From the NCBI RefSeq assembly GCF_005403045.1, contig NZ_BJCL01000011.1, positions 62,001 to 126,000 on the forward strand: 64,000 nucleotides of DNA, read 5' to 3'. Below are positions 1 to 64,000 of the stretch, piece after piece. The notes under the pieces are model-generated. The model made no database searches. It saw nothing but the letters and a program-made list of their open reading frames with translations, and had not been told where the DNA came from. How positions within the stretch are numbered: position 1 is the first letter of the stretch; the number at the start of each line of letters is the position of its first letter. Source of the stretch: Pseudaquabacterium pictum. Lineage in GTDB: Bacteria; Pseudomonadota; Gammaproteobacteria; Burkholderiales; Burkholderiaceae_C. The position numbers and the translations under genes were made by a program.

Positions 1-52
1 GGCCGCCGGCCTGGTGGCCGAGCTGCTGCTGGCCGCGCGGCGCGGGCCGTAG
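1..52 (+). CDS. C-terminal end of an unidentified gene (partial)
   Basis: One plus-strand frame is open from the window edge to a TAG at 50-52 and encodes the tail AAGLVAELLLAARRGP. It converges on the acyl-CoA synthetase gene, whose stop begins at 59. The Ala/Leu/Arg-rich tail fits the end of a real high-G+C gene, but 16 residues are too few to name a family. Confidence 0.35.
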   Translation, partial: AAGLVAELLLAARRGP

Positions 53-58
53 CCGCGG

Positions 59-1759
<1,701 letters not shown>

Positions 1760-1900
1760 GCTGATCCCTTTCACGGCACAGTACTGGCCGGCTGTCGAAG
1801 GGCGGGAGCGTAGCGGTGGGCACCCGCGCTGCCCAGAGGGGGTTTCCAGATCAGGGCACCTCCTGAGCCCGGCGCAGGGAACCCCGCACCACCGGCGGGA

Positions 1901-2725
1901 TCAGCCGCCGCGGCCGTGGGCCTGGGCGGCCTGCAGGTCGTTCAGCAGCTTGCGGGTGGCGCGCAGCACCAGGGTGGTGTCCAGGTCGGCCTGCGGCGCG
2001 ATCTGCGGCACCACCTCGTCGACGGACGGCGGCATGGTGACGATGGCCGCGGCGATCACCGACAGCGCCAGCACGCTGCGCCGCGCCGGCGCGCCCGGCA
2101 GCTCCAGCAGGCCCTGGGCGGTGACATGGTGGCGCACGCTGGACACCGCCGCCGGGCCCAGGCCCCAGCTCTCGCACAGCGCCGCGCCCAGCGCGTCGTG
2201 GCTGACGCCGAAGCCGGTGTGCTCCAGCTGGCACAGGTCGGCGTCGGTGGCGGCGGCGCGCAGCATGGCGCGGTAGTGGTCGGTGGCATGGCGGAACAGC
2301 ACCGCCTTGCCGCATTCCTCGAACAGCCCGGCCGAGTGCGCCGCCCAGGCATCCAGCCCCAGCGCCGTGGCCAGCCGGCCCATCAGCAAGCCGCGGTGGG
2401 CCGCGCGCTGCCAGATCGGCTCCAGCTCGGGCGCCGGCGGAAATGCCGCGCGCAGGCCCATCTCGAAGGTGATGGCCGCCACCTCGCGGGTGCCCAGGTA
2501 GGTGATGGCCTGCTGCACGCTCTGCACCCGGCCGGCCAAGCCGTACAGCGACGAGTTCACCGCCTTCAGCACCGCAGCGGCCAGCGCCATGTCGGACTCG
2601 ACCAGGGCGGCCACCGCCTGCTGGTTGACATCGTCCTCGGCCAGCAGCAGCGACAGCTTGACCAGCGCATCGGGCTTGGCCGGGATGTCGATCTCGAGGG
2701 TGCGCAGTTCGGGGGAGACGGACAT
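1901..2725 (-). CDS. HDOD domain protein
   Basis: A 274-aa protein made almost entirely of an HDOD domain, the HD-related output domain found in bacterial signalling proteins. The diagnostic start ESDMALAAAVLKAVNSS (residues 43-59) followed by LYG and QSVQQAITYLGTREV is clear. HDOD domains lack the full metal-binding HD set and usually act as protein-interaction or regulatory modules in motility, stress or c-di-GMP control. There is no attached receiver or GGDEF domain, so the input is unknown. The ATG at 2725 is chosen because the upstream extension is Pro/Arg-rich low-complexity sequence lacking family similarity. No strong ribosome-binding site is seen. Confidence 0.85.
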   Translation of the reverse strand: MSVSPELRTLEIDIPAKPDALVKLSLLLAEDDVNQQAVAALVESDMALAAAVLKAVNSSLYGLAGRVQSVQQAITYLGTREVAAITFEMGLRAAFPPAPELEPIWQRAAHRGLLMGRLATALGLDAWAAHSAGLFEECGKAVLFRHATDHYRAMLRAAATDADLCQLEHTGFGVSHDALGAALCESWGLGPAAVSSVRHHVTAQGLLELPGAPARRSVLALSVIAAAIVTMPPSVDEVVPQIAPQADLDTTLVLRATRKLLNDLQAAQAHGRGG

Positions 2726-3100
2726 GGCAGCAGGCCGCGGCGGCGGCAGTGGTGGTGGCGGGACCTGGCGGGGCGGATCAGGACGGCAGGCCCTGGCGAG
2801 ACTAGCCCCGGCACCCCGGCGGCAAAGCGCTGAAGTCCATGCCCGGCCGGGCGCTTTTCCGGCGCTGCGGCGCCGGCCGGCCAAAAAAAACGCCAGGCAT
2901 CGGCCTGGCGCGGTCAAGTCGGGGCGGCCGGTGGAGGCGCTGTGTGTTGGTGTTGCGCCCGGTCCGCCACGTGTCTCGTTCTGCTGTCTGTGTCTCCTCG
3001 GTCCCCCGGGCCCCTGCGGCCGACTGCTGCCGGCCGCAAGCGCCGAGTGCCCGGAATGTAGGCAGGTGCCCGCCCGGCGTCAGCCCGGATTTACCCGCCG
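2726..3100. other. Non-coding gap between HDOD gene and GMC oxidoreductase
   Basis: This 375-base stretch has open frames on both strands, but all look like composition-driven shadows (Pro/Arg/Gly-rich, no domain). The only clear element is the hairpin and poly-A tract at 2883-2910, a terminator read on minus. A second GC-rich inverted repeat lies around 2859-2880. The promoter of the HDOD gene should lie here, but no convincing -35/-10 pair was found. Confidence 0.5.
2883..2910 (-). terminator. Rho-independent terminator after the GMC oxidoreductase gene
   Basis: A perfect 8-bp stem CGCCAGGC / GCCTGGCG with an ATCG loop (2891-2910) is followed on minus by eight T residues (A-run 2883-2890 on plus). 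It lies about 190 bases past the stop of the GMC gene at 3101 and would end that minus-strand transcript before the HDOD gene. Confidence 0.85.
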
Positions 3101-4798
3101 TCAAGCCGCGGCAGGCCGCAGCAGCCAGTCGGCCGCGCGCTCGGCGATCATCAGCGTGGGCGAGTTGGTGTTGCCGCTGGTGATGCGCGGCATCACGCTG
3201 GCATCGGCGATGCACAGGTTGCGCACGCCGCGCACCCGCAGCGTGGAGTCGACCACCGCCAGCGGATCATCGGCCGCGCCCATGCGGCAGGTGCCCACCG
3301 GGTGGAAGATGGTGGTGCCGATGTCGCCGGCCAGCCGCGCCAGCTCATCGTCCGTCTGGAACTGCACGCCCGGCTTCACTTCCTGGGGACGGTACTTGGC
3401 CAGCGCCGGCTGGGCGGCGATGCGGCGGGTCAGCCGCAGGCTGTCGGCAGCCACCAGGCGGTCGGCCTCGGTGCTCAGGTAGTTGGCCTGGATGGCCGGC
3501 GCATCCTGCGGTCGCGGGCTGGTGATGCGCACCGTGCCGCGCGAGGTGGGGTTGAGGTTGCAGACGCTGGCGGTGAAGGCGTTGAAGCGGTGCAGCGGCT
3601 CGCCGAAGGCGTCCAGGCTCAGCGGCTGCACGTGGTACTGCACGTTCGGGTGGTCGAAACCCGGCGCCGAGCGGGTGAAGCAGCCCAGCTGCGACGGCGC
3701 CATGCTCATCGGCCCGCTGCGGCGCAGCATGTATTCCAGCCCGATCAGGCCCTTGCCCCACCAGCTGTTGGCCAGGGTGTTGAGCGTCTTCACGCCCTCG
3801 ACCTGGAACACCGCGCGGATCTGCAGGTGGTCCTGCAGGTTCTCGCCGACGCCGGGCAGGTCGTGCGCCACCGAGATGCCATGCTGCTGCAGCAGCCCGC
3901 CCGGGCCGATGCCCGAGAGCTGCAGGATCTGCGGCGTGCCCACCGCGCCGGCGGCCATCACCACCGCATGGCGGCCGCTGCCCGCGTCGTCGGCCAGCCG
4001 CGCCACCAGCGGGGTGGCAGCCAGCTGGTTGTCCTTGCCGCGCGGCAGCACCTCGACGCCGGTGATCCGCAGGCCCTGCTCACCCTGGGCGGTGACCAGG
4101 CGGCTGACCTGCGCGCCGGTCCACACCTGCAGGTTGTGCCGGTGCTGGATCGGCCGCAGGAAGGCCTTGGTGGCATTCCAGCGGATGCCACCGCGCTGGT
4201 TGACGTCGAAATAGCCCACGCCCTCGTTGCTGCCGCGGTTGAAGTCGTCGGTGGCGGGGATGCCCGCTTCCTGCGCCGCGGCGGCAAAGGCGTCGAGGAT
4301 CTCCCAGCTCAGGCGCTGCTTCTCCACCCGCCACTCGCCGCCGGCGCGGTCGCCCTTGGGGTCGAAGCCGGGGGCGGCATGGACGTCGCTGGCGCCGCGC
4401 CAGTGGTCCTCATGGCGCTTGAAGTAGGGCAGGCAATCGTCCCAGCGCCAGCGCGCGTCGCCGGTGGCGGCGGCCCAGCCGTCGTAATCCCGCGCCTGGC
4501 CGCGCATGTAGATCATGCCGTTGATGCTGCTGCAGCCGCCCAGCACCTTGCCGCGCGGGTAGCGCAGCTTGCGGCCGTTCAGGCCGGCGTCGGGCTCGGT
4601 GAAGAACTGCCAGTCGGTGCGCGGGTTGCCGATGCAATAGAGATAGCCCACCGGGATGTGCACCCAGAGGTAGTCGTCGTTGCCGCCGGCCTCGATCAGC
4701 AGCACGCGGTTGGTGGACACGGCACTCAGCCGATTGGCCAGCAGGCAGCCGGCGGTGCCGGCGCCGACGACGATGTGGGTGTAGGTCAGGTCGCTCAT
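3101..4798 (-). CDS. GMC-family FAD-dependent oxidoreductase (choline/alcohol dehydrogenase type)
   Basis: A 565-aa glucose-methanol-choline oxidoreductase that would oxidise an alcohol to an aldehyde with FAD. The N-terminus has the dinucleotide fold IVVGAGTAGCLLANRLS. The GMC signature region PRGKVLGGCSSING follows at about residue 80. The C-terminus carries the catalytic His region FHPVGTCRMG and the second His/Asn region ITSGNTNSPTLMIAERAA. It most resembles the BetA/alkJ-like branch, but substrate is not predictable. The start at 4798 (MSDLTYTH) places the Rossmann motif at the proper distance from the N-terminus. It lies 5 bases after marC, so it is probably co-transcribed and ends at the terminator at 2883-2910. 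Confidence 0.92.
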   Translation of the reverse strand: MSDLTYTHIVVGAGTAGCLLANRLSAVSTNRVLLIEAGGNDDYLWVHIPVGYLYCIGNPRTDWQFFTEPDAGLNGRKLRYPRGKVLGGCSSINGMIYMRGQARDYDGWAAATGDARWRWDDCLPYFKRHEDHWRGASDVHAAPGFDPKGDRAGGEWRVEKQRLSWEILDAFAAAAQEAGIPATDDFNRGSNEGVGYFDVNQRGGIRWNATKAFLRPIQHRHNLQVWTGAQVSRLVTAQGEQGLRITGVEVLPRGKDNQLAATPLVARLADDAGSGRHAVVMAAGAVGTPQILQLSGIGPGGLLQQHGISVAHDLPGVGENLQDHLQIRAVFQVEGVKTLNTLANSWWGKGLIGLEYMLRRSGPMSMAPSQLGCFTRSAPGFDHPNVQYHVQPLSLDAFGEPLHRFNAFTASVCNLNPTSRGTVRITSPRPQDAPAIQANYLSTEADRLVAADSLRLTRRIAAQPALAKYRPQEVKPGVQFQTDDELARLAGDIGTTIFHPVGTCRMGAADDPLAVVDSTLRVRGVRNLCIADASVMPRITSGNTNSPTLMIAERAADWLLRPAAA

Positions 4799-4803
4799 CA
4801 GTG

Positions 4804-5463
4804 TCAGCCGCGCAACGTGGGGCTCGCCAGGATCGGGAACAGCTTCACCAGCCCGTCGGCCAGCAGTTCCACCGCCATCGCCGCCAGGATCAGGCCCATC
4901 AGCCGCGTCATCACGTTGATGCCGGTGCGGCCCAGCACCCGGGCGATGCGCCCGGACGCCGCAAACGCCGCGTAGGTGGCCAGGCCGATCACCACGCCGT
5001 AGCCCACGATCACCGCGTGTTCCCACAGGTGGCGGGTCTTCTCGGCATAGATCACCACCGTGCTGATGGTGGCCGGGCCGGTGAGCAGCGGGATGGTCAG
5101 CGGCACCACCGCCACGCTGACGCCGGCGTCGGCCTTGCTCTGGCCCTCGGCCAGGTCGTCCTTGCCGCTTTCGGCCGGCTGGGCATTGAGCATGTGCAGC
5201 GCCGAGATCAGCAGCAGCATGCCGCCGCCCACCTGGAAGCTGGCGATCGAGATGCCGAAGAAACCGATGATCTGCAGCCCCGCCACGCCGCTGACGGCGA
5301 TGACGCAGAAGGCCGAGAAGGCGCTGACCCGCAGCGTGCGCATGCGCTGCTCGCGGTTCAATCCCTGGGTGAAGGTCAGGAAGAACGGCACCGCGCCGAT
5401 CGGGTTGACGATCGCCAGCAGGGCGATCAGGGGCTTGAGCAGATCCAGCGGAGGAGGCGTCAT
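4804..5463 (-). CDS. MarC family integral membrane protein
   Basis: A 219-aa inner-membrane protein of the MarC/YchE family with about six hydrophobic segments. Family hallmarks are the N-terminal LLAIVNPIGAVPFFLTFT, the central PLTIPLLTGPATISTV and the C-terminal RTGINVMTRLMGLILAAMAV. Despite the name, members are not proven drug pumps and their function is unknown. The start at 5463 gives the standard family length. The much longer open frame upstream is antisense-like sequence across the next gene. Its ATG overlaps the stop of the upstream membrane protein as ATGA, implying translational coupling. Confidence 0.9.
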   Translation of the reverse strand: MTPPPLDLLKPLIALLAIVNPIGAVPFFLTFTQGLNREQRMRTLRVSAFSAFCVIAVSGVAGLQIIGFFGISIASFQVGGGMLLLISALHMLNAQPAESGKDDLAEGQSKADAGVSVAVVPLTIPLLTGPATISTVVIYAEKTRHLWEHAVIVGYGVVIGLATYAAFAASGRIARVLGRTGINVMTRLMGLILAAMAVELLADGLVKLFPILASPTLRG

Positions 5464-6398
5464 GGCAGGGCCGGCGGGTCGTCGTCGCTGCGGCGCAGCG
5501 CCAGGAACAGCTCGCAAAGCCCGCGAAGGTACACCACGCCCGGCACCACCAGCCCCAGCGCAAACACCAGCCCGGCACCGGTGAGCGCCGACTGCGTGGC
5601 TGCCGACAACGCCGGCGCCCCCGGCGCCATGCGCAGGCCCTGGCCGAACAGCGCGGCCAGCAGCGGCTGCGGCGCGAGGTCGATCTCCAGCACGCCCACG
5701 GCCAGCGCCAGCAGCGCCCGGCCGCCGGCCAGCACCACCACGCTGACCAGGCCGGCCACGGTGGCGGTGAGCAGGCTGACCGCGGCCGACAGCATCAGCG
5801 CATGGGCGAAGCGCCGCCGCACCTGGCGCAGCAGCAGGGCCAGCGTCTGGCACACGCCCAGCCCGGCCCACACCGCTGGCGCGGCCAGCGGACCCACCAG
5901 GGCCACCAGCGCCACACCGGCCAGGCCCAGGGCCGGCACGCCCAGCGCCACCGCCGCGCCCAGCAGGGTGGGCCCGACCGCCGGCAGCCGGCTGGCCCAC
6001 AGCAGGCCCAGCACCACGGCCAGCAGCAACGCGGCGGCGGCCAGCACGCACAGCACCACCGCCAGCAGCCGGTGGGCGCTGCGCAAGGCATCGCGCAGCG
6101 CGTCGCCCGGCAGGCGCGGCTCGCGGCCGCAGGCCTCGTCCATCAGCACCAGGCCGGCGGCGTTGGTGGTGTAGAACAGGCAGAAGAAGGCCGCAGCCAG
6201 CCACAGCGCAGCCGCGGTGCCGGCCTCGCGGGCCAACGCGCCCTGGGCCAGCGTCATCAGCAGACTGGCGCCGGCGAAGGCCAGCATCAGGAGGTACAAA
6301 GCGCGTGCATTGCGCACCGATTCGATGCTCTGAAGCACCGCATTGAGCGCCTGCAGGGCGCCGTGATCGACCGGTTGTACCCGCATGACAACACTCAT
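5460..6398 (-). CDS. Polytopic membrane protein of unknown function
   Basis: A 312-aa very hydrophobic protein with about six to seven membrane spans made of Ala/Leu/Val runs. I recognise no conserved catalytic motif. The N-terminal 30 residues are soluble and contain ALQALNAVLQSIESVRNARALYLLM before the first span. It overlaps marC by four bases, which links it to the marC-GMC transcript. Codons and G+C match the neighbours, so there is no sign of recent transfer. Two ATGs (6398 and 6386) are possible starts and neither has a good Shine-Dalgarno. It could be a permease-like or sensor-like protein; I do not assign a function. Confidence 0.7.
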   Translation of the reverse strand: MSVVMRVQPVDHGALQALNAVLQSIESVRNARALYLLMLAFAGASLLMTLAQGALAREAGTAAALWLAAAFFCLFYTTNAAGLVLMDEACGREPRLPGDALRDALRSAHRLLAVVLCVLAAAALLLAVVLGLLWASRLPAVGPTLLGAAVALGVPALGLAGVALVALVGPLAAPAVWAGLGVCQTLALLLRQVRRRFAHALMLSAAVSLLTATVAGLVSVVVLAGGRALLALAVGVLEIDLAPQPLLAALFGQGLRMAPGAPALSAATQSALTGAGLVFALGLVVPGVVYLRGLCELFLALRRSDDDPPALP

Positions 6399-6531
6399 GA
6401 TACGTGCGGGTTAGCACTTGCCCTCAGGCGCTGGGCGCGCTAGACGTTTTGCCACCATAATGACTCGAGAGGGCGTCTGCGCCCTCGGCCCGTGTCTGGA
6501 GACGGCGCCTGCTGCTTGAATGGTTCATGCC

Positions 6532-6578
6532 GGGATGAAGCTCCACATGGTTTACTTTTCTTGAGAAGGAGCTTCCCC
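6532..6578 (+). promoter_or_regulatory. Leader hairpin that pairs with the Shine-Dalgarno of the RRM gene
   Basis: GAAGCTCC (6537-6544) is perfectly complementary to GGAGCTTC (6568-6575). GGG at 6532-6534 can extend the stem with CCC at 6576-6578 across an AT bulge. The 3' arm contains the AAGGAG ribosome-binding site of the gene starting at 6581, so the folded leader would hide it. The loop is A/T-rich (6545-6567). A short reading frame, ATG at 6520 (or 6535) to TGA at 6562-6564, runs through the 5' arm and loop. Regulation by temperature, by the protein itself or by upstream translation is inference. Confidence 0.5.
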
Positions 6579-6580
6579 TC

Positions 6581-7102
6581 ATGGGAAACAAGCTTTACGT
6601 CGGCAACCTGGCCTACTCGGTGCGCGACGAATCCCTGCAGCAGGCGTTCGGGCAGTTCGGCAGCGTCACGTCTGCCAAGGTGATGATGGACCGCGAAACC
6701 GGCCGCTCGAAGGGCTTCGGCTTCGTCGAGATGTCCTCGCCGGCTGAAGCACAGGCCGCCATGAACGCGATGAACGGCCAGCCGCTGGAAGGCCGCGCCA
6801 TCGTCGTGAACGAAGCCCGCCCGCGTGAAGAGCGCCCGGGTGGTTACGGCGGTGGTGGCGGCGGCGGCTACGGCGGCGGTGGTGGCCGCAGCGGTGGCGG
6901 CGGCGGCTACGGTGGTGGCGCCGGCGGCGGTGGTGGCGGCTACGGTGGTGGCGGCGGCAGCCGCAGCGGCGGTGGCGGCGGCTACGGCGGTGGTGCGGGC
7001 GGCGGCGGTGGTGGCGGCGGTGGCCGCAGCCCCTACGGCACCGGTCGCGGCCCGCGTGGCGGCGGCGGCGGTGGCTACGGTGGCGGCAGCCAGGGCTACT
7101 GA
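6581..7102 (+). CDS. Glycine-rich RRM RNA-binding protein
   Basis: A 173-aa protein with one RNA-recognition motif (residues 3-80) and a long glycine-rich tail. RNP2 is LYVGNL (5-10) and RNP1 is KGFGFVEM (44-51), both intact with their aromatic residues. The tail from about residue 87 is built from repeated GGYGGG/SGGGGG units and ends with GGGSQGY. It resembles plant and cyanobacterial cold-induced RNA-binding proteins. In proteobacteria such proteins are likely RNA chaperones, and the low-complexity tail could promote condensation. It is preceded by a strong but hairpin-embedded AAGGAG and closed by a good terminator, so it is monocistronic. Confidence 0.92.
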   Translation: MGNKLYVGNLAYSVRDESLQQAFGQFGSVTSAKVMMDRETGRSKGFGFVEMSSPAEAQAAMNAMNGQPLEGRAIVVNEARPREERPGGYGGGGGGGYGGGGGRSGGGGGYGGGAGGGGGGYGGGGGSRSGGGGGYGGGAGGGGGGGGGRSPYGTGRGPRGGGGGGYGGGSQGY

Positions 7103-7132
7103 TCCACCGGCAGCACAGCCTGCCAACTGAAG

Positions 7133-7158
7133 AAGGGCACCTCGCGGTGCCCTTTTTT
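7133..7158 (+). terminator. Rho-independent terminator of the RRM gene
   Basis: A 9-bp perfect stem AAGGGCACC / GGTGCCCTT with a TCGC loop is followed by a run of T (7153-7158). It lies 30 bases past the stop codon. The opposite strand lacks a good T-run, so it acts mainly on plus. Confidence 0.9.
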
Positions 7159-7168
7159 CATGCCGGCG

Positions 7169-7945
7169 TCATTCGTTCTGGCGCCGCTTGCGCGGTCGGC
7201 CGGCCAGCACGCGGTCGTACAGCCAGCCGGGCAACAAACGCAGCAGGCCCGCCACCACGCCCATCTGCCAGGGGATGAAGCGCGTGCGCACGCCGGCGCC
7301 GATGTGGCTGTAGGCGCGGTCGGCAAACGCCTCGGGCGCCATCAGGAACGGCATGCGGTAGCGGTTGCGCTGGGTCAGCGGCGTGTCGATGTAGCCCGGC
7401 GCGATGGTGACCACCTGCACGCCGTGCGGCCGGCATTCGCCGCGCAGGCTCTCGCAGTAGGCGAACACCGCCGCCTTGCTGGCGCAATAGGCGCCGTGGC
7501 CGGGCAGGCCGCGGATGCCGGCCACGCTGGCGATGCCCACCAGCTTGCCGCTGCCGCGCTGGCACATGGCCGCGACGAAGGGCTGGAAAGTGGCCGCCAT
7601 GCCCAGGTTGTTGGTCTCGAAGGTGGCGCGCATCACGTCCAGGTCGGCGAAGTCGGCGGTGTCCATGCCGATGCTGATGCCGGCATTGGCGATCACCACA
7701 TCGGGCAGGCCGGCCTCGGCGATGCAGCGCCGTCCGGCGGCGGTGATGGCGTCGACATCCCGCACGTCGGCGGCCAGCACCAGCAGGTCGGCCGCCGGGA
7801 TGCCTTGCGCGTCGGCCCATTGCTGCACCGCGTCGGCCCGGCGGGCCACCAGCGCCAGGCGCCAGCCGGCGCGGTGGTAGCGCAGGGCCAGCGCCTGGCC
7901 GATGCCGCTGGACGCGCCGGTGATGCAGACCAGCGGCCGGGTCAT
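7169..7945 (-). CDS. SDR family NAD(P)-dependent oxidoreductase
   Basis: A 258-aa classical short-chain dehydrogenase/reductase. Visible are the cofactor motif TGASSGIG (9-16), the NAG motif IANAGIS, the catalytic Ser in GIASVAG and YCASK with Tyr and Lys. The Arg-rich end of beta-2 (VARRAD) favours NADPH. The C-terminus is basic and follows a hydrophobic GVVAGLLRLLPGWLYDRVL segment, suggesting membrane association, as in several lipid or ketone reductases. Its start overlaps the stop of lptC (ATGA), so it is translated in the kdsD-kdsC-lptC operon, in the place where lptA is normally found. The substrate is unknown. Confidence 0.9.
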   Translation of the reverse strand: MTRPLVCITGASSGIGQALALRYHRAGWRLALVARRADAVQQWADAQGIPAADLLVLAADVRDVDAITAAGRRCIAEAGLPDVVIANAGISIGMDTADFADLDVMRATFETNNLGMAATFQPFVAAMCQRGSGKLVGIASVAGIRGLPGHGAYCASKAAVFAYCESLRGECRPHGVQVVTIAPGYIDTPLTQRNRYRMPFLMAPEAFADRAYSHIGAGVRTRFIPWQMGVVAGLLRLLPGWLYDRVLAGRPRKRRQNE

Positions 7946-8688
7946 GGCTGGCGCCCGCTGGCCGGCGTCGCCGGGGGGCGTGCCCGGCCGCCGGGGGCCA
8001 CGGTGGCGCGCACCGGGCCGTTCAAGGTGAGCTGACGCTGCAGGTTGTCGTAGTCCAGACCGCCGGCGCGGGCCAGGGTGCCGCCGTGCCGCACCTGCAC
8101 CGGCAGGTGCGAGCGCAGCCGCTCGAAGCGCAGGAAGGCGTGCAGGAACTCGCCTTGCACCTCCAGTGTCTCGCCGCCGGGCAGCTGGCTGACCACCTGG
8201 GCGCCGCCCAGCAGCTGGATCTCGCTGCCGTCGCCGTTGGCCAGCGCATGGCGGGCGGTGGCGTTGGTGCTGCGGCCGTCGGGGCCGGTGGCCAGGATGC
8301 GCACGCCGTCGATCTCGAGCCGGTCCGTGGCGGGAAAGTGGCGCAGCGTGTCACCGGCGATGCGCAGCGACACCTGGCCGTCGGGCGCGAAGCGGGTGAT
8401 GGCGAAGCCGGTCATGGTGTAGTCGGGCGTCTGGCGGGGCGGGGCGTCGGGCCGGGCGCCGGGCGCCTGCGGCGTGTTGCGCACCAGCCACCAGGTGCCC
8501 GCGGCCAGCAGGGCCATCAGCATCAGCGGCAGGTAGGACGACAGCGCCTGCTGCAGCCGGTAGCGCCAGGGCAGCGCCGGCCGTGCCGGGCGGCCAGCGG
8601 CCGGCGGCTCGGTGCCGGCCAGCGTCGGCAGGCCCAGCTGCACCGACACCTCGGGCAGATCGGGCAGGTGCAGCTCGGGGCGGTTCAT
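7942..8688 (-). CDS. lptC: LPS export ABC transporter periplasmic protein LptC
   Basis: LptC is the bitopic inner-membrane protein that receives LPS from the LptBFG transporter and passes it to LptA. This 248-aa protein has an N-terminal cytoplasmic/linker region, a membrane anchor near residues 53-70 (LMALLAAGTWWLV), and a beta-jellyroll region starting at PDYTMTGFAITRFAPDGQ. The repeated pattern of short beta strands with GD and LEVQGEFLHAF is typical. At about 180-200 aa the family is usually shorter; the excess is an N-terminal Pro-rich region. Order after kdsC supports the call. lptA and lptB do not follow. Confidence 0.88.
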   Translation of the reverse strand: MNRPELHLPDLPEVSVQLGLPTLAGTEPPAAGRPARPALPWRYRLQQALSSYLPLMLMALLAAGTWWLVRNTPQAPGARPDAPPRQTPDYTMTGFAITRFAPDGQVSLRIAGDTLRHFPATDRLEIDGVRILATGPDGRSTNATARHALANGDGSEIQLLGGAQVVSQLPGGETLEVQGEFLHAFLRFERLRSHLPVQVRHGGTLARAGGLDYDNLQRQLTLNGPVRATVAPGGRARPPATPASGRQP

Positions 8689-8754
8689 GCCAGCCCCTCG
8701 TCCGACGCGTGCGCCGGCCGATCCGTCCCGGGGATCGCCGGTGCGGCGGCCAGG

Positions 8755-9324
8755 TCAGCGCCCATCCAGCGTGCCCTGGTGGGCGGCCAGCAGTTCACCG
8801 TAGCGGCCGCTGGCGGCCAGCAGCAGATCGCAGAACTCGCGCGCGGCACCTTCGCCGCCGCGGGCGGCGGTGACATGGTGGGCCAGCGCCCGCGCCTCGG
8901 CATGGCCATTGGCCGGTGCGCAGGCGAAGCCGGCACGGGCCAGCAGCGGCAGGTCGGGCCAGTCGTCGCCGATCACCGCCACCTGCGGCCAGGCCAGGCC
9001 GCGCGCAGCCAGCAGGCCCTCGGCCACGGCCAGCTTGTCGGCCACGCCGTAGTGGGCATCGGCCAGGCCGAGGTCGGCCATGCGCCGGCGCACCGCCGGC
9101 GAATCCCGGCCGGTGATGACGATGGGCAGGATGCCGACCCGGGCCAGCAGCTTCAGGCCATGGCCGTCGAGCACATGGAAGGCCTTGAACACCTCGCCGG
9201 CCTCGCCGATGTACAGCCGGCCGTCGGTGAGCACGCCGTCGACATCAAAGATCGCCGCACGCATGCCCAGGCTGCCGCCCTGGGCGCGCAGCAGCAACTC
9301 GGGCGGGAACTGGAGCGCGCTCAA
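8755..9324 (-). CDS. kdsC: 3-deoxy-D-manno-octulosonate 8-phosphate phosphatase KdsC
   Basis: KdsC hydrolyses Kdo-8-phosphate to Kdo, the third step of Kdo synthesis for the LPS inner core. The 189-aa HAD phosphatase is of the capless C0 type. Motif I is FDVDGVLTDG, motif II ITGRDS and motif IV IGDDWPDLPLL, with a conserved Lys in GVADKL. The ATGA overlap with kdsD upstream and lptC downstream places it in the usual Kdo/LPS-transport operon. The second Asp of motif I (DVD) is present, so it should be active. Confidence 0.93.
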   Translation of the reverse strand: MSALQFPPELLLRAQGGSLGMRAAIFDVDGVLTDGRLYIGEAGEVFKAFHVLDGHGLKLLARVGILPIVITGRDSPAVRRRMADLGLADAHYGVADKLAVAEGLLAARGLAWPQVAVIGDDWPDLPLLARAGFACAPANGHAEARALAHHVTAARGGEGAAREFCDLLLAASGRYGELLAAHQGTLDGR

Positions 9325-10322
9325 ACCACTTTCGCCCGCATCAGGTCGCCGATGGTCAGCAGGCCGACGAGCCGCTGATCGGCATCCAGCACCGCCACCG
9401 AGGTGATGCGGTGCTGCTCCATCAGCTCGGCGCCCTCGACGGCCAGCGCATCGGCGGCCACGGTCTTGGGGCGCGGGTGCAGCACCGCGCCGGCGGTCAG
9501 CGTGCGCAGATCGGCGCCGCGTTCCACCTGGCGGCGCAGGTCGCCATCGGTGAAGATGCCCTGCAGCCGACCGTCGCCATCGACCACCAGCGCCGCGCCC
9601 AGGCCCTTGGCCGACATGGTGCGCATCATGTCGATCACCGGGGTGGTGGCCTGCACCAGCGGCAGCGCATCGCCCTGCACCATCAGGTCGGACACCAGCA
9701 CCAGCAGCTTGCGGCCCAGCGCGCCACCGGGGTGCGAGCGGGCGAAGTCCTCGGCCTTGAAGCCGCGGGCATCGAGCAGGGCCACGGCCAGGGCATCGCC
9801 CAGGGCCATCTGCGCGGTGGTGCTGGCGGTGGGCGCCAGGTTGAGCGGGCAGGCTTCCTGGTCGACAGCGCAGCTCAGTACCTGGTCAGCATGGCGGGCC
9901 AGGGTGGAATCGGGCTTGCCGGTCATCGCCACCAGGGTGGTGCCCAGGCGGCGCAGGGCGGGCAGCACGGCGGCCAGCTCGTCGCTTTCGCCGCTGTTCG
10001 AGATGGCCAGCACCACATCACCGGGCTGCACCATGCCCAGGTCACCGTGGCTGGCCTCGGCCGGGTGCACGAAGAACGCGGGCGTGCCGGTGGAGGCCAG
10101 GGTGGCGGCGATCTTGCGGCCCACATGGCCGCTCTTGCCCATGCCCATCACGATGACGCGGCCGCGGCAGGCCAGCATGGCCGACACCGCGGCAGCAAAG
10201 CCATCGCCCTGGCGCGCGGCCAGGCCCAGCAGGGCGCGGGCCTCGATCTCGAAGGTCTGCGCCGCCAATTGCAGGGCGCGCTGCGCCTGGGCGCTGGCAG
10301 AGGGGGCGGGTGGGAGGCTCAC
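9321..10322 (-). CDS. kdsD: Arabinose-5-phosphate isomerase KdsD/KpsF
   Basis: Converts ribulose-5-phosphate to arabinose-5-phosphate, the first committed step toward Kdo. The 333-aa protein has an N-terminal SIS domain (GMGKSGHVGRKIAATLASTGTP; HPAEASHGDLGMV; ISNSGESDEL) and a C-terminal pair of CBS domains ending in LTIGDLMRAKVV. Length matches E. coli KdsD (328 aa). It heads the kdsD-kdsC-lptC operon and is divergent from the antiporter gene, with 88 bases between them that must hold both promoters. Confidence 0.94.
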   Translation of the reverse strand: MSLPPAPSASAQAQRALQLAAQTFEIEARALLGLAARQGDGFAAAVSAMLACRGRVIVMGMGKSGHVGRKIAATLASTGTPAFFVHPAEASHGDLGMVQPGDVVLAISNSGESDELAAVLPALRRLGTTLVAMTGKPDSTLARHADQVLSCAVDQEACPLNLAPTASTTAQMALGDALAVALLDARGFKAEDFARSHPGGALGRKLLVLVSDLMVQGDALPLVQATTPVIDMMRTMSAKGLGAALVVDGDGRLQGIFTDGDLRRQVERGADLRTLTAGAVLHPRPKTVAADALAVEGAELMEQHRITSVAVLDADQRLVGLLTIGDLMRAKVV

Positions 10323-10410
10323 GTGGATCCGGTGGGCCAGCCGCCGTGGCAGGGGGCTGGCTTACGATGAAGGACTCTGAAATCGATTCTAGGCGCCCAC
10401 CCCGGACGGC

Positions 10411-12408
10411 ATGGCCACCACCCTCGAACTCGTCTTGCTCTATCTCGTGGCTGCAGTGCTGGGCGTGGTGGGCTGCCGGCTGCTGAAGCTGCCGCCGATG
10501 CTGGGCTACCTGGCCGTGGGTGTGCTGATCGGCCCCAATGCGCTGGCGCTGGCCAAGGACACGGCGGGCGTGAAGTACCTGGCCGAGTTCGGCGTGGTCT
10601 TCCTGATGTTCGTGATCGGGCTGGAGTTCAACCTGCCCAAGCTGCGCAGCATGCGCACCCTGGTGTTCGGGCTGGGGCTCTCCCAGGTGGTGCTGACGGT
10701 GCTGGGCGCGGTGGCCGGCAATGCCCTGCTGGCGCTGGGCTACCACTGGCTGGGCGGGCGCTGGCAACTGGGCTGGCAGGGCGCCATCGTGCTGGGCTCG
10801 GCGATGGCGATGTCGTCGACCGCCATCGTCGTCAAGCTGATGGCCGAGCGGCTGGAGATGGAGAGCGAACACGGCCGCCGGGTGATGGGCGTGCTGCTGT
10901 TCCAGGACCTGGCGGTGGTGCCGCTGCTGGTGCTGATCCCCGCGCTGGGCAGCAGCGGCGAGGACATGGTCCGCGCCCTGGGCCTGGCCATGCTGAAGGC
11001 CACGGTGCTGCTGGCCCTGCTGCTGGTGGGCGGCCAGCGGGTGATGCGCTGGTGGCTGACCCTGGTGGCGCGGCGCAAGAGCGAAGAGCTCTTCGTGCTG
11101 AACCTGCTGCTGATCACCCTGGGCCTGGCCTGGCTGACCGAGCATGCCGGCCTGAGCCTGGCGCTGGGCGCCTTCGTCGCCGGCATGCTGGTGGCCGAGA
11201 CCGAGTTCAAGCACCAGGTGGAGACCGACATCCGGCCCTTCCACGATGTGCTGCTGGGCCTGTTCTTCATCACCATCGGCATGAAGCTGGACTGGCGGCC
11301 GGTGATCGACCAGTGGGGCCTGGTGCTGCTGCTGAGCGTGGTGCCGCTGCTGGTCAAGGGCGCGCTGGTAGCGGCGCTGGCCTGGCTGTTCCGCGCCTCG
11401 CCGGGCGTGGCCATCCGCACCGGCCTGTACCTGGCGCAGGCCGGCGAGTTCGGCTTCGTGCTGCTGACCCTGGGCGCCGAGCGCGGCCTGGTGCAGCCGC
11501 AGTGGGTCAGCCCGGTGCTGGCCTGCATGGTGCTGTCGATGCTGGCCACGCCGTTCATCGTGATGCACAGCAACTGGGTGGTGATGAAGCTGTCGTCCAG
11601 CGAGTGGCTGATGCAGTCGGTGCAGCTGACCACCATCGCCAAGAAGTCGATCAAGACCGAGGCCCACGTGATCATCGCCGGCTACGGCCGCAGCGGGCAG
11701 AACCTGGCGCGGCTGCTGACGCAGGAAGCCATCCCCTACATGGCGCTGGACCTGGACCCCGACCGGGTGCGCCAGGCCGCCGCTGCCGGCCAGAGCGTGG
11801 TGTTCGGCGATGCCGCCCGGCTGCCCAGCCTGATGGCCGCCGGCCTGGCGCGGGCCAGCGCGGTGGTGGTGAGCTACCACGACACGCCGTCGGCGCTGAA
11901 GATCCTGCAGCTGGTGCGTGAACATGCGCCCAAGGTGCCGGTGATCGTGCGCACCATCGACGACACCGACCTGGAACGCCTGCGCGATGCCGGCGCCACC
12001 GAGGTGGTGCCCGAGGCCATCGAGGGCAGCCTGATGCTGGCCGCCCAGGCCCTGGCCCTGGTGGGCGTGCCGATGCAGCGGGTGATCCGCATCACCCGCG
12101 ACGCGCGCGACAAGCGCTACCACCTGCTGCGCGGCTACTTCCACGGCGCCGACGACGACACCGCCGACGACCGCCACCAGGCCCGGCTGAACACCGTGCC
12201 GCTGCCGGTGGCCGCGGCCTGCGTGGGCCAGCCGCTGGGCGACCAGGCGCTGCATGCCATCGGCGTGCAGGTGGTCAGCGTGCGCCAGGCCAGCGGCCGG
12301 GTGGTGGACGCCAGCGACGGCCTGGTGCTGGCCGCCGGTGACACACTGGTGCTGTCCGGCCTGCCCGAGCCGCTGTCGCTGGCCGAAGCCAAGCTGCTGA
12401 AAGGATGA
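10411..12408 (+). CDS. kefB: Monovalent cation:proton antiporter-2 (KefB/KefC-type)
   Basis: A 665-aa CPA2 antiporter with about twelve membrane helices (to about residue 390) followed by a cytoplasmic RCK/TrkA-N domain ([18 protein letters not shown], Rossmann, about residue 422) and a TrkA-C-like domain at the end. It most likely exchanges K+ or Na+ for H+, as KefB/KefC do under electrophile or pH stress. No kefF/kefG-type quinone reductase partner is adjacent. The position opposite kdsD and before apt is common in Burkholderiales. Its stop TGA overlaps a possible apt ATG, so the two genes are probably co-transcribed. Confidence 0.9.
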
Positions 12409-12410
12409 CC

Positions 12411-12977
12411 ATGACCACGACATCTGCCAGCCCGCTGGCCCTGCACACCGACTACATCCGTGACCACATCCGCACCGTGCCCGACTGGCCGGCGCCGGGC
12501 GTGCAGTTCCGCGACATCACGCCGCTGCTGCAGAACCCCAAGGTCTTCCGGGTGCTGATCGACGAGTTCGTGCACCGCTACTTCGACGTGCGGCCGCAGG
12601 CCATCGCCGGGCTGGATGCGCGCGGCTTCATCATCGGATCGGTGCTGGCCTACGAACTCAACATCGGCTTCGTGCCGATCCGCAAGAAGGGCAAGCTGCC
12701 CTTCACCACCGTGGCCGAAAGCTACGAGCTGGAGTACGGCAGCGCCACGGTGGAGTTGCACACCGACGCGGTGCAGGCGGGCGACCGGGTGGTGCTGATC
12801 GACGACCTGATCGCCACCGGCGGCACCATGATGGCCGGCAAGCGCCTGCTGGAGAAGCTGGGCGCCACGGTGATCGAGGGCGCGGCCATCGTCGACCTGC
12901 CCGAGCTCGGCGGCTCGGCCCGGCTGCGTGAATCAGGGCTGCCGCTGTTCACGCTGGTGGACTTCGCCGGGCATTGA
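12411..12977 (+). CDS. apt: Adenine phosphoribosyltransferase
   Basis: Salvages adenine with PRPP to AMP. The 188-aa protein has the APT N-terminal region [17 protein letters not shown], the flexible-loop region KKGKLPFTT and the PRPP-binding motif [15 protein letters not shown] prefer the ATG at 12411 because AAAGGA sits five bases upstream. An ATG at 12405, overlapping the antiporter stop, would add two residues. The last 45 bases overlap the 3' end of the opposite-strand CPBP protease gene. Confidence 0.94.
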
Positions 12978-13766
12978 CCGGCCGGCCGCTGCGCCCAGGC
13001 GCAGGCCACGCTGGCGGCGCACCACGGCCACTGCGCAGGCGATGGCCAGCGGGTAGACCGCGATGGCCACCAGGTTGGGATCGCTGCCGGTGGCCCGCGG
13101 CAGGAACAGCGATGTGTCCCAGAAGCCGTGCAGGAACATCGGCAGCAGCAAGGTGCCCGACAACCGCCGCGCGGCGTACAGCAGCGAGCCGAACAGGAAG
13201 GTCATCACCAGCTGGCCCAGCATGGCCAGCACCGGCTCGCCGAACAGCGCGTTGGGCACATGCAGGGCCGAGAACAGCAGCGTGGACATCAGCCAGGCGT
13301 GGATTTCGGTGTGGCGCGCACGAAGGCCCACCAGCAGGGCGCCGCGGGTGATCATCTCCTCGCCAAAGCCGACGCCGATGCCGCCGAGCACGCACCACAG
13401 CACCAGCGCGGGTGTGGCACTCTCGCGGCGCATCAGCAGGAAGGAACTGGCGGCGATGCCGAACATCAACGCCGGGCCCAGCCAGGCCCAGGCCGGGCCG
13501 CTGCGCTGGTGATCGAACAGCGTGATGCGCCACCAGCCGAACACGCTGAGCATCACCACCAGGAAGGCACTGCCGAACAGCGTGGGCAGGGCGTAGTGCA
13601 GCCGCGCGCTGTCGGCAGTCTGGCCGATCGTCATGTAGTCGACGCGGTTGACGACCCATGTGACGTAGAACAGGACCAGGTAGCCGGCGTACAGCACGAG
13701 CGCGGCACCGACCGAGGGCTGCACACGCGGCGATCGCACGGCCTGGGGCGATGGCGTCTCGGTCAT
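12933..13766 (-). CDS. CPBP-family intramembrane metalloprotease
   Basis: A 277-aa polytopic protein of the CPBP (CAAX protease and bacteriocin-processing; Rce1-like) family. The three motifs are present: GEEMITRG with Glu136-Glu137 and Arg141, FSALH with His169, and HGFWD with His213. It should therefore be an active membrane glutamic/metallo-protease. About seven to eight membrane segments are visible. Bacterial members process prenylated or bacteriocin-like substrates or act in immunity, but no bacteriocin gene is near. The 13-residue hydrophilic C-terminal tail is encoded within the 3' end of apt on the other strand. It sits 19 bases after mnmE and may be its distal operon member. Confidence 0.88.
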
Positions 13767-13785
13767 CGCCGGTCCAATCTCGTCG

Positions 13786-15210
13786 TCACTTGCCGATGCA
13801 GAAGCCGGCGAAGATCTCGCCCAGCAGGTCATCGGCGGTGAAGGTGCCAGTGATCTCGCTGAGCGCGTCATGCGCCAGCCGCAGTTCCTCGGCAAACAGG
13901 TCCAGCGCGGCATCACCCGCTGCGGCCTGCTCACGGGCGGCCTGCAGGTGGGTGCCGCAGCGCTGCAGCGCCAGCACATGGCGCTTGCGGGCGATGTAGA
14001 CGCCTTCGGTCGCCGCCTGCCAGCCGGCGCGCTGCAGCAGCGCCTGGCGCAGCGCATCCAGCCCATCACCGGTGCGGGCCGACAGTCCGAGGGCGCCGGC
14101 CGGCAGGTCGGGCGACAAGCCGGGCGGCAGGCTGTCGGTCTTGTTGTGCACCTGCAGGATGCGGCTGGGTGCCACGCTGGCCAGGCGTGCAGCAATCGTT
14201 GCATCGGCCGCCTGGTAGGCCGGATCGGCCAGGCGGGTGATGTCGTGCAGGAAGATCACCGCATCGGCCTCGGCAATCGCCGCCCAGCTGCGGCCGATGC
14301 CGATGCGTTCCACCTCGTCGCTGGCCTGGTGTTCATCGCGCAGGCCGGCGGTGTCGGTGATGTGCAGCGGCACGCCCTCGATCTGGATGGTCTGGCTGAC
14401 CTTGTCGCGGGTGGTGCCGGGGATGGCGGTGACGATGGCCAGCTCGGCACCGGCCAGGGCATTGAGCAGGCTGCTCTTGCCGACGTTGGGCTGGCCGGCC
14501 AGCACCACCTGCAGGCCTTCGTTCAGCAGCGCGCCCTGGCGGGCGCGGGCCACCACCGCGGCCAGGCCGGTGTCGATGGCGGCCAGCTGGCCCATGGCAT
14601 CGGCCTGCTGCAGGAAATCGATCTCTTCCTCGGGGAAATCCAGCGTGGCCTCCACCAGCATGCGCAGCCGCACGATGCGCTGGCGCAGCGCTTCGATCTC
14701 CTGCGAGAACGCGCCGCTGAGCGAGCGGCCGGCCGAGCGGGCTGCGGCCTCGGTGCTGGCGGCGATCAGGTCGGCCACCGCCTCGGCCTGGGCCAGGTCG
14801 AGCTTGTCGTTGAGGAAGGCGCGCTGGGTGAATTCACCCGGCTGGGCCAGGCGCAGTCGCGGTGCGGTGGCGGCGCCGGTGGCCGGATCGGCCTCTGCGG
14901 CCGCCTGCAGGCAGCGCGCCAGCAGCAGCTGCAGCACCACCGGACCGCCATGGGCCTGCAGTTCCAGCACGTCTTCGCCGGTGTAGCTGTGCGGCGCGGG
15001 AAACCACAGCGCCAGGCCCTGGTCGATGGCTTGGCCCTCAGCGTCGCGGAAGGGCCCGTACACCGCCTGCCGCGGCGGCAGCGTGCGGCCGCACAGGACC
15101 TGCGCCAGCGCGGCCAGGCCATGGCCGGAGACACGCACGATGCCCACCGCACCCCGCCCCGGGGCGGTGGCGATGGCGGCGATCGGGTCTGTCAGGTGGG
15201 TGGGCTGCAC
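13786..15210 (-). CDS. mnmE: tRNA uridine-5-carboxymethylaminomethyl modification GTPase MnmE
   Basis: With MnmG it makes cmnm5U at the wobble position of several tRNAs. The N-terminal formyl-THF-binding domain begins [23 protein letters not shown]. The inserted G domain has [12 protein letters not shown] (G1), GTTRDK (G2), [10 protein letters not shown] (G3) and NKTD (G4). The protein ends in the catalytic FCIGK. I chose the GTG at 15210, giving 474 aa, close to the family length. An ATG at 15336 would add 42 residues of Arg/Pro/His-rich sequence with no family match. It follows yidC in the conserved origin-side operon. Confidence 0.93.
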
Positions 15211-15465
15211 GCTGCAGATTGTGGTGCAGCGTGTGGGCCAGGCAAATGGCGCGGGGTGGAACGCCGGGCCGCCCGCGTGTGCGCCCCGATGCACGTTCCA
15301 GGGCCGGTGCCGGGCGGCACCGGGTGGACCCCGCATTGACCGTTGGAGGCGGTGGCATGCACCGCATCCGTCAGGCCATCATCGGCGCATCGCCGCAGCC
15401 GTGGAACCCCTGGGCAGGGGAGGTACCGGCAGCGTCTGTGCAGCCCGTCACGCCAAAGGCGACGG

Positions 15466-17148
15466 CTACTTGTTCAGACCGAGCTGGCGGTTGATGAACC
15501 ACTGCTGCGCAATGCCCAGCACGTTGTTCGTCAGCCAGTACAGCACCAGGCCGGCCGGGAAGAAGAAGAACATCACGCTGAAGATCAACGGCATGAACCA
15601 CATCAGCTTGGCCTGCACCGGATCGGGCGGCGTCGGGTTCAGCCAGGTCTGGAACATGGTGCTGGCCGTCATCAGCAGCGGCAGGATGAAGAACGGGTCC
15701 TTGGTCGACAGGTCGGTGATCCAGCCGATCCACGGCGCGCCGCGCATCTCCACGCTCGACAGCAGCACCCAGTACAGCGCGATGAAGAACGGCATCTGCA
15801 CGAAGATCGGCAGGCAGCCACCCAGCGGGTTGATCTTCTCCTCGCGGTAGATGCGCATCATCTCCTGCTGCATCTGCTGCGGCTTGTCCTTGTACCGCTC
15901 GCGCATGTCCATGATCTTGGGGTTGATGGCCTTCATCTTGCCCATGGACTTGTAGGCGTGGGCGTTGAGCCAGTAGAAGGCAATCTTCAGCAGCACCACC
16001 AGGGCGACGATGGCCCAGCCCCAGTTGCCCAGCATCTGGTGCAGCTTGTCGAGCAGCCAGAACAGCGGCTTGCTCAGGATGGTGAGCCAGCCGTAGTCCT
16101 TCACCAGCTCCAGCCCGGGCGCCATGGCCTCGAGCTTCTTCTCTTCCTGCGGGCCGGCAAACAGCGTGGCCACATGCTCCTTGGTGGCGCCCGGGGCCAC
16201 CTCGCCCAGCGGCACCACCATGGCGATGGAGTAGAAGTTGTTGCTCACCTTCGCGGTGCGGAACTCGCGCTGCGCCTGGTCAGGCAGCAGCCAGGCGCTG
16301 GCGAAGTAGTGCTGCACCATGCCCACCCAGCCGTTGTTGGCGGTCTTGTCGTGGTCGGTGTTGCCCTTCTCGATGTCCTTGAACTCGATCTTCTTGAACT
16401 TGCTGGCGTCGGTGTACATCGCCGGGCCGGTGAAGGTGAAGTAGAAGCTCGATTCACCGGCGGGCGGGTTGCCGTCGCGCGCCAGCTGCAGGTACAGCTG
16501 CGGGCTGACGGCCGCAGCGGCGGTGTTCTTCACCGCATGCTTCACCGCAACCGGGTATTCGCCGCGCTTGAAGGTGTAGGTCTTGACCAGCTGCACGCCA
16601 CCGATGTCGGGCGATTCGAAGCTGATGCTCAGTTCCTTCTGGCCATCGGCCAGCGTGCGCTCGCCAGGCAGGGCGCGCATCACGGTGAAGTGGTTGGGCA
16701 GGCTGATGCCGGGCTGGGTGGTGACCAGGCCGGTCTGCGCCAGGTAGACACGCTGGGCACTCTGGTCGAACAGCACCACGTTCTGCTTGGGATCGACGGC
16801 GTCGTCGTACTTCAGCAGTTCCAGACGCACCAGGTCACCGCCCTTGGTGTCGAAGGTGGCCTTGACCACATCGGTGGTGATGGTGACCTTCTCGCTGGCC
16901 ACCGGCACCGCCGCCGCGGCGGTGGGCGTGGCCGCGGTGCCCGCCGGTGCCGGCGTGGCGCCGGCCACCGTGGCTGCTGCCGGCACGCCGGCTGCCGATG
17001 CGGGTGCCGGGCCCGAGGCCGCCACCGGCTTGGGTGCGGCGGGCGCAAACATCGACGGATGGCCGTTGTGCGTGTTCCACGCATCCCAGAGCATCACCAG
17101 CGAAACGGAGAACACGATCCAGAGGATGGAACGGCGGATGTCGGTCAT
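15466..17148 (-). CDS. yidC: Membrane protein insertase YidC
   Basis: Inserts and folds inner-membrane proteins, alone or with SecYEG. The 560-aa protein has the N-terminal signal-anchor SILWIVFSVSLVMLWDAW, a low-complexity Ala/Pro linker (about 40-80), the large periplasmic beta domain, and the conserved five-helix core from LFWLLDKLHQMLGNWG to the end. The hallmark cytoplasmic loop MGKMKAINPKIMDMRERYKD and the helix with FIALYWVLLSSVEMRGAPW are present. The C-terminus is NRQLGLNK, lacking a long basic tail. Its ATG overlaps the yidD stop. Confidence 0.96.
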   Translation of the reverse strand: MTDIRRSILWIVFSVSLVMLWDAWNTHNGHPSMFAPAAPKPVAASGPAPASAAGVPAAATVAGATPAPAGTAATPTAAAAVPVASEKVTITTDVVKATFDTKGGDLVRLELLKYDDAVDPKQNVVLFDQSAQRVYLAQTGLVTTQPGISLPNHFTVMRALPGERTLADGQKELSISFESPDIGGVQLVKTYTFKRGEYPVAVKHAVKNTAAAAVSPQLYLQLARDGNPPAGESSFYFTFTGPAMYTDASKFKKIEFKDIEKGNTDHDKTANNGWVGMVQHYFASAWLLPDQAQREFRTAKVSNNFYSIAMVVPLGEVAPGATKEHVATLFAGPQEEKKLEAMAPGLELVKDYGWLTILSKPLFWLLDKLHQMLGNWGWAIVALVVLLKIAFYWLNAHAYKSMGKMKAINPKIMDMRERYKDKPQQMQQEMMRIYREEKINPLGGCLPIFVQMPFFIALYWVLLSSVEMRGAPWIGWITDLSTKDPFFILPLLMTASTMFQTWLNPTPPDPVQAKLMWFMPLIFSVMFFFFPAGLVLYWLTNNVLGIAQQWFINRQLGLNK

Positions 17149-17444
17149 GGACGGGTCTTCGAAGAAAGCAAACGGGTGAACAGGGGCGGGGGCGTGTCGG
17201 GCACGGGATCGCAGCCGCCATCACACCAGGGATGGCAGCGCAGGATGCGGCGCACGGCCAGGTAACTGCCGGCCGCCGCGCCATGCTGCTGCAGCGCACC
17301 CAGCGCATAGGCGGAGCAGGTGGGCTCGAAGCGGCAGACATTGCCCAGCCAGGGCTTGAGCAGCAGACGGTAGCCGCGCACCAGGCCCATCAGTGCCAGG
17401 CGCGGCCAGTGGCCGGGGGACGACCCGGTGGGCGGCATCTGCAC
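17145..17444 (-). CDS. yidD: Membrane protein insertion efficiency factor YidD
   Basis: A 99-aa small peripheral inner-membrane protein that assists YidC-dependent insertion. Conserved are GLVRGYRLLLKPWLG, the Cys-containing RFEPTCSAYALGALQQHG, and RILRCHPWCDGGCDPVP. The N-terminal 16 residues before LALMGLVRGY are extra relative to most homologues; an internal ATG at the LMGL position could be the true start. It lies 10 bases after rnpA and overlaps yidC by four. Confidence 0.93.
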   Translation of the reverse strand: MQMPPTGSSPGHWPRLALMGLVRGYRLLLKPWLGNVCRFEPTCSAYALGALQQHGAAAGSYLAVRRILRCHPWCDGGCDPVPDTPPPLFTRLLSSKTRP

Positions 17445-17454
17445 GGCCTGCCGA

Positions 17455-17931
17455 TCAGCGCCGCGGTGCAGCGGCGCGCTGCAGCAGCAAGTGCAGTTCG
17501 TCCCGCGCAGCCTGCAGCAGCGGAACCGAGCCAGGGCTGGTGAAGACCTGGCGGTCGAACGGGGCCTTCAGGCGCAACACCCACAGACCGGCGGGCAGGG
17601 CAGCGCCTGCGCTGGCCATGACGGCGCGCATCTGGCGCTTGATCAGGTTGCGGGTGACCGCGCGGCGGGCGTGCTTCTTGGGCACGACCAAGCCCAGCCA
17701 CTGGCCCTGGGGGGCTGGCTCCGGCGCCGCTGCCGGCAGATCATCCACAGCTGGTGGGCAACTGGGTGCATCACCTGTGGATAACTCTGTTGAAATCACC
17801 TGGCGCTGCGGCTTGGCGGGCACGCTGGGGCACGCCGGCACATGGTGTGCGGCGAAGTGCGTGCTTCGCGAACGGGGCGGCATGGCCAGCACACGCTGGA
17901 AGTCGGCCGATCGCAGGATGCGCCCGACCAT
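17455..17931 (-). CDS. rnpA: Ribonuclease P protein component
   Basis: The basic protein subunit that aids RNase P RNA in maturing tRNA 5' ends. The 158-aa protein has the N-terminal LRSADFQRVL, the RNR signature HARRAVTRNLIKRQMR, and the final helix VPLLQAARDELHLLLQR. Most RnpA proteins are 110-140 aa. The excess is a Pro/Ser-rich insertion at about residues 33-75, between the first strand and the WLGLVVPKKHARRAV core. That insertion DNA contains a perfect DnaA box, described separately. Confidence 0.94.
   Translation of the reverse strand: MVGRILRSADFQRVLAMPPRSRSTHFAAHHVPACPSVPAKPQRQVISTELSTGDAPSCPPAVDDLPAAAPEPAPQGQWLGLVVPKKHARRAVTRNLIKRQMRAVMASAGAALPAGLWVLRLKAPFDRQVFTSPGSVPLLQAARDELHLLLQRAAAPRR
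17776..17784 (-). promoter_or_regulatory. DnaA box inside rnpA (perfect consensus)
   Basis: On minus the bases read TTATCCACA, the strict DnaA 9-mer. They encode Leu-Ser-Thr in the rnpA insertion and use TTA, a rare codon in this genome. A one-mismatch copy, TCATCCACA, lies on plus at 17741-17749. Together with the boxes at 18356 and 18417 they suggest DnaA binding extends into rnpA. Confidence 0.6.
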
Positions 17932-17982
17932 GGCTGGTGTGCGTTGCCTGGTGGTGCGACAGGGTTGCCGCAGCAGCCGGGA

Positions 17983-18120
17983 TCAGACCTGCGACAGGCG
18001 CTTGCGGCCCTTGGCCCGGCGTGCGGCGATGACGGCGCGGCCGCCGCGGGTCTTCATGCGGACGAGGAAGCCGTGCGTGCGGGCGCGGCGCGTCTTGGAA
18101 GGCTGGTAGGTGCGCTTCAT
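17983..18120 (-). CDS. rpmH: 50S ribosomal protein L34
   Basis: The 45-aa highly basic L34 protein begins [19 protein letters not shown] and contains [23 protein letters not shown]. The start at 18120 is fixed by homology and by GAAGGAAAT upstream. It is the first gene of the minus-strand rpmH-rnpA-yidD-yidC-mnmE series, with a sigma70-like promoter about 150 bases upstream. Confidence 0.97.
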
Positions 18121-18272
18121 GGTGATTTCCTTCAGGGGCCCCCATGGCGATCGAACGCCGGGCGCAGGCTGCACCTGGCGGATGCCGGATGCTCGGGTTG
18201 GGGGTCGCGCCGCTGGCCGCCGAAGGTTTCAGCAGCCCGCCAGCACGCACCTGCGCGTTGGGGAAACCCATG

Positions 18273-18301
18273 ATTAGAGCAAAAAGCCCCTTTGCGGTCA
18301 A
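18273..18301 (-). promoter_or_regulatory. Sigma70-type promoter of the rpmH operon
   Basis: Read on minus: TTGACC (-35, 18301-18296), a 17-base spacer, and TCTAAT (-10, 18278-18273). Each hexamer matches consensus at five of six positions. Transcription would start about 145 bases before rpmH. Confidence 0.65.
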
Positions 18302-18336
18302 ACACTTGCACCACAAACCGTGGCTTGCAGGCCGGG

Positions 18337-18396
18337 TTGACGTGGCGCCATGAACTGTGGATAACCATGGCTTGCCGGGCCCGGCGGGCCTACAAT
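18337..18396 (+). promoter_or_regulatory. Candidate dnaA promoter elements
   Basis: TTGACG (18337-18342) and GATAAC (18360-18365) are 17 bases apart. The latter overlaps the DnaA box at 18356-18364, which would allow autorepression. A second -10-like TACAAT sits at 18391-18396, about 30 bases before the dnaA start, without a clear -35. Which is used cannot be decided from sequence. Confidence 0.4.
18356..18364 (-). promoter_or_regulatory. DnaA box upstream of dnaA (perfect consensus)
   Basis: TTATCCACA on minus, 62 bases before the dnaA start codon and overlapping a candidate -10 element. Confidence 0.7.
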
Positions 18397-18416
18397 GCGG
18401 CCGCTCTCAGAAGAAC

Positions 18417-18425
18417 TTGTCCACA
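18417..18425 (+). promoter_or_regulatory. DnaA box abutting the dnaA start codon
   Basis: TTGTCCACA, one base off consensus, ends immediately before the ATG at 18426. DnaA bound here would cover the translation-initiation region DNA. No Shine-Dalgarno is evident upstream of dnaA. Confidence 0.5.
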
Positions 18426-19874
18426 ATGAGCCCAGACCTGTGGCAGCGGGGTTGCGATCAACTCGCCACCGAACTGTCCGAACAGCAATACAACACCTGG
18501 ATCCGCGCGCTGCCGCCAGCCGACATCAACGATGACGGCCAGGGCGGCGCGGTTGCGCAGGTGCGTGTGCCCAACCGCTTCAAGCTGGACTGGATCCGCT
18601 CGCAGTACGCGCACCGCATCGAGAACATCCTGACCGAGCTGGCCGGCTGCCCGGTGCGGCTGGAACTGGCCCTGGCCGCGCGTGAGGCACCGCCCGCGCG
18701 CCCGCTGGCGGCCAACGGCCCGGTGCGCGCTGCGGCACTGCTCAACGGCCAGGCGCTGGCGCCGTCCACCAGCGTGCGCCCGGCATCCCCGGCACCGGCC
18801 GATGGCGGCACGCCGCGCCCCGCCGGCCCGCTGCACCTGCCGCCGGCAGCCAACAGCCACAAGCTGAACACCGCGCTCACCTTCGACACCCTGGTGGCCG
18901 GCCGCGCCAACCAGATGGCCCGCACCGCAGCGCTGCATGTGGCGGGCGCGCCGGGCGTCATGTACAACCCGCTGTTCATCTACGGCGGCGTGGGCCTGGG
19001 CAAGACCCACCTGATCCATGCCGTGGGCAACGCGCTGCTGCGTGACAAGCCCGACGCCCGCGTGCTGTACCTGCATGCCGAGCAGTTCATCAGCGACGTC
19101 GTCAAGAACTACCAGCGCAAGACCTTCGACGAGCTGAAGGCCAAGTACCACAGCCTTGATCTGCTGCTGATCGACGATGTGCAGTTCTTTGCCGGCAAGG
19201 ACCGCACCCAGGAGGAGTTCTTCAACGCCTTCGAGGCGCTGCTGGCCAAGCGGGCGCACATCATCATGACCAGTGACACCTACCCCAAGGGCCTGGTCGA
19301 CATCGATGAACGCCTGACCAGCCGCTTCGACGCCGGCTTGACCGTCGCCATCGAGCCGCCCGAGCTGGAGATGCGGGTGGCCATCCTGATCCGCAAGGCG
19401 CTGGCCGAAGGCACCGAGATGCCCGAGGACGTGGCCTTCTTCGTGGCCAAGAACGTGCGCGCCAACGTGCGCGAACTGGAAGGCGCGCTGCGCAAGGTGC
19501 TGGCCTACAGCCGCTTCAGCCACAAGGACATCAACATCGGCCTGGCGCGCGAGGCGCTGAAAGACCTGCTGAGCATCCAGAACCGGCAGATCTCGGTGGA
19601 GAACATCCAGAAGACGGTGGCCGACTTCTACAAGATCAAGATCGCCGACATGTACAGCAAGAAGCGGCCGGCCAGCATCGCCAAGCCGCGGCAGATTGCG
19701 ATGTACCTGGCCAAGGAAATGACGCAGAAGAGCCTGCCCGAGATCGGCGAGCTGTTCGGCGGACGCGACCACACCACGGTGCTGCATGCGGTGCGCAAGA
19801 TCGGCGGCGACCGGCAGAAGGACAGCGAACTGAACCAGCAACTGCATGTGCTGGAACAGACGCTGAAGGGGTGA
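18426..19874 (+). CDS. dnaA: Chromosomal replication initiator protein DnaA
   Basis: Binds DnaA boxes and opens the origin. The 482-aa protein has domain I ([27 protein letters not shown]), a Pro/Ala-rich linker domain II (about 100-145), the AAA+ domain III with Walker [10 protein letters not shown] and Walker [10 protein letters not shown], and domain IV with the DNA-binding signature [12 protein letters not shown]. The start at 18426 is set by domain I; the frame is open upstream to 18357. It leads the dnaA-dnaN-gyrB series. Confidence 0.97.
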
Positions 19875-20104
19875 AGGCGGCCGATGCTGTCAAGGCACAG
19901 GTGTGTGGACAAGTCTCGAACAACCCGGCACCTGTCCACAGGCCCGGCGCGCGCCGCGAAGTTGTTGTCTGTTGCGCGCCAGGCTCCGGGCCCTTGCCCC
20001 ACAGACTTCCGGGCCGGCTAAAGCCTTGAAAAGACAGGTGAAAATGGGCTTGTTCACAAAAACCACCGCTCTCTACTAGAACTACCAAGTTCAAAGAGGA
20101 AGAC
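19875..20104. other. Probable oriC segment between dnaA and dnaN
   Basis: The 230-base gap holds DnaA-box-like sites TTGTCCACA (minus, 19904-19912), CTGTCCACA (plus, 19932-19940) and TTGTTCACA (plus, 20050-20058). They are followed by an A-rich stretch (about 20020-20104) unlike the GC-rich surroundings, suitable as an unwinding element. All boxes differ from consensus by one or two bases. Whether replication starts here or in the rpmH-dnaA region is inference. Confidence 0.55.
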
Positions 20105-21211
20105 ATGATTGTTCTGAAAGCGCCGCAACAAAAACTGCTGGAGGCCCTGCAAAGCGTGGCCGGCATCGTGGAGCGGCGTCACACGCTGCCCATCCTGGCC
20201 AATGTGCTGCTGCGCAAGACCGGCGAGGACATCGAGTTCACCACCAGCGACCTGGAGATCCAGGTGCGCACCCAGGCCACGCTGGGCGGCGATGCGGGCA
20301 ACCTCAGCACCACGGTGGGCGCGCGCAAGCTGATCGACATCCTGCGCAGCCTGCCCAACGACCAGCTGGTGACGCTGACCGCGGCGCAGAACAAGCTGAC
20401 GCTGACCGGCGGCAAGAGCCGCTTCACCCTGCAGACGCTGCCGGCCGACGACTTTCCGCTGGTGAACGAGGCGGTCGACTTCGGCCCTGCCTTCAGCGTG
20501 CCGCAGAAGACGCTGAAGACGCTGATCAACCAGGTGCACTTCGCGATGGCGGTGCACGACATCCGCTACTACCTCAACGGCATCCTGTTCGTGGCCGAAG
20601 GCAAGCAGCTGACCCTGGTGGCCACCGACGGCCACCGCCTGGGGCTGGCGCAGAGCCAGCTGGAGACCGACATCCCCAAGCAGGAGGTGATCCTGCCGCG
20701 CAAGACGGTGCTGGAGCTGCAGCGCCTGCTGAAGGACGAGGACACCCCGATCGAGATGCGCTTTGCCGGCAACCAGGCCAAGTTCAGCTTCTCGGGCATG
20801 GACTTCGTCACCAAGCTGGTCGAGGGCAAGTTCCCCGACTACAACCGCGTGATCCCGAAGAACCACAAGAACAGCGTGACCCTGGGCCGGGCCACCCTGC
20901 TGGCCAGCCTGCAGCGCGCGGCCATCCTGACCAGCGAGAAGTTCAAGGGCGTGCGCGTCAACATCGAGCCGGGCACCCTGCGCATTGCCAGCAGCAATGC
21001 CGAGCAGGAAGAGGCCAAGGAAGAGATCGAGATCGACTACGGCGGCGACACCATCGAGGTGGGCTTCAACGTGACCTACCTGATGGACGCGCTGTCCAAC
21101 ATCAGCCAGGACATGGTGAAGATCGAGCTGCAGGACGGCAATGCCAGCGCGTTGATCACCGTGCCCGAGCAGAGCGGATTCAAGTACGTCGTCATGCCCA
21201 TGCGGATCTGA
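20105..21211 (+). CDS. dnaN: DNA polymerase III sliding clamp (beta subunit)
   Basis: The processivity clamp. The 368-aa protein has three clamp domains starting MIVLKAPQQKLLEALQSVAGIVERRHTLPIL and ends with the conserved YVVMPMRI. The motif GILFVAEGKQLTLVATDGHRL in domain 2 is diagnostic. Length matches E. coli (366 aa). An AGAGGAAG ribosome-binding site precedes the ATG. Confidence 0.97.
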   Translation: MIVLKAPQQKLLEALQSVAGIVERRHTLPILANVLLRKTGEDIEFTTSDLEIQVRTQATLGGDAGNLSTTVGARKLIDILRSLPNDQLVTLTAAQNKLTLTGGKSRFTLQTLPADDFPLVNEAVDFGPAFSVPQKTLKTLINQVHFAMAVHDIRYYLNGILFVAEGKQLTLVATDGHRLGLAQSQLETDIPKQEVILPRKTVLELQRLLKDEDTPIEMRFAGNQAKFSFSGMDFVTKLVEGKFPDYNRVIPKNHKNSVTLGRATLLASLQRAAILTSEKFKGVRVNIEPGTLRIASSNAEQEEAKEEIEIDYGGDTIEVGFNVTYLMDALSNISQDMVKIELQDGNASALITVPEQSGFKYVVMPMRI

Positions 21212-21234
21212 TCCGACGGCCAGCACGACAGCAC

Positions 21235-21253
21235 AGCGGGCCGCGAGCCCGCT
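21235..21253 (+). terminator. Possible weak terminator/attenuator between dnaN and gyrB
   Basis: A 7-bp stem AGCGGGC / GCCCGCT with a CGCGA loop lies 24 bases after dnaN. The following sequence has only a short TTTT seven bases on, so termination would be partial at best and gyrB may still be read from upstream. Confidence 0.3.
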
Positions 21254-21276
21254 TCAGCGTTTTGATGGGCCGGTGA

Positions 21277-23886
<2,610 letters not shown>

Positions 23887-24101
23887 CTCTGTCGCGACAT
23901 AGGGCGCCAAGTTATCTGCGATCCACCACGCCTTGGTGCGACTGCCAGGCACTGCTTGCTGCGACTTGCGGAAAACGCAGTGAGCGACTTTGCAGATGCG
24001 CTGACGACCTCATCAAGGCTGTCGAACTGCCTTGTGACACCACCACCGATCAGTCATTGTTGGGGCGCGCGCCAGAGCGCCTGACTTGGCGTCCTACGGC
24101 C

Positions 24102-26084
24102 ATGAAATTGACTCGCGCTTACTACGCCAGCTCTGTTTCGGGTTTCCTGGCTTGCGACGAAGACCGCGTGCTCGGCGCGCTGACCGCAGCGAGCGAATTC
24201 GCTGTCGATGTTCTTCAGCGCAACGCTTGGCAGCAAGAGATTAGGCTGCTGCGCGGGCTGCTGTCGCCGCTCGGTCCGGGTGAAGTTCTTTTTGAGTTTG
24301 TGGTGCCGCGCTTGGGCAAGCGCATCGACACTGTGCTGCTGCTTCGTGGCATGGTGTTCGTGCTTGAGTTCAAGACGGGTGGGACAGACTTCCAACGAGC
24401 AGACATCGAGCAGACCTGGGATTACGCGCTGGACCTGAAGAACTTCCACGCGACCAGCCATCACCGGGTCATCTGGCCGGTGCTGGTGATCACCGGCGCC
24501 AAAGGTCGGCTGCAGCGCGGTCAGTTGCGATCGGCTGATCGGGTGGCCGATCCCACGCTGGTCTCTGCAGACCGGCTCGGCGAATTCCTCCAGCAGGTGC
24601 TGGGCGTCGCGGCCGAGGAGGCAATGGACGATGCTGCTTGGCAGAGCGGACGCTATCTGCCCACGCCAACGATCATCGAGGCCGCCACGAGCCTGTACCG
24701 ACGGCACTCTGTCAAGGAGATTGCAAGGCACGATGCAGGTGCCAAAAACCTGGCCCGCACCTCGGAGAAGGTGGCGTCCCTCATCCGTCATGCGCGTGAC
24801 GTGTCGTGCAAGTCGATCTGCTTCGTGACGGGTGTCCCTGGGGCCGGGAAGACACTCGTGGGTTTGGACGTCGCTACGCGCTTCCAGGATGCCGCCAGTG
24901 ATCTGCACAGCGTGTATCTGTCGGGCAATGGACCGCTCGTTGCCATCCTGACCGAGGCACTGGCGCGAGACCGTGTTTTGCAGGAGCGGCGTGAGGGCCG
25001 GAAGGTCACGAAGGGTATTGCCCGGCAAGCAGTCAAGGCCTTCATTCAGGCTGTGCACCACTTTCGGGATGAGGGTCTCAAGGACCCCTCGCAGCCGCCC
25101 GAGCACGTCACCATCTTCGATGAGGCGCAGCGCGCTTGGAACCTGGCCAAGACTGCTGACTTCATGCAGCGCAAGAAAGGCCGAGTGGGTTTCCGACAGT
25201 CTGAGCCGGACTTCCTCATCTCGTGTCTGGACCGCCATCGCGACTGGGCCGTGATCGTGTGTCTTGTGGGTGGCGGGCAGGAGATCAACACAGGTGAGGC
25301 AGGCATCGGCGAGTGGCTAGAGGTGGTGCGCACCACCTACCCAGAATGGCACGTCCACCTTTCCTCCCAACTGATGGGCTCCGAGTACGCTGCTGGCGAC
25401 ACCATCGCTGCGATGGCAGGCAACCCGAGGGTGCACATCGACGATGACTTGCACCTGGGTGTCTCGATGCGGTCGTTCCGTGCGGAACATGTATCGGACT
25501 TCGTCAAGCGGGTACTCGATCTGGAGGTCGACGCCGCAGCGTCGCTTTACCGAGAATTCGCTGCGAACTTCCCGCTGGTGATGACGAGGTCCGTCGATAG
25601 CGCGCGGCGCTGGCTGCGCCGCCAGGCGCGCGGGAGTGAGCGCTACGGCCTCGTCGTGTCATCGCAGGCCTTGCGGCTGAAGCCCCATGCCATCGACGTT
25701 CGTACGCCCGTCGACCCGGTCAATTGGTTCCTCAACGATCGCGAGGATGTCCGCTCGTCGTACTACCTCGAAGACGTGGCGACCGAGTTCCAAGTGCAAG
25801 GCCTGGAACTCGACTGGGTGGGCGTTGTCTGGGATGCCGATCTTCGCCACCAGCCGGCCGGTTGGCAGCACCACGCGTTCGTCGGCGATCGCTGGCAGCA
25901 CATCCACAAGCCGGATCGCCGTCTGTACCTGAAGAACGCCTATCGTGTGTTGCTGACCCGTGCGCGGCAAGGGATGGTGATCGTTGTGCCACATGGCGAG
26001 CCCGAAGACCCAACACGCACGCCAGCGTTCTACGACGGGACTTACAGCTACCTCCAATCCATCGGAATTCGCGAAGTCACGTGA
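24102..26084 (+). CDS. PD-(D/E)XK nuclease-DUF2075 helicase fusion protein
   Basis: A 660-aa protein with two parts. Residues 60-130 look like a PD-(D/E)XK nuclease: RIDTVLLLRGMVFVLEFK supplies Asp76 and Glu89-x-Lys91, followed by a conserved YALDLKNFH. Residues 235-630 are a DUF2075/Schlafen-type P-loop helicase domain: Walker A GVPGAGKT (244-251), Walker B TIFDEAQ (337-343), LVGGGQEI (388-395), FQVQGLELDWVGVVW (563-577) and motif VI YRVLLTRARQGM (614-625). It probably cleaves or remodels nucleic acid with ATP hydrolysis. I chose ATG 24102; a TTG at 24057 would add 15 unconserved residues. G+C is visibly lower than in gyrB, suggesting transfer. The HNH gene follows two bases after its stop. 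A defence role is inference. Confidence 0.85.
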   Translation: MKLTRAYYASSVSGFLACDEDRVLGALTAASEFAVDVLQRNAWQQEIRLLRGLLSPLGPGEVLFEFVVPRLGKRIDTVLLLRGMVFVLEFKTGGTDFQRADIEQTWDYALDLKNFHATSHHRVIWPVLVITGAKGRLQRGQLRSADRVADPTLVSADRLGEFLQQVLGVAAEEAMDDAAWQSGRYLPTPTIIEAATSLYRRHSVKEIARHDAGAKNLARTSEKVASLIRHARDVSCKSICFVTGVPGAGKTLVGLDVATRFQDAASDLHSVYLSGNGPLVAILTEALARDRVLQERREGRKVTKGIARQAVKAFIQAVHHFRDEGLKDPSQPPEHVTIFDEAQRAWNLAKTADFMQRKKGRVGFRQSEPDFLISCLDRHRDWAVIVCLVGGGQEINTGEAGIGEWLEVVRTTYPEWHVHLSSQLMGSEYAAGDTIAAMAGNPRVHIDDDLHLGVSMRSFRAEHVSDFVKRVLDLEVDAAASLYREFAANFPLVMTRSVDSARRWLRRQARGSERYGLVVSSQALRLKPHAIDVRTPVDPVNWFLNDREDVRSSYYLEDVATEFQVQGLELDWVGVVWDADLRHQPAGWQHHAFVGDRWQHIHKPDRRLYLKNAYRVLLTRARQGMVIVVPHGEPEDPTRTPAFYDGTYSYLQSIGIREVT

Positions 26085-26086
26085 AC

Positions 26087-27088
26087 ATGTCCAAGGCCCG
26101 GAGCGACGCGCTGCGGCACTACGAGGCTTGTTTCGACAGCCTCGTGATCAACAGCACCAACGGTCGGGCGAGCCCGCACAAGATCTGCATGCTGCTGGCC
26201 GTGCTGGACCTGGCACTCGCGGGTGGCTTGCGAGAGAACCGCATTGCCTACGAGCCGCCGCTGTTGGAGCGCTACCGCCGGTACTTCGACGCCGTCCGAC
26301 GTGAAGGCGATCACCCAAACGCCTACTTTCCGTTTTTCCACCTCAAGGGGCGATTGCGCAACAGGCAGTCAAGCTTCTGGCATCTGGTGCCGCGAGTGGG
26401 GTGCGAGGTGGTGGTGGCTGCAATGGACACCGCACGCAGCGACAGCGCGATCGTCCAACGCATCGACCACGTGCGTCTGGACGATGCGCTGTTCGACTTG
26501 CTGCAGGACGCCGACGCGACCATCGCGCTATCGGATGCGATCGCACGACGGTGGTTTCAGCGGGGACTGCAGGAACTGAACCGCATGGCGCAACGCAGCC
26601 GCGCGGTCAGCCGCTACGAACGCACTTTGCGAGAGCCACAAGCAGTCCTTGCAGAGCCCCGACCACCGGCCTATGTGCGCAGCGCTGCCTTTCGCAGCGT
26701 GGTGATCGAGTTCTATGACTACCGCTGCGCTGCAACCGGTCACCGTGTGTTGCTCCAAGGGGGTGAGGCGATGGTTGAGGCGGCTCACATTCATCCGTTC
26801 TCCATCTCTGGTGACGACGATCCACGCAACGGCATTGCGCTCACACCGGACATGCACTGGGCGATGGACCGCAACCTGATCGCGCCCGGTCCGGATTTGT
26901 GCTGGCACGTGAGCCCAGCCCTCGACGACCGTGTGCCTGACCTGCATCGGCTCGTCGCGCTGCATCACCGGCGCATGCTGCTCCCCGAACGCCAGGCGCA
27001 GTGGCCGAAAGAAAGCGTGCTGGCCTGGCGCCTTCAGCGTCTGCGCGATCCGGGCTGGCGCCCTCCCGTTGTCGACGCAGGCGACTGA
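26087..27088 (+). CDS. HNH endonuclease (predicted restriction-type)
   Basis: A 333-aa protein of the COG3440-like class of predicted restriction endonucleases. The C-terminal HNH_2-type domain has CAATGHRVLLQ, the catalytic EAAHIHPFS (His234), NGIAL (Asn248) and HWAMDRNLI (His257). The N-terminal 110 residues contain PHKICMLLAVLDLA and YFPFFHLKGRLR-FWHLVP. This pattern is shared by the specificity or modification-sensing domains of such enzymes, possibly related to sulfur-binding domains of type IV restriction enzymes (unproven). The start is ATG 26087; a GTG at 26081 overlaps the upstream stop. Tight coupling implies the two products work together. G+C is lower than in core genes. Confidence 0.85.
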   Translation: MSKARSDALRHYEACFDSLVINSTNGRASPHKICMLLAVLDLALAGGLRENRIAYEPPLLERYRRYFDAVRREGDHPNAYFPFFHLKGRLRNRQSSFWHLVPRVGCEVVVAAMDTARSDSAIVQRIDHVRLDDALFDLLQDADATIALSDAIARRWFQRGLQELNRMAQRSRAVSRYERTLREPQAVLAEPRPPAYVRSAAFRSVVIEFYDYRCAATGHRVLLQGGEAMVEAAHIHPFSISGDDDPRNGIALTPDMHWAMDRNLIAPGPDLCWHVSPALDDRVPDLHRLVALHHRRMLLPERQAQWPKESVLAWRLQRLRDPGWRPPVVDAGD

Positions 27089-27296
27089 TCACCTGCTACT
27101 GAACCGCAGCCGTTTCGCCCCCTTCTCCGGCAACAGCAGAGCAAGGAATGACCTGAGCAACAAGTCCGGCGCGCCGTGAGGGCAGTCGCATCAAGTCGCG
27201 CAGACCCTTGACCGGCCCCCGCAATCCGGGGGGGCGTGGCACGTCGGTGGGCTCGCTAGACTGGATCCGACATCCATTGCGACAAGGACCAAGCCC

Positions 27297-28046
27297 ATGA
27301 AGGTGCAGTTTTCTCTCCTGACGTTGGCTGCAATGACCGCCGGCGTCACCGGACCCGCGCTGGCCGCCACGCCGCTGGCAGCCTCGATGAGCTTCGAGGC
27401 CACAGTGGAGATCGCTGGTGAGGTCCATGTCGACAAAACGAGTGATGCCTGGGGATCCGCGTTGAACCCGCTTTCTGTCGGTGGCATGGCGTTCAGCACC
27501 GATGCGAAGAGCAATTCGGCCACCGCCCAGGGCTACGGCAATGCCGTCTGGGCCAGCGCCGATGCCGGTGTCGTCAGCTTCGAGGGGTACGGCTGGGAAT
27601 GGAGCGTCGAGATCGACTCGCCGCGGATCATGACCACGTTGAACACCGCCCTGCCAGATTGGAGCTACACGTTCATCGCCAATCCCGGCGACGCACAGTT
27701 CCGCGTTCACTACAACGTGGTCGGAACCGGCAGCACCTTCGGCTTGCAAGGCTGGGAGATTGTGGTGACGGGTGGTCCGGAGCCCGAGCAGAGCTCGGTC
27801 ATCCGCGATGTCTTCGATCCGACCACGAGCGGTACCTTCGAGGCAGGCTTGACCCCGGGCAACGAGTACACCGTGTCGTTGATGAACAACGCCAACCTCA
27901 GCGCTGAGACCGGCTTCAACAGGAGCGCGCAGATGAACGGCACCTTCCGTTGGGAGATCTCGCCGATCCCCGAGCCCAGCACCTATGCGCTGATGGCGCT
28001 GGGTCTGCTCGCGGTGGGAGCAGCGGCGCGGCGGCGTCGCTGCTGA
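27297..28046 (+). CDS. PEP-CTERM sorting domain protein
   Basis: A 249-aa exported protein. It has a Sec signal peptide (MKVQFSLLTLAAMTAGVTGPALA) and ends with the PEP-CTERM signal PEPSTYALMALGLLAVGAA followed by a basic RRRR-C tail. This is the substrate tag for exosortase/EpsH, which sorts proteins in exopolysaccharide-producing bacteria. The body is beta-rich and low in charged residues, without a known domain, so its role (matrix or surface protein) is unknown. AAGGA precedes the start. No exosortase gene is in the window. Confidence 0.88.
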   Translation: MKVQFSLLTLAAMTAGVTGPALAATPLAASMSFEATVEIAGEVHVDKTSDAWGSALNPLSVGGMAFSTDAKSNSATAQGYGNAVWASADAGVVSFEGYGWEWSVEIDSPRIMTTLNTALPDWSYTFIANPGDAQFRVHYNVVGTGSTFGLQGWEIVVTGGPEPEQSSVIRDVFDPTTSGTFEAGLTPGNEYTVSLMNNANLSAETGFNRSAQMNGTFRWEISPIPEPSTYALMALGLLAVGAAARRRRC

Positions 28047-28086
28047 CCGGGCTCCTGCCGCACCTGCGTGCGGTGAGGCAATCCAC

Positions 28087-28476
28087 TCACTTCACCGCAA
28101 ACCGCGCCGTCGCCGCCTTCCCCCCCACCGTCACCACGGCCACCGCCTTGGTGCCTGGCCCCACCTTGAAGCTGCCGCTGGCCTCCAGCTTGTCGCCCGC
28201 GGGCTGCAGCGTGGCTTCCTGCTTCTCGGTGCCGGTCAGCAGCGTCAGCTTGGCGGTGGCCTTGGAGACATCGATCTTCTGACCTTGGCCGTGGCCGCGC
28301 AGGTACAGCTGCAACACCGTGGGTTTGGCCACCAGCTCCATGTCCATCTCCTTGGTCTCGGTCACCACGCCGCCGTGCTTGGGGCTGTGGTCGTGCGCGC
28401 CGGCGGCATGGGCCGGGCCGGCCAGGGACAGGGCCAGGGCGAAGGTGACGGCGGCCAGGGGGAATCGGTTCGTCAT
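28087..28476 (-). CDS. Small periplasmic protein of the metal-efflux operon
   Basis: A 129-aa protein with a clear signal peptide (MTNRFPLAAVTFALALSLAGPAHA). The mature N-terminus is His-rich (HDHSPKHGGVV), then a beta-sandwich-like region follows. No catalytic motif is seen. As the last gene of the CzcCBA-like operon, 58 bases after the RND pump gene, it is probably a periplasmic metal-binding or chaperone-like accessory. Confidence 0.8.
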   Translation of the reverse strand: MTNRFPLAAVTFALALSLAGPAHAAGAHDHSPKHGGVVTETKEMDMELVAKPTVLQLYLRGHGQGQKIDVSKATAKLTLLTGTEKQEATLQPAGDKLEASGSFKVGPGTKAVAVVTVGGKAATARFAVK

Positions 28477-28534
28477 GAGAGTCCTTTCAGGGGGTTGAGG
28501 GAAGGGTCGGCCGGTGCCGGGGTCGGGGCCGGGG

Positions 28535-31500
28535 TCACAAGGCCTCGGTGTCCCGGTCGTTCAGCAGCCGCTCGGCATGCCGGCGGCCGAACAGCCAGAA
28601 CATCGCGGGTGTCAGGAAGGTGTCGAGCAGGGTGGCGCTGATCAGGCCCGAGAAGATCACCACCGCCACCGGGTGCAGCACCTCGGTGCCGGGGCGCTCG
28701 GCCTCGAAGAGCAGCGGCGCCAGCGCAAAGGCGGTCACCAGCGCGGTCATCAGCACCGGGCTCAGCCGCTCCAGCGAGCCGCGCACGATCATCGGCTGGC
28801 CGAACGGCTCGCCCTCGGCGCGCATCAGGTTGATGTAGTGGCTGACCTTCAAAATGCCGTTGCGCACCGAGATGCCCGCCAGCGTGACGAAGCCCACCAT
28901 CGCGGCCACGCTCAGCGGCTGGCCTGACAGCCACAGGCCGATCACCGCGCCCACCAGCGCCAACGGGATGTTCACCATGATCAGTGCCGACAGCACCGCG
29001 CTCTTGTAGCGGCTGTACAGCACCACGAACATCACCGTCAGCGAGACGACCGACAGCAGGCTGATCAGCCGCGCCGCTTCCTCCTGCGCCTGGAACTGGC
29101 CACCCAGTGTGATGAACATGCCTTCGGGCAGCCGCGTCTGCGCGGTGGCCTGGCGGATGTCGGCCACCACCTCCGACAGCGGCCGCCCCGCGGCATTGGC
29201 CGACAGCACGATGCGCCGCTTGCCGTCGTCACGGCTGATCTGGTTGGGGCCGTCGCTGTCTTCGATCGTGGCCAGCTTGGACAAGGGGATGCGGCCGGCC
29301 GGCGTCTCGATCAGGATCTGCGCCAGCCCGTCCACCGAGCGTGCCGATTCCGGCAGCCGCACCACCAGCGCAAAGCGCCGGTTGCCCTCCACGATCTGCG
29401 CCACCCGTTCGCCCTCCACCAGGCCCTGCAGCGTGGCCAGGATCTGCGGCGCGGGCACGCCGTACTGCGCCGCGGCGGCATGGTCCACCCGCACCTTGAT
29501 CTGCGGCGCCAGCACCTGCTTCTCCACCGCCAGGTCGGCGATGCCGGGGATGCCGGCCAGCCTTTGCCGCAGCGCATCGGCCTGGCTGCGCAGCGCGTCC
29601 AGGTCTTCGCCGTAGATCTTGATCGCGATCTGCGAGCGCACACCCGACAGCATGTGGTCGATGCGGTGCGAGATCGGCTGCCCCACTTCGATGGCCGCGG
29701 GCAGGTTGGCCAGCTGGCGGCGGATGTCGGCGCGCACCGCCTCCATCGGCCGCGTCAGCTGCTCGGCCGGCACGATGCCGACATCGAGCTCGCTGACATG
29801 CACGCCTTCGGCATGCTCGTCCAGCTCGGCCCGGCCGCTGCGCCGGCCGACATGCGTGACCTCGGGCACCTGGGCGATCAGCACCTCGGCCTGGCGCGCC
29901 AGCGTCGAGCTCTCGCTCAGCGTGACGCCGGGGTTCAGGCGCAGGCCCACCAGCAGCGTGCCTTCATTGAACGGCGGCAGGAAGGTGGTGGGAAAGAAGG
30001 GCACGGCCGCTGTCGCCACCAGCACCGCCAGGCCGGCGGTGGCCAGCGCCGCCCGGGGGCGCTGCAGCAGCACCTGCAGGCTGCCGCGGTAGTGCCGCTT
30101 CAGCCAGGCCAGGGCGCGGGTGTCGCCATGGTCCAGCGTCTTCAGGCGCGGCAGCAGGTAGAAGCTGAGCACCGGCGTCACCGTCACCGACACCAGCAGC
30201 GATGCCAGCGTGGACGCGATGAAGGCCACGCCCAGCGGCACGAACAGCCGGCCTTCGATGCCCGGCAGCGCAAACAGCGGCAGGAACACCAGCACGATGA
30301 TGACGGTGGCGTAGAGGATGCCCGAGCGCACTTCCATCGATGCCCTGGCCACCAGCTGCAGCGTGGGTTGCCGCTCCTGCGGTGGCCGTGCCCGGTCTTC
30401 CTTCAGCCGGCGCAGGATGTTCTCCACATCCACCACCGCGTCGTCCACCAGGCCGCCGATGGCGATCGCCAGGCCGCCCAGCGTCATGGTGTTGATCGAC
30501 AGGCCGAAGTGGCGGAAGACCAGCGCGGTGATGAAGATCGAGACCGGGATGGCGGTCAGTGCAATCACGGTGGGCCGCAGCGTGCCGAGGAAGAAGAACA
30601 GGATCACCGCGACGAACACCGATGCGCCGATCAGCTTGCCCTGCAGCGTGGTGATCGAGGCCTCGATGAAGCTGGCCTGGCGGAAGGTGACGCGCGGCGC
30701 CTCCATGCCGGCGGGCAGCGAGGCCTTCAGCCCGGTCAGCGCGTCCTCGATGGTGCGGGTCAGCGCGATCGTGTCGGCCGTGGGCTGCTTCTGGATGCCG
30801 AGGATGACCGCCGGCTTGCCGGCAAAGCCCGCATCGCCGCGCTGGATGGCAGCGGCAAACGTCACCTCGGCGATCTGCCGCAGCAGGATGGGCTGGCCGC
30901 GGGTGCTGCCCACGGCCAGGTTGCTCAGGTCCTCCAGGCGCGAGGTGCGGCCGAGGTGGCGGATCAGGTACTCGCGCCCGTTCAGCTCCAGGAAGCCGCC
31001 CGAGGTGTTGGCCGAGAAGCCGCGCAGCGCCGCTTCCAGCTGGTCGTGCGTGATGCCCAGTTCGGCCATGCGAGCGGTGCTGGGCTGCACCTGGTACTGC
31101 CGCACCTGGCCGCCGATGGGGATGACCTGGGCCACGCCGGGCACGGCCAGCAGCCGCGGCCGCAGCACCCAGTCGGCGTACTCGCGCACCGCCATCGGGC
31201 TGATCTTCCGTTCGTCGACGGGGATGGCGATCTGCAGGATCTCGCCCATGATCGAGCTGATCGGCCCCATGCGCGGCACCAGGCCGTCGGGCAGGCCCTC
31301 TTCCATGGCGGCCAGCCGCTCGGCCACCAGCTGGCGGGCGCGGTAGATGTCCACGCTCCAGTCGAAGGTGACATACAGGAACGACAGGCCGGCCGACGAG
31401 GTGGAGCGCACGCTCTCCACGCCCGGCAGGCCGTTCATCGTGGTCTCGAGCGGGAAGGTGACGAGCTGCTCCACCTCCTCGGCGGCCATGCCGCCGGTCT

Positions 31501-31654
31501 CGGTCATCACGGTGACCGTGGGCTTGTTGAGATCGGGGAACACGTCCACCGGCGTGCGCGTCAGCGTGAACGCGCCGTAGACCATCAGCACCACGGCGCT
31601 GATCAGCACCAGCAGTCGGTTGGCCAGGCTGCTGTCGAGGAGCCACTTGAACAT
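28535..31654 (-). CDS. Heavy-metal efflux RND transporter, CzcA/CusA family
   Basis: A 1039-aa HME-RND inner-membrane pump that expels divalent or monovalent metal ions with proton influx. The N-terminal FKWLLDSSLANRLLVLISAVVLMVYG helix, the periplasmic porter domains, and the proton-relay segment IGGLVDDAVVDVENIL in TM4 (acidic residues conserved in CzcA) are visible. The start at 31654 is supported by GGGAG upstream; the frame is open further but not homologous. I cannot decide between Zn/Co/Cd and Cu/Ag. It forms the tripartite system with the adaptor and TolC-type genes upstream. Confidence 0.93.
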   Translation of the reverse strand: MFKWLLDSSLANRLLVLISAVVLMVYGAFTLTRTPVDVFPDLNKPTVTVMTETGGMAAEEVEQLVTFPLETTMNGLPGVESVRSTSSAGLSFLYVTFDWSVDIYRARQLVAERLAAMEEGLPDGLVPRMGPISSIMGEILQIAIPVDERKISPMAVREYADWVLRPRLLAVPGVAQVIPIGGQVRQYQVQPSTARMAELGITHDQLEAALRGFSANTSGGFLELNGREYLIRHLGRTSRLEDLSNLAVGSTRGQPILLRQIAEVTFAAAIQRGDAGFAGKPAVILGIQKQPTADTIALTRTIEDALTGLKASLPAGMEAPRVTFRQASFIEASITTLQGKLIGASVFVAVILFFFLGTLRPTVIALTAIPVSIFITALVFRHFGLSINTMTLGGLAIAIGGLVDDAVVDVENILRRLKEDRARPPQERQPTLQLVARASMEVRSGILYATVIIVLVFLPLFALPGIEGRLFVPLGVAFIASTLASLLVSVTVTPVLSFYLLPRLKTLDHGDTRALAWLKRHYRGSLQVLLQRPRAALATAGLAVLVATAAVPFFPTTFLPPFNEGTLLVGLRLNPGVTLSESSTLARQAEVLIAQVPEVTHVGRRSGRAELDEHAEGVHVSELDVGIVPAEQLTRPMEAVRADIRRQLANLPAAIEVGQPISHRIDHMLSGVRSQIAIKIYGEDLDALRSQADALRQRLAGIPGIADLAVEKQVLAPQIKVRVDHAAAAQYGVPAPQILATLQGLVEGERVAQIVEGNRRFALVVRLPESARSVDGLAQILIETPAGRIPLSKLATIEDSDGPNQISRDDGKRRIVLSANAAGRPLSEVVADIRQATAQTRLPEGMFITLGGQFQAQEEAARLISLLSVVSLTVMFVVLYSRYKSAVLSALIMVNIPLALVGAVIGLWLSGQPLSVAAMVGFVTLAGISVRNGILKVSHYINLMRAEGEPFGQPMIVRGSLERLSPVLMTALVTAFALAPLLFEAERPGTEVLHPVAVVIFSGLISATLLDTFLTPAMFWLFGRRHAERLLNDRDTEAL

Positions 31655-31675
31655 GTCAGGACTCCCGCCGGGCCG

Positions 31676-31733
31676 CCCCAAGGGAGGCCTGCGCCCCCTT
31701 GGGGGGCAGTGAACGAAGTGAGCGTGGGGGCAC
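31676..31733. repeat. Intergenic palindromic repeat (REP-like)
   Basis: Between the adaptor and pump genes CCCCAAGGG (31676-31684) pairs with CCCTTGGGG (31696-31704). They are followed by GGCAGTGAACGAAGTGAGCG and a G-run. From memory, near-identical hairpin-plus-GAACGAAGTGAGCG units occur many times between genes in Burkholderiales. Only one copy is seen in this window. Confidence 0.5.
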
Positions 31734-31737
31734 CATG

Positions 31738-32859
31738 TCAGCGCACCTGGTTGATCAGGGTGGCGCCTTGGGTGGCGATTCGGTCACCGGGCTGCAGGCC
31801 CGAGGTCACGGCCACCCGCACGCCGTCCAGCGGCGTGGTGGTCACCACCCGCGGCTCGAAGCGCTCGGGCGCCGTCTTCACCCAGACGATGGTCTGGTTG
31901 GCCGGGTTGCGCATCAGCGCGGCCACCGGCACCGCGATGCCCTGCACCAGCGTCCGGCCCTGCACGAACACCTGCACCGGCTGGCCCACGGCCAGCGCGG
32001 CCAGCTGCGGGCCCTGGGCGCTGAAGACCAGCGGCAGCGCCTGCGCCCGCAGGCTGCGGGCGGCGCCGATGAAGCGCAGCGGCACCCGCTGCTCGCCGAT
32101 GGCGATGCTGGCGCTGCCGATGTCGGTGGCGATGGCCGCATCGAAGGCCAGGGCCTCGATGCGCAGGCGCGCCGGGTCGACGATCTCGAACAGCAGCGCG
32201 CGCGCATCGACCACCTGGCCGGTCACCACATGCGCGGCCGCGATGGCGCCCGACACCGGCGCCACCAGCGCCTCGCGCGGGGCCACGGCCGTGCCCAGCG
32301 CCGCGATGCGCGCGGCCAGGCTCTGCGCGTCGCTCTGGGCCGCCTCGATGTCCTTGCGCGGCACGGTGTCGGTCAGCGCCTGCAGGCGCGCCGCGCGCTG
32401 GCCGGCCAGCGACTGGGCCGCGCGCAGCTCCGCCAGCTGGGCGGCCTGGTTGGCCCGCTCGACAGGCGCCACCGCGCTCACCACATAGGCCAGCACCTCG
32501 CCCTTCTTCACCAGCTGCCCGGGGTTGGGCAGGCCGCGCGGGCCCGGCTCGATGCGGCCGGCGTTCAGCGGCTGCACCTGGCCACCGGCGTTGGGGTCCG
32601 GCACCACCTGGCCGTTCAGCGCGAACGACCGCGGCAGCGCAGCCGCCTCGGTGGGCAGGGTGCGCACGCCCAGCTGGCGCTGTGCCGGCTTGGGCAGGAA
32701 GACGCTGCCATCGGGCAGGCGCTGCGGGCCGTTGGCGCTGGGCGCGGCAGGGGCGTCGCCGTGGTCGTGGCCCGGGCCGGCCCAGGCGGGCGGGTGCAGG
32801 CCCGCTGTCCACAGGGCCAGGACCAGCGTGCACAGACGGAGGGTGCGGTGCGCTGTCAT
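31738..32859 (-). CDS. RND efflux periplasmic adaptor subunit (CzcB/CusB-like)
   Basis: A 373-aa membrane-fusion protein linking the RND pump and the outer-membrane channel. It has a signal peptide ending AWA, a mature His/Asp-rich start (GPGHDHGDAPA), and a barrel-sandwich region with VKKGEVLAYVVSAVAPVERANQ and REALVAPVSGAIAAAHVVTGQVV. A beta-barrel and membrane-proximal domain follow to the end. The long alpha-hairpin (about 130-185) fits docking to TolC. It overlaps the upstream gene by four bases. Confidence 0.92.
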   Translation of the reverse strand: MTAHRTLRLCTLVLALWTAGLHPPAWAGPGHDHGDAPAAPSANGPQRLPDGSVFLPKPAQRQLGVRTLPTEAAALPRSFALNGQVVPDPNAGGQVQPLNAGRIEPGPRGLPNPGQLVKKGEVLAYVVSAVAPVERANQAAQLAELRAAQSLAGQRAARLQALTDTVPRKDIEAAQSDAQSLAARIAALGTAVAPREALVAPVSGAIAAAHVVTGQVVDARALLFEIVDPARLRIEALAFDAAIATDIGSASIAIGEQRVPLRFIGAARSLRAQALPLVFSAQGPQLAALAVGQPVQVFVQGRTLVQGIAVPVAALMRNPANQTIVWVKTAPERFEPRVVTTTPLDGVRVAVTSGLQPGDRIATQGATLINQVR

Positions 32860-33410
32860 GCGGCGGCTCCGGTGGGGCGTTGACGGCGGGCTGCCAGGCG
32901 GCGGCCGATGGCGATGAGGGCCGCCAGCGCGGCTAGGCCGGCAGCGGCCCAGCCGGCGGGTGCCGGCCAGGCGTGGCTGTGCGCTGCACCGTCCGCGTGC
33001 GCGTCTTCCTGCAGGTCGAGCTCGCCGGCGAGCAGGTCCAGCTCGGCGCCGGTGGTCACCGTGGCGGTGACGGGCAGCACGCCCGGCTTGGGCGGCTCGG
33101 CCAGCGTCACGCCGTAGGTGTCGTCCTGGGCCTGGGCCTGGTGCTGGACGCCGGCGATCTCCAGCGCGATCTGCGCGCCGGCGACCGGCGCGTTGTCGGC
33201 GGCGCGGTCCAGGTACAGCGTGAGTTGCCGGCCGTTGAGCACGCCCACCAGCTCGAAGGTCTCGGACGTGGCGGTGAAGCGCGGCAGCGCCGGCCCGCTG
33301 GGTGCGGGCGCGGCGTCGCCGTGGTCATGGCCCGGGCCGGCGTGCGCGGCGGTGGCCCAGGCGGTGGCAAGGCTGACCAGCAGCGCAGCCAGGGGGGAAC
33401 AGGGTGTCAT
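32856..33410 (-). CDS. His-rich, C-terminally anchored periplasmic protein of the metal operon
   Basis: A 184-aa protein with a signal peptide (MTPCSPLAALLVSLATAWATAAHA). The mature start GPGHDHGDAAPAPS is almost the same as in the adjacent adaptor. A beta-rich domain follows (about 40-130), then a His-containing linker (EDAHADGAAHSHAW), one membrane helix (GWAAAGLAALAALIAIG) and a basic tail. It looks like an inner-membrane-tethered periplasmic metal-binding domain. I know no named family with confidence. The start at 33410 is set by the signal peptide; its stop overlaps the adaptor ATG. Confidence 0.82.
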   Translation of the reverse strand: MTPCSPLAALLVSLATAWATAAHAGPGHDHGDAAPAPSGPALPRFTATSETFELVGVLNGRQLTLYLDRAADNAPVAGAQIALEIAGVQHQAQAQDDTYGVTLAEPPKPGVLPVTATVTTGAELDLLAGELDLQEDAHADGAAHSHAWPAPAGWAAAGLAALAALIAIGRRLAARRQRPTGAAA

Positions 33411-33450
33411 GGTCGGGTTCCGGACGGGATGTGGGGTGGGGGCGCGGCGC

Positions 33451-34701
33451 TCACTGCGGCAGCAGGCCCAGGACCTGGCGCCAGGCCGAGATGGCGGCCG
33501 CCAGTTCGATGCGGCTGCGGGCGGCCTGGCGATCGGCCTCGGTGGCCTCGGCCTCGATGCGCAGCCGGGTCGGCAGGTCGGTCTCGCCCAGGCGGAACGA
33601 TTTCTCGAAGAAGCCGCGGGTCTCGCGGGCCAGGCGGGCGCGGCGCTCGGCTGCGGCCTGCTGCGCGCGGGCCGCGTCGACCCGCGCGATGGCGGCCTCG
33701 CGGTCCGACTGCAGCCGCGCGCGGTCCAGCGCCAGCTGCGCCTGGGCTTCGGTGGCATCGGCCCGTGCGGCCGCCACCCGGGCGTCGTGCCGCGGTCCGC
33801 CGCCGAACGGGATGCGGATCGCCAGCGTCAGGCTCTGCGCCGCGCGCTCCCCCGCCGCGCCGCGGTCGCGCGTGGTGGCCAGCGTCATCTCGGGATGGGC
33901 GCGCGACTGCGTGGCGGCCAGCGCGGCGGTACGCTCGGCCACCGCCGCCTGGTCCTGCAACGCGGCCAGGGCCGGGTGCACGGCTGCCTCGCCACCGGTG
34001 GGCTCGGGCTCGGACAGCGCTGCCGCTGCGGGTGTGGGGGCGATCGCGCTGCCGGTGATGGCCTGCAGCTGCTGGCGTGCGGCGGCGGCGGCCGCCTCGG
34101 CCTGGGCCAGCGCGGCGTCCGCGCCGGCCACCGCGGCGTCGGCCTGGTTCTGGTCGGCGCGGGCCAGCTCGCCGGCCTGGGTGCGGCGTGCCACATCGGC
34201 TGCCAGCTGCCGCGCGCTGTCCCGCTGCGCCCGGGCGGTGTCGACATCGGCGACGGCGCGCTGCCATTGCCACCAGGCCTCGCGCAGCGCGGCGGCCAGG
34301 CGCAGCCGGGCGGCGCTGGCGCGGCTTCCGGTGGCGGCCAGCGCGGCATCGGCCAGCGCGCCACTGCGGCGGCGCTCGTCCGGCAGCCACAGCGGCACGG
34401 CGATGCCCAGCGCCAGTTCGCGCGCACCGTCGTTGCGGCCCAGCCGGTCGCTGCGCAGGCTGGCTTCCATGGCCGGGGGCTCGGGTGTCCAGGCCGCGGC
34501 TGCACGTTGCTGGGCCCGGGCCGCGTCGCGGCGGGCCTGCAGGGCCTGGGCCTCAGGCTGGCGTGCCCAGGCGGCGTCGAAGAGGTCTTGCAGGCTTGGC
34601 TGCGCGGCGGTCTGTGCTGCCGCGCCGAGGCCGATGCCGGCCAGGATGGCGGCCAGCCAGGCCAACCGTGCCGGCCTGGCCGCGTGTGTTGTCGGATGCA
34701 T
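33451..34701 (-). CDS. TolC/CzcC-family outer membrane efflux protein
   Basis: A 416-aa outer-membrane factor of the tripartite metal pump. It has an N-terminal signal region (LAWLAAILAGIGLGAAAQTAAQ) and the long Ala/Gln/Arg-rich helices of the OEP fold in two repeats. Typical patterns are LQDLFDAAWARQPEAQALQARRDAARAQ, GIAVPLWLPDERR and IRIPFGGGPRHDARVAAA. I chose ATG 34701; an ATG at 34764 would put 21 hydrophilic residues before the signal peptide. It lies 40 bases before the His-rich gene in the same transcript. Confidence 0.9.
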   Translation of the reverse strand: MHPTTHAARPARLAWLAAILAGIGLGAAAQTAAQPSLQDLFDAAWARQPEAQALQARRDAARAQQRAAAAWTPEPPAMEASLRSDRLGRNDGARELALGIAVPLWLPDERRRSGALADAALAATGSRASAARLRLAAALREAWWQWQRAVADVDTARAQRDSARQLAADVARRTQAGELARADQNQADAAVAGADAALAQAEAAAAAARQQLQAITGSAIAPTPAAAALSEPEPTGGEAAVHPALAALQDQAAVAERTAALAATQSRAHPEMTLATTRDRGAAGERAAQSLTLAIRIPFGGGPRHDARVAAARADATEAQAQLALDRARLQSDREAAIARVDAARAQQAAAERRARLARETRGFFEKSFRLGETDLPTRLRIEAEATEADRQAARSRIELAAAISAWRQVLGLLPQ

Positions 34702-34842
34702 CCGATGCTCCAGTGTTGAGGGGGGACACGGGAGATCGGCAAGGGGCGACGCAGCGGTCGCCACCGGCCCGGCGCGCCGCAGCGGCCATCAGCCGCCTTG
34801 GCGCGTTCAGGCGCGGATCAGGTTCGGGAAGAGAAGAACCCT

Positions 34843-34863
34843 GCCTCGCCGATCAGGCGAGGC
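34843..34863 (-). terminator. Hairpin at the end of the CzcI-like gene
   Basis: GCCTCGCC / GGCGAGGC with a GATCA loop spans the stop codon of the upstream gene. The minus-strand sequence after it is only moderately T-rich (TTCTTCTCTT). It may reduce read-through into the tolC-like gene rather than end transcription. Confidence 0.35.
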
Positions 34864-35224
34864 GCGCCCACTGGGGGCGTTCGGGCTGGGCAGGCAGGTG
34901 CTCGGCACCTGGCACGGCAGTCGCGGCGCTGGGGGCGCCACCGTGTGCCGCCGGCACGAAGCCGCTGGCCACCGACAGCATGCCGGCGCCGTGGCCGTGG
35001 CAGTGGCCGCAGCCCATGCCCGACAGGACGCAAGACGCGCTGTCGGACGACACCGGCTGTTCAGGCACCACGCCGTGATCGGCGTGGCTGGTGTCCGCCT
35101 GGCCGTGGTGGCCGCCGTGGTCAACCGCGCCGGCCGCCGCATGCGCGCAATAGCTGGCCACGGCCGCCCAGGTGGACTGGAGCGGCAGCAAGACCAGCAA
35201 CAGGATGGCGAGCCAGCGGCGCAT
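34853..35224 (-). CDS. CzcI-like His-rich periplasmic protein
   Basis: A 123-aa small protein with a signal peptide (MRRWLAILLLVLLPLQSTWA) and a His/Cys-rich body: YCAHAAAG, DHGGHHGQ, SHADHG, and CVLSGMGCGHCHGHGAG. Its place as first gene of a CzcCBA-type operon and its composition match CzcI, thought to be a periplasmic regulator or metal sensor for czc. The Cys/His clusters could bind Cu, Zn or Co. No two-component or MerR regulator gene for the operon is adjacent. Confidence 0.78.
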   Translation of the reverse strand: MRRWLAILLLVLLPLQSTWAAVASYCAHAAAGAVDHGGHHGQADTSHADHGVVPEQPVSSDSASCVLSGMGCGHCHGHGAGMLSVASGFVPAAHGGAPSAATAVPGAEHLPAQPERPQWARLA

Positions 35225-35257
35225 GGGGCGGGAGTCTAGTCGTTTCGGGCGGGCACT

Positions 35258-35521
35258 TCACAGCCATCCCCGTCGCCACACCGCCGCATCGGTCAGCGCC
35301 CGCCACGGCAGCACCAGGCTGCGCTTCGAGTGCACCGCCTCCAGCTCCACCAGCTCGATGCGGGTGGCCGGCGGCTCGGGCAGCACCACGCGGGTGACGA
35401 TGAAATGCCGCTCCTTGTGCTGCGGCGTCACCGCCGTCCACTTGCTCAGCAGCAGCTTCTTCGGGCTGAGCGGGTTGCGGGCGGGTGCGGGTGGTGTGGG
35501 GGGTGGGTGGGCGGCGGGCAT
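35258..35521 (-). CDS. Trp-rich small conserved protein (TIGR02450/DUF2389 type)
   Basis: An 87-aa protein with the family core SPKKLLLSKWTAVTPQHKE followed by RHFIVTRV and ending in LPWRALTDAAVWRRGWL. The function of this widespread proteobacterial family is unknown. The first 20 residues are Pro-rich; I chose ATG 35521, since the longer frame adds Arg/Pro sequence only. It is a single gene between the metal operon and the divergent nadX. Confidence 0.82.
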   Translation of the reverse strand: MPAAHPPPTPPAPARNPLSPKKLLLSKWTAVTPQHKERHFIVTRVVLPEPPATRIELVELEAVHSKRSLVLPWRALTDAAVWRRGWL

Positions 35522-35617
35522 GTCGCCATCTTGCCTGGTGCGCCGGGCCGGGCGTTCACGCGGCCTGTTGCGCGGCGCAGGCACACTGCGCAGTTCCTGC
35601 CACTGTCAGCCATCCCC

Positions 35618-36433
35618 ATGCAACCCAGGCGTTTCGGCATCCTCGGCTTCGGCGCCATCGGCCAGTCCCTGGTGGCGGCGGTGGCGCACACGCCGGTGCC
35701 CGGCCACCAGCTCACCGCCGTGCTGGTGCGCCCGCACCAGGTGACGGCAGCCCAGGCCGCGGTGCTGGCTGGCGTGGCGGTGGTGACCGACCTGGCCGCG
35801 CTGCTGGCCCTGGCGCCCGATGGCGTGGTGGAGGCCGCCGGCCAGGGCGCGGTGGTGGCCCATGGCGTGGCGGTGCTGGCCAGCGGCACGCCGCTGCTGG
35901 CGCTGTCGGTGGGCGCGCTGGCTGATGCGGCCGTGCATGCCGCGCTGGCGCAGGCGGCGCGCCAGGGTGGCACGCGGCTGGTGCTGCCGGTGGGCGCCAT
36001 CGCCGGGCTCGACGGGTTGATGGCGCTGCGCCAGGCTGGCCTGCAGCGGGTGCGCTACACCTCCACCAAGCCGCCGCAGGCCTGGCTGGGCACGCCGGCC
36101 GAGCAGCAGGTGGATCTGCTGGCGCTGCGCGCGCCCGCGGTGGTGTTCAGCGGCACCGCGCGGCAGGCGGCGCTGGGTTTTCCGAAGAACGCCAACCTGG
36201 CTGCGGCAGTGGCCCTGGCCGGCCTGGGCTTCGAGGCCACCACGGTGCAGCTGGTGGCCGACCCGGCGGCCACCGGCAACACCGGGCAGATTGATGCCGA
36301 GGGCCTGGGCTCGCGGCTGCAGGTGACGGTGTCGGGCGCCAGCACGGCGGCCAATCCCAAGACCTCGGGCATCGTGGCCCACAGCGTGCTGGCCTGCCTG
36401 GCCAACCAGGCGGCGGCGATCGGTTTCGGCTGA
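35618..36433 (+). CDS. nadX: L-aspartate dehydrogenase
   Basis: A 271-aa enzyme of the NadX/aspartate dehydrogenase family that oxidises L-aspartate to iminoaspartate/oxaloacetate with NAD(P). The N-terminal Rossmann motif is GILGFGAIG. Further hallmarks are VLPVGAIAGLDGL, YTSTKPPQAW, FPKNANLAAAVALAGLGF and the C-terminal NPKTSGIVAHSVLA. It could replace NadB in NAD synthesis, but nadA/nadC are not adjacent, so a catabolic role is equally possible. Confidence 0.9.
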   Translation: MQPRRFGILGFGAIGQSLVAAVAHTPVPGHQLTAVLVRPHQVTAAQAAVLAGVAVVTDLAALLALAPDGVVEAAGQGAVVAHGVAVLASGTPLLALSVGALADAAVHAALAQAARQGGTRLVLPVGAIAGLDGLMALRQAGLQRVRYTSTKPPQAWLGTPAEQQVDLLALRAPAVVFSGTARQAALGFPKNANLAAAVALAGLGFEATTVQLVADPAATGNTGQIDAEGLGSRLQVTVSGASTAANPKTSGIVAHSVLACLANQAAAIGFG

Positions 36434-36522
36434 GCCCTGCAGCAGGCCTTGTCCCGCGGGTGACCGACGCGCCTGGGCCGGCGGTGGTCCCCTGGGGGCC
36501 CCTGTCAGCCGAGCCCACTGCC

Positions 36523-37302
36523 ATGCCTGATTTCCCCCTGCCCAATGCCTCGTTCGACCTGAGCGGCCAGGTGGCCCTGGTCACCGGTGCCTCGTCCGGC
36601 CTGGGCCACCGCTTCGCCCGGGTGCTGGCCGCCGCCGGCGCCACCGTGGCCGTGGCCGCCCGCCGCACCGACCGGCTCGACGCCCTGGTGCAGACCATCC
36701 GCGCTGCCGGCGGCCGCGCCGAGGCGTTTGCCCTGGACGTGACACAGGACGCCCAGTTCGCCCCGCTGTTCGATGCGATCGAGGCGCGGCTGGGCGCCTC
36801 GCCCGGCATCCTGGTCAACAACGCCGGCATCCCCGATGCGCAACGCGCCCACAAGATGGCCGTGGCCGACATCGACCGGGTGCTCAGCGTCAACCTGCGC
36901 GCGCCCTGGCTGCTGAGCTGCGAGTTCGCCCGTCGGCGCATGGCCGCCCAGTTGCCGGGGCGCATCGTCAACATCGCGTCGATGGCGGCCTTCCAGTACA
37001 AGGGCGGCGGCGCCGCGCTGTACGCCACCACCAAGATGGCGGTGGTGCGCATGAGCGAGGCGCTGGCCGTGGAGTGGGCCAAGTTCGGCATCAACGTCAA
37101 TGCCATCGCGCCGGGCGCGTTTGCCTCGGAGATGATGGACGGCATGCTGCAGCGGGTGGGCGACATCACCCAGAACTTCCCCCGGCCGCGGCTGGGTGAC
37201 CCGGCGCAGATGGACAGCACCCTGCTCTACCTGGTGTCGCCGGCCAGCGAGTTCGTCACCGGCACCACCATCCGCATCGACGACGCCCAGGGCGGCCGCT
37301 AG
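36523..37302 (+). CDS. SDR family oxidoreductase
   Basis: A 259-aa classical SDR: cofactor motif TGASSGLG, Arg-rich AARRTDR suggesting NADPH, NNAG, catalytic Ser in IASMAAF, YATTK, and the C-terminal tail GTTIRIDDAQGGR. It resembles 3-oxoacyl-ACP reductase-like or gluconate dehydrogenase-like members; substrate unknown. I chose ATG 36523 because the extra upstream residues of a start at 36460 are unconserved. Confidence 0.9.
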   Translation: MPDFPLPNASFDLSGQVALVTGASSGLGHRFARVLAAAGATVAVAARRTDRLDALVQTIRAAGGRAEAFALDVTQDAQFAPLFDAIEARLGASPGILVNNAGIPDAQRAHKMAVADIDRVLSVNLRAPWLLSCEFARRRMAAQLPGRIVNIASMAAFQYKGGGAALYATTKMAVVRMSEALAVEWAKFGINVNAIAPGAFASEMMDGMLQRVGDITQNFPRPRLGDPAQMDSTLLYLVSPASEFVTGTTIRIDDAQGGR

Positions 37303-37332
37303 CCTGGCCGCGGCGCATCGGGTCGGGCCCGC

Positions 37333-38367
37333 ATGCGCCGGGCCGCCTGGTTTGCCATCATGCGGGCTGTGCTGTTGCCGTCGCCCCATCCCCTGCCCGC
37401 CCCGGTGCCCTGGTTGCGCCACCACCCGCGTGACTGGCGCGCCGGCACGCTCGACATCCCCGGCCTGACCGCTGCCGCCGCGGCCCTGTCGCAGCGGCCC
37501 GGCTTCGGGGACGGCATGCGCAGCTTTGCCGACGGCTGGCAGGCCGGCTACAACGCCACGCCGGTGCTGGGCAGCGTGATGCGCAACAACGCCCGCTATG
37601 TGCTGCTGCTGGCCTGCCTGTGGCTGGACCACCAGCGGGATGCCAGCCTGCCCGGCGTCAGCATCACGCCGGGTCGGGTGCTGGATTTCTACGCCCGGCT
37701 CGACCACCGCCTGGTCGAGGGCGGCGCCTCCCGCATCAAGACCATCCTGGCGCATGCGCGGGTGGCCGGCCTGCTGCAGCCGGCGCCGGGCCCGGGTGAT
37801 GCGCGGCTGCGGCCGCTGGAGCCCACGCCGCTGCTGCGCCGGGCCATGGCCGGTTATGTGCAGGGCTTCCTGGGCGGCATCGCGCCCACGCTGCCATTGC
37901 CGGCCACGCCGCAGCAGATGGTCGACACGCCCGGTTTCGTGGCCGAGCTGTTCACCTACCGCATGCTGCCGCTGCTGCACGAGCGCTTCGCCATCACCCA
38001 CGGCCTGCCGGCGATGAACTGGATCACCAACCGCGAGAAGGGCTATCCGCAGCTGCTGAGCCTGGTGCGCCACATGCAGGTGCAGCCCGACGGCCAGGTG
38101 CACACCATGGGCTGGCCGCAGCAGATCGCCGAACGGGTGGGCGTGTCGCGCGGGTCGGCCCGCAACTTCCTGCTGGCCGCGGTGGAGCAGGGCTGGCTGG
38201 AGCCGCTGGGCCCGCGCCAGTGGCGGCTGCGGCCGGCCTTCCATGCCGAGCTGCTGCAATGGATGGGCCGCGAGTTCCTGTGGATGCACACCCTGGCAGT
38301 GGCCGCATGGCGGGTGTGTGTCGCCGCGAGCGGCGACACTGCGGCCCCAGCCACTGCACCGCCCTGA
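37333..38367 (+). CDS. Uncharacterised protein with C-terminal winged-helix-like segment
   Basis: A 344-aa protein I do not recognise. The segment QQIAERVGVSRGSARNFLLAAVEQGWLEP near residues 260-288 looks like a winged helix-turn-helix, so DNA binding is plausible. The central part is helical with YNATPVLGSVMRNNARYVLLLACLWLD and NWITNREKGYPQLL. There is no signal peptide or clear membrane span. The stop lies two bases before the Bug-receptor ATG, suggesting co-expression. An ATG at 37360 is an alternative start. Confidence 0.65.
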   Translation: MRRAAWFAIMRAVLLPSPHPLPAPVPWLRHHPRDWRAGTLDIPGLTAAAAALSQRPGFGDGMRSFADGWQAGYNATPVLGSVMRNNARYVLLLACLWLDHQRDASLPGVSITPGRVLDFYARLDHRLVEGGASRIKTILAHARVAGLLQPAPGPGDARLRPLEPTPLLRRAMAGYVQGFLGGIAPTLPLPATPQQMVDTPGFVAELFTYRMLPLLHERFAITHGLPAMNWITNREKGYPQLLSLVRHMQVQPDGQVHTMGWPQQIAERVGVSRGSARNFLLAAVEQGWLEPLGPRQWRLRPAFHAELLQWMGREFLWMHTLAVAAWRVCVAASGDTAAPATAPP

Positions 38368-38369
38368 CC

Positions 38370-39347
38370 ATGCAACGCCGCGCTTCCCTGATCGCCCTGT
38401 CCGCCCTGGCTGCCGCCAGCCTGCCGCTGCCGGCCGCCGCCCAGGCCTGGCCGGCCAAGCCGCTGCGGCTGGTGATCCCGTTTCCGGCCGGCGGCGCCAC
38501 CGACATCATCGGCCGGCTGCTGGCGCAGAAGCTGGGTGCCGCGCTCGGCCAGCAGGTGGTGATCGACAACAAGCCCGGCGCCGGCGGCACCATCGGGTCC
38601 GATCTGGTGGCCAAGGCGCCGGCCGACGGCCACACCCTGCTGCTGGCCACCAGCAGCACGCATTCCATCGGCCCGGCGCTGAACCCGAAGATGCCGTACG
38701 ACGCGTTCCGCGACTTCGCGCCCATCGCCCATGTGGCCAACGCGCCCAGCGTGCTGGTGGTGGGCGCGGGCTTCCCCAAGGGCAATGCGCTCGACCTGAT
38801 CAAGACGCTGAAGGCCAACCCGGGCAAGTACAACTTCGGCTCCAGCGGCATCGGCACCTATCCGCACCTGTCGGCCGAGATGTTCAAGTGGCGTGCGGGC
38901 GGGCTGTTCGTGGTGCACATCCCCTACCGCGGCACCGGCCTGGTGGTGACCGACCTGATCGCCGGCCAGATCACCTTCCTGATGGACAGCATCGTCTCGG
39001 CGCAGACGCACATCAGGGACGGCCGGGTGCGGGCGCTGGCCGTCACCGGTGCGCAGCGCTCGGGCTCGCTGCCCGATGTGCCCACCTTCACCGAGCTGGG
39101 TGTGCCCGGCCTGGCGTTCAGCAACTGGTTCGGCTTCTTCGCGCCGGCGGGCACGCCGGCCGAGGTGGTGCAGCGGCTCAACCGCGAACTGAACACGCTG
39201 ATGCGTGCGCCCGACGTGGCCGACCGCCTGCGCCAGCTCGGCGCCGACCCGGTGACCGGCCCGCCCGAGGCCTTTGCCAAGGTGATCCGCGACGAGCACG
39301 ACAGCTGGAAGGCCGTGATCCAGCGCGCCGGCATCAAGGCCGAGTGA
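38370..39347 (+). CDS. Tripartite tricarboxylate transporter substrate-binding protein (Bug/TctC family)
   Basis: A 325-aa periplasmic solute receptor. It has a signal peptide (MQRRASLIALSALAAASLPLPAAAQA) and the family hallmarks KPLRLVIPFPAGGATDIIGRL, VVIDNKPGAGG, ADGHTLLL and IPYRGTG. These proteins are hugely expanded in Burkholderiales and bind varied carboxylates; no tctA/tctB membrane genes are nearby, which is common. The start at 38370 is set by the signal peptide. Confidence 0.93.
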   Translation: MQRRASLIALSALAAASLPLPAAAQAWPAKPLRLVIPFPAGGATDIIGRLLAQKLGAALGQQVVIDNKPGAGGTIGSDLVAKAPADGHTLLLATSSTHSIGPALNPKMPYDAFRDFAPIAHVANAPSVLVVGAGFPKGNALDLIKTLKANPGKYNFGSSGIGTYPHLSAEMFKWRAGGLFVVHIPYRGTGLVVTDLIAGQITFLMDSIVSAQTHIRDGRVRALAVTGAQRSGSLPDVPTFTELGVPGLAFSNWFGFFAPAGTPAEVVQRLNRELNTLMRAPDVADRLRQLGADPVTGPPEAFAKVIRDEHDSWKAVIQRAGIKAE

Positions 39348-39364
39348 TCCGCCCGGGTGGTGTG

Positions 39365-39592
39365 GTGACCGACCCGCTGCCGCCCTTGCTGGACGCACCC
39401 AGCGCCCGCCCGGTGCTGGCCGATCTGCAGACCCGGCTGACGGCGCAGGGCCTGGCGCTGCGCCCGCCGCCGGCCGAGCCCACCACCTGCTGCGGCCGCG
39501 GCTGCAACGGCTGCGTGTGGGAAGGCTGGCTGGCCGCCGCCAACTGGTGGCGCAGCGAGGCGCTGGCGCTGCTGGCGGCCGCGCCGCCCTGA
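39365..39592 (+). CDS. Oxidoreductase-like domain small protein (Cys-rich)
   Basis: A 75-aa protein starting at GTG 39365 with the motif CCGRGCNGCVWEGW, the four-Cys signature of the oxidoreductase-like domain family (Pfam Oxidored-like). It probably binds a metal or iron-sulfur centre; function unknown. It follows the Bug receptor by 17 bases and converges with the next gene four bases on. A GTG one codon earlier is also possible. Confidence 0.75.
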   Translation: MTDPLPPLLDAPSARPVLADLQTRLTAQGLALRPPPAEPTTCCGRGCNGCVWEGWLAAANWWRSEALALLAAAPP

Positions 39593-39596
39593 CCGT

Positions 39597-39860
39597 TCAG
39601 TGCACCGCTTCCGGCTGGCCGGTGTTGCGGTGGAAGGCGGCAAACAGGCCCACGGCCGCATCGCGCAGCCGGGCGTCGCTGCTGCAGTGGCCGGCGGCCA
39701 GGCAGTCCAGCGCGTAGCCGTCGTCCACGCACATGCGCTGCAGGTCCACCTCCCAGCCCTCGGCGCGCATCAGCCGGCCGAAGCGCACCAGCGTGGGCAG
39801 CGGCAGCACCAGCAGCGGTGCCAGCGTGGGGGGCAGGGGTGTGGTGTCGGCGTGCTGCAT
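39597..39860 (-). CDS. Hypothetical small protein
   Basis: An 87-aa soluble protein without recognised motif: LPTLVRFGRLMRAEGWEVDLQRMCVDDGYALDCLA is helical and contains two Cys. The ATG at 39860 gives a compact product; the frame is open upstream to 39947. Coding potential rests on codon pattern and a tidy fit between neighbours rather than on homology. Confidence 0.5.
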   Translation of the reverse strand: MQHADTTPLPPTLAPLLVLPLPTLVRFGRLMRAEGWEVDLQRMCVDDGYALDCLAAGHCSSDARLRDAAVGLFAAFHRNTGQPEAVH

Positions 39861-39966
39861 GCGGGCCTCCCGGGCCGGACAAGGTGCCAGCCGATGGCCC
39901 ATGCTGCCCGGGCCGCGATGGGCCGATGCGCCGAACAGGCCGGTCAAGACCCCGGCTTTCCGGCGT

Positions 39967-40608
39967 TCAGCCCTGCAGCGGGAAGCCCACCAGCGCCTGC
40001 AGCTGGGCCAGCGCCACGTCCGGGTCGCCCACCTTGATGGTGTGCATGCCCATGTCGCGCGCGGGCTTCAGGTTCACGCCCAGGTCGTCGAGGAAGACGC
40101 AGTGTTCTGGCGCCACCGCCAGCGCCTCGCACATCAGCCGGTAGATCTGCGGATCGGGCTTGCGCAGGCCGAGCTTGGCGCTTTCGATCACGTGGTGGAA
40201 CAGCGGCAGCACCGCATCCCGCCCGGTGGGGTCGGCGTTCTCGGCCCCGGGGCTGGCCACGTTGTTGGTGATCAGGCCGATCTTCAGCCGCCCGCGCAGC
40301 ACCCGCAGTGCCTGCACCATCTGCGGCCGGATGGTGCCGCCGAGCAGGGCGATCACCGCCTTGCCGCGCACCGCATGGCCCAGCGCGGCGCTCTCGGCGG
40401 CGAACTCGGCGTCGAAGGTGGCCAGGTCGATGTCGCTGCGCTCGAAGCGGGCCCAGGCGTTGTCGAGGTGGTTGGTGGCGTTGACGGTGCGCAGGAAGTC
40501 GGCCGGCAGGCCATGGGCCTGCTCGTAGGCGGCAAAGGCCTCGAAGGGCGACGAGCTGATGACGCCGCCGAAGTCCCAGATGACGGCGTGGATGTCGGGT
40601 GCGGGCAT
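39967..40608 (-). CDS. HAD-superfamily hydrolase (YihX/epoxide-hydrolase-N type)
   Basis: A 213-aa HAD phosphatase: motif I is WDFGGVIS, motif II ITNN, the motif III Lys lies in LGLRKPDPQIY, and motif IV is FLDDLGVN. The first motif has DFGGV, in which the usual second Asp (DxD) is Gly. This change is typical of the acyl-phosphatase/epoxide-hydrolase-like branch and of some YihX relatives, so general phosphatase activity is uncertain. The start at 40608 is chosen; the upstream extension is unconserved. Confidence 0.85.
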   Translation of the reverse strand: MPAPDIHAVIWDFGGVISSSPFEAFAAYEQAHGLPADFLRTVNATNHLDNAWARFERSDIDLATFDAEFAAESAALGHAVRGKAVIALLGGTIRPQMVQALRVLRGRLKIGLITNNVASPGAENADPTGRDAVLPLFHHVIESAKLGLRKPDPQIYRLMCEALAVAPEHCVFLDDLGVNLKPARDMGMHTIKVGDPDVALAQLQALVGFPLQG

Positions 40609-40699
40609 GGCGGGTGTCCTGGCGGGCGTGAAAGCGGCCGATTGTGGCGATCGGCCCCAGGCCGGCGCTGTCACCCGCGCGCCCTGAGAATCCGCGCCC

Positions 40700-41713
40700 A
40701 TGGATTCCCTCTCTCAGATCGCCCTGGGCGCCGCCGTGGGCGTGGCCGTGATGGGCCGCCGCACGGCGGTGTGGAAGGCCGCCGCCTGGGGTGCGGTGGC
40801 CGGCACCCTGCCCGACCTGGATGTGCTGATCGACCATGGCGACCCGATCCGCAACATGGTGCTGCACCGCGCCGAGACGCATGCGCCGTTCTGGCTGACG
40901 CTGTTCGCCCTGCCCTTCGGCGCGCTGGTGGCCTGGCTGAGCGGCCAGCGCACGCTGTGGCGGCGCTGGATGCTGGCGATGTGGCTGGCGCTGGTGACCC
41001 ACCCGCTGCTGGATGCGATGACGGTGTACGGCACCCAGCTGGGCCTGCCGTTCACCAACCACCCCTACGGTGTGGGCAGCGTGTTCATCATCGACCCGGC
41101 CTACACCCTGCCGCTGCTGGTGGGCACCCTCTGGGCCCTGCGCAGCGGCGGCACCGGGCGTGGCCTGGCCGCCAATGCCGCCGGCCTGGTGCTGAGCACC
41201 GCCTACCTGGCCTGGGGCGTGTGGGCACAGCAGCACGTCACCCAGGTGGCCCGGGCCGCGCTGGCGGCGCAGGGCATCGTGGCCGAGCGGCTGCTGGTGA
41301 CGCCGGCGCCGCTGAACACCCTGCTGTGGCGGGTGGTGGCGGTGCAGGGCGATGCGTACCACGAGGGCTTCCGCTCGGTGCTGGACCGCGGCCCGGCCAT
41401 GGCCTTCGACCGCTTCGACCGTGGCACCGCGCTGTGGCCGGCGGTGCAGGCGCTGGACGGCGCGCAGCGCATCGCCGCCTTCAGCCACGGCTTCTATGCG
41501 CTGGATGCGACCGACGGCCGCCTGCACATCACCGACCTGCGCATGGGCCAGCAGCCGGCCTATGTGTTCCGCTTTGCGATTGCGCAGCGCCAGGGCGATG
41601 CCTGGGTGCCGCTGCCGGTGGCCGAGCAGCTGGGCATGCGGCCCGCCGTGGGCCGCGCCTGGGCCTGGCTGTGGCGGCGGGCGCTGGGCCAGCCGGTGCC
41701 GCCGCCGCGGTGA
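40700..41713 (+). CDS. YdjM/YbcI-family membrane protein (metal-dependent hydrolase annotation)
   Basis: A 337-aa inner-membrane protein. The N-terminal half has the family pattern MDSLSQIALGAAVGVAVMG, GTLPDLDVL, HRAETHAPFW and LVTHPLLDAMTVYGTQ with conserved Asp/His residues thought to bind metal. About four to five membrane segments are seen before a soluble C-terminal domain with NTLLWRVVAVQGDAYHEGFRSV. Some members are linked to phospholipid or DNA-damage responses; its substrate is unknown. Confidence 0.85.
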   Translation: MDSLSQIALGAAVGVAVMGRRTAVWKAAAWGAVAGTLPDLDVLIDHGDPIRNMVLHRAETHAPFWLTLFALPFGALVAWLSGQRTLWRRWMLAMWLALVTHPLLDAMTVYGTQLGLPFTNHPYGVGSVFIIDPAYTLPLLVGTLWALRSGGTGRGLAANAAGLVLSTAYLAWGVWAQQHVTQVARAALAAQGIVAERLLVTPAPLNTLLWRVVAVQGDAYHEGFRSVLDRGPAMAFDRFDRGTALWPAVQALDGAQRIAAFSHGFYALDATDGRLHITDLRMGQQPAYVFRFAIAQRQGDAWVPLPVAEQLGMRPAVGRAWAWLWRRALGQPVPPPR

Positions 41714-41732
41714 CGGTGGCGGCGGCCGGTGC

Positions 41733-42644
41733 TCAGGCCGGGCTGTCCGGCACGTCGGCGGCCGCCAGCACCGCGGTGGTGAAGCGGAAGCCCGGCCGGG
41801 CGATGTAGCGCACATCGGACTTCACCGCCTTCATGAACTCGCGGTGGCCGACCTTGGTGCGGCCCACCAGGCAGCCGGCGCTGGCGTTGCCGATGTCGCT
41901 TTCCGGCAGGTCGAAGCCCCAGTGCTGGTTGACGCCGAACAGGCCGGTGAAGGTCTTGTCGCCGGTGCGCTCGAAGTCCTGGTTCAGGTCGCGGTGCACG
42001 GTGATCGGGCCCACCTGCACCAGGGCTTCATGCGGGTTGGCGCCATTGCGCGGGTGCATGCCCACCTCCCAGGCCTTGTACTGGCCGAAGGCGATGCGCG
42101 CCGCGCCGTTGGGATCGAGCACCTTGATCTTGGAGTAGTAGGTGCCGGGCTCGGTGGTGCCTTGCCAGCTGCCGACCAGCTGCACCGCGCCGTCGGCATC
42201 CACCTGCAGCACGGTGCGCAGGTCGTTGAAGATGTTGGGCTTGTCTTCGTTGGCGGTGCCGTCGGGGTTCATGCCCTCGACATAGACGATGTTCACGCAG
42301 CCCGGGTGGCGGCAGAACCACCAGCCCTTGGCCAGCACCGCGGCGGCCAGGCGGCCGGCCAGCGTGGGCGGCAGCACCAGAGGGAACAGCGTCTTGACGC
42401 TGGGCGCCAGCAGCGCCCGGGCCGATTCCTTGTCCAGCTGCGACTTGGCCGGCGTGCCGATGCGGGCCATGAATTCACCCAGCGCCCACAGCGAGATGGG
42501 GCCGAACTGGCCATCGGCCGGCGGCTCCAGCAGGCCGGCCTCGGTGAGGCGCTGCTGCACCTCGGTGGCCAGGGCGGTGTCGCCGCCCAGCGTGGCGAAG
42601 GCCACCGGTCCGGCGCTGCCTTGCGCGATCTTGTCCAGGGTCAT
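41733..42644 (-). CDS. Peptidoglycan-binding-like protein with a C-terminal SAGC motif
   Basis: A 303-aa protein lacking a signal peptide. Residues 20-60 (LATEVQQRLTEAGLLEPPADGQFGPISLWALGEFM) resemble a PG_binding_1 repeat. The C-terminal part has HWGFDLPESDIGNASAGCLVG (Cys258), like the S/xGC active site of L,D-transpeptidase (YkuD) folds, but the usual upstream HG motif is not clear. It may be a cell-wall enzyme or a phage-lysin-like protein. GGAG lies before ATG 42644. I am unsure of function. Confidence 0.7.
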   Translation of the reverse strand: MTLDKIAQGSAGPVAFATLGGDTALATEVQQRLTEAGLLEPPADGQFGPISLWALGEFMARIGTPAKSQLDKESARALLAPSVKTLFPLVLPPTLAGRLAAAVLAKGWWFCRHPGCVNIVYVEGMNPDGTANEDKPNIFNDLRTVLQVDADGAVQLVGSWQGTTEPGTYYSKIKVLDPNGAARIAFGQYKAWEVGMHPRNGANPHEALVQVGPITVHRDLNQDFERTGDKTFTGLFGVNQHWGFDLPESDIGNASAGCLVGRTKVGHREFMKAVKSDVRYIARPGFRFTTAVLAAADVPDSPA

Positions 42645-42748
42645 CGGGAGCTCCCACGAGTTGCAGGCAACGGGCGGCTGCCCGGCCAGCGCGCAGTGGG
42701 CCACCGGTGCTGCAGGCGGTCAACCTGCAGCATAGGGACGCGCCGCGC

Positions 42749-43948
42749 TCAGGCCTGCGGCGCCAGCCAGCGCTCGGCCAGCTTCACCCAGTAGGTGGCG
42801 CCGGTGCTCAGCACCCGGTCGTTGAAGTCGTACGCGGCGTTGTGCACCATGCAGCCGCCGACGCTGCCCACGCCGTTGCCGATGTTGATGTAGCAGCCGG
42901 GCACCTTCTCCAGGAAGAAGGCGAAGTCCTCGCTGGCGGTCAAGGGCTCGGGGTGGGTGACCAGGCCGGTGTCGCCCAGCCAGTCGCGCACCAGCTGCTT
43001 GCAGAAATCGGTGTGCTCCGGGGTGTTGTTCAGTACCGGGTAGCGGCGGATGTAGTTCACCTCGGCCGTGGCGCCGTAGCTGGCGGCCTGGGCCTGGGCC
43101 AGCTCGGTGATGCGGCGTTCCAGCAGATCCCGCACGGTGGGCTGCATGGCGCGCACCGTGAGCCGCAGCTCGGCGGTGCCGGGGATGACGTTGGGTGCAT
43201 CACCGGCCAGGAAGGCGCCGACGGTGATGATGCCGGTGTGCAGCGGCGGCACGTTGCGCGCCACGATGGTCTGCAGCGCCATCACGATGCTGGCCCCGGC
43301 CACCACCGGATCGACCGCGGTCTGCGGAATGGCGCCGTGGCCGCCGGTGCCGCGCACGGTGATGATGCAGGTGTCGCCGCTGGCCATCGCAAAGCCGGGC
43401 ACGGCCTGGAAGCGGCCTTCGGGCAGGCCGGGCATGTTGTGCATGCCGAACATCGCGTCACACGGGAAGAGATCGAGGAAGCCGTCCTCCAGCATCTTGC
43501 GGGCGCCGGCCAGGCCCTCTTCGGCCGGCTGGAAGACGGCATGCAGGATGCCGTCGAACTGGCGGGTGGCGGCCAGGTGGCGGCAGGCGGCAAGCAGCAT
43601 GGCGGTGTGGCCGTCGTGGCCGCAGGCGTGCATCTTGCCGAACACCTTGCTGGCCCAGGGCTTGCCGCTGGTCTCGGCAATCGGCAGCGCATCCATGTCG
43701 GCGCGCAGGCCGATGCGGCGGGTGCTGTTGCCCAGCGCGCCGCGCAGCGTGCCCACCACGCCGGTGCCGCCCAGGCCGCGGTGCACCTCCCAGCCCCAGC
43801 GCTGCAGCCGCTCGGCCACCAGGTCGCTGGTGGCGTGCTCTTCGTAGGCCAGCTCGGGGTTGGCATGGATCTGCTGGCGGATGGCGACCATTTCGGCCTC
43901 GTGCTGGCGGATGGCATCGAGGGCGGGCAGGGGCAGGGGGGCGTTCAT
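42749..43948 (-). CDS. M20 family amidohydrolase (hippurate hydrolase/aminoacylase type)
   Basis: A 399-aa zinc peptidase-like amidohydrolase that would cleave N-acyl amino acids or amides. Metal-binding and active-site motifs are present: GLRADMDALPI, MHACGHDGHTAMLL, FQPAEEGLAGA with Glu, MFGMHNMPG, and the C-terminal SEDFAFFLEKVPG-CYINIGNG. The final His (MVHNAAYDFND) is in place, so it should be active. Length matches HipO-like enzymes. Confidence 0.94.
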   Translation of the reverse strand: MNAPLPLPALDAIRQHEAEMVAIRQQIHANPELAYEEHATSDLVAERLQRWGWEVHRGLGGTGVVGTLRGALGNSTRRIGLRADMDALPIAETSGKPWASKVFGKMHACGHDGHTAMLLAACRHLAATRQFDGILHAVFQPAEEGLAGARKMLEDGFLDLFPCDAMFGMHNMPGLPEGRFQAVPGFAMASGDTCIITVRGTGGHGAIPQTAVDPVVAGASIVMALQTIVARNVPPLHTGIITVGAFLAGDAPNVIPGTAELRLTVRAMQPTVRDLLERRITELAQAQAASYGATAEVNYIRRYPVLNNTPEHTDFCKQLVRDWLGDTGLVTHPEPLTASEDFAFFLEKVPGCYINIGNGVGSVGGCMVHNAAYDFNDRVLSTGATYWVKLAERWLAPQA

Positions 43949-43987
43949 CGGGGCCTCGGCTTCAGGGGTGGGGGTTTTGCAGCGGGA

Positions 43988-44793
43988 TCATGCAGGCAAC
44001 AAGCGCGCCAGCACCGACCAGTAGCGCACCGGCATCAGCCGTTCCAGCGCGGCGATGAAGTGGGCGTCGCCGCCCACCAGCACCCGGGCGCGGTCGGCCT
44101 CGATGCCGCGCACGATGGTGGCGGCTGCCCGCTCGGGCGAGAGGCGCAGCATCTTCTCGGCCAGGGCCAGGCGGGCCTGCACATCGGCCGGCGCGGCATC
44201 AGCCGGCAGGCGGGCGCGGCGGGCAATGTTGGTGGCCACGCCACCGGGGTGCACCACCGTCATGCCCACGGTGCTGCCGGCCAGCTCATGCCGCAGCGCA
44301 TGGCTGAAGCCGCGCACCGCGAACTTGGCCGCCGCGTAGGCGGTCTGCTCCGGTGGCGCGATCAGGCCGTAGACGCTGCTGATGTTGACGATGCGCGCCA
44401 CCGGCTGCTGCCGCAGCAGCGGCAGGAAGGCGCGGGTCATGCGCACCAGGCCATGGAAGTTGATGTCCATCAGCCAGTCGAAATCGGCCTCGGCCACCTG
44501 GTCGAAGCTGCCGCCCAGGGCCACGCCGGCGTTGTTGACCAGCAGGCTGACGCGGCCGTGCTGCGCCAGCACCGCGGTCGGCAGCGCGGCCACCGCGTCG
44601 CGGCTGGCCACGTCCAGCCGGTGCTGGCTGACGGGGACGCCCTGGGCCGCCGCGGCTGCCGCGGTGTCGGCGAGGCCGGCGGTGTCGATGTCGGCCAGTG
44701 CCAGGTGGCAGCCGCGCTGCGCCAGCGCCAGCGCGGTGGCGCGGCCGATGCCGCTGGCGGCGCCGGTGAGCACGGCGACCTGGCCATGGAGCT

Positions 44794-44797
<4 letters not shown>
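43988..44797 (-). CDS. SDR family oxidoreductase
   Basis: A 269-aa SDR with TGAASGIGRA, an acidic ADID after beta-2 (suggesting NAD preference), NNAGVALGG, SSVYG and YAAAK. The C-terminal third (HPGGVATNIARRAR; KMLRLSPERAAATIVRGIE) matches SDRs that sit beside flavin monooxygenases. Its ATG overlaps the monooxygenase stop, so the pair is translated together and may act on the same ketone or alcohol. Confidence 0.92.
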
Positions 44798-46290
<1,493 letters not shown>

Positions 46291-46394
46291 GGTGCCGGCA
46301 CTCTACAGCGCCGCACTGGCGGGCTTGTCGCCAAGCGGTCAGCGCGCGCGCGGGCAGCCCCGCATCATGCCGGCTGGCAACTGCTGGAGCATCC

Positions 46395-46712
46395 ATGGCG
46401 ATCTACGAACTGCGCACCTACCAGGTCACCGTCGGCAAGATGAGCGAGGTGACGCGGCTGTACAAGGAGCTGGGCTGGCCGGCGCTGGAGAAGCACCCGA
46501 AGAAGCTGGTGGGCTACTTCACCGGCGACATCGGCGCGCTGAACCAGCTGGTGCACCTGTGGAAGTTCGACGACGACGCCGACCGCCGCGCCTTCTGGGC
46601 CGGGCTGTTCGCCGACCCCGACTTCATGGCCTTCGCCGCCCAGCTGCGGCCGCTGCTGCAGCACCAGGAGAACAAGCTGATGATGGCCGCGCCGTGGGGG
46701 CCGCACCCATGA
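46395..46712 (+). CDS. NIPSNAP family protein
   Basis: A 105-aa dimeric alpha-beta-barrel protein. MAIYELRTYQVTVGKMSEVTRLYKE, VHLWKFDD and MMAAPWGP are typical NIPSNAP features. The family's role in bacteria is unknown, often with aromatic or secondary metabolism genes. It is translationally coupled (ATGA) to the aldo/keto reductase that follows. Confidence 0.9.
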   Translation: MAIYELRTYQVTVGKMSEVTRLYKELGWPALEKHPKKLVGYFTGDIGALNQLVHLWKFDDDADRRAFWAGLFADPDFMAFAAQLRPLLQHQENKLMMAAPWGPHP

Positions 46713-47698
46713 GCGGCATGCAGTACACCCGGCTCGGTCGCACCGGGCTGACCGTTTCGCGGCTCTGCCTGGGCTGCATGACCTACGGCGTGCCCGAGCG
46801 CGGCGCCCACCCCTGGACCCTGCCCGAAGACCAGAGCCGCCCGCTGATCCGCCTGGCGGTGGAGCGCGGCATCAACTTCTTCGACACCGCCAACAGCTAT
46901 TCCGACGGCACGTCCGAAGAGATCGTCGGCCGGGCGCTGCGCGACTTTGCGCGGCGCGACGAGATCGTGGTGGCCACCAAGGTGCGCTTCGGCGCGCGGC
47001 GGGCGCCCAACATCGGTGGGCTGTCGCGCAAGACCATCTTCGAAGAGATCGACGGCAGCCTGCGGCGGCTGGGCATGGACCATGTGGACCTGTACCAGAT
47101 CCACCGCTGGGACCCGGACACGCCGATCGAGGAGACGATGGAGGCGCTGCACGACGTGGTGAAGGCCGGCAAGGCCCGCTACCTGGGCGCCAGCAGCATG
47201 CACGCTTGGCAGTTCGCCAAGGCGAACGAGGTGGCGCGCCGCCATGGCTGGACACCGTTCATCAGCATGCAGCCCGAGCTGAGCCTGCTCTACCGCGAGG
47301 AAGAGCGCGAGATGCTGCCGCTGTGCCAGGACCAGGGCGTGGGCGTGATCCCCTGGAGCCCGCTGGCCCGCGGCCGCCTGGCCCGGCCCTGGGGTGCGCA
47401 CACGCCGCGGGTGGAGACCGATGTGTTCGGCGCCAGCCTGTTCAAGCACACCGAGGCCAACGACAGCATGGTGCATGCCGCCCTGGCGCAGGTGGCTGCA
47501 GCCCGCGGCGCGCCGCTGGCCGCGGTGGCGCTGGCCTGGTTGCTGCAGAAGCCGGGGGTGACGGCGCCGATCATCGGCGCGTCGAAGCCGGTGCACTTCG
47601 ACGATGCGCTGGCGGCGCTGGAGATCACACTGACGGCCGACGAGATCGCCGCGCTGCAGGCGCCCTACCTGCCGCATGCGGTGGTGGGGTTCTCCTAG
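46709..47698 (+). CDS. Aldo/keto reductase
   Basis: A 329-aa NADPH-dependent AKR of the YajO/YccK-like group. Catalytic residues are visible: Asp in FFDTANSYSDG, Tyr in that segment, Lys in VVATKVRFG and His in LYQIHRWD. C-terminal cofactor residues lie in PIIGASKPVHFDDA. ATG 46709 overlaps the NIPSNAP stop. The substrate is not predictable; the coupling hints that the NIPSNAP protein shares a pathway. Confidence 0.92.
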   Translation: MSGMQYTRLGRTGLTVSRLCLGCMTYGVPERGAHPWTLPEDQSRPLIRLAVERGINFFDTANSYSDGTSEEIVGRALRDFARRDEIVVATKVRFGARRAPNIGGLSRKTIFEEIDGSLRRLGMDHVDLYQIHRWDPDTPIEETMEALHDVVKAGKARYLGASSMHAWQFAKANEVARRHGWTPFISMQPELSLLYREEEREMLPLCQDQGVGVIPWSPLARGRLARPWGAHTPRVETDVFGASLFKHTEANDSMVHAALAQVAAARGAPLAAVALAWLLQKPGVTAPIIGASKPVHFDDALAALEITLTADEIAALQAPYLPHAVVGFS

Positions 47699-47712
47699 CG
47701 CCGCGAACGGCC

Positions 47713-49233
47713 TCAGTTCGATGGCGTGATCGCGTTGTCGGCGCAGACGACACGGTTTCGGCCCGCACGTTTGGCCTGTTGCAAGGCTGAGCTGGCGCGC
47801 TGAACCCACTGCTCCACTGTTTCGGAACTGCCGTCGTGCTGCGCCACACCAATGCTGACGGTGATTTTCAGCGCCGGGCCCCGGGTCTGTTCCAGGCTGG
47901 ACTGCGCGACGACCTCGCGCAGCCGATCCGCAGCGGCCACCGCAGCGTCGGCCTGAGCCTGCATCACGACGCAGAACTCCTCGCCACCGTACCTGGCAAG
48001 CCAGTCGATGGGTCGAAGGGCGCCGTCAACTGTCTTCGCGAAGTGGCGCAGCACGGCGTCTCCGACCGGTGCTCCGTGCTCCCGGTTGAAGCGGCCGAAC
48101 TCGTCGATGTCGATGAAGAGCAGTGAGCGTGGGCGATGGTCTCGCCTGGCGCGTTCAACTTCACGGATCGCGCGCTTGTCGAATTGCCCGCGGTTGGCCA
48201 CACCGGTCAGCGCGTCCTGGCGAGCTTCCCGCTCCAGCGACCGCAGCATCTGCTGACCCATCAGCGACACCAGGCTGGCAACCCGCTGCGTCACGACACG
48301 GGTCACGTTGTCGAAGTGGCGCATTTGCAGCGAGTGCGTGTCGCCGTCGCCCCCAAGCATCTCTTCGAAGAAGGTGGCCCGGTGACGTCCCTGCGCCTTG
48401 CTCTCGTAGAGAGCCCTGTCCGCGCGTTCCAGCCACGCGGTGCCCGACAGCCCTGCTTCGCTCAGTGCAATGCCTGCTGACAGCGTGAGGTCGATCACTG
48501 ACGCGCTTCCAGCCGATGAGCCTGCAGGCACGGCGCAGGACACCTGAAGCAGCGGTTCGATGGCCGTGCGCAGCTCGTCCACGCTGCTGCGTCGCAGCAG
48601 CAGCACAAACTCTTCACCACCGTAGCGGCCGCAGCGGTCACCCTGCATCAGTTGCCCTTTCAGCATCTCTGCCACTGCCTGGAGCACCAGATCGCCAGCC
48701 GCGTGGCCGGCCGAGTCATTGATCTGCTTGAAGTGGTCAAGGTCCAGCATCACCAGGGCCTGCACTGTCAGTTCCGGACCGTCGTCCAGGGCTGCCTGCT
48801 GCACCCAGTCCATCGTGGCAACCCGGTTGTCCAGGCCGGTCAGTGCATCCTGTGCGGTGGCCGACATCGCCTGCCGGTGGTTCCGGACCAGGCGTTGCAG
48901 GCGCGCCCACGTCACATCAAGCCCTTCGCCTGCGACCGTGGCATCCTGGCAGCCGGCCAAGTCGGGCAGCCATTGCGCGAGTTCGGTCGCTGTCGGTAGC
49001 AGCAGCAGGATGGGCGTCGCCCGGCCGCTGAGCGACGGCTGCACGGCCGTTGATTCGGTTGCATTGCCAGAGAGGTTGGCAATCACCACATCCGCGGTTT
49101 GCTCGGTGTTGACCGCAGCCATCGGCAGGATCTGAACCGAACATCCGCGCTGGCGCAAACCATCGACTGCTTGGGCTGTGTCGTTGTCCGGCACAGGTGT
49201 GAACCAGAGGACGCGAAGCGAGTGCACATGCAT
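47713..49233 (-). CDS. Tandem GGDEF-domain diguanylate cyclase
   Basis: A 506-aa cytoplasmic protein. Residues 5-118 look like a divergent receiver domain (SLRVLWF at the start) without a clear phospho-Asp triad. GGDEF domain 1 (about 125-290) has RYGGEEF with the signature at 205-209 but no RxxD inhibitory site. A helical linker follows (about 295-335). GGDEF domain 2 (about 338-500) has GGEEF at 416-420 with a proper I-site, RPID (407-410). Both should bind GTP, and c-di-GMP synthesis by an intramolecular pair is possible. I chose ATG 49233; a TTG at 49287 would add 18 residues. The substrate of the sensory part is unknown. Confidence 0.9.
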   Translation of the reverse strand: MHVHSLRVLWFTPVPDNDTAQAVDGLRQRGCSVQILPMAAVNTEQTADVVIANLSGNATESTAVQPSLSGRATPILLLLPTATELAQWLPDLAGCQDATVAGEGLDVTWARLQRLVRNHRQAMSATAQDALTGLDNRVATMDWVQQAALDDGPELTVQALVMLDLDHFKQINDSAGHAAGDLVLQAVAEMLKGQLMQGDRCGRYGGEEFVLLLRRSSVDELRTAIEPLLQVSCAVPAGSSAGSASVIDLTLSAGIALSEAGLSGTAWLERADRALYESKAQGRHRATFFEEMLGGDGDTHSLQMRHFDNVTRVVTQRVASLVSLMGQQMLRSLEREARQDALTGVANRGQFDKRAIREVERARRDHRPRSLLFIDIDEFGRFNREHGAPVGDAVLRHFAKTVDGALRPIDWLARYGGEEFCVVMQAQADAAVAAADRLREVVAQSSLEQTRGPALKITVSIGVAQHDGSSETVEQWVQRASSALQQAKRAGRNRVVCADNAITPSN

Positions 49234-49306
49234 CCAGAAATTGGAGCCGAGGTCCTTGGTGCCAGGTCCCCGGATTTGCTCGCACAAAGCGATGCTTGAA
49301 GTCGGT

Positions 49307-50530
49307 TCAGACGTGCACAGCCGTCCCAGTCTGCGCCCGCCGCGCCCGTTGCCGGTTGAACGCCGCCGCCACCGCCAGCAGCCCCAGCGCCCCCACCGCC
49401 ATCACCGGGCCGGTGCCGGTGCGGTCGACCACCAGGCCGGCCAGTCCCACGCCCACGCTCTGCCCCAGGAAGAAGCTGCAGGCGAAGGCCGCCACCGCGG
49501 TGCCGCGGCGTTCGGGCGCCATCTGCGTGGCATTGGTCTGCAGGGTGTTGTGCAGCATGTAGAAGCCCAGGCCCATCACCATGCAGGCCGGCACCGCCCA
49601 GCCCCAGGCCGGGGCGAAGCCGATGGTGACCAGGGCCGCGGCCATCAGCCAGCCGCCGCCGCGCACCAGCCACACCTCGCCCAGCCGGGCCACCAGCACC
49701 CGCGCGCCCAGCGCGAACACCAGGCCGCCCAGCGCATAGCCCATCACCAGCCCGCCCACGGTGGACAGCGGCAGGCCGAAGCGCTGGTGCAGGTGGGCGG
49801 CGATGAAGGCGAACGGCCCGTAGACCACCGCGCCCTCGCAGAACACCACCACCAGCACCACCCGCGCCCAGGGCTGGGCCAGCACGGCGCGGAACTGCCG
49901 CACCATGGTGATGACCGCGCCGCCCGGCCGCCCTGGCGGCTGCAGCACCGGCGGCGGCAGCCGGCGCCGGGCCTGCACCAGCACCGCCGCCGCGGCCAGG
50001 AACAGCACCGCCACGCCGACGAACGGTGTGCGCCAGGGCAGGTGCTCGGCGGTGTAGCCACCGGCCCACACGCCGGTGGCGAAGCCGGCGATCTGGCCGA
50101 TCAGGAAGCGCGCCAGCACCGGCTGGCGCCGCTCGTAGGGCACGGCGTCGCCGATCCAGGCCATGGCCAGCGGGATCACCGCGGCCGCCGCCACGCCGGC
50201 CAGCAGCCGTCCGGCCAGCAGGCTGTGGTGGCCCGGCGCCAGGGCACACAGCAGCGCCGTGCCGGCCGAGGCCACGCAGGCCCAGGTGATGACGCGCAGC
50301 TTGCCGAAGCGGTCGCCCAGCGGGCCGAACAGCAGCTGCGCCAGGCCGTAGGCCACGGCGAACACGGTGACCACCCAGGACGCCTGGCCCAGCGTGGTGT
50401 GGAACTCGTCGGCCAGCCGCGGCAGCAGCGGGTCGGTCATGCGCATCGAGATGCCGCTGGCCATGGCGGCCAGCGACAGGGCGACGATCGCGCCCACCGG
50501 CGTGTCGTCAGAAGGGGAAGCAGCAGGCAT
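49307..50530 (-). CDS. MFS transporter
   Basis: A 407-aa twelve-span major facilitator. The A-motif between TM2 and TM3 is GPLGDRFGKLRVI, and the TM5-like FLIGQIAGFATGVWAGG is visible. It belongs to the drug:H+ or sugar-efflux type. Divergent from the FAD oxidoreductase gene with 90 bases between. Its substrate is unknown. The start at 50530 is chosen; the frame is open far upstream as antisense of the next gene. Confidence 0.9.
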   Translation of the reverse strand: MPAASPSDDTPVGAIVALSLAAMASGISMRMTDPLLPRLADEFHTTLGQASWVVTVFAVAYGLAQLLFGPLGDRFGKLRVITWACVASAGTALLCALAPGHHSLLAGRLLAGVAAAAVIPLAMAWIGDAVPYERRQPVLARFLIGQIAGFATGVWAGGYTAEHLPWRTPFVGVAVLFLAAAAVLVQARRRLPPPVLQPPGRPGGAVITMVRQFRAVLAQPWARVVLVVVFCEGAVVYGPFAFIAAHLHQRFGLPLSTVGGLVMGYALGGLVFALGARVLVARLGEVWLVRGGGWLMAAALVTIGFAPAWGWAVPACMVMGLGFYMLHNTLQTNATQMAPERRGTAVAAFACSFFLGQSVGVGLAGLVVDRTGTGPVMAVGALGLLAVAAAFNRQRARRAQTGTAVHV

Positions 50531-50620
50531 CCGCCATTGTCCCGGCCGGGCGGCGCCGCCGCGGGCGGCGGGCCGGCGTCTGCGATCATGGCGCATGCAA
50601 ACCTGCAGACCTGCCTGCCG

Positions 50621-51973
50621 ATGAAGGTGGCCGTGATCGGGGCCGGCCTGGGTGGCCTGGCGGCCGCCTGGCTGCTGGGCCGCCAGCATGCGGTGACCGT
50701 GTTCGAGCGCCAGGCGCGGCCCGGCTTCACCGCCGCCAACGTGCCGGTGCCCGGCCGGGGCGCCGCCGGCAATGCGGTGCGGGTGGATGTGCCGCTGCGG
50801 GTGTTCTATCCCGGCTACTACCCCACGCTGACCCGGCTGTACGACCTGCTGGCCGTGCCCAGCGAGCCGGTCAGCTATGCCAGCAGCTTCCACGGTCCGC
50901 TGGTGCCGGGGCGGTCGCCGCAGGCGCTGTACTTCCGCTACCGCAACCTGCGCTGGCGCGGCCGGTCGCACAGCGTGCTGGCGCCGCAGGATCTGTTGCT
51001 GGGCGCACCAGCGCGCCAGGTGCTGGCCGGCGCGCTGCGCTTCCACCGCCAGGCCGTGCCGGCGCTGGCGCGCGGCGCGCTGGCCGGCCTGACCATCGGC
51101 GACTGGGTGGCGGCGCAGCGCTTTCCGCGTGCCTTCATCGACGGCCTGCTGCTGCCGGCGATCAGCACGGTGTGCACCTGCAGCCATGCGCAGGCGGCGG
51201 CCTTCCCGGCCGAAGTGGTGGTGGACTACCTGGCCCGCGGCGTGCTGCGGCAGAGCGTGCACCGCGCGCTGCACGGCGCCGACGATGTGCAGCGCCGGCT
51301 GCTGCTGGGCATCGCCGACCTGCGTTGCGGTGCACAGATCCGCGCCGTGCAGCGGGTGGCGGGCGCGGTGCAGGTGCAGCTGGAGGACGGCCACACCGAG
51401 CGCTTCGACCACCTGGTGCTGGCCACCCAGGCCAACCAGGCGCTGCGCCTGCTGGCCGATGCCAGTGCCGACGAGACCACCGCGCTGGCCTGCTTCCGCT
51501 ACGCGCCGGTGCAGGTGCTGACCCACACCGATGCCACGCTGATGCCGGCGCGCCGGCGCGACTGGTCGCCGGTCAACCTGTGGGTGGACCCGGCAGCCGG
51601 CGCCACCGAATCCACCATCTGGGTCAATGCCGTGCAGCCGATGCTGCAGGGCGCGGCCGACGTGTTCCAGACCGTGGCGCCGTTGCGGCCGGTGGGCCCG
51701 GCGCGGGTGCTGGGCGAGGCCCGCTTCGAGCGGCCGGTGGTCGACGCACGCAGCCAGCAGGCGCTGGCGCAGCTGCAGCGGCTGCAGGCCGAGCCCGACC
51801 GCCGGGTGTGGTTCTGCGGCAGTTATGCCCAGGCCGGCATCCCGCTGCTGGAGAGCGCGGTGCAATCGGCCAGCGTGGTGGCAGCCCGCCTGGGCGCGCC
51901 GCTGCCGGGCGGGGCGCTGGCGGATCAGCCGCCGTCGCTGCCGGCTGGCCGTGTGGCCGAGAGCAGCGCATAG
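50621..51973 (+). CDS. FAD-dependent oxidoreductase (flavin amine oxidase/desaturase-like)
   Basis: A 450-aa flavoprotein beginning MKVAVIGAGLGGLAAAWLLG, the FAD-binding Rossmann motif followed by VFERQARPG. The remainder (VDVPLRVFYPGYYPTLTRLYDLL; LPAISTVCTCSHAQAAAFPAE; VLATQANQALRLL) is similar to COG2907-type NAD/FAD proteins that occur beside fatty-acid methyltransferase or cyclopropane synthase-like genes. The reaction is unknown. Its last 49 bases overlap the methyltransferase gene on the other strand. Confidence 0.85.
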   Translation: MKVAVIGAGLGGLAAAWLLGRQHAVTVFERQARPGFTAANVPVPGRGAAGNAVRVDVPLRVFYPGYYPTLTRLYDLLAVPSEPVSYASSFHGPLVPGRSPQALYFRYRNLRWRGRSHSVLAPQDLLLGAPARQVLAGALRFHRQAVPALARGALAGLTIGDWVAAQRFPRAFIDGLLLPAISTVCTCSHAQAAAFPAEVVVDYLARGVLRQSVHRALHGADDVQRRLLLGIADLRCGAQIRAVQRVAGAVQVQLEDGHTERFDHLVLATQANQALRLLADASADETTALACFRYAPVQVLTHTDATLMPARRRDWSPVNLWVDPAAGATESTIWVNAVQPMLQGAADVFQTVAPLRPVGPARVLGEARFERPVVDARSQQALAQLQRLQAEPDRRVWFCGSYAQAGIPLLESAVQSASVVAARLGAPLPGGALADQPPSLPAGRVAESSA

Positions 51974-52740
51974 CCCAGGCCGGCGGCGCGGCACGGCGGG
52001 ATCAGCGCGGCGGTGGTGGCCACCGCGCGCCAGCCGTGGTGCCAGGGCCACAGCCGCTGTGCTGCGGCCTGCCGCCGCACGAAGCGGGCGAAGCCGCCCA
52101 GCACCGGGTTGTCCAGCACCTGGGCCTGCACATCGGCAAAGCCCAGGGCTTGCAGGCGCCGCACCTGCGCGGCCAGCGGCAGCAAGTCATCAGGCGGCAG
52201 GCCGCACAGCCGGGCGGCGGGCCGCAGCAGTGGCGCGGCGCCGGCGCGCACCGTCAGGTCACAGCAGGCCAGCCGGCCGCCGGGCCGCAGCCGCGGCCAG
52301 ACGGCAGCCAGCAGCGCGGCGCGCGGCGCCAGGTGGTAGGCCGCGTCGACGCAGACGACGGCGTCGAACGGCCCGGCCAGCGCGGGGTGGCCATCCAGCG
52401 CCAGGGCCGACCGGCACAGCACCTGGATGGCCGGCTGGCCGGCGCACCCGGCTTGCGCCAGGCCGGCGGCGGCGGGATCGATCTCCACGCCCACCACCCG
52501 GGTGGCGCCGAAGTGGTCGGCCCACAGCCGCAGTTCGTCACCGGCGCCGCAGGCCAGGCTCAGCACCCGGACGCCGGGTTGCAGCTGCGCCGCCCGGCCC
52601 ACGGCCAGGGCGAGGTGGCGGCAGGCGGCGGCGTAGTCGGTGGCGGCTTCGGCGCCGTCCGGCCACAGACCGAGGCTGCCCCAGGTGCCGGGCGTGCCGC
52701 CCTGGTGCAGCAGCTGGCGCTGCCGGTCGGCCGCGGTCAT
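51925..52740 (-). CDS. SAM-dependent methyltransferase
   Basis: A 271-aa class I methyltransferase: motif I is VLSLACGAGDELRLWA, the acidic end of beta-2 is VGVEIDP, post-I is FDAVVCVDAAYHL, and motif III is LRPGGRLACCD. The C-terminal half with ALGFADVQAQVLDNPVLGGF is typical of lipid- or small-molecule-acting enzymes. It ends within the convergent flavoprotein gene. The small protein and the MerR-like regulator lie upstream in the same direction, implying one transcript. Confidence 0.88.
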   Translation of the reverse strand: MTAADRQRQLLHQGGTPGTWGSLGLWPDGAEAATDYAAACRHLALAVGRAAQLQPGVRVLSLACGAGDELRLWADHFGATRVVGVEIDPAAAGLAQAGCAGQPAIQVLCRSALALDGHPALAGPFDAVVCVDAAYHLAPRAALLAAVWPRLRPGGRLACCDLTVRAGAAPLLRPAARLCGLPPDDLLPLAAQVRRLQALGFADVQAQVLDNPVLGGFARFVRRQAAAQRLWPWHHGWRAVATTAALIPPCRAAGLGYALLSATRPAGSDGG

Positions 52741-52748
52741 GGGCCCGG

Positions 52749-53087
52749 TCAGGCGCGGGTGGCCTGCACCTTCTCGATCAGGGTGCGGGCGGCCAGCTCG
52801 CTGTTGAGCGACAGCTCCAGCGGCGCGCGGCACAGGCCGGCATGGCCGTAGTGGCGGTTCTCGTAGACCATGGCCGCGGCCGGAAAGCTGGCCAGCAGGC
52901 GCTGCAGCTCATCGCCCGGCGGCAGCTGGGCCAGCTGCTGGTCGAGCTGCTGCACCAGCGCGCGGTACTGCTGCGCACCGATGCTGGCGGCCTGACTCTC
53001 CACCCGCTGCAGCAGCGCAGCCAGGGCGACGGTGGTTCGGAAGGCCCCGGTGGACGGAGCGGCCTCGGGGTGCTGGGTGTGTGCCAT
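52749..53087 (-). CDS. Hypothetical protein between MerR-like regulator and methyltransferase
   Basis: A 112-aa mostly helical soluble protein with no recognised motif. Helix-rich FRTTVALAALLQRVESQAAS is followed by QQYRALVQQLDQQLAQLPPGDELQRLLASFP and a charged C-terminus. It lies 8 bases before the methyltransferase and 44 after the regulator, so it is probably co-expressed. Whether it is a stable protein is likely but unproven. Confidence 0.65.
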   Translation of the reverse strand: MAHTQHPEAAPSTGAFRTTVALAALLQRVESQAASIGAQQYRALVQQLDQQLAQLPPGDELQRLLASFPAAAMVYENRHYGHAGLCRAPLELSLNSELAARTLIEKVQATRA

Positions 53088-53131
53088 GCAACGCAGATGA
53101 AGGCGGCCGCGCCGGTTGCAAGGGGCTGGCC

Positions 53132-54142
53132 TCAGCCGCCCGGCAGCGGCAGCGATTCGGCCTCGGCCACGCGGGCCAGCGCGTCCTCGAACATCGCCCG
53201 CGCGGTGCCGGCCACCCGGTGCAGATGGGTGTGCAGCGCGGCGTCGTCGGGGCCGCGGTTCACGCACTCGGCGCTGTAGGTCTCGAAGTGGGCCAGCATC
53301 ATCACCAGCTCGGCGATGTGGCGCGGGCATTCGCAGGCCATGGTGCCGGAGGCGGCGGCCAGCTGCACCAGGGTGTCGTCGTCGAAGCGGCGCGGCGGCA
53401 CAGCCGCAGCGCCAGACAGCGGCACCGGCGCGGTGCCGGTGCTGGCCAGCACCCGAGGCAGGCCGGTGGTGGTGGCCGCCAGCGTGCTGACCAGCGCGCG
53501 CAGCGCCGCATCGTCCATCGGCGCGCGGTGCAGGCTGCAGCCGGCGCGGCGCAGCCGCTCGGCCACCACCTCGGGGCCGAAGCCGTAGACCACCACGGCC
53601 TGCTCGGCGCCCAGCTGGCGCATCAGGGCGAGCAGGCGGCTGGCGCTTTCGGGCTGCAGCGTGGCCAGCTCGGCCACCAGCAGCTCGGCGCGCAGCGGGG
53701 CGTCGTCCGGCGCGGCCGCCATGGCCTGCTCGGCAGCCACCAGGTCGGCCCAGGTGGCCACCCGCTGCACCGCGATGGCACCCAGCCGCCGCGGCAGGCC
53801 CAGGCCGATCAGCGCGGCGCGGGCGCGCACCGGCGGCGTGGCATCGGCCGGCGCGGCCAGCACCGCGCGGGCATCGGCGATCTCCAGCAGGCTGGCCATC
53901 GGCAGCCGCGCCAGCGAGCCGATGGCATGGCCCTGGTCGACCAGCTGCTTGATCAGCAGCAGGCGCTCGACATCGGCGCCCGAGTAGAGCCGGTGGCCGC
54001 TGGTGGTGAGCGCCGGGCCCACCACCTGGTAGCGGCGCTCCCAGATGCGCAGCGTGGCCACCGGGATGCGCACCATGCGCGCCACCGCACCGCTGCGGTA
54101 GCGGGGTTGCTCACTTGACACGGGATTGAATGAGGCTTGCAT
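53132..54142 (-). CDS. MerR-like regulator with degenerate B12-binding-like domain
   Basis: A 336-aa regulator. The N-terminal winged helix (YRSGAVARMVRIPVATLRIWERRYQVVGPALTTSGHRLYSGADVERLLLIKQLVDQGHAI) is the MerR/CarH-LitR type. The middle (about 95-235) has the fold pattern of the helical and Rossmann-like cobalamin domains, but the cobalamin DxHxxG motif is absent. A C-terminal extension (CECPRHIAELVMMLAHFETYSAECV) follows. It probably controls the flavoprotein/methyltransferase genes, in the manner of light-responsive LitR clusters, but likely without B12. Confidence 0.85.
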   Translation of the reverse strand: MQASFNPVSSEQPRYRSGAVARMVRIPVATLRIWERRYQVVGPALTTSGHRLYSGADVERLLLIKQLVDQGHAIGSLARLPMASLLEIADARAVLAAPADATPPVRARAALIGLGLPRRLGAIAVQRVATWADLVAAEQAMAAAPDDAPLRAELLVAELATLQPESASRLLALMRQLGAEQAVVVYGFGPEVVAERLRRAGCSLHRAPMDDAALRALVSTLAATTTGLPRVLASTGTAPVPLSGAAAVPPRRFDDDTLVQLAAASGTMACECPRHIAELVMMLAHFETYSAECVNRGPDDAALHTHLHRVAGTARAMFEDALARVAEAESLPLPGG

Positions 54143-54232
54143 CCAGCAAGTCTAGTCAACTCCGGGTCGAATGGGGCAATTCTTTGAGGGTTGCGGTGAT
54201 ATGAACTCGAAATGTCTCGATGTTGTGCCGCA

Positions 54233-55492
54233 TCAGCCCCGGCGGCGCTTCAGCGCACCCAGTGCGGCAACGCCGCCCAGCAGCAGCGCCCAAGTCTGCG
54301 GCTCGGGCACGGCGGCGGCCTGCAGGGCGGCCACGCCGGTGTCGGGGAAGTCGGTGAACACGCCGTCCACGCCCAGCTGCATGTAGTAGGCCATCTCGGC
54401 CTGCGGGTCGGCGAAGCCGTAGCCGCTGGCGTCGTTGCGGAAGGTCCAGGTGTGCACCAGCAGGCCGGCGGCATGGGCCGCCTCGATGACGCCGGTGCTG
54501 CCGTCGACGCGGCGGTCGTTGATGTTGATGGTGCCATTGCCGTCGCGGTCGATGCCGTCGGCCACCGTCTTCACCAGGTAGGGCTTCCAGGGGCCGATGC
54601 CGTCGGCGTAGGTGGCCACCATGCGCAGGCCGACATCGCTGACGAGATCGGCGAAGGTCAGCGTGCGGCCGCGGGCGGCCTGGTCGTAGGGCCGGTCGTA
54701 GGGCGCCACCAGCGACATGCTGCCATCGGGGTTGACGTCGTCGGCATCGACCAGCTGCACCAGCTTGATGTCGGTCCTGGTGTTCAGGTACTGCAGGTTG
54801 TTGACCTCGAAGCTCTGGATGAACACCGGCGCGGCGCCGGTGTTGCCGTAGGCCGCGTGCAGCGTGGCCACCAGGGTGTCTTCGAAGTAGGTGGCGGGGC
54901 GGCCGGCGGCCACCGACACATCGCGGCTGTAGGTGCTGTGCTTCAGTTCGGGATAGATGCCGATCGTGCGGCCGGTGGCCTGGCTCTGCGCCTTGGCCAG
55001 GCTGATCACCTCGTCCAGCGTCGGGATGCTGCGGTCGTTGTCGAAGGCGGTCTGGTTGCGGCTGTAGTCCACCAGGCGGCCGCGGGTCTGCACCGCCTGC
55101 AGTGTCTTGATCTCGGCCAGGGTGAAGGTGTCGGCGAAGTAGGCGGTGGTCTGCACGCCGTCGAGCATGCGGGTGCTCTTGCGGTCGGCGCCGAACTTGG
55201 ACGCCACGTCGGTGGTGCCGTCCAGGATGGGCTCGTGGCGGGCGATCAGCACGCCGTCGCGGGTGAGCACCAGGTCGGGCTCGATGTAGTTGGCGCCCAT
55301 CTTGATCGCCAGCGCATAGCTGGCCAGGGTGTGCTCGGGCCGGTAGCCCGAGGCGCCGCGGTGGCCGATGACGATCGGCGCGGCGCCGTCCAGCGTGTTC
55401 CAGGTGGTGGCGCGGGCGGCCGGGCTGGCCAGCAGGGTGATGGCGGCGGTGATGCCGGCGGCCAGGGCCAGGTGGTGGCGGGTGCTTGTCAT
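54233..55492 (-). CDS. Glycerophosphodiester phosphodiesterase with PEP-CTERM anchor
   Basis: A 419-aa exported enzyme hydrolysing glycerophosphodiesters to glycerol-3-phosphate and an alcohol. It has a signal peptide (to about residue 28), catalytic GHRG (His44), EPD (Glu71, Asp73) and RHE (His86). Residues 315-326 (DRDGNGTININD) match an EF-hand-type Ca-binding loop, an insertion not usual in the family. The end VPEPQTWALLLGGVAALGALKRRR is a PEP-CTERM sorting signal. GAGGAG precedes ATG 55492. It probably acts at the cell surface in phosphate or membrane-lipid scavenging. Confidence 0.93.
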   Translation of the reverse strand: MTSTRHHLALAAGITAAITLLASPAARATTWNTLDGAAPIVIGHRGASGYRPEHTLASYALAIKMGANYIEPDLVLTRDGVLIARHEPILDGTTDVASKFGADRKSTRMLDGVQTTAYFADTFTLAEIKTLQAVQTRGRLVDYSRNQTAFDNDRSIPTLDEVISLAKAQSQATGRTIGIYPELKHSTYSRDVSVAAGRPATYFEDTLVATLHAAYGNTGAAPVFIQSFEVNNLQYLNTRTDIKLVQLVDADDVNPDGSMSLVAPYDRPYDQAARGRTLTFADLVSDVGLRMVATYADGIGPWKPYLVKTVADGIDRDGNGTININDRRVDGSTGVIEAAHAAGLLVHTWTFRNDASGYGFADPQAEMAYYMQLGVDGVFTDFPDTGVAALQAAAVPEPQTWALLLGGVAALGALKRRRG

Positions 55493-55692
55493 GGGGCTCT
55501 CCTCGGTGGTGAACCGCGCAGCTTGGCGGCCCCGCGTGACGGCCTGTTGACAGCCCGCCACGGCAGCGGCCCGTCCGCGCAAGGCGCGGTTCGTCGCGCC
55601 GCAACGCGGCTGGTCGCAAGCCGCATGCGCCGCGGCGGGCGGCTGCCTACAGTCCACCCATCGACACCCCGCCACCACCCCAGGAGCCCACC

Positions 55693-55887
55693 ATGACCAC
55701 CCCCCAAGCCCTGCAGATCCGCCTGCCCCAGCAACTGCTGGCCCTGGCCTTGTCGGCCCTGGTGACGACGGCGGTGGTCGGTGGCCTGCTGGGCCTGGCC
55801 GAGGCCGACCGCGCCGCGCTGCTGGCGCAGCACCTGCAGTCCGCGCCGCAGGCCATCGCCCAGATGCTGCTGGCACCGCAGGCCTGA
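55693..55887 (+). CDS. Small membrane-associated protein
   Basis: A 64-aa protein with one hydrophobic helix (LLALALSALVTTAVVGGLLGLA) in the middle and an amphipathic C-terminus. An excellent AGGAG ribosome-binding site is 8 bases before ATG 55693. A rho-independent terminator follows 63 bases after the stop, so it forms its own transcription unit. Function unknown; a small regulatory membrane protein is possible. Confidence 0.7.
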   Translation: MTTPQALQIRLPQQLLALALSALVTTAVVGGLLGLAEADRAALLAQHLQSAPQAIAQMLLAPQA

Positions 55888-55950
55888 GGCCCGGGCAGCG
55901 GGGCCCGCCCGCCTCCTCTGCAGCCCTGTGATCCAGGGCGCACTTCACGG

Positions 55951-55976
55951 GCCGGCGCAACGCCGGCTCTTTTTTT
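55951..55976 (+). terminator. Rho-independent terminator after the small membrane protein
   Basis: A 7-bp stem GCCGGCG / CGCCGGC with a CAA loop is followed by TCT and a run of T residues (55968-55976). It would end plus-strand transcripts; the chemoreceptor gene converges from the right. Confidence 0.85.
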
Positions 55977-55988
55977 GTCCGCGGCGCG

Positions 55989-57419
55989 TCAGGCTGCCGT
56001 GGCGGTGGACAGGCGGAACGATGCCACCACCTGCGCCAGCTGGCCGGCCTGCTCGTTCAGGCTCTCGGCGGCGGCGGCGCTCTGCTCCACCAGCGCGGCG
56101 TTCTGCTGCGTCATGCCGTCGAGCTCGCCCACCGCGGCATGCACCTGGCCGATGCCGGCGCGCTGCTCCTGGTTGGCGGCGCTGATCTCGCCGATCACGT
56201 CGGACACGCGGCGGATGCCGCCGACGATCTCGTCCATCATCGTGCCGGCCTGCTGCACCAGGCTGCTGCCCGAATCCACCTTCTCGACACTCGCGCCGAT
56301 CAGGCCCTTGATCTCGCGCGCGGCGGCCGCGCTGCGCTGGGCCAGATTCCGCACCTCGGTGGCGACCACGGCAAAGCCGCGGCCCTGCTCGCCGGCCCGC
56401 GCGGCTTCCACCGCCGCGTTCAGGGCCAGGATGTTGGTCTGGAAGGCGATGCCGTCGATGGTGCCGATGATGTCGGCGATCCTGTGGCTGGAGGCGCTGA
56501 TGTCGCCCATGTTGGCCACCACCTGCTGGACCACCTCGCCACCGCGCTGCGCGGCCTGCACCGCCGACTGCGCCAGCTGGTTGGCAGTGGCAGCGGCATC
56601 GGCACTCTGCTGCACCGTGCCCATCAGCTGGGCCATGGCGCTGGCGGTGTGCTGCAGGTTGCTGGCGGCCTGCTCGGTGCGCTGGCTCAGGTCGGTGCTG
56701 CCGCTGGCCACCTCGCTCGAGGCGGTGGCGATGTTGCCGGTGGTCTGGCTGACGCTGACCATCGCGTCGTTCAGCCGCAGCACGGCGGTGCGCAGGGCCT
56801 GGCCCATCGGCGTGCGGGTGGGCAGGCCGCCCACATCCAGGGCCAGGGACTGGCCGTTGCCCATGTGGGAAACGATGGCGCTGACCTCGTCGCTGGCATC
56901 GACGCCGCGGCGCATCAGCACCGCCATGTAGATCTCGAAGGCGGTCTGCGCCACCACATAGCCGGCATGGGCCAGCACACGGGTGAAGCTGGGCTCGGTG
57001 AGGCAGAACACGCCGACGCCGGCGGCCTGCAGGCGGTCGAACACCACATGGTGCACGGCGATCAGGCCGGCGGCCGCCACGATGGGCCGCCAGTCGCGGT
57101 AGACCAGCAGCATGCCCAGGGTGACGAACACGCCGAAGTGCAGTTCGAGCGTGCCGCGGCCCAGCTGGATGTGCAGGGCCGTCATCCCCATCAGGCAGCA
57201 GGCCAGCACCAGGCGGGCCAGCAGCGTGCCGCCGGCCAGCGTGCCCGCCGCCACGCCAACGGCCAGCAGCGGAATGCCGACCGACAGCGCGGTGCCCAAC
57301 TGGTCGAACTGCTGGCCCAGCGCGAGGGCGATCAGACCGCTGACGGCCAGGGCGGCCATCATCAGCCGGTCGGCGGTGCGGGACAGGGCGTTGGTGGTGG
57401 GCAGGGAACTGCTGTGCAT
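55989..57419 (-). CDS. Methyl-accepting chemotaxis protein
   Basis: A 476-aa chemoreceptor. The N-terminal 180 residues hold about six membrane segments without a large periplasmic ligand domain. A HAMP-like linker is not evident; the region at 185-240 may substitute. The cytoplasmic signalling tip has [19 protein letters not shown] and [18 protein letters not shown], and the C-terminal coiled coil is intact. There is no C-terminal pentapeptide for CheR. Start ATG 57419 fits the first membrane helix. It may sense membrane potential, energy or an intramembrane ligand. Confidence 0.92.
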
Positions 57420-57587
57420 GGGCGGACCTTGGAGGCAGACGACAGAAGCACCGGGGACAGCAGGAACCCGGCATCGGATGTGCCTTCGGGCTATCGGCTG
57501 CCGCGCCGCGTCCTTGAGGCCGCCACCGGCACGCCGGGGCCGGCGGCGTACCATCCTGCATGGCACAGGGGTGCCTGGGAGCAGGCG

Positions 57588-57869
57588 ATGAAGGCAGTGT
57601 GGAACGGCGTGGTGATCGCCGAGAGCGACGACACCGTGGTGGTCGAGGGCAACCACTACTTTCCCGAGGCGGCGGTCAACCGCCACTACCTGGCCTTCAG
57701 CAACCACCGCACGTCCTGCGCCTGGAAGGGCCAGGCGCGGTACCACAGCCTGCTGGTCAACGGCGAGCTGAACCCTGACGCCGTCTGGTACTACCCCGAG
57801 CCCAGCGAGGCCGCCGCCAACATCAAGGGGCGGCTGGCCTTCTGGAAAGGCGTGCAGGTCGTCGACTGA
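57588..57869 (+). CDS. DUF427 domain protein
   Basis: A 93-aa single-domain DUF427 protein: [46 protein letters not shown] and [22 protein letters not shown] are family signatures. The family has a nucleotidyltransferase-like fold name in some databases but no proven function. It is a single gene converging with pirin. Confidence 0.92.
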
Positions 57870-57881
57870 CCCGCACGCTGG

Positions 57882-58760
57882 TCAGGCGAGGCGGCCGGCC
57901 TGGAAGTCTTCCACCGCGGTCATCAGCTCGTCGCGGGTGTTCATCACGAACGGGCCGTACTGGGCGATGGGCTCGCGCAGCGGCGCGCCGGCGATCAGCA
58001 GCGCCCGTGCCGGGGCCTCACCGGCCTGCAGCACCACGCCATCGGCCGCCGCATCCTGCGCCAGCACCGCCATGCGCTGCACCGGTACGGCGGTCTCGCC
58101 CACCTGCAGCGCGCCACGGTAGACATAGACGAAGCCATGGTGGCCGGCCGGCAGGGCCTGCTCGAAGCGCGCGCCGGCGTCCAGGTGGATGTCCAGGTAG
58201 ACCGGTTCAGTGCGCGGGCGCTGCACCGCGCCGGCCACGCCCTGGCTGCTGCCGGCGATCACCCGCACCCGCACGCCGGGGGCGTTGAACTCGGGGATCT
58301 GCGCCGACGGGATGTCGCGGTAGGAGGGCGGCTGCATCTTGTCTGCGCTGTGCAGGTTCAGCCACAGCTGGAAGCCTTCCATCACGCCTTCGGTCTGCTC
58401 GGGCAGCTCGCTGTGGATGACACCACGGCCGGCGGTCATCCACTGCACCGCGCCGTCGTCCAGCAGGCCTTTGTTGCCGGCGGAATCGCGGTGGCGCATG
58501 CGGCCGCGCAGCATGTAGGTGATGGTCTCGAAGCCGCGGTGCGGGTGGTCGGGGAAGCCGGCGATGTAGTCGCCCGGCGTGTCGGAGCCGAAGGCGTCGA
58601 GCATCAGGAAGGGGTCGAGCCGGCGCTGCAGCGGCTGGGTGAGCACGCGGGTGAGCTTGACGCCGGCGCCGTCGCTGGTGGGCTGGCCGGCCACCAGGCG
58701 CTCGACACGGCGCGGGGTGGTGACCGGGGCGGAGGTGGTGGGGGTGCGGGTGGTGTCCAT
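57882..58760 (-). CDS. Pirin family protein
   Basis: A 292-aa bicupin. The N-terminal cupin has the metal motif HPHRGFETITYMLRGRMRHRDS-G and the DGAVQWMTAGRGVIHSE segment (three His and one Glu). The C-terminal cupin contains HHGFVYVYRGALQVG. Some pirins have quercetinase activity and others act as redox co-regulators; this one cannot be assigned. The start at 58760 is preferred to the longer frame. Confidence 0.94.
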   Translation of the reverse strand: MDTTRTPTTSAPVTTPRRVERLVAGQPTSDGAGVKLTRVLTQPLQRRLDPFLMLDAFGSDTPGDYIAGFPDHPHRGFETITYMLRGRMRHRDSAGNKGLLDDGAVQWMTAGRGVIHSELPEQTEGVMEGFQLWLNLHSADKMQPPSYRDIPSAQIPEFNAPGVRVRVIAGSSQGVAGAVQRPRTEPVYLDIHLDAGARFEQALPAGHHGFVYVYRGALQVGETAVPVQRMAVLAQDAAADGVVLQAGEAPARALLIAGAPLREPIAQYGPFVMNTRDELMTAVEDFQAGRLA

Positions 58761-58855
58761 GGCGCCATGGTGGCACGCCCGCCGGGCGTGCAGCCGCCAA
58801 CGGTTTTGAACGCGGCGTTCGAAACCGGGGCCTTGCAGCGCTAGGCTTGGCAGCC

Positions 58856-59599
58856 ATGAGCAGCCCCGCACCGCCCGCCATCGGCACCGCCCACCACCGC
58901 CGCCTGCGCGCGGTGTGGCATTCGGCCGGCTGGCCGTACCAGGACCTGCTGGAGGTGGAGCTGCTCACCGCCGGCCTGCTGCAGCGCCAGCAGGACGCCC
59001 AGGGCCGCGACACCGTGCGTGTCACCGATGCCGGCCTGCAGCTGCTGCACCAGACGCTGCTGAAGAACCGCGCCGCGCGCGACGAGCATGAGCAGCTGGT
59101 GGCCCAGGTGGCCCGCGCCATGCAGCGCGCCGGCCGGGTGGTGTGGCGCGGGCTGAGCCTGCGGGCGCGGGTGGGCGGCGAGGCCGGCATCGACGGCGAG
59201 GCCGAGCCCAGCTGGGCCATCGCCATGCCCGATGTCTATTCGATCCGCCACACCACGGTGGAGGACTACGTGGAACCGGTGGCGCACGAGATCAAGGTGC
59301 GCCGCGCCGACCTGCTGGCCGACTTGCGCCGTCCGGCCAAGGGCGAGGCCTACCGCTGGCTGAGCGGCGAGTGCTGGTACGTACTCCGCGCCGGCATTGC
59401 CCGGCCCGAGGAGATCCCGCCGGTCTACGGCGTGCTGGTCGCCGAAGCCGACGGCGGCCTGGACGTGGCCCGCCCGGCGCCGCGCCGGCCGATGCGCTTG
59501 CCTTTCATGGTGTGGATGGCGCTGGCCCGGGCCACGCCCGAGCCGGTGGACGACGACGCCCAGCCGGGGCTGGGCGCCGTGCCCGACGCTCCGGGCTGA
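58856..59599 (+). CDS. Orphan PD-(D/E)XK nuclease-like protein
   Basis: A 247-aa protein. Residues 15-65 form a winged-helix-like segment (HRRLRAVWHSAGWPYQDLLEVELLTAG). The central part has MPDVYSIRH and HEIKVRRADLLADLRRP, which supplies Asp126 and Glu145-x-Lys147. This resembles PD-(D/E)XK folds of the MmcB-like DNA-repair type, with KGEAYRWLSGECWYVL afterwards. It could be a DNA repair or restriction nuclease. The Pro-rich C-terminus is probably unstructured. Start ATG 58856 is chosen over 58847. Confidence 0.75.
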   Translation: MSSPAPPAIGTAHHRRLRAVWHSAGWPYQDLLEVELLTAGLLQRQQDAQGRDTVRVTDAGLQLLHQTLLKNRAARDEHEQLVAQVARAMQRAGRVVWRGLSLRARVGGEAGIDGEAEPSWAIAMPDVYSIRHTTVEDYVEPVAHEIKVRRADLLADLRRPAKGEAYRWLSGECWYVLRAGIARPEEIPPVYGVLVAEADGGLDVARPAPRRPMRLPFMVWMALARATPEPVDDDAQPGLGAVPDAPG

Positions 59600-59605
59600 T
59601 GCGGC

Positions 59606-61000
59606 TCAGCGGCAGGGTTTGTCCACCGCCTGCTGGTCCGCCACCGCGGCCCAGGCGTCGATCTGCCGCAGCGATGTGGCGCACAGGCCGGCCGAGCGGT
59701 CGGTCAGGCGCTTCATCACGTCCTCGCCGGTCCACTGGCGTTGCGTGGGCTGGCCAACGGTGCCGTCCTTGGGCACGGTGGCCAGCAGCAGCGCGGCGCT
59801 GCCGGCCACCAGCGGCGCGGCCATCGAGGTGCCGCTCCAGGTGCCCCAGCCGCCACCCGGCACGGTGCTGACCACCGCCTCGCCCGGCGCGGCGATGCGC
59901 ACCCAGCTGCCCCAGTTGGAGAAGCTGGCGATAAGGTGCGCCGCGGTGCTGGCCGCCACGCTGAGCGTGCCTTTCACATCCTCGGCGGCGGGGTACTGCA
60001 TTTCCACGTCGCTGCCGGAGTTGCCCGCCGCTGAGGCCACCACCGCGCCGAAGCGGTTGGCGCAGCGCAGGCGGTCGGCGTCGAAGCCGGGGTGCTGGAC
60101 ATCGTCATCGTCGTCGTCGAACTGGCAGCTGGCCAGTTGGACCGCCAGCGTCAGCAACTGGGTGGGGGCGGTGGTGCCCAGGCTCAGGTTGATGACATGC
60201 GCGCCATCGTCGGTGCCGGGCTGGCCGTCGGGGTCGACCGCCCAGGTCAGGGCCTCGGCCAGCACCCACACATTGCCGCGGCCCTGGGTGTCGAGCACCC
60301 GCACCGGCATCAGCCGCGCGCCCGGTGCGGCCAGGGCCACCAGACCGGCGACATGCGTGCCGTGGCCGAAGCCCGCGTCGGCGCGGCTGCCGGCCTCGGC
60401 GGGGATGGCGTCGCCGTCGACGAAGTCGTAACCCAGCACGCTGCCGCCGGCGCGCCGCGCCAGCCGGTTGGCCAGCGCGGGGTGCTGCAGGTCGACGCCG
60501 GTGTCGAGCACCGCCACGCGCACGCCGCGGCCGGTGCTCAGGCCATGGGCGGCGGGCAGGTTCAGGCTCTGCGGCACCCACTGGGTGGCGTAGGTGCGGG
60601 CGTCGCCGCCGATCAGCCACACCGAGTTGCGTTGGCCCTCGGGCATCTGGCTGGCGAGGTTGCGTTCGGCGAAGCGCACGTCGCTGTCCTGCTGCAGGGC
60701 GGCCAGCAGGCTGTCGGCGGACTGCGCACCGGCCGGCCGCACGCGGTAGATCGGCCGCTGGCCGAACTGATCCAGCACCCGCAGGCCGTGCCGCGCGGCC
60801 ACCGCGCCGATGCCGGCATCGCGGCGAAGCTGCAGCACCAGGTCGGCGGTGCTGGCGGCCTGGGCCGGGCGCAGCGCGCTGGTGGTCTGGTCGGGCACGG
60901 CGTCGGCCGCGGCGGTCTCGGGCAGCGGGTCGCCGCCGCCGCAGGCGGCCAGCAGGCCGGCTGCCAGCAGCGCCACGATGGGAGAAGGTTTGAAGCGCAT
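59606..61000 (-). CDS. S8 family serine peptidase (subtilisin-like), lipoprotein
   Basis: A 464-aa subtilase with lipobox LAAC (Cys20) after a short signal peptide. A propeptide-like region (about 50-115; LVLQLRRDAGIGAVAARHGL) is followed by the catalytic domain. Catalytic residues are Asp166 (VAVLDTGVD), His213 (GHGTHVAG) and Ser392 (SGTSMAAP), with oxyanion Asn in AAGNSGS. An acidic insert of six Asp (295-300) with a nearby Cys lies before the oxyanion strand. I chose ATG 61000 because GAGG lies at the right distance; ATG 61006 adds two residues. It follows the CHAT-TPR gene by 117 bases in the same direction. Confidence 0.92.
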   Translation of the reverse strand: MRFKPSPIVALLAAGLLAACGGGDPLPETAAADAVPDQTTSALRPAQAASTADLVLQLRRDAGIGAVAARHGLRVLDQFGQRPIYRVRPAGAQSADSLLAALQQDSDVRFAERNLASQMPEGQRNSVWLIGGDARTYATQWVPQSLNLPAAHGLSTGRGVRVAVLDTGVDLQHPALANRLARRAGGSVLGYDFVDGDAIPAEAGSRADAGFGHGTHVAGLVALAAPGARLMPVRVLDTQGRGNVWVLAEALTWAVDPDGQPGTDDGAHVINLSLGTTAPTQLLTLAVQLASCQFDDDDDDVQHPGFDADRLRCANRFGAVVASAAGNSGSDVEMQYPAAEDVKGTLSVAASTAAHLIASFSNWGSWVRIAAPGEAVVSTVPGGGWGTWSGTSMAAPLVAGSAALLLATVPKDGTVGQPTQRQWTGEDVMKRLTDRSAGLCATSLRQIDAWAAVADQQAVDKPCR

Positions 61001-61117
61001 GGCCATCCTCGGACAGGGAGTCGGTGTCTCTGCACGGAGCGCGCTGACGCCGACTTCGTACGCAGGACAGACCGATTCCGGCCCGCCGGGTTGCAGCACC
61101 CCCCCGAACCGGGGAGG

Positions 61118-63937
61118 TCAGCCCTGGCCGTGCAGCGCGAAGGCAGCCCAGTGGAACGGGTGCGCGCCCTCGTCGGCCAGCGCCAGCTGGGCGGCCCGCA
61201 GCGCGGCGGCCGGCCGGGCGCCGGCGGCCAGGCGGCTGTAGAAGCCGCGCATCAGGCGGGCGGTGGAGGCGTCGTCCACCATCCACAGGCTGGCCAGCAC
61301 CGTGGGTGCGCCGGCCAGCACGAAGCCCCGCACCAGGCCCAGCAGTTCATCGCCCGGGGCGATGTGGCTGAGGCCGGTCTCGCAGGCCGACAGCGCGACC
61401 AGCATGCCGGCCACCGGCAGGCGCTGGGCATCCAGCAGCGTCAGCCCGCCGTCGGCCAGCTCCAGGGCCGAGAAGCTGGGGTTGTCGGCGCGGAACTGGG
61501 CATGGCAGGCCAGGTGCAGCACATCCTGGCCCGGCAGGGCGGTGCGCAGGGCGGCCTGGGTGGCGGCCTGGCCGCTGAACACCCGCGCCCGGCCGCCGAA
61601 GGCCCGCGCCACCGCCTGCAGCTCGGCGTCCACATGCGGCAGGCTGGCATCGGCATGGCCCACGGCCACCACGCGGCGCGGCAGGCGCGCCGGTGCGCTG
61701 CGGCCGGCCAGCCACAGCGTGGCGCTGGGGGCCAGGCAGATCTCATGCCGCTGCGCCAGCCAGCCCTGGCCGTCGTGCAGGGCGGCGAAGGGCAGGTAGT
61801 GCAGGCTGCGGTGCGGCACCACCACCACCCGCTCGTGTTCACGCACCAGCGGCGCCACGCCGGCCCACACCAGGCGGTGCAGGGCCTGCAGATGGGCCTG
61901 CACCCGGGCCAGCAGCTGGGCTGCATGGGCCTGCAGGCCCGGGCTGCGGCAGCGCTGGCTGTCGATCTGGAAGCGCAGGCCGGCCAGGCGCTGGCCCAGG
62001 CCCGGTACCGGCTGCAGGTGGTGGCGCACCTGGTGGCGGGTGGCCACCACCGCCAGCAGCTGGTCGTCCAGCAGGTGGAAGGCCACCAGCGCGGTGTCGG
62101 CCGGCAGCGCCGCCTGCAGCGCCGCGGTGTCGAACGGGCTGCCGGCCGCCGCCGGCGCCGCGGTGCCGGCCGGCTGGCCGGCCTGCAGCTGGGCGCGCAG
62201 ATGGGCTTGCAGCACCGCCTGCTCCAGCGCGGTGACCCGGCGCGCCAGCGGCTCCAGCGGGGTGTCGCCTTCGGCGATGGCCAGGCGCCACTGGTCACGG
62301 GCCCACTGCAGCTTCAGGCGCAGCGGGTCCAGTGCCGGGTCGGCCGGCTGGGCCGAGCTGTCCTGCACGCCCAGCGCCAGTGCGCGGGCGCGGCCCTGCT
62401 CCATCAGCGCCAGCAGCGCGGCTGGGCTGTCGCCGCCCTGCACCGACAGCCGCACCAGCAGGTCGTGGGCCTCCTCCGCCTGGGCGCCGATGGCGCTGCG
62501 GAAGCTGTCACCCTGCAGCGCCAGCCGGCTGCGGTCGATCAACGCCAGGGCTGCGCCCAGGTGCTGGCGTGCCTGCACCGTGTCGCCCTGGCTGGCGGCC
62601 AGCCGGCCCAGTCCCTGGTGGCCCGCCAATTCCACAGCGCCCAGGCCCAGGGCCTGCGCCTGCTGCAGCACCCGCTGCAGGCCGCGCTGCGCCTGGTCGG
62701 CCAGGCCCAGGGCGGCGGCGGCGTCGGCGGCGGTGGCGTCGGCCTCCAGCTGCCAGCCGGCCACGCCGCTGCGCTGCAGCGCGGCGCCGGCCCGGCCGGC
62801 GCTGTCCAGCGCATCGGCCGGGCGCCCGGCCTTGAGCTGGGCGCTGGCCAGCGCCAGGTCGGTCAGCGCCACCGAGGCGGCGTTGTCCTGCGCGGCAAAC
62901 AGCTGGCGCGCCTGCGCCAGGCCCTGCAGGGCTTCGTCGGTGCGGCCGAGGCGCAACTGGGCGCGGGCGCAGTCGAGCGTGGCGCGCGCCTGTTCCACCG
63001 GCGCGCCGATCTCCAGCGCCCGCGCCACCACCTGCCGGTACAGCGCCACCGCCTCGGGCAGCAGGTTGACGGCGCTGTAGGCGTCGGCCAGCGCGGCCTC
63101 GGCCTCGATGCACTGCTGCGGGCTGGCGCCTGCCTGGGCAAAACCGTGGCTGGCCGCCGCCAGGGCCCGCAGCGCGGCGTGGTAGTGGCCACGGTGCAGC
63201 GCGATGCGGCCGATGGCGCCGTCGGCCAGCGCCGCGGCCACCGCCAGGCCGTGGGTCTCGGCGCGCATGCGGGCGCGGCGGTTGATGCGCATGGCCTCGT
63301 CGAAGTCCGACAGCCAGGTCAGGGCGTTGGCCAGTGCGATGTCGGCGTGGATGGACAGGCTGCGGTCGCGCGCGCGGGCGCCACGCACGGCCGCGCTGCG
63401 GAACAGCCGGGCGGCATCGGCATGGCGGTCCTGGCGGGTGGCCAGGGTGCCCAGGTTCACCTCGATCTTGCCGGCGGCCAGCTCGTCGCCCAGGGCGACG
63501 AACTGCTGCAGCGCGTCCAGGCCGCAGCGCATGGCGGCATCGTGCTGGCCCAGCAGCGACAGCGCCATCACCTTGGACACCCGGGTCTGCGCGGCATGCT
63601 GGGGCTGCTGCAGCACGGTGAAGGCGGCATGGGCGGCGTCCAGGCTGCCGCAGGCCGGGCCCATGCGGCCTTCGCAGAGGTGGGCGATGCCCTGCACCCA
63701 GTGCGCCACGGCGGCGATCTCGATGCGTGCGCGGTCGCCGTGGTCCGGGGTCTGGGCGCGGGCTTGCAGTTCGGCCAGCAGCGCGGCGCAGCGCACGGCG
63801 CGCGCCGGCGCGGTGCTCCAGGCGGCAAAGCACACGGCCTTCAGGGCCCAGGCCAGGGCCACCGCATCCACCCCCAGGGGCTGCGGCAGGTCGCGCTGGG
63901 CATCGGCCACCAGCCCGGCCGCCAGCTCGTCGGTCAT
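61118..63937 (-). CDS. TPR-CHAT domain protein (caspase-like protease)
   Basis: A 939-aa cytoplasmic protein. Residues about 50-480 form TPR-type helical repeats with Ala/Leu/Gln-rich helices. The C-terminal 350 residues are a CHAT domain (caspase HetF-associated with TPRs). Catalytic candidates are His808/His812 in HLACHAQFRAD and Cys852 in SACETGLSHIAPGDE. The middle (about 560-620) has a helical stretch typical of the TPR-CHAT linker. Its ATG overlaps the stop of an upstream gene that is cut by the window end. The S8 gene is downstream. CHAT proteases act in signalling and some defence systems (e.g. Craspase-type). The role here is unknown. Confidence 0.9.
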   Translation of the reverse strand: MTDELAAGLVADAQRDLPQPLGVDAVALAWALKAVCFAAWSTAPARAVRCAALLAELQARAQTPDHGDRARIEIAAVAHWVQGIAHLCEGRMGPACGSLDAAHAAFTVLQQPQHAAQTRVSKVMALSLLGQHDAAMRCGLDALQQFVALGDELAAGKIEVNLGTLATRQDRHADAARLFRSAAVRGARARDRSLSIHADIALANALTWLSDFDEAMRINRRARMRAETHGLAVAAALADGAIGRIALHRGHYHAALRALAAASHGFAQAGASPQQCIEAEAALADAYSAVNLLPEAVALYRQVVARALEIGAPVEQARATLDCARAQLRLGRTDEALQGLAQARQLFAAQDNAASVALTDLALASAQLKAGRPADALDSAGRAGAALQRSGVAGWQLEADATAADAAAALGLADQAQRGLQRVLQQAQALGLGAVELAGHQGLGRLAASQGDTVQARQHLGAALALIDRSRLALQGDSFRSAIGAQAEEAHDLLVRLSVQGGDSPAALLALMEQGRARALALGVQDSSAQPADPALDPLRLKLQWARDQWRLAIAEGDTPLEPLARRVTALEQAVLQAHLRAQLQAGQPAGTAAPAAAGSPFDTAALQAALPADTALVAFHLLDDQLLAVVATRHQVRHHLQPVPGLGQRLAGLRFQIDSQRCRSPGLQAHAAQLLARVQAHLQALHRLVWAGVAPLVREHERVVVVPHRSLHYLPFAALHDGQGWLAQRHEICLAPSATLWLAGRSAPARLPRRVVAVGHADASLPHVDAELQAVARAFGGRARVFSGQAATQAALRTALPGQDVLHLACHAQFRADNPSFSALELADGGLTLLDAQRLPVAGMLVALSACETGLSHIAPGDELLGLVRGFVLAGAPTVLASLWMVDDASTARLMRGFYSRLAAGARPAAALRAAQLALADEGAHPFHWAAFALHGQG

Positions 63938-64000
63938 GCCCGGTTGTCCGTGCCCTGCAGGTCGAACGGGCCGATCTCGGTTTCCCAGTCGACGCCCTGC
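63934..64000 (-). CDS. C-terminal end of an unidentified gene upstream of the CHAT protein (partial)
   Basis: The minus-strand frame runs from the window edge and stops at 63934-63936, overlapping the CHAT ATG as ATGA. The visible tail QGVDWETEIGPFDLQGTDNR-A has an acidic, Trp-containing character but is too short to identify. The overlap shows that the CHAT gene is translationally coupled to it, so this gene is the likely partner or regulator of the CHAT-S8 module. Confidence 0.55.
   Translation of the reverse strand, partial: QGVDWETEIGPFDLQGTDNRA

Follow-up and report, generated by a model that had tools for sequence, protein, structure and literature searches.

Genes for a predicted PDC-S41 nuclease-helicase and a predicted sulfur-binding HNH nuclease in a variable slot downstream of gyrB in Pseudaquabacterium pictum

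Gene content, domains and composition of the locus

The window analysed here, by which we mean the whole 64,000-nucleotide stretch of Pseudaquabacterium pictum DNA, carries two intact genes downstream of gyrB, referred to below as A and B (Table 1). They lie on the same strand and 2 nt apart; an earlier note on this DNA had given their coordinates, strand, lengths of 660 and 333 aa and two-base gap, and all were exact on recheck. That note had also described the pair as lower in G+C than its flanks, which is only partly right: both lie under the window mean (62.4% in A and 64.7% in B vs. 71.0%) but near the value of neighbouring gyrB, 65.8%. Third-codon G+C, at 0.75–0.76 in A and B compared to 0.90–0.94 in dnaA, dnaN and gyrB, is a clearer sign of foreign origin than overall G+C. 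A promoter scan found none, and four terminator-like sites were seen where 2.1 were expected.

Table 1 Features of the A-B locus, in positions of the window
Feature	Position	Strand	Remarks
gyrB	21310..23886	+	Insertion point at its 3' end; shown for context, outside the A-B module
Degenerate Tn7-like transposon-end-like sequence	23890..23944	+	Directly after the gyrB stop codon
Gene A	24102..26084	+	660 aa, intact
A, D76-to-K91 PD-(D/E)XK-like catalytic motif	24327..24374	+	Motif reading; D76/E89/K91 invariant in 11/11 rows
Gene B	26087..27088	+	333 aa, intact
B, H31-K32, counterpart of ScoMcrA sulfur-pocket H116-R117	26177..26182	+	8h0l alignment; invariant in 6/6 rows
B, F81-P82, counterpart of ScoMcrA Y164-P165	26327..26332	+	8h0l alignment, 6-row alignment
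B, HNH core H234 to D261	26786..26869	+	Pfam HNH_2; 6-row alignment

Protein A matches the PADLOC family PDC-S41 over its full length (residues 4–659 on positions 2–653 of the 657-position model, E = 5.4e-278), a family name that the earlier note had missed. Residues 237–630 match the Pfam family SLFN-g3_helicase (PF09848; E = 9.3e-79, 265.7 bits vs. a curated cut-off of 24 bits), which we take to be the former DUF2075. In an alignment of 11 rows that includes the window's own protein, the Walker A (G-x-PGAGKT) and Walker B (FDEAQR) motifs are invariant, as are R615, V616, L617, T619, R620 and R622 of motif VI (RVLLTRAR), with L618 and A621 nearly so. The signature of PD-(D/E)XK nucleases is a conserved D-(x)n-ExK with a downstream Q or K, and A carries this signature at the motif level in Asp76, Glu89, Lys91 and Gln104, all four invariant in the same alignment; a Pfam search returned no nuclease profile match in A. 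These results confirm the nuclease residues, P-loop helicase, Walker motifs and motif VI that the earlier note had read from this protein. Relatives of A were found in four plasmid records and one phage record.

Protein B consists of a sulfur-binding domain (SBD, residues 9–156) followed by an HNH_2 nuclease domain (residues 214–266; Pfam, 35.7 bits vs. a cut-off of 21 bits). The first of these matches the solved sulfur-binding domain SBDHga1 (8h0l) with an E value of 5e-22, or 2.7e-30 with a six-row profile, and in the six-row alignment the HNH core residues His234, His236, Asn248, His257 and Asp261 are invariant, confirming the intact core that had been noted before. The accompanying label of a COG3440-like HNH enzyme falls short of B, as it had missed the nature of the N-terminal half; because that half is an SBD, a plain COG3440/McrA reading of B was rejected. 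With 66.6 bits B lies under the 180-bit cut-off of the NCBIfam entry PT-DNA_restrict (NF045808), and by its sequence it is best placed under the SBD-HNH architecture only, outside that exact entry. CxxC pairs as in EcoWI are absent from B, and an SRA domain had no Pfam match in it. Only the HNH part weakly matched 5zmm ('Uncharacterized protein McrA', E = 0.035), which we take to be ScoMcrA. The predicted structure of B was too poor to use (pLDDT 62). The proposal made from the letters of the sequence, a defence-type pair of nucleases in which one partner also has an ATPase, agrees with the assignment of A to PDC-S41 and of B to the architecture of phosphorothioate (PT)-dependent restriction enzymes.

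Pairing of A and B across relatives

The earlier note had further proposed A and B as one candidate system, and their neighbourhoods do not support this as it was put. B adjoins A in 2 of the 22 other A-bearing genomes whose neighbourhoods were read, leaving 20 with no B beside A, and among 63 B loci an A gene is adjacent in five, a HIT gene in 22 and a NOV_C (PDC-S36-type) gene in four. With so few loci in which they adjoin, the two genes mostly live apart, and on these counts we rejected an obligate A-B system. A named two-gene system of exactly A and B was also rejected, as there was no such PADLOC match and none is named in the titles, abstracts and some passages of the literature searched, consistent with the note's own failure to recognise the pair. 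The name PDC-S41 was itself absent from the literature searched.

Six A-B loci were found in all, namely the window and five others, and in every one of them the genes lie close together on the same strand (<100 nt apart in the other five). Both gene orders, A-B and B-A, exist, and the paired state changes four times on the A tree and three times on the B tree, counts that take in gains and losses alike; together these suggest more than one origin of the pairing. The repeated pairing at unrelated loci that had been named beforehand as support for a system is seen only in part, since it occurs chiefly near gyrB: the distance downstream of this gene is at most about 2.5 kb for five of the six pairs and about 7.6 kb for the sixth (in genome G082), and gyrB is present at 8 of the 63 B loci. 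Among 90 genomes of the family, three have both genes, nine have A and six have B, a co-presence with a p-value of 0.012 (0.062 without the window) that ignores relatedness and the common gyrB slot. The shared location near gyrB could alone explain the repeated pairing, while the repetition argues against pure independence of the two genes.

In a rival reading A and B cooperate: B would recognise PT or another mark and break the DNA, A would load where it is broken, unwind and degrade it, a handful of cuts thereby leading to complete destruction, and the upstream partner of B would be exchangeable between HIT, PDC-S36-type and PDC-S41 genes. The close same-strand spacing, the state changes on both trees, the two gene orders, the co-presence and one locus in G082 (L066) in which A sits between HIT and B speak for such cooperation, but the p-value carries the dependence given above, the tree changes may be losses, the sister of the window's A (L036, genome G020) is in a genome without B, and the sister of the window's B (L055) has a different partner gene. 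Together with the many A genes that have no B beside them, this makes cooperation a possible but unlikely explanation, and the sequence data weakly support A and B as one system.

Substrates of A and B

A Schlafen RNase core is expected upstream of a Schlafen group 3 helicase, and for A no Pfam match to this core was listed up to an E value of 10, a search in which HMMER filters drop weak matches. Comparison of the AlphaFold model of A (pLDDT 76.5) with Foldseek gave human SLFN11 as the top, weak PDB match, with the DEAH RNA helicases DHX36 and Prp16 among those that follow and RecD and HsdR within the first ten; at TM scores below 0.35 these matches decide little. The helicase family and the top structural matches, together with the occurrence of Schlafen-type RNases beside BREX genes (described in PMC12839542), could be taken to mean that A resembles the animal Schlafens in being an abortive effector directed at RNA, triggered by infection and cleaving tRNA or other RNA. 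Against this stand the PD-(D/E)XK-like motif, the missing match to a Schlafen RNase core and the presence of RecD and HsdR among the structural matches, and we consider such a role for A improbable.

For B, numbering was transferred from ScoMcrA by motif, without structure superposition. H31, K32 and P82 are invariant in all six rows, and the matching ScoMcrA positions are described as most conserved or charge-critical (PMC6224610). B has F81 and H85 in place of ScoMcrA Y164 and A168, two positions that the same source describes as variable. The nearest solved relative found for B, SBDHga1, has the HK and PxxH pattern in common with it. Single SBD-HNH enzymes are reported to cut PT-DNA, although some show little PT-dependence, and under 3.6% of predicted SBD-HNH enzymes lie next to dnd clusters (PMC7461809). 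Among relatives of B, one homologue of 45% identity (L087) adjoins dndB- and dndC-type genes and nine distant ones lie near DndC-type genes, which is awkward for an enzyme that simply cuts any PT.

No DndC/SspD-type PT-writing gene was found in the host genome, and Dnd or Ssp PT self-protection was rejected for this host on that ground. The only two matches to the PAPS-reductase family are adjacent to each other and beside a sulfite-reductase-like ORF, and we read them as a CysH/CysD pair. As the host has no match to a PT-writing gene, its own DNA should escape B.

Taken together, B is most likely a PT-dependent restriction enzyme that would cleave PT-DNA. B might instead have lost strict PT-dependence, or recognise a different mark on the backbone or the bases, and work as an HNH nuclease that is unspecific or depends on modification in general; the F81 and H85 changes, the sub-cut-off NCBIfam score, the distant relatives near dnd-type genes and the SBD-HNH enzymes with little PT-dependence all point that way. 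The retention of H31, K32 and P82, the pattern common to SBDHga1 and the variability of Y164 and A168 in any case argue against it, and we give this relaxed specificity a similarly small chance to that of an RNA-directed A.

The slot at the gyrB 3' end and its known counterparts

The site downstream of gyrB varies between genomes and matches more defence models than a control site does: 90 of 112 proteins in it are unique to one genome (33 of 78 at the control site), and 291 PADLOC families were matched (42 at the control site). One PDC-S36 and some restriction genes are present at the control site too. In three relatives (G037, G113 and G116), TnsA-, TnsB-, TnsC- and TniQ-type genes lie downstream of gyrB with defence-type cargo, comprising type I restriction, DISARM or methyltransferase/DndB-like genes. 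TniQ was located at 19 places, spread over 11 of 19 genomes, and of these the one in G037 alone is near gyrB.

The window itself has an end-like sequence (Table 1) but no transposition genes. This sequence, spotted by eye before scoring, was the best of 5114 window stretches against five flank sequences from relatives, and 0 of 2000 mononucleotide shuffles scored as high; against one flank it reaches 73% over 45 nt with an E value of 1.1, which is not significant alone. Neither a convincing second transposon end nor inverted copies of the gyrB-side flank were found in the window, nor was a second copy of the end-like pattern, drawn as it was from the window's own sequence. A TGTAG or GGGCGCC start was absent from the flanks of the other gyrB-linked A-B loci (L039, L060, L061 and L093), a distal end was not found in L234, and the 89 A/B loci searched held no tns genes. 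The host genome gave no match to TniQ, nor to TnsB at E 1e-40. Probably the A-B segment is what remains of Tn7-like cargo, or it landed beside such an element, and transposition may have delivered it. That the segment is inert, left over from an old island and retained by chance beside an essential gene, is very unlikely: the degenerate end-like sequence, the lack of transposition genes and a related A copy that looks split between frames (L060) would fit, but both frames are full length and their catalytic residues are intact and kept in homologues of 46–67% identity.

The reading we favour, with a probability of roughly 0.6, is that A and B are two separately mobile anti-foreign-DNA genes, a PT-docking HNH cutter and an independent helicase-nuclease, in a defence slot at the gyrB 3' end that is also used by Tn7-like transposons. 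On this reading A and B would form a transcription-ready pair in the slot, which in relatives would be occupied by Tn7-like transposons with defence cargo. When foreign DNA enters, the sulfur-binding domain of B would dock on a PT and the HNH domain would cut nearby, while A, a Schlafen-group-3 helicase (RecD/SLFN-type) that runs on ATP and brings a PD-(D/E)XK-like nuclease of its own, would most likely act alone on the invading DNA or its replication intermediates. We infer the PT-dependence and cleavage by B, DNA as the substrate of A, the independent action of the two proteins and the delivery by transposition.

More tentatively, the gyrB 3' end may be a homing site for Tn7-like defence transposons in Burkholderiales, unreported in the papers searched (gyrB is unmentioned in the main text of PMC8649781 and PMC10293859), where an SBD-HNH enzyme gains exchangeable operon partners (a HIT protein, a PDC-S36-type nuclease or the PDC-S41 nuclease-helicase) that would let a simple PT-dependent cutter first cut and then degrade mobile DNA bearing PT. 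We think this wider picture unlikely as a whole. Should PT enzymes indeed rely on helper nucleases, the destruction of an invader by single cuts would be explained. The locus itself predicts that a PT-dependent restriction enzyme can have a partner slot whose occupant is swapped, and, with the gene sets of the three relatives, it suggests gyrB as a place to seek defence genes in Burkholderiales. For the candidate PDC-S41, of which we knew no more than the model, it provides an actual intact example whose neighbour can be named.

Ssp and Dnd protect PT-marked self DNA. The predicted role of B has PT-related DNA defence in common with Ssp (SspABCD-SspE) and Dnd, and some of its distant relatives lie close to dnd-type genes, but B would attack PT-marked foreign DNA, and no PT writer was found here. 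Helicobacter belongs to a different phylum from the organism of the window. Its PabI restriction pair likewise lies directly downstream of gyrB but consists of different genes, and no transposon is mentioned for it in the PMC4615327 passages. The Tn7-like transposons with defence cargo described by Benler et al. 2021 (PMC8649781) resemble the sets beside a conserved gene in our three relatives, whereas the window keeps only the end-like sequence. PDC-S41 is listed as a single-gene candidate, but A, a full-length match, adjoins an SBD-HNH gene; PADLOC PDCs come from 'guilt by embedding', with validation described as pending for most (PMC12988326). ScoMcrA, with the order SBD-SRA-HNH, has SBD and HNH in common with B and differs in its SRA domain (PMC6224610). 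The group of SprMcrA, EcoWI, Ksp11411I and Bsp305I differs from B in the NCBIfam cut-off, the CxxC pairs, the match of B to SBDHga1 and the A, HIT or PDC-S36-type genes adjacent to members of the B family. These enzymes are nonetheless like B in their SBD-then-HNH order, the H-K and P of the pocket and the single polypeptide (PMC7461809), and the host lacks a PT-writer match here as it does in that group.

The gene pair in the window and its proteins

Directly 3′ of dnaA-dnaN-gyrB in the window lie gene A, encoding a putative nuclease-helicase, and gene B, encoding a sulfur-binding domain (SBD)-HNH protein. Both are complete, on the + strand and 2 nt apart, which bears out the tight two-gene unit beside gyrB described in the earlier note; the low G+C content also described there stands in comparison with the window (62–65% vs 71%), but the values are close to that of gyrB, at 66%. 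Because third-codon G+C is 0.75–0.76 in the pair compared to 0.90–0.94 in dnaA, dnaN, and gyrB, we consider A and B acquired. The next gene 3′ encodes a PEP-CTERM protein, and past it, from ~28.5 kb on the opposite strand, are ORFs that we read as resembling an RND-type efflux operon.

Features in the window and in related genomes (L, fetched loci; G, relatives' genomes)
Feature	Locus	Coordinates	Strand	Length
Gene A, complete	window	24102-26084	+	660 aa
Gene B, complete	window	26087-27088	+	333 aa
PEP-CTERM gene	window	27297-28046		
Region with Fic gene after gyrB-A	L036 (G020)	7600-11031		
A homologue, apparently two frames	L060	9016-10978		
Second, partial gyrB 3′ end, downstream of or apart from intact gyrB	L064	6893-6985		
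Same	L090	6957-7046		
Same	L180 (G077); L186 (G049); G011:C63			
HIT + SBD-HNH	L057, L058, L062, L067, L068, L070-L074, L076, L078-L080, L083-L088, L092, L094			
B relative near dndB/dndC-type genes	L087	7615-14084		
Same	L096, L097, L099, L102, L105, L107, L108, L111, L114			
169-aa gene and B homologue, plasmid	L187	5459-6954		
Same	L188	5459-6957		

In protein A, residues 237–630 match SLFN-g3_helicase (Pfam, E 9.3e-79), and a match to the PADLOC defence candidate (PDC) PDC-S41 spans the whole protein (E 5.4e-278). PDC entries are candidates from guilt by embedding that mostly lack validation, according to the available text of PMC12988326, and the name PDC-S41 is absent from the literature collection searched, outside which lie preprints and most subscription papers. 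Neither D76, E89, K91, and Q104 nor the Walker A and Walker B motifs vary across 11 aligned rows (the window protein and homologues as low as 34% identity); the PD-(D/E)XK assignment is motif-based, since Pfam nuclease profiles gave no match at the N-terminus. The top PDB structure match of the AlphaFold model (pLDDT 76.5) was human SLFN11, a weak one (E 4.4e-6, 12% identity, TM 0.24), followed by DEAH RNA helicases, RecD, and HsdR; because all of these match, the fold search does not decide between DNA and RNA as substrate. We lean somewhat towards DNA, and propose that A would be an ATP-driven nuclease-helicase acting on invading DNA. The A homologue of Ramlibacter alkalitolerans apparently lies in two frames, possibly through a frameshift or sequencing error.

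Residues 9–156 of B align with the sulfur-binding domain SBDHga1 (8h0l; phmmer against PDB, E 5e-22), and an HNH_2 domain lies C-terminal to it (Pfam). With a six-row B profile the SBDHga1 match improved to 2.7e-30, together with a weak HNH match to 5-methylcytosine-specific McrA (6ghc, E 8.9e-4). For the sulfur pocket of ScoMcrA, the available text of PMC6224610 ranks H116 and P165 highest in conservation, notes that Lys takes the place of R117 in the majority of homologues, and describes Y164 and A168 as more variable. Paired by motif, H116, P165, R117, Y164, and A168 correspond to H31, P82, K32, F81, and H85 of B, where H31, K32, and P82 are invariant in all six rows. As B misses the NCBIfam PT-DNA_restrict cut-off (66.6 vs 180 bits), we classed it by its SBD-HNH architecture instead. 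Purified single SBD-HNH enzymes, e.g. EcoWI, cleave phosphorothioate (PT) DNA, and <3.6% of predicted SBD-HNH enzymes adjoin dnd clusters (PMC7461809, available text). The host's only PAPS-reductase-family matches are a CysH/CysD-like pair next to a sulfite-reductase-like ORF, as named from sequence, and B would therefore target incoming PT-marked DNA; we propose that it would sense PT and then cleave this DNA with its HNH domain. We place the probability that B is PT-dependent at about 0.7.

Association of A and B with each other and with other genes

A-type genes were found in 14 of 149 relatives and in 10 of 369 genomes of the class, own genome counted in each. The recurrent pairing anticipated for a single defence system was borne out in part. 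In its favour, the order is A-B in the window and in two relatives (G063 and G082) and B-A in two Ramlibacter and one Caenimonas, and a tree of 24 A rows requires four changes of the paired state and one of 40 B rows three, counting gains and losses alike. Against it, among all 22 other A genomes, some on short contigs, B adjoins A only in those same two, and A adjoins B in only five loci (L056 and L066, from G063 and G082, and L060, L061, and L093) of 63 B loci, a non-exhaustive set collected via two peptide patterns. The tree sister of the window's A is that of G020, a genome without B (support 100/97), and the sister of its B is that of locus L055, where the neighbour is a NOV_C gene (100/99). 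Across 90 family genomes A occurs in nine, B in six (counting only strong matches and disregarding weak ones, confined to HNH, in six genomes), and both in three (p = 0.012, or 0.062 once the window is dropped, relatedness ignored in each). We read the pairing as probable repeated assembly at one place. Cooperation is possible, but A and B acting independently is likelier than a joint machine, and joint action appears unlikely.

A HIT gene adjoins B in 22 of the 63 loci, where it overlaps or closely precedes the SBD-HNH gene, making this a candidate two-gene PT-restriction operon; the sole HIT gene typed (L073) matched the Thoeris HIT protein ThsC in PADLOC (E 3e-13). NOV_C genes adjoin B in four, the single one typed (L059) being PDC-S36, and 32 loci, several ending at contig ends, have neither A, HIT, nor NOV_C beside B. 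A DndC-type gene lies near B in ten loci, which is odd for an enzyme expected to spare PT-marked self; the order in the Polynucleobacter locus L087 is HIT, B-like, DndB-type, DndC-type, and one more gene. On two Variovorax plasmids a different gene precedes the B homologue.

The region 3′ of gyrB

We compared the stretch 3′ of gyrB in 60 family genomes with that 3′ of an mnmE-like gene in 40 of those same genomes. Proteins without a counterpart elsewhere in the set made up 90 of 112 on the gyrB side (57 loci) and 33 of 78 at the control site (40 loci); PADLOC families matched at E 1e-10 numbered 291 and 42, in unequal sets and with families often overlapping on one protein. Among the Pfam matches listed, the gyrB side held HsdM (4 of the 112 proteins), McrBC, PvuII, cytosine methylases, and HipA, and the control site also contains some restriction genes and one PDC-S36. 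In G020, gyrB-A is followed by a gene for a Fic protein of the SoFic type, which is also a defence family in PADLOC. In the Malikia locus L064, two gyrB 3′-end copies flank an insert that, by our reading, apparently codes for an HTH protein.

Of 62 flanks from 60 loci, two of which have a second, partial gyrB end, 14 carry TGTAG no more than 20 nt past the gyrB stop, and short repeats often come after it; none of the 40 control flanks has TGTAG in this position. A TniQ search of 19 chosen genomes, with many short contigs, gave 19 places in 11 genomes, near gyrB only in G037 (L234). Its flank begins TGTGTGTAGGCGTAGGGCGCC, 3 nt past the stop, and 7–14 kb 3′ of gyrB, after genes for a D12 methyltransferase and a DndB-like protein that scored below cut-off, lies a Tn7-like set: TnsA-like (by BLAST kinship to genome G113, not Pfam), TnsB, TnsC/TniB, TniQ, and a second TniQ-like protein (Pfam TniQ negative, BLAST kin of TniQ proteins in G113 and genome G116). 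This TnsB matched eight places in 7 of 149 genomes. G113 (L235) carries TnsA, TnsB, TnsC, and TniQ 10 kb 3′ of gyrB, with type I restriction and an Orf5/HEC-06-like protein as cargo; in G116 (L236 and L237) the set lies 23 kb 3′, with DISARM cargo (DrmA, DrmB, DrmD, DrmMI, DrmMII), and its TnsA was assigned with Pfam and its TnsB and TnsC with BLAST, while the TniQ-like protein scored below cut-off. In all three, TGTAGG lies no further than 15 nt from the stop codon of gyrB; none of the remaining five places is near gyrB. Together, these gene sets and flanks make gyrB a possible Tn7-like attachment site.

Just past gyrB, the window's flank reads TGTCGCGACATAGGGCGCCAAG... and, against five relatives' flanks, was the best of 5114 window stretches, with 0 of 2000 shuffles as high. 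Because the resemblance was spotted before scoring, and one relative's flank as query found the site only at E 1.1 in the window's own genome, we take it as support, not proof. Searches of that genome found no second transposon end, tns genes, or TniQ; tns genes were found in 0 of 89 A/B loci, and no other gyrB-linked A-B flank starts like this sequence.

Comparison with known systems

In the literature searched, as available and with preprints and most subscription papers outside its scope, the A-B pair is unnamed, and gyrB appears neither as a Tn7-like attachment site nor as a Burkholderiales defence hotspot; the searched texts of PMC8649781 and PMC10293859 do not mention gyrB, and elsewhere it serves only as a tree marker. 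A and B each belong, as new members, to families that have already been described or modelled. The closest precedent, in the available text of PMC4615327, is that of PabI restriction genes 3′ of gyrB in Helicobacter.
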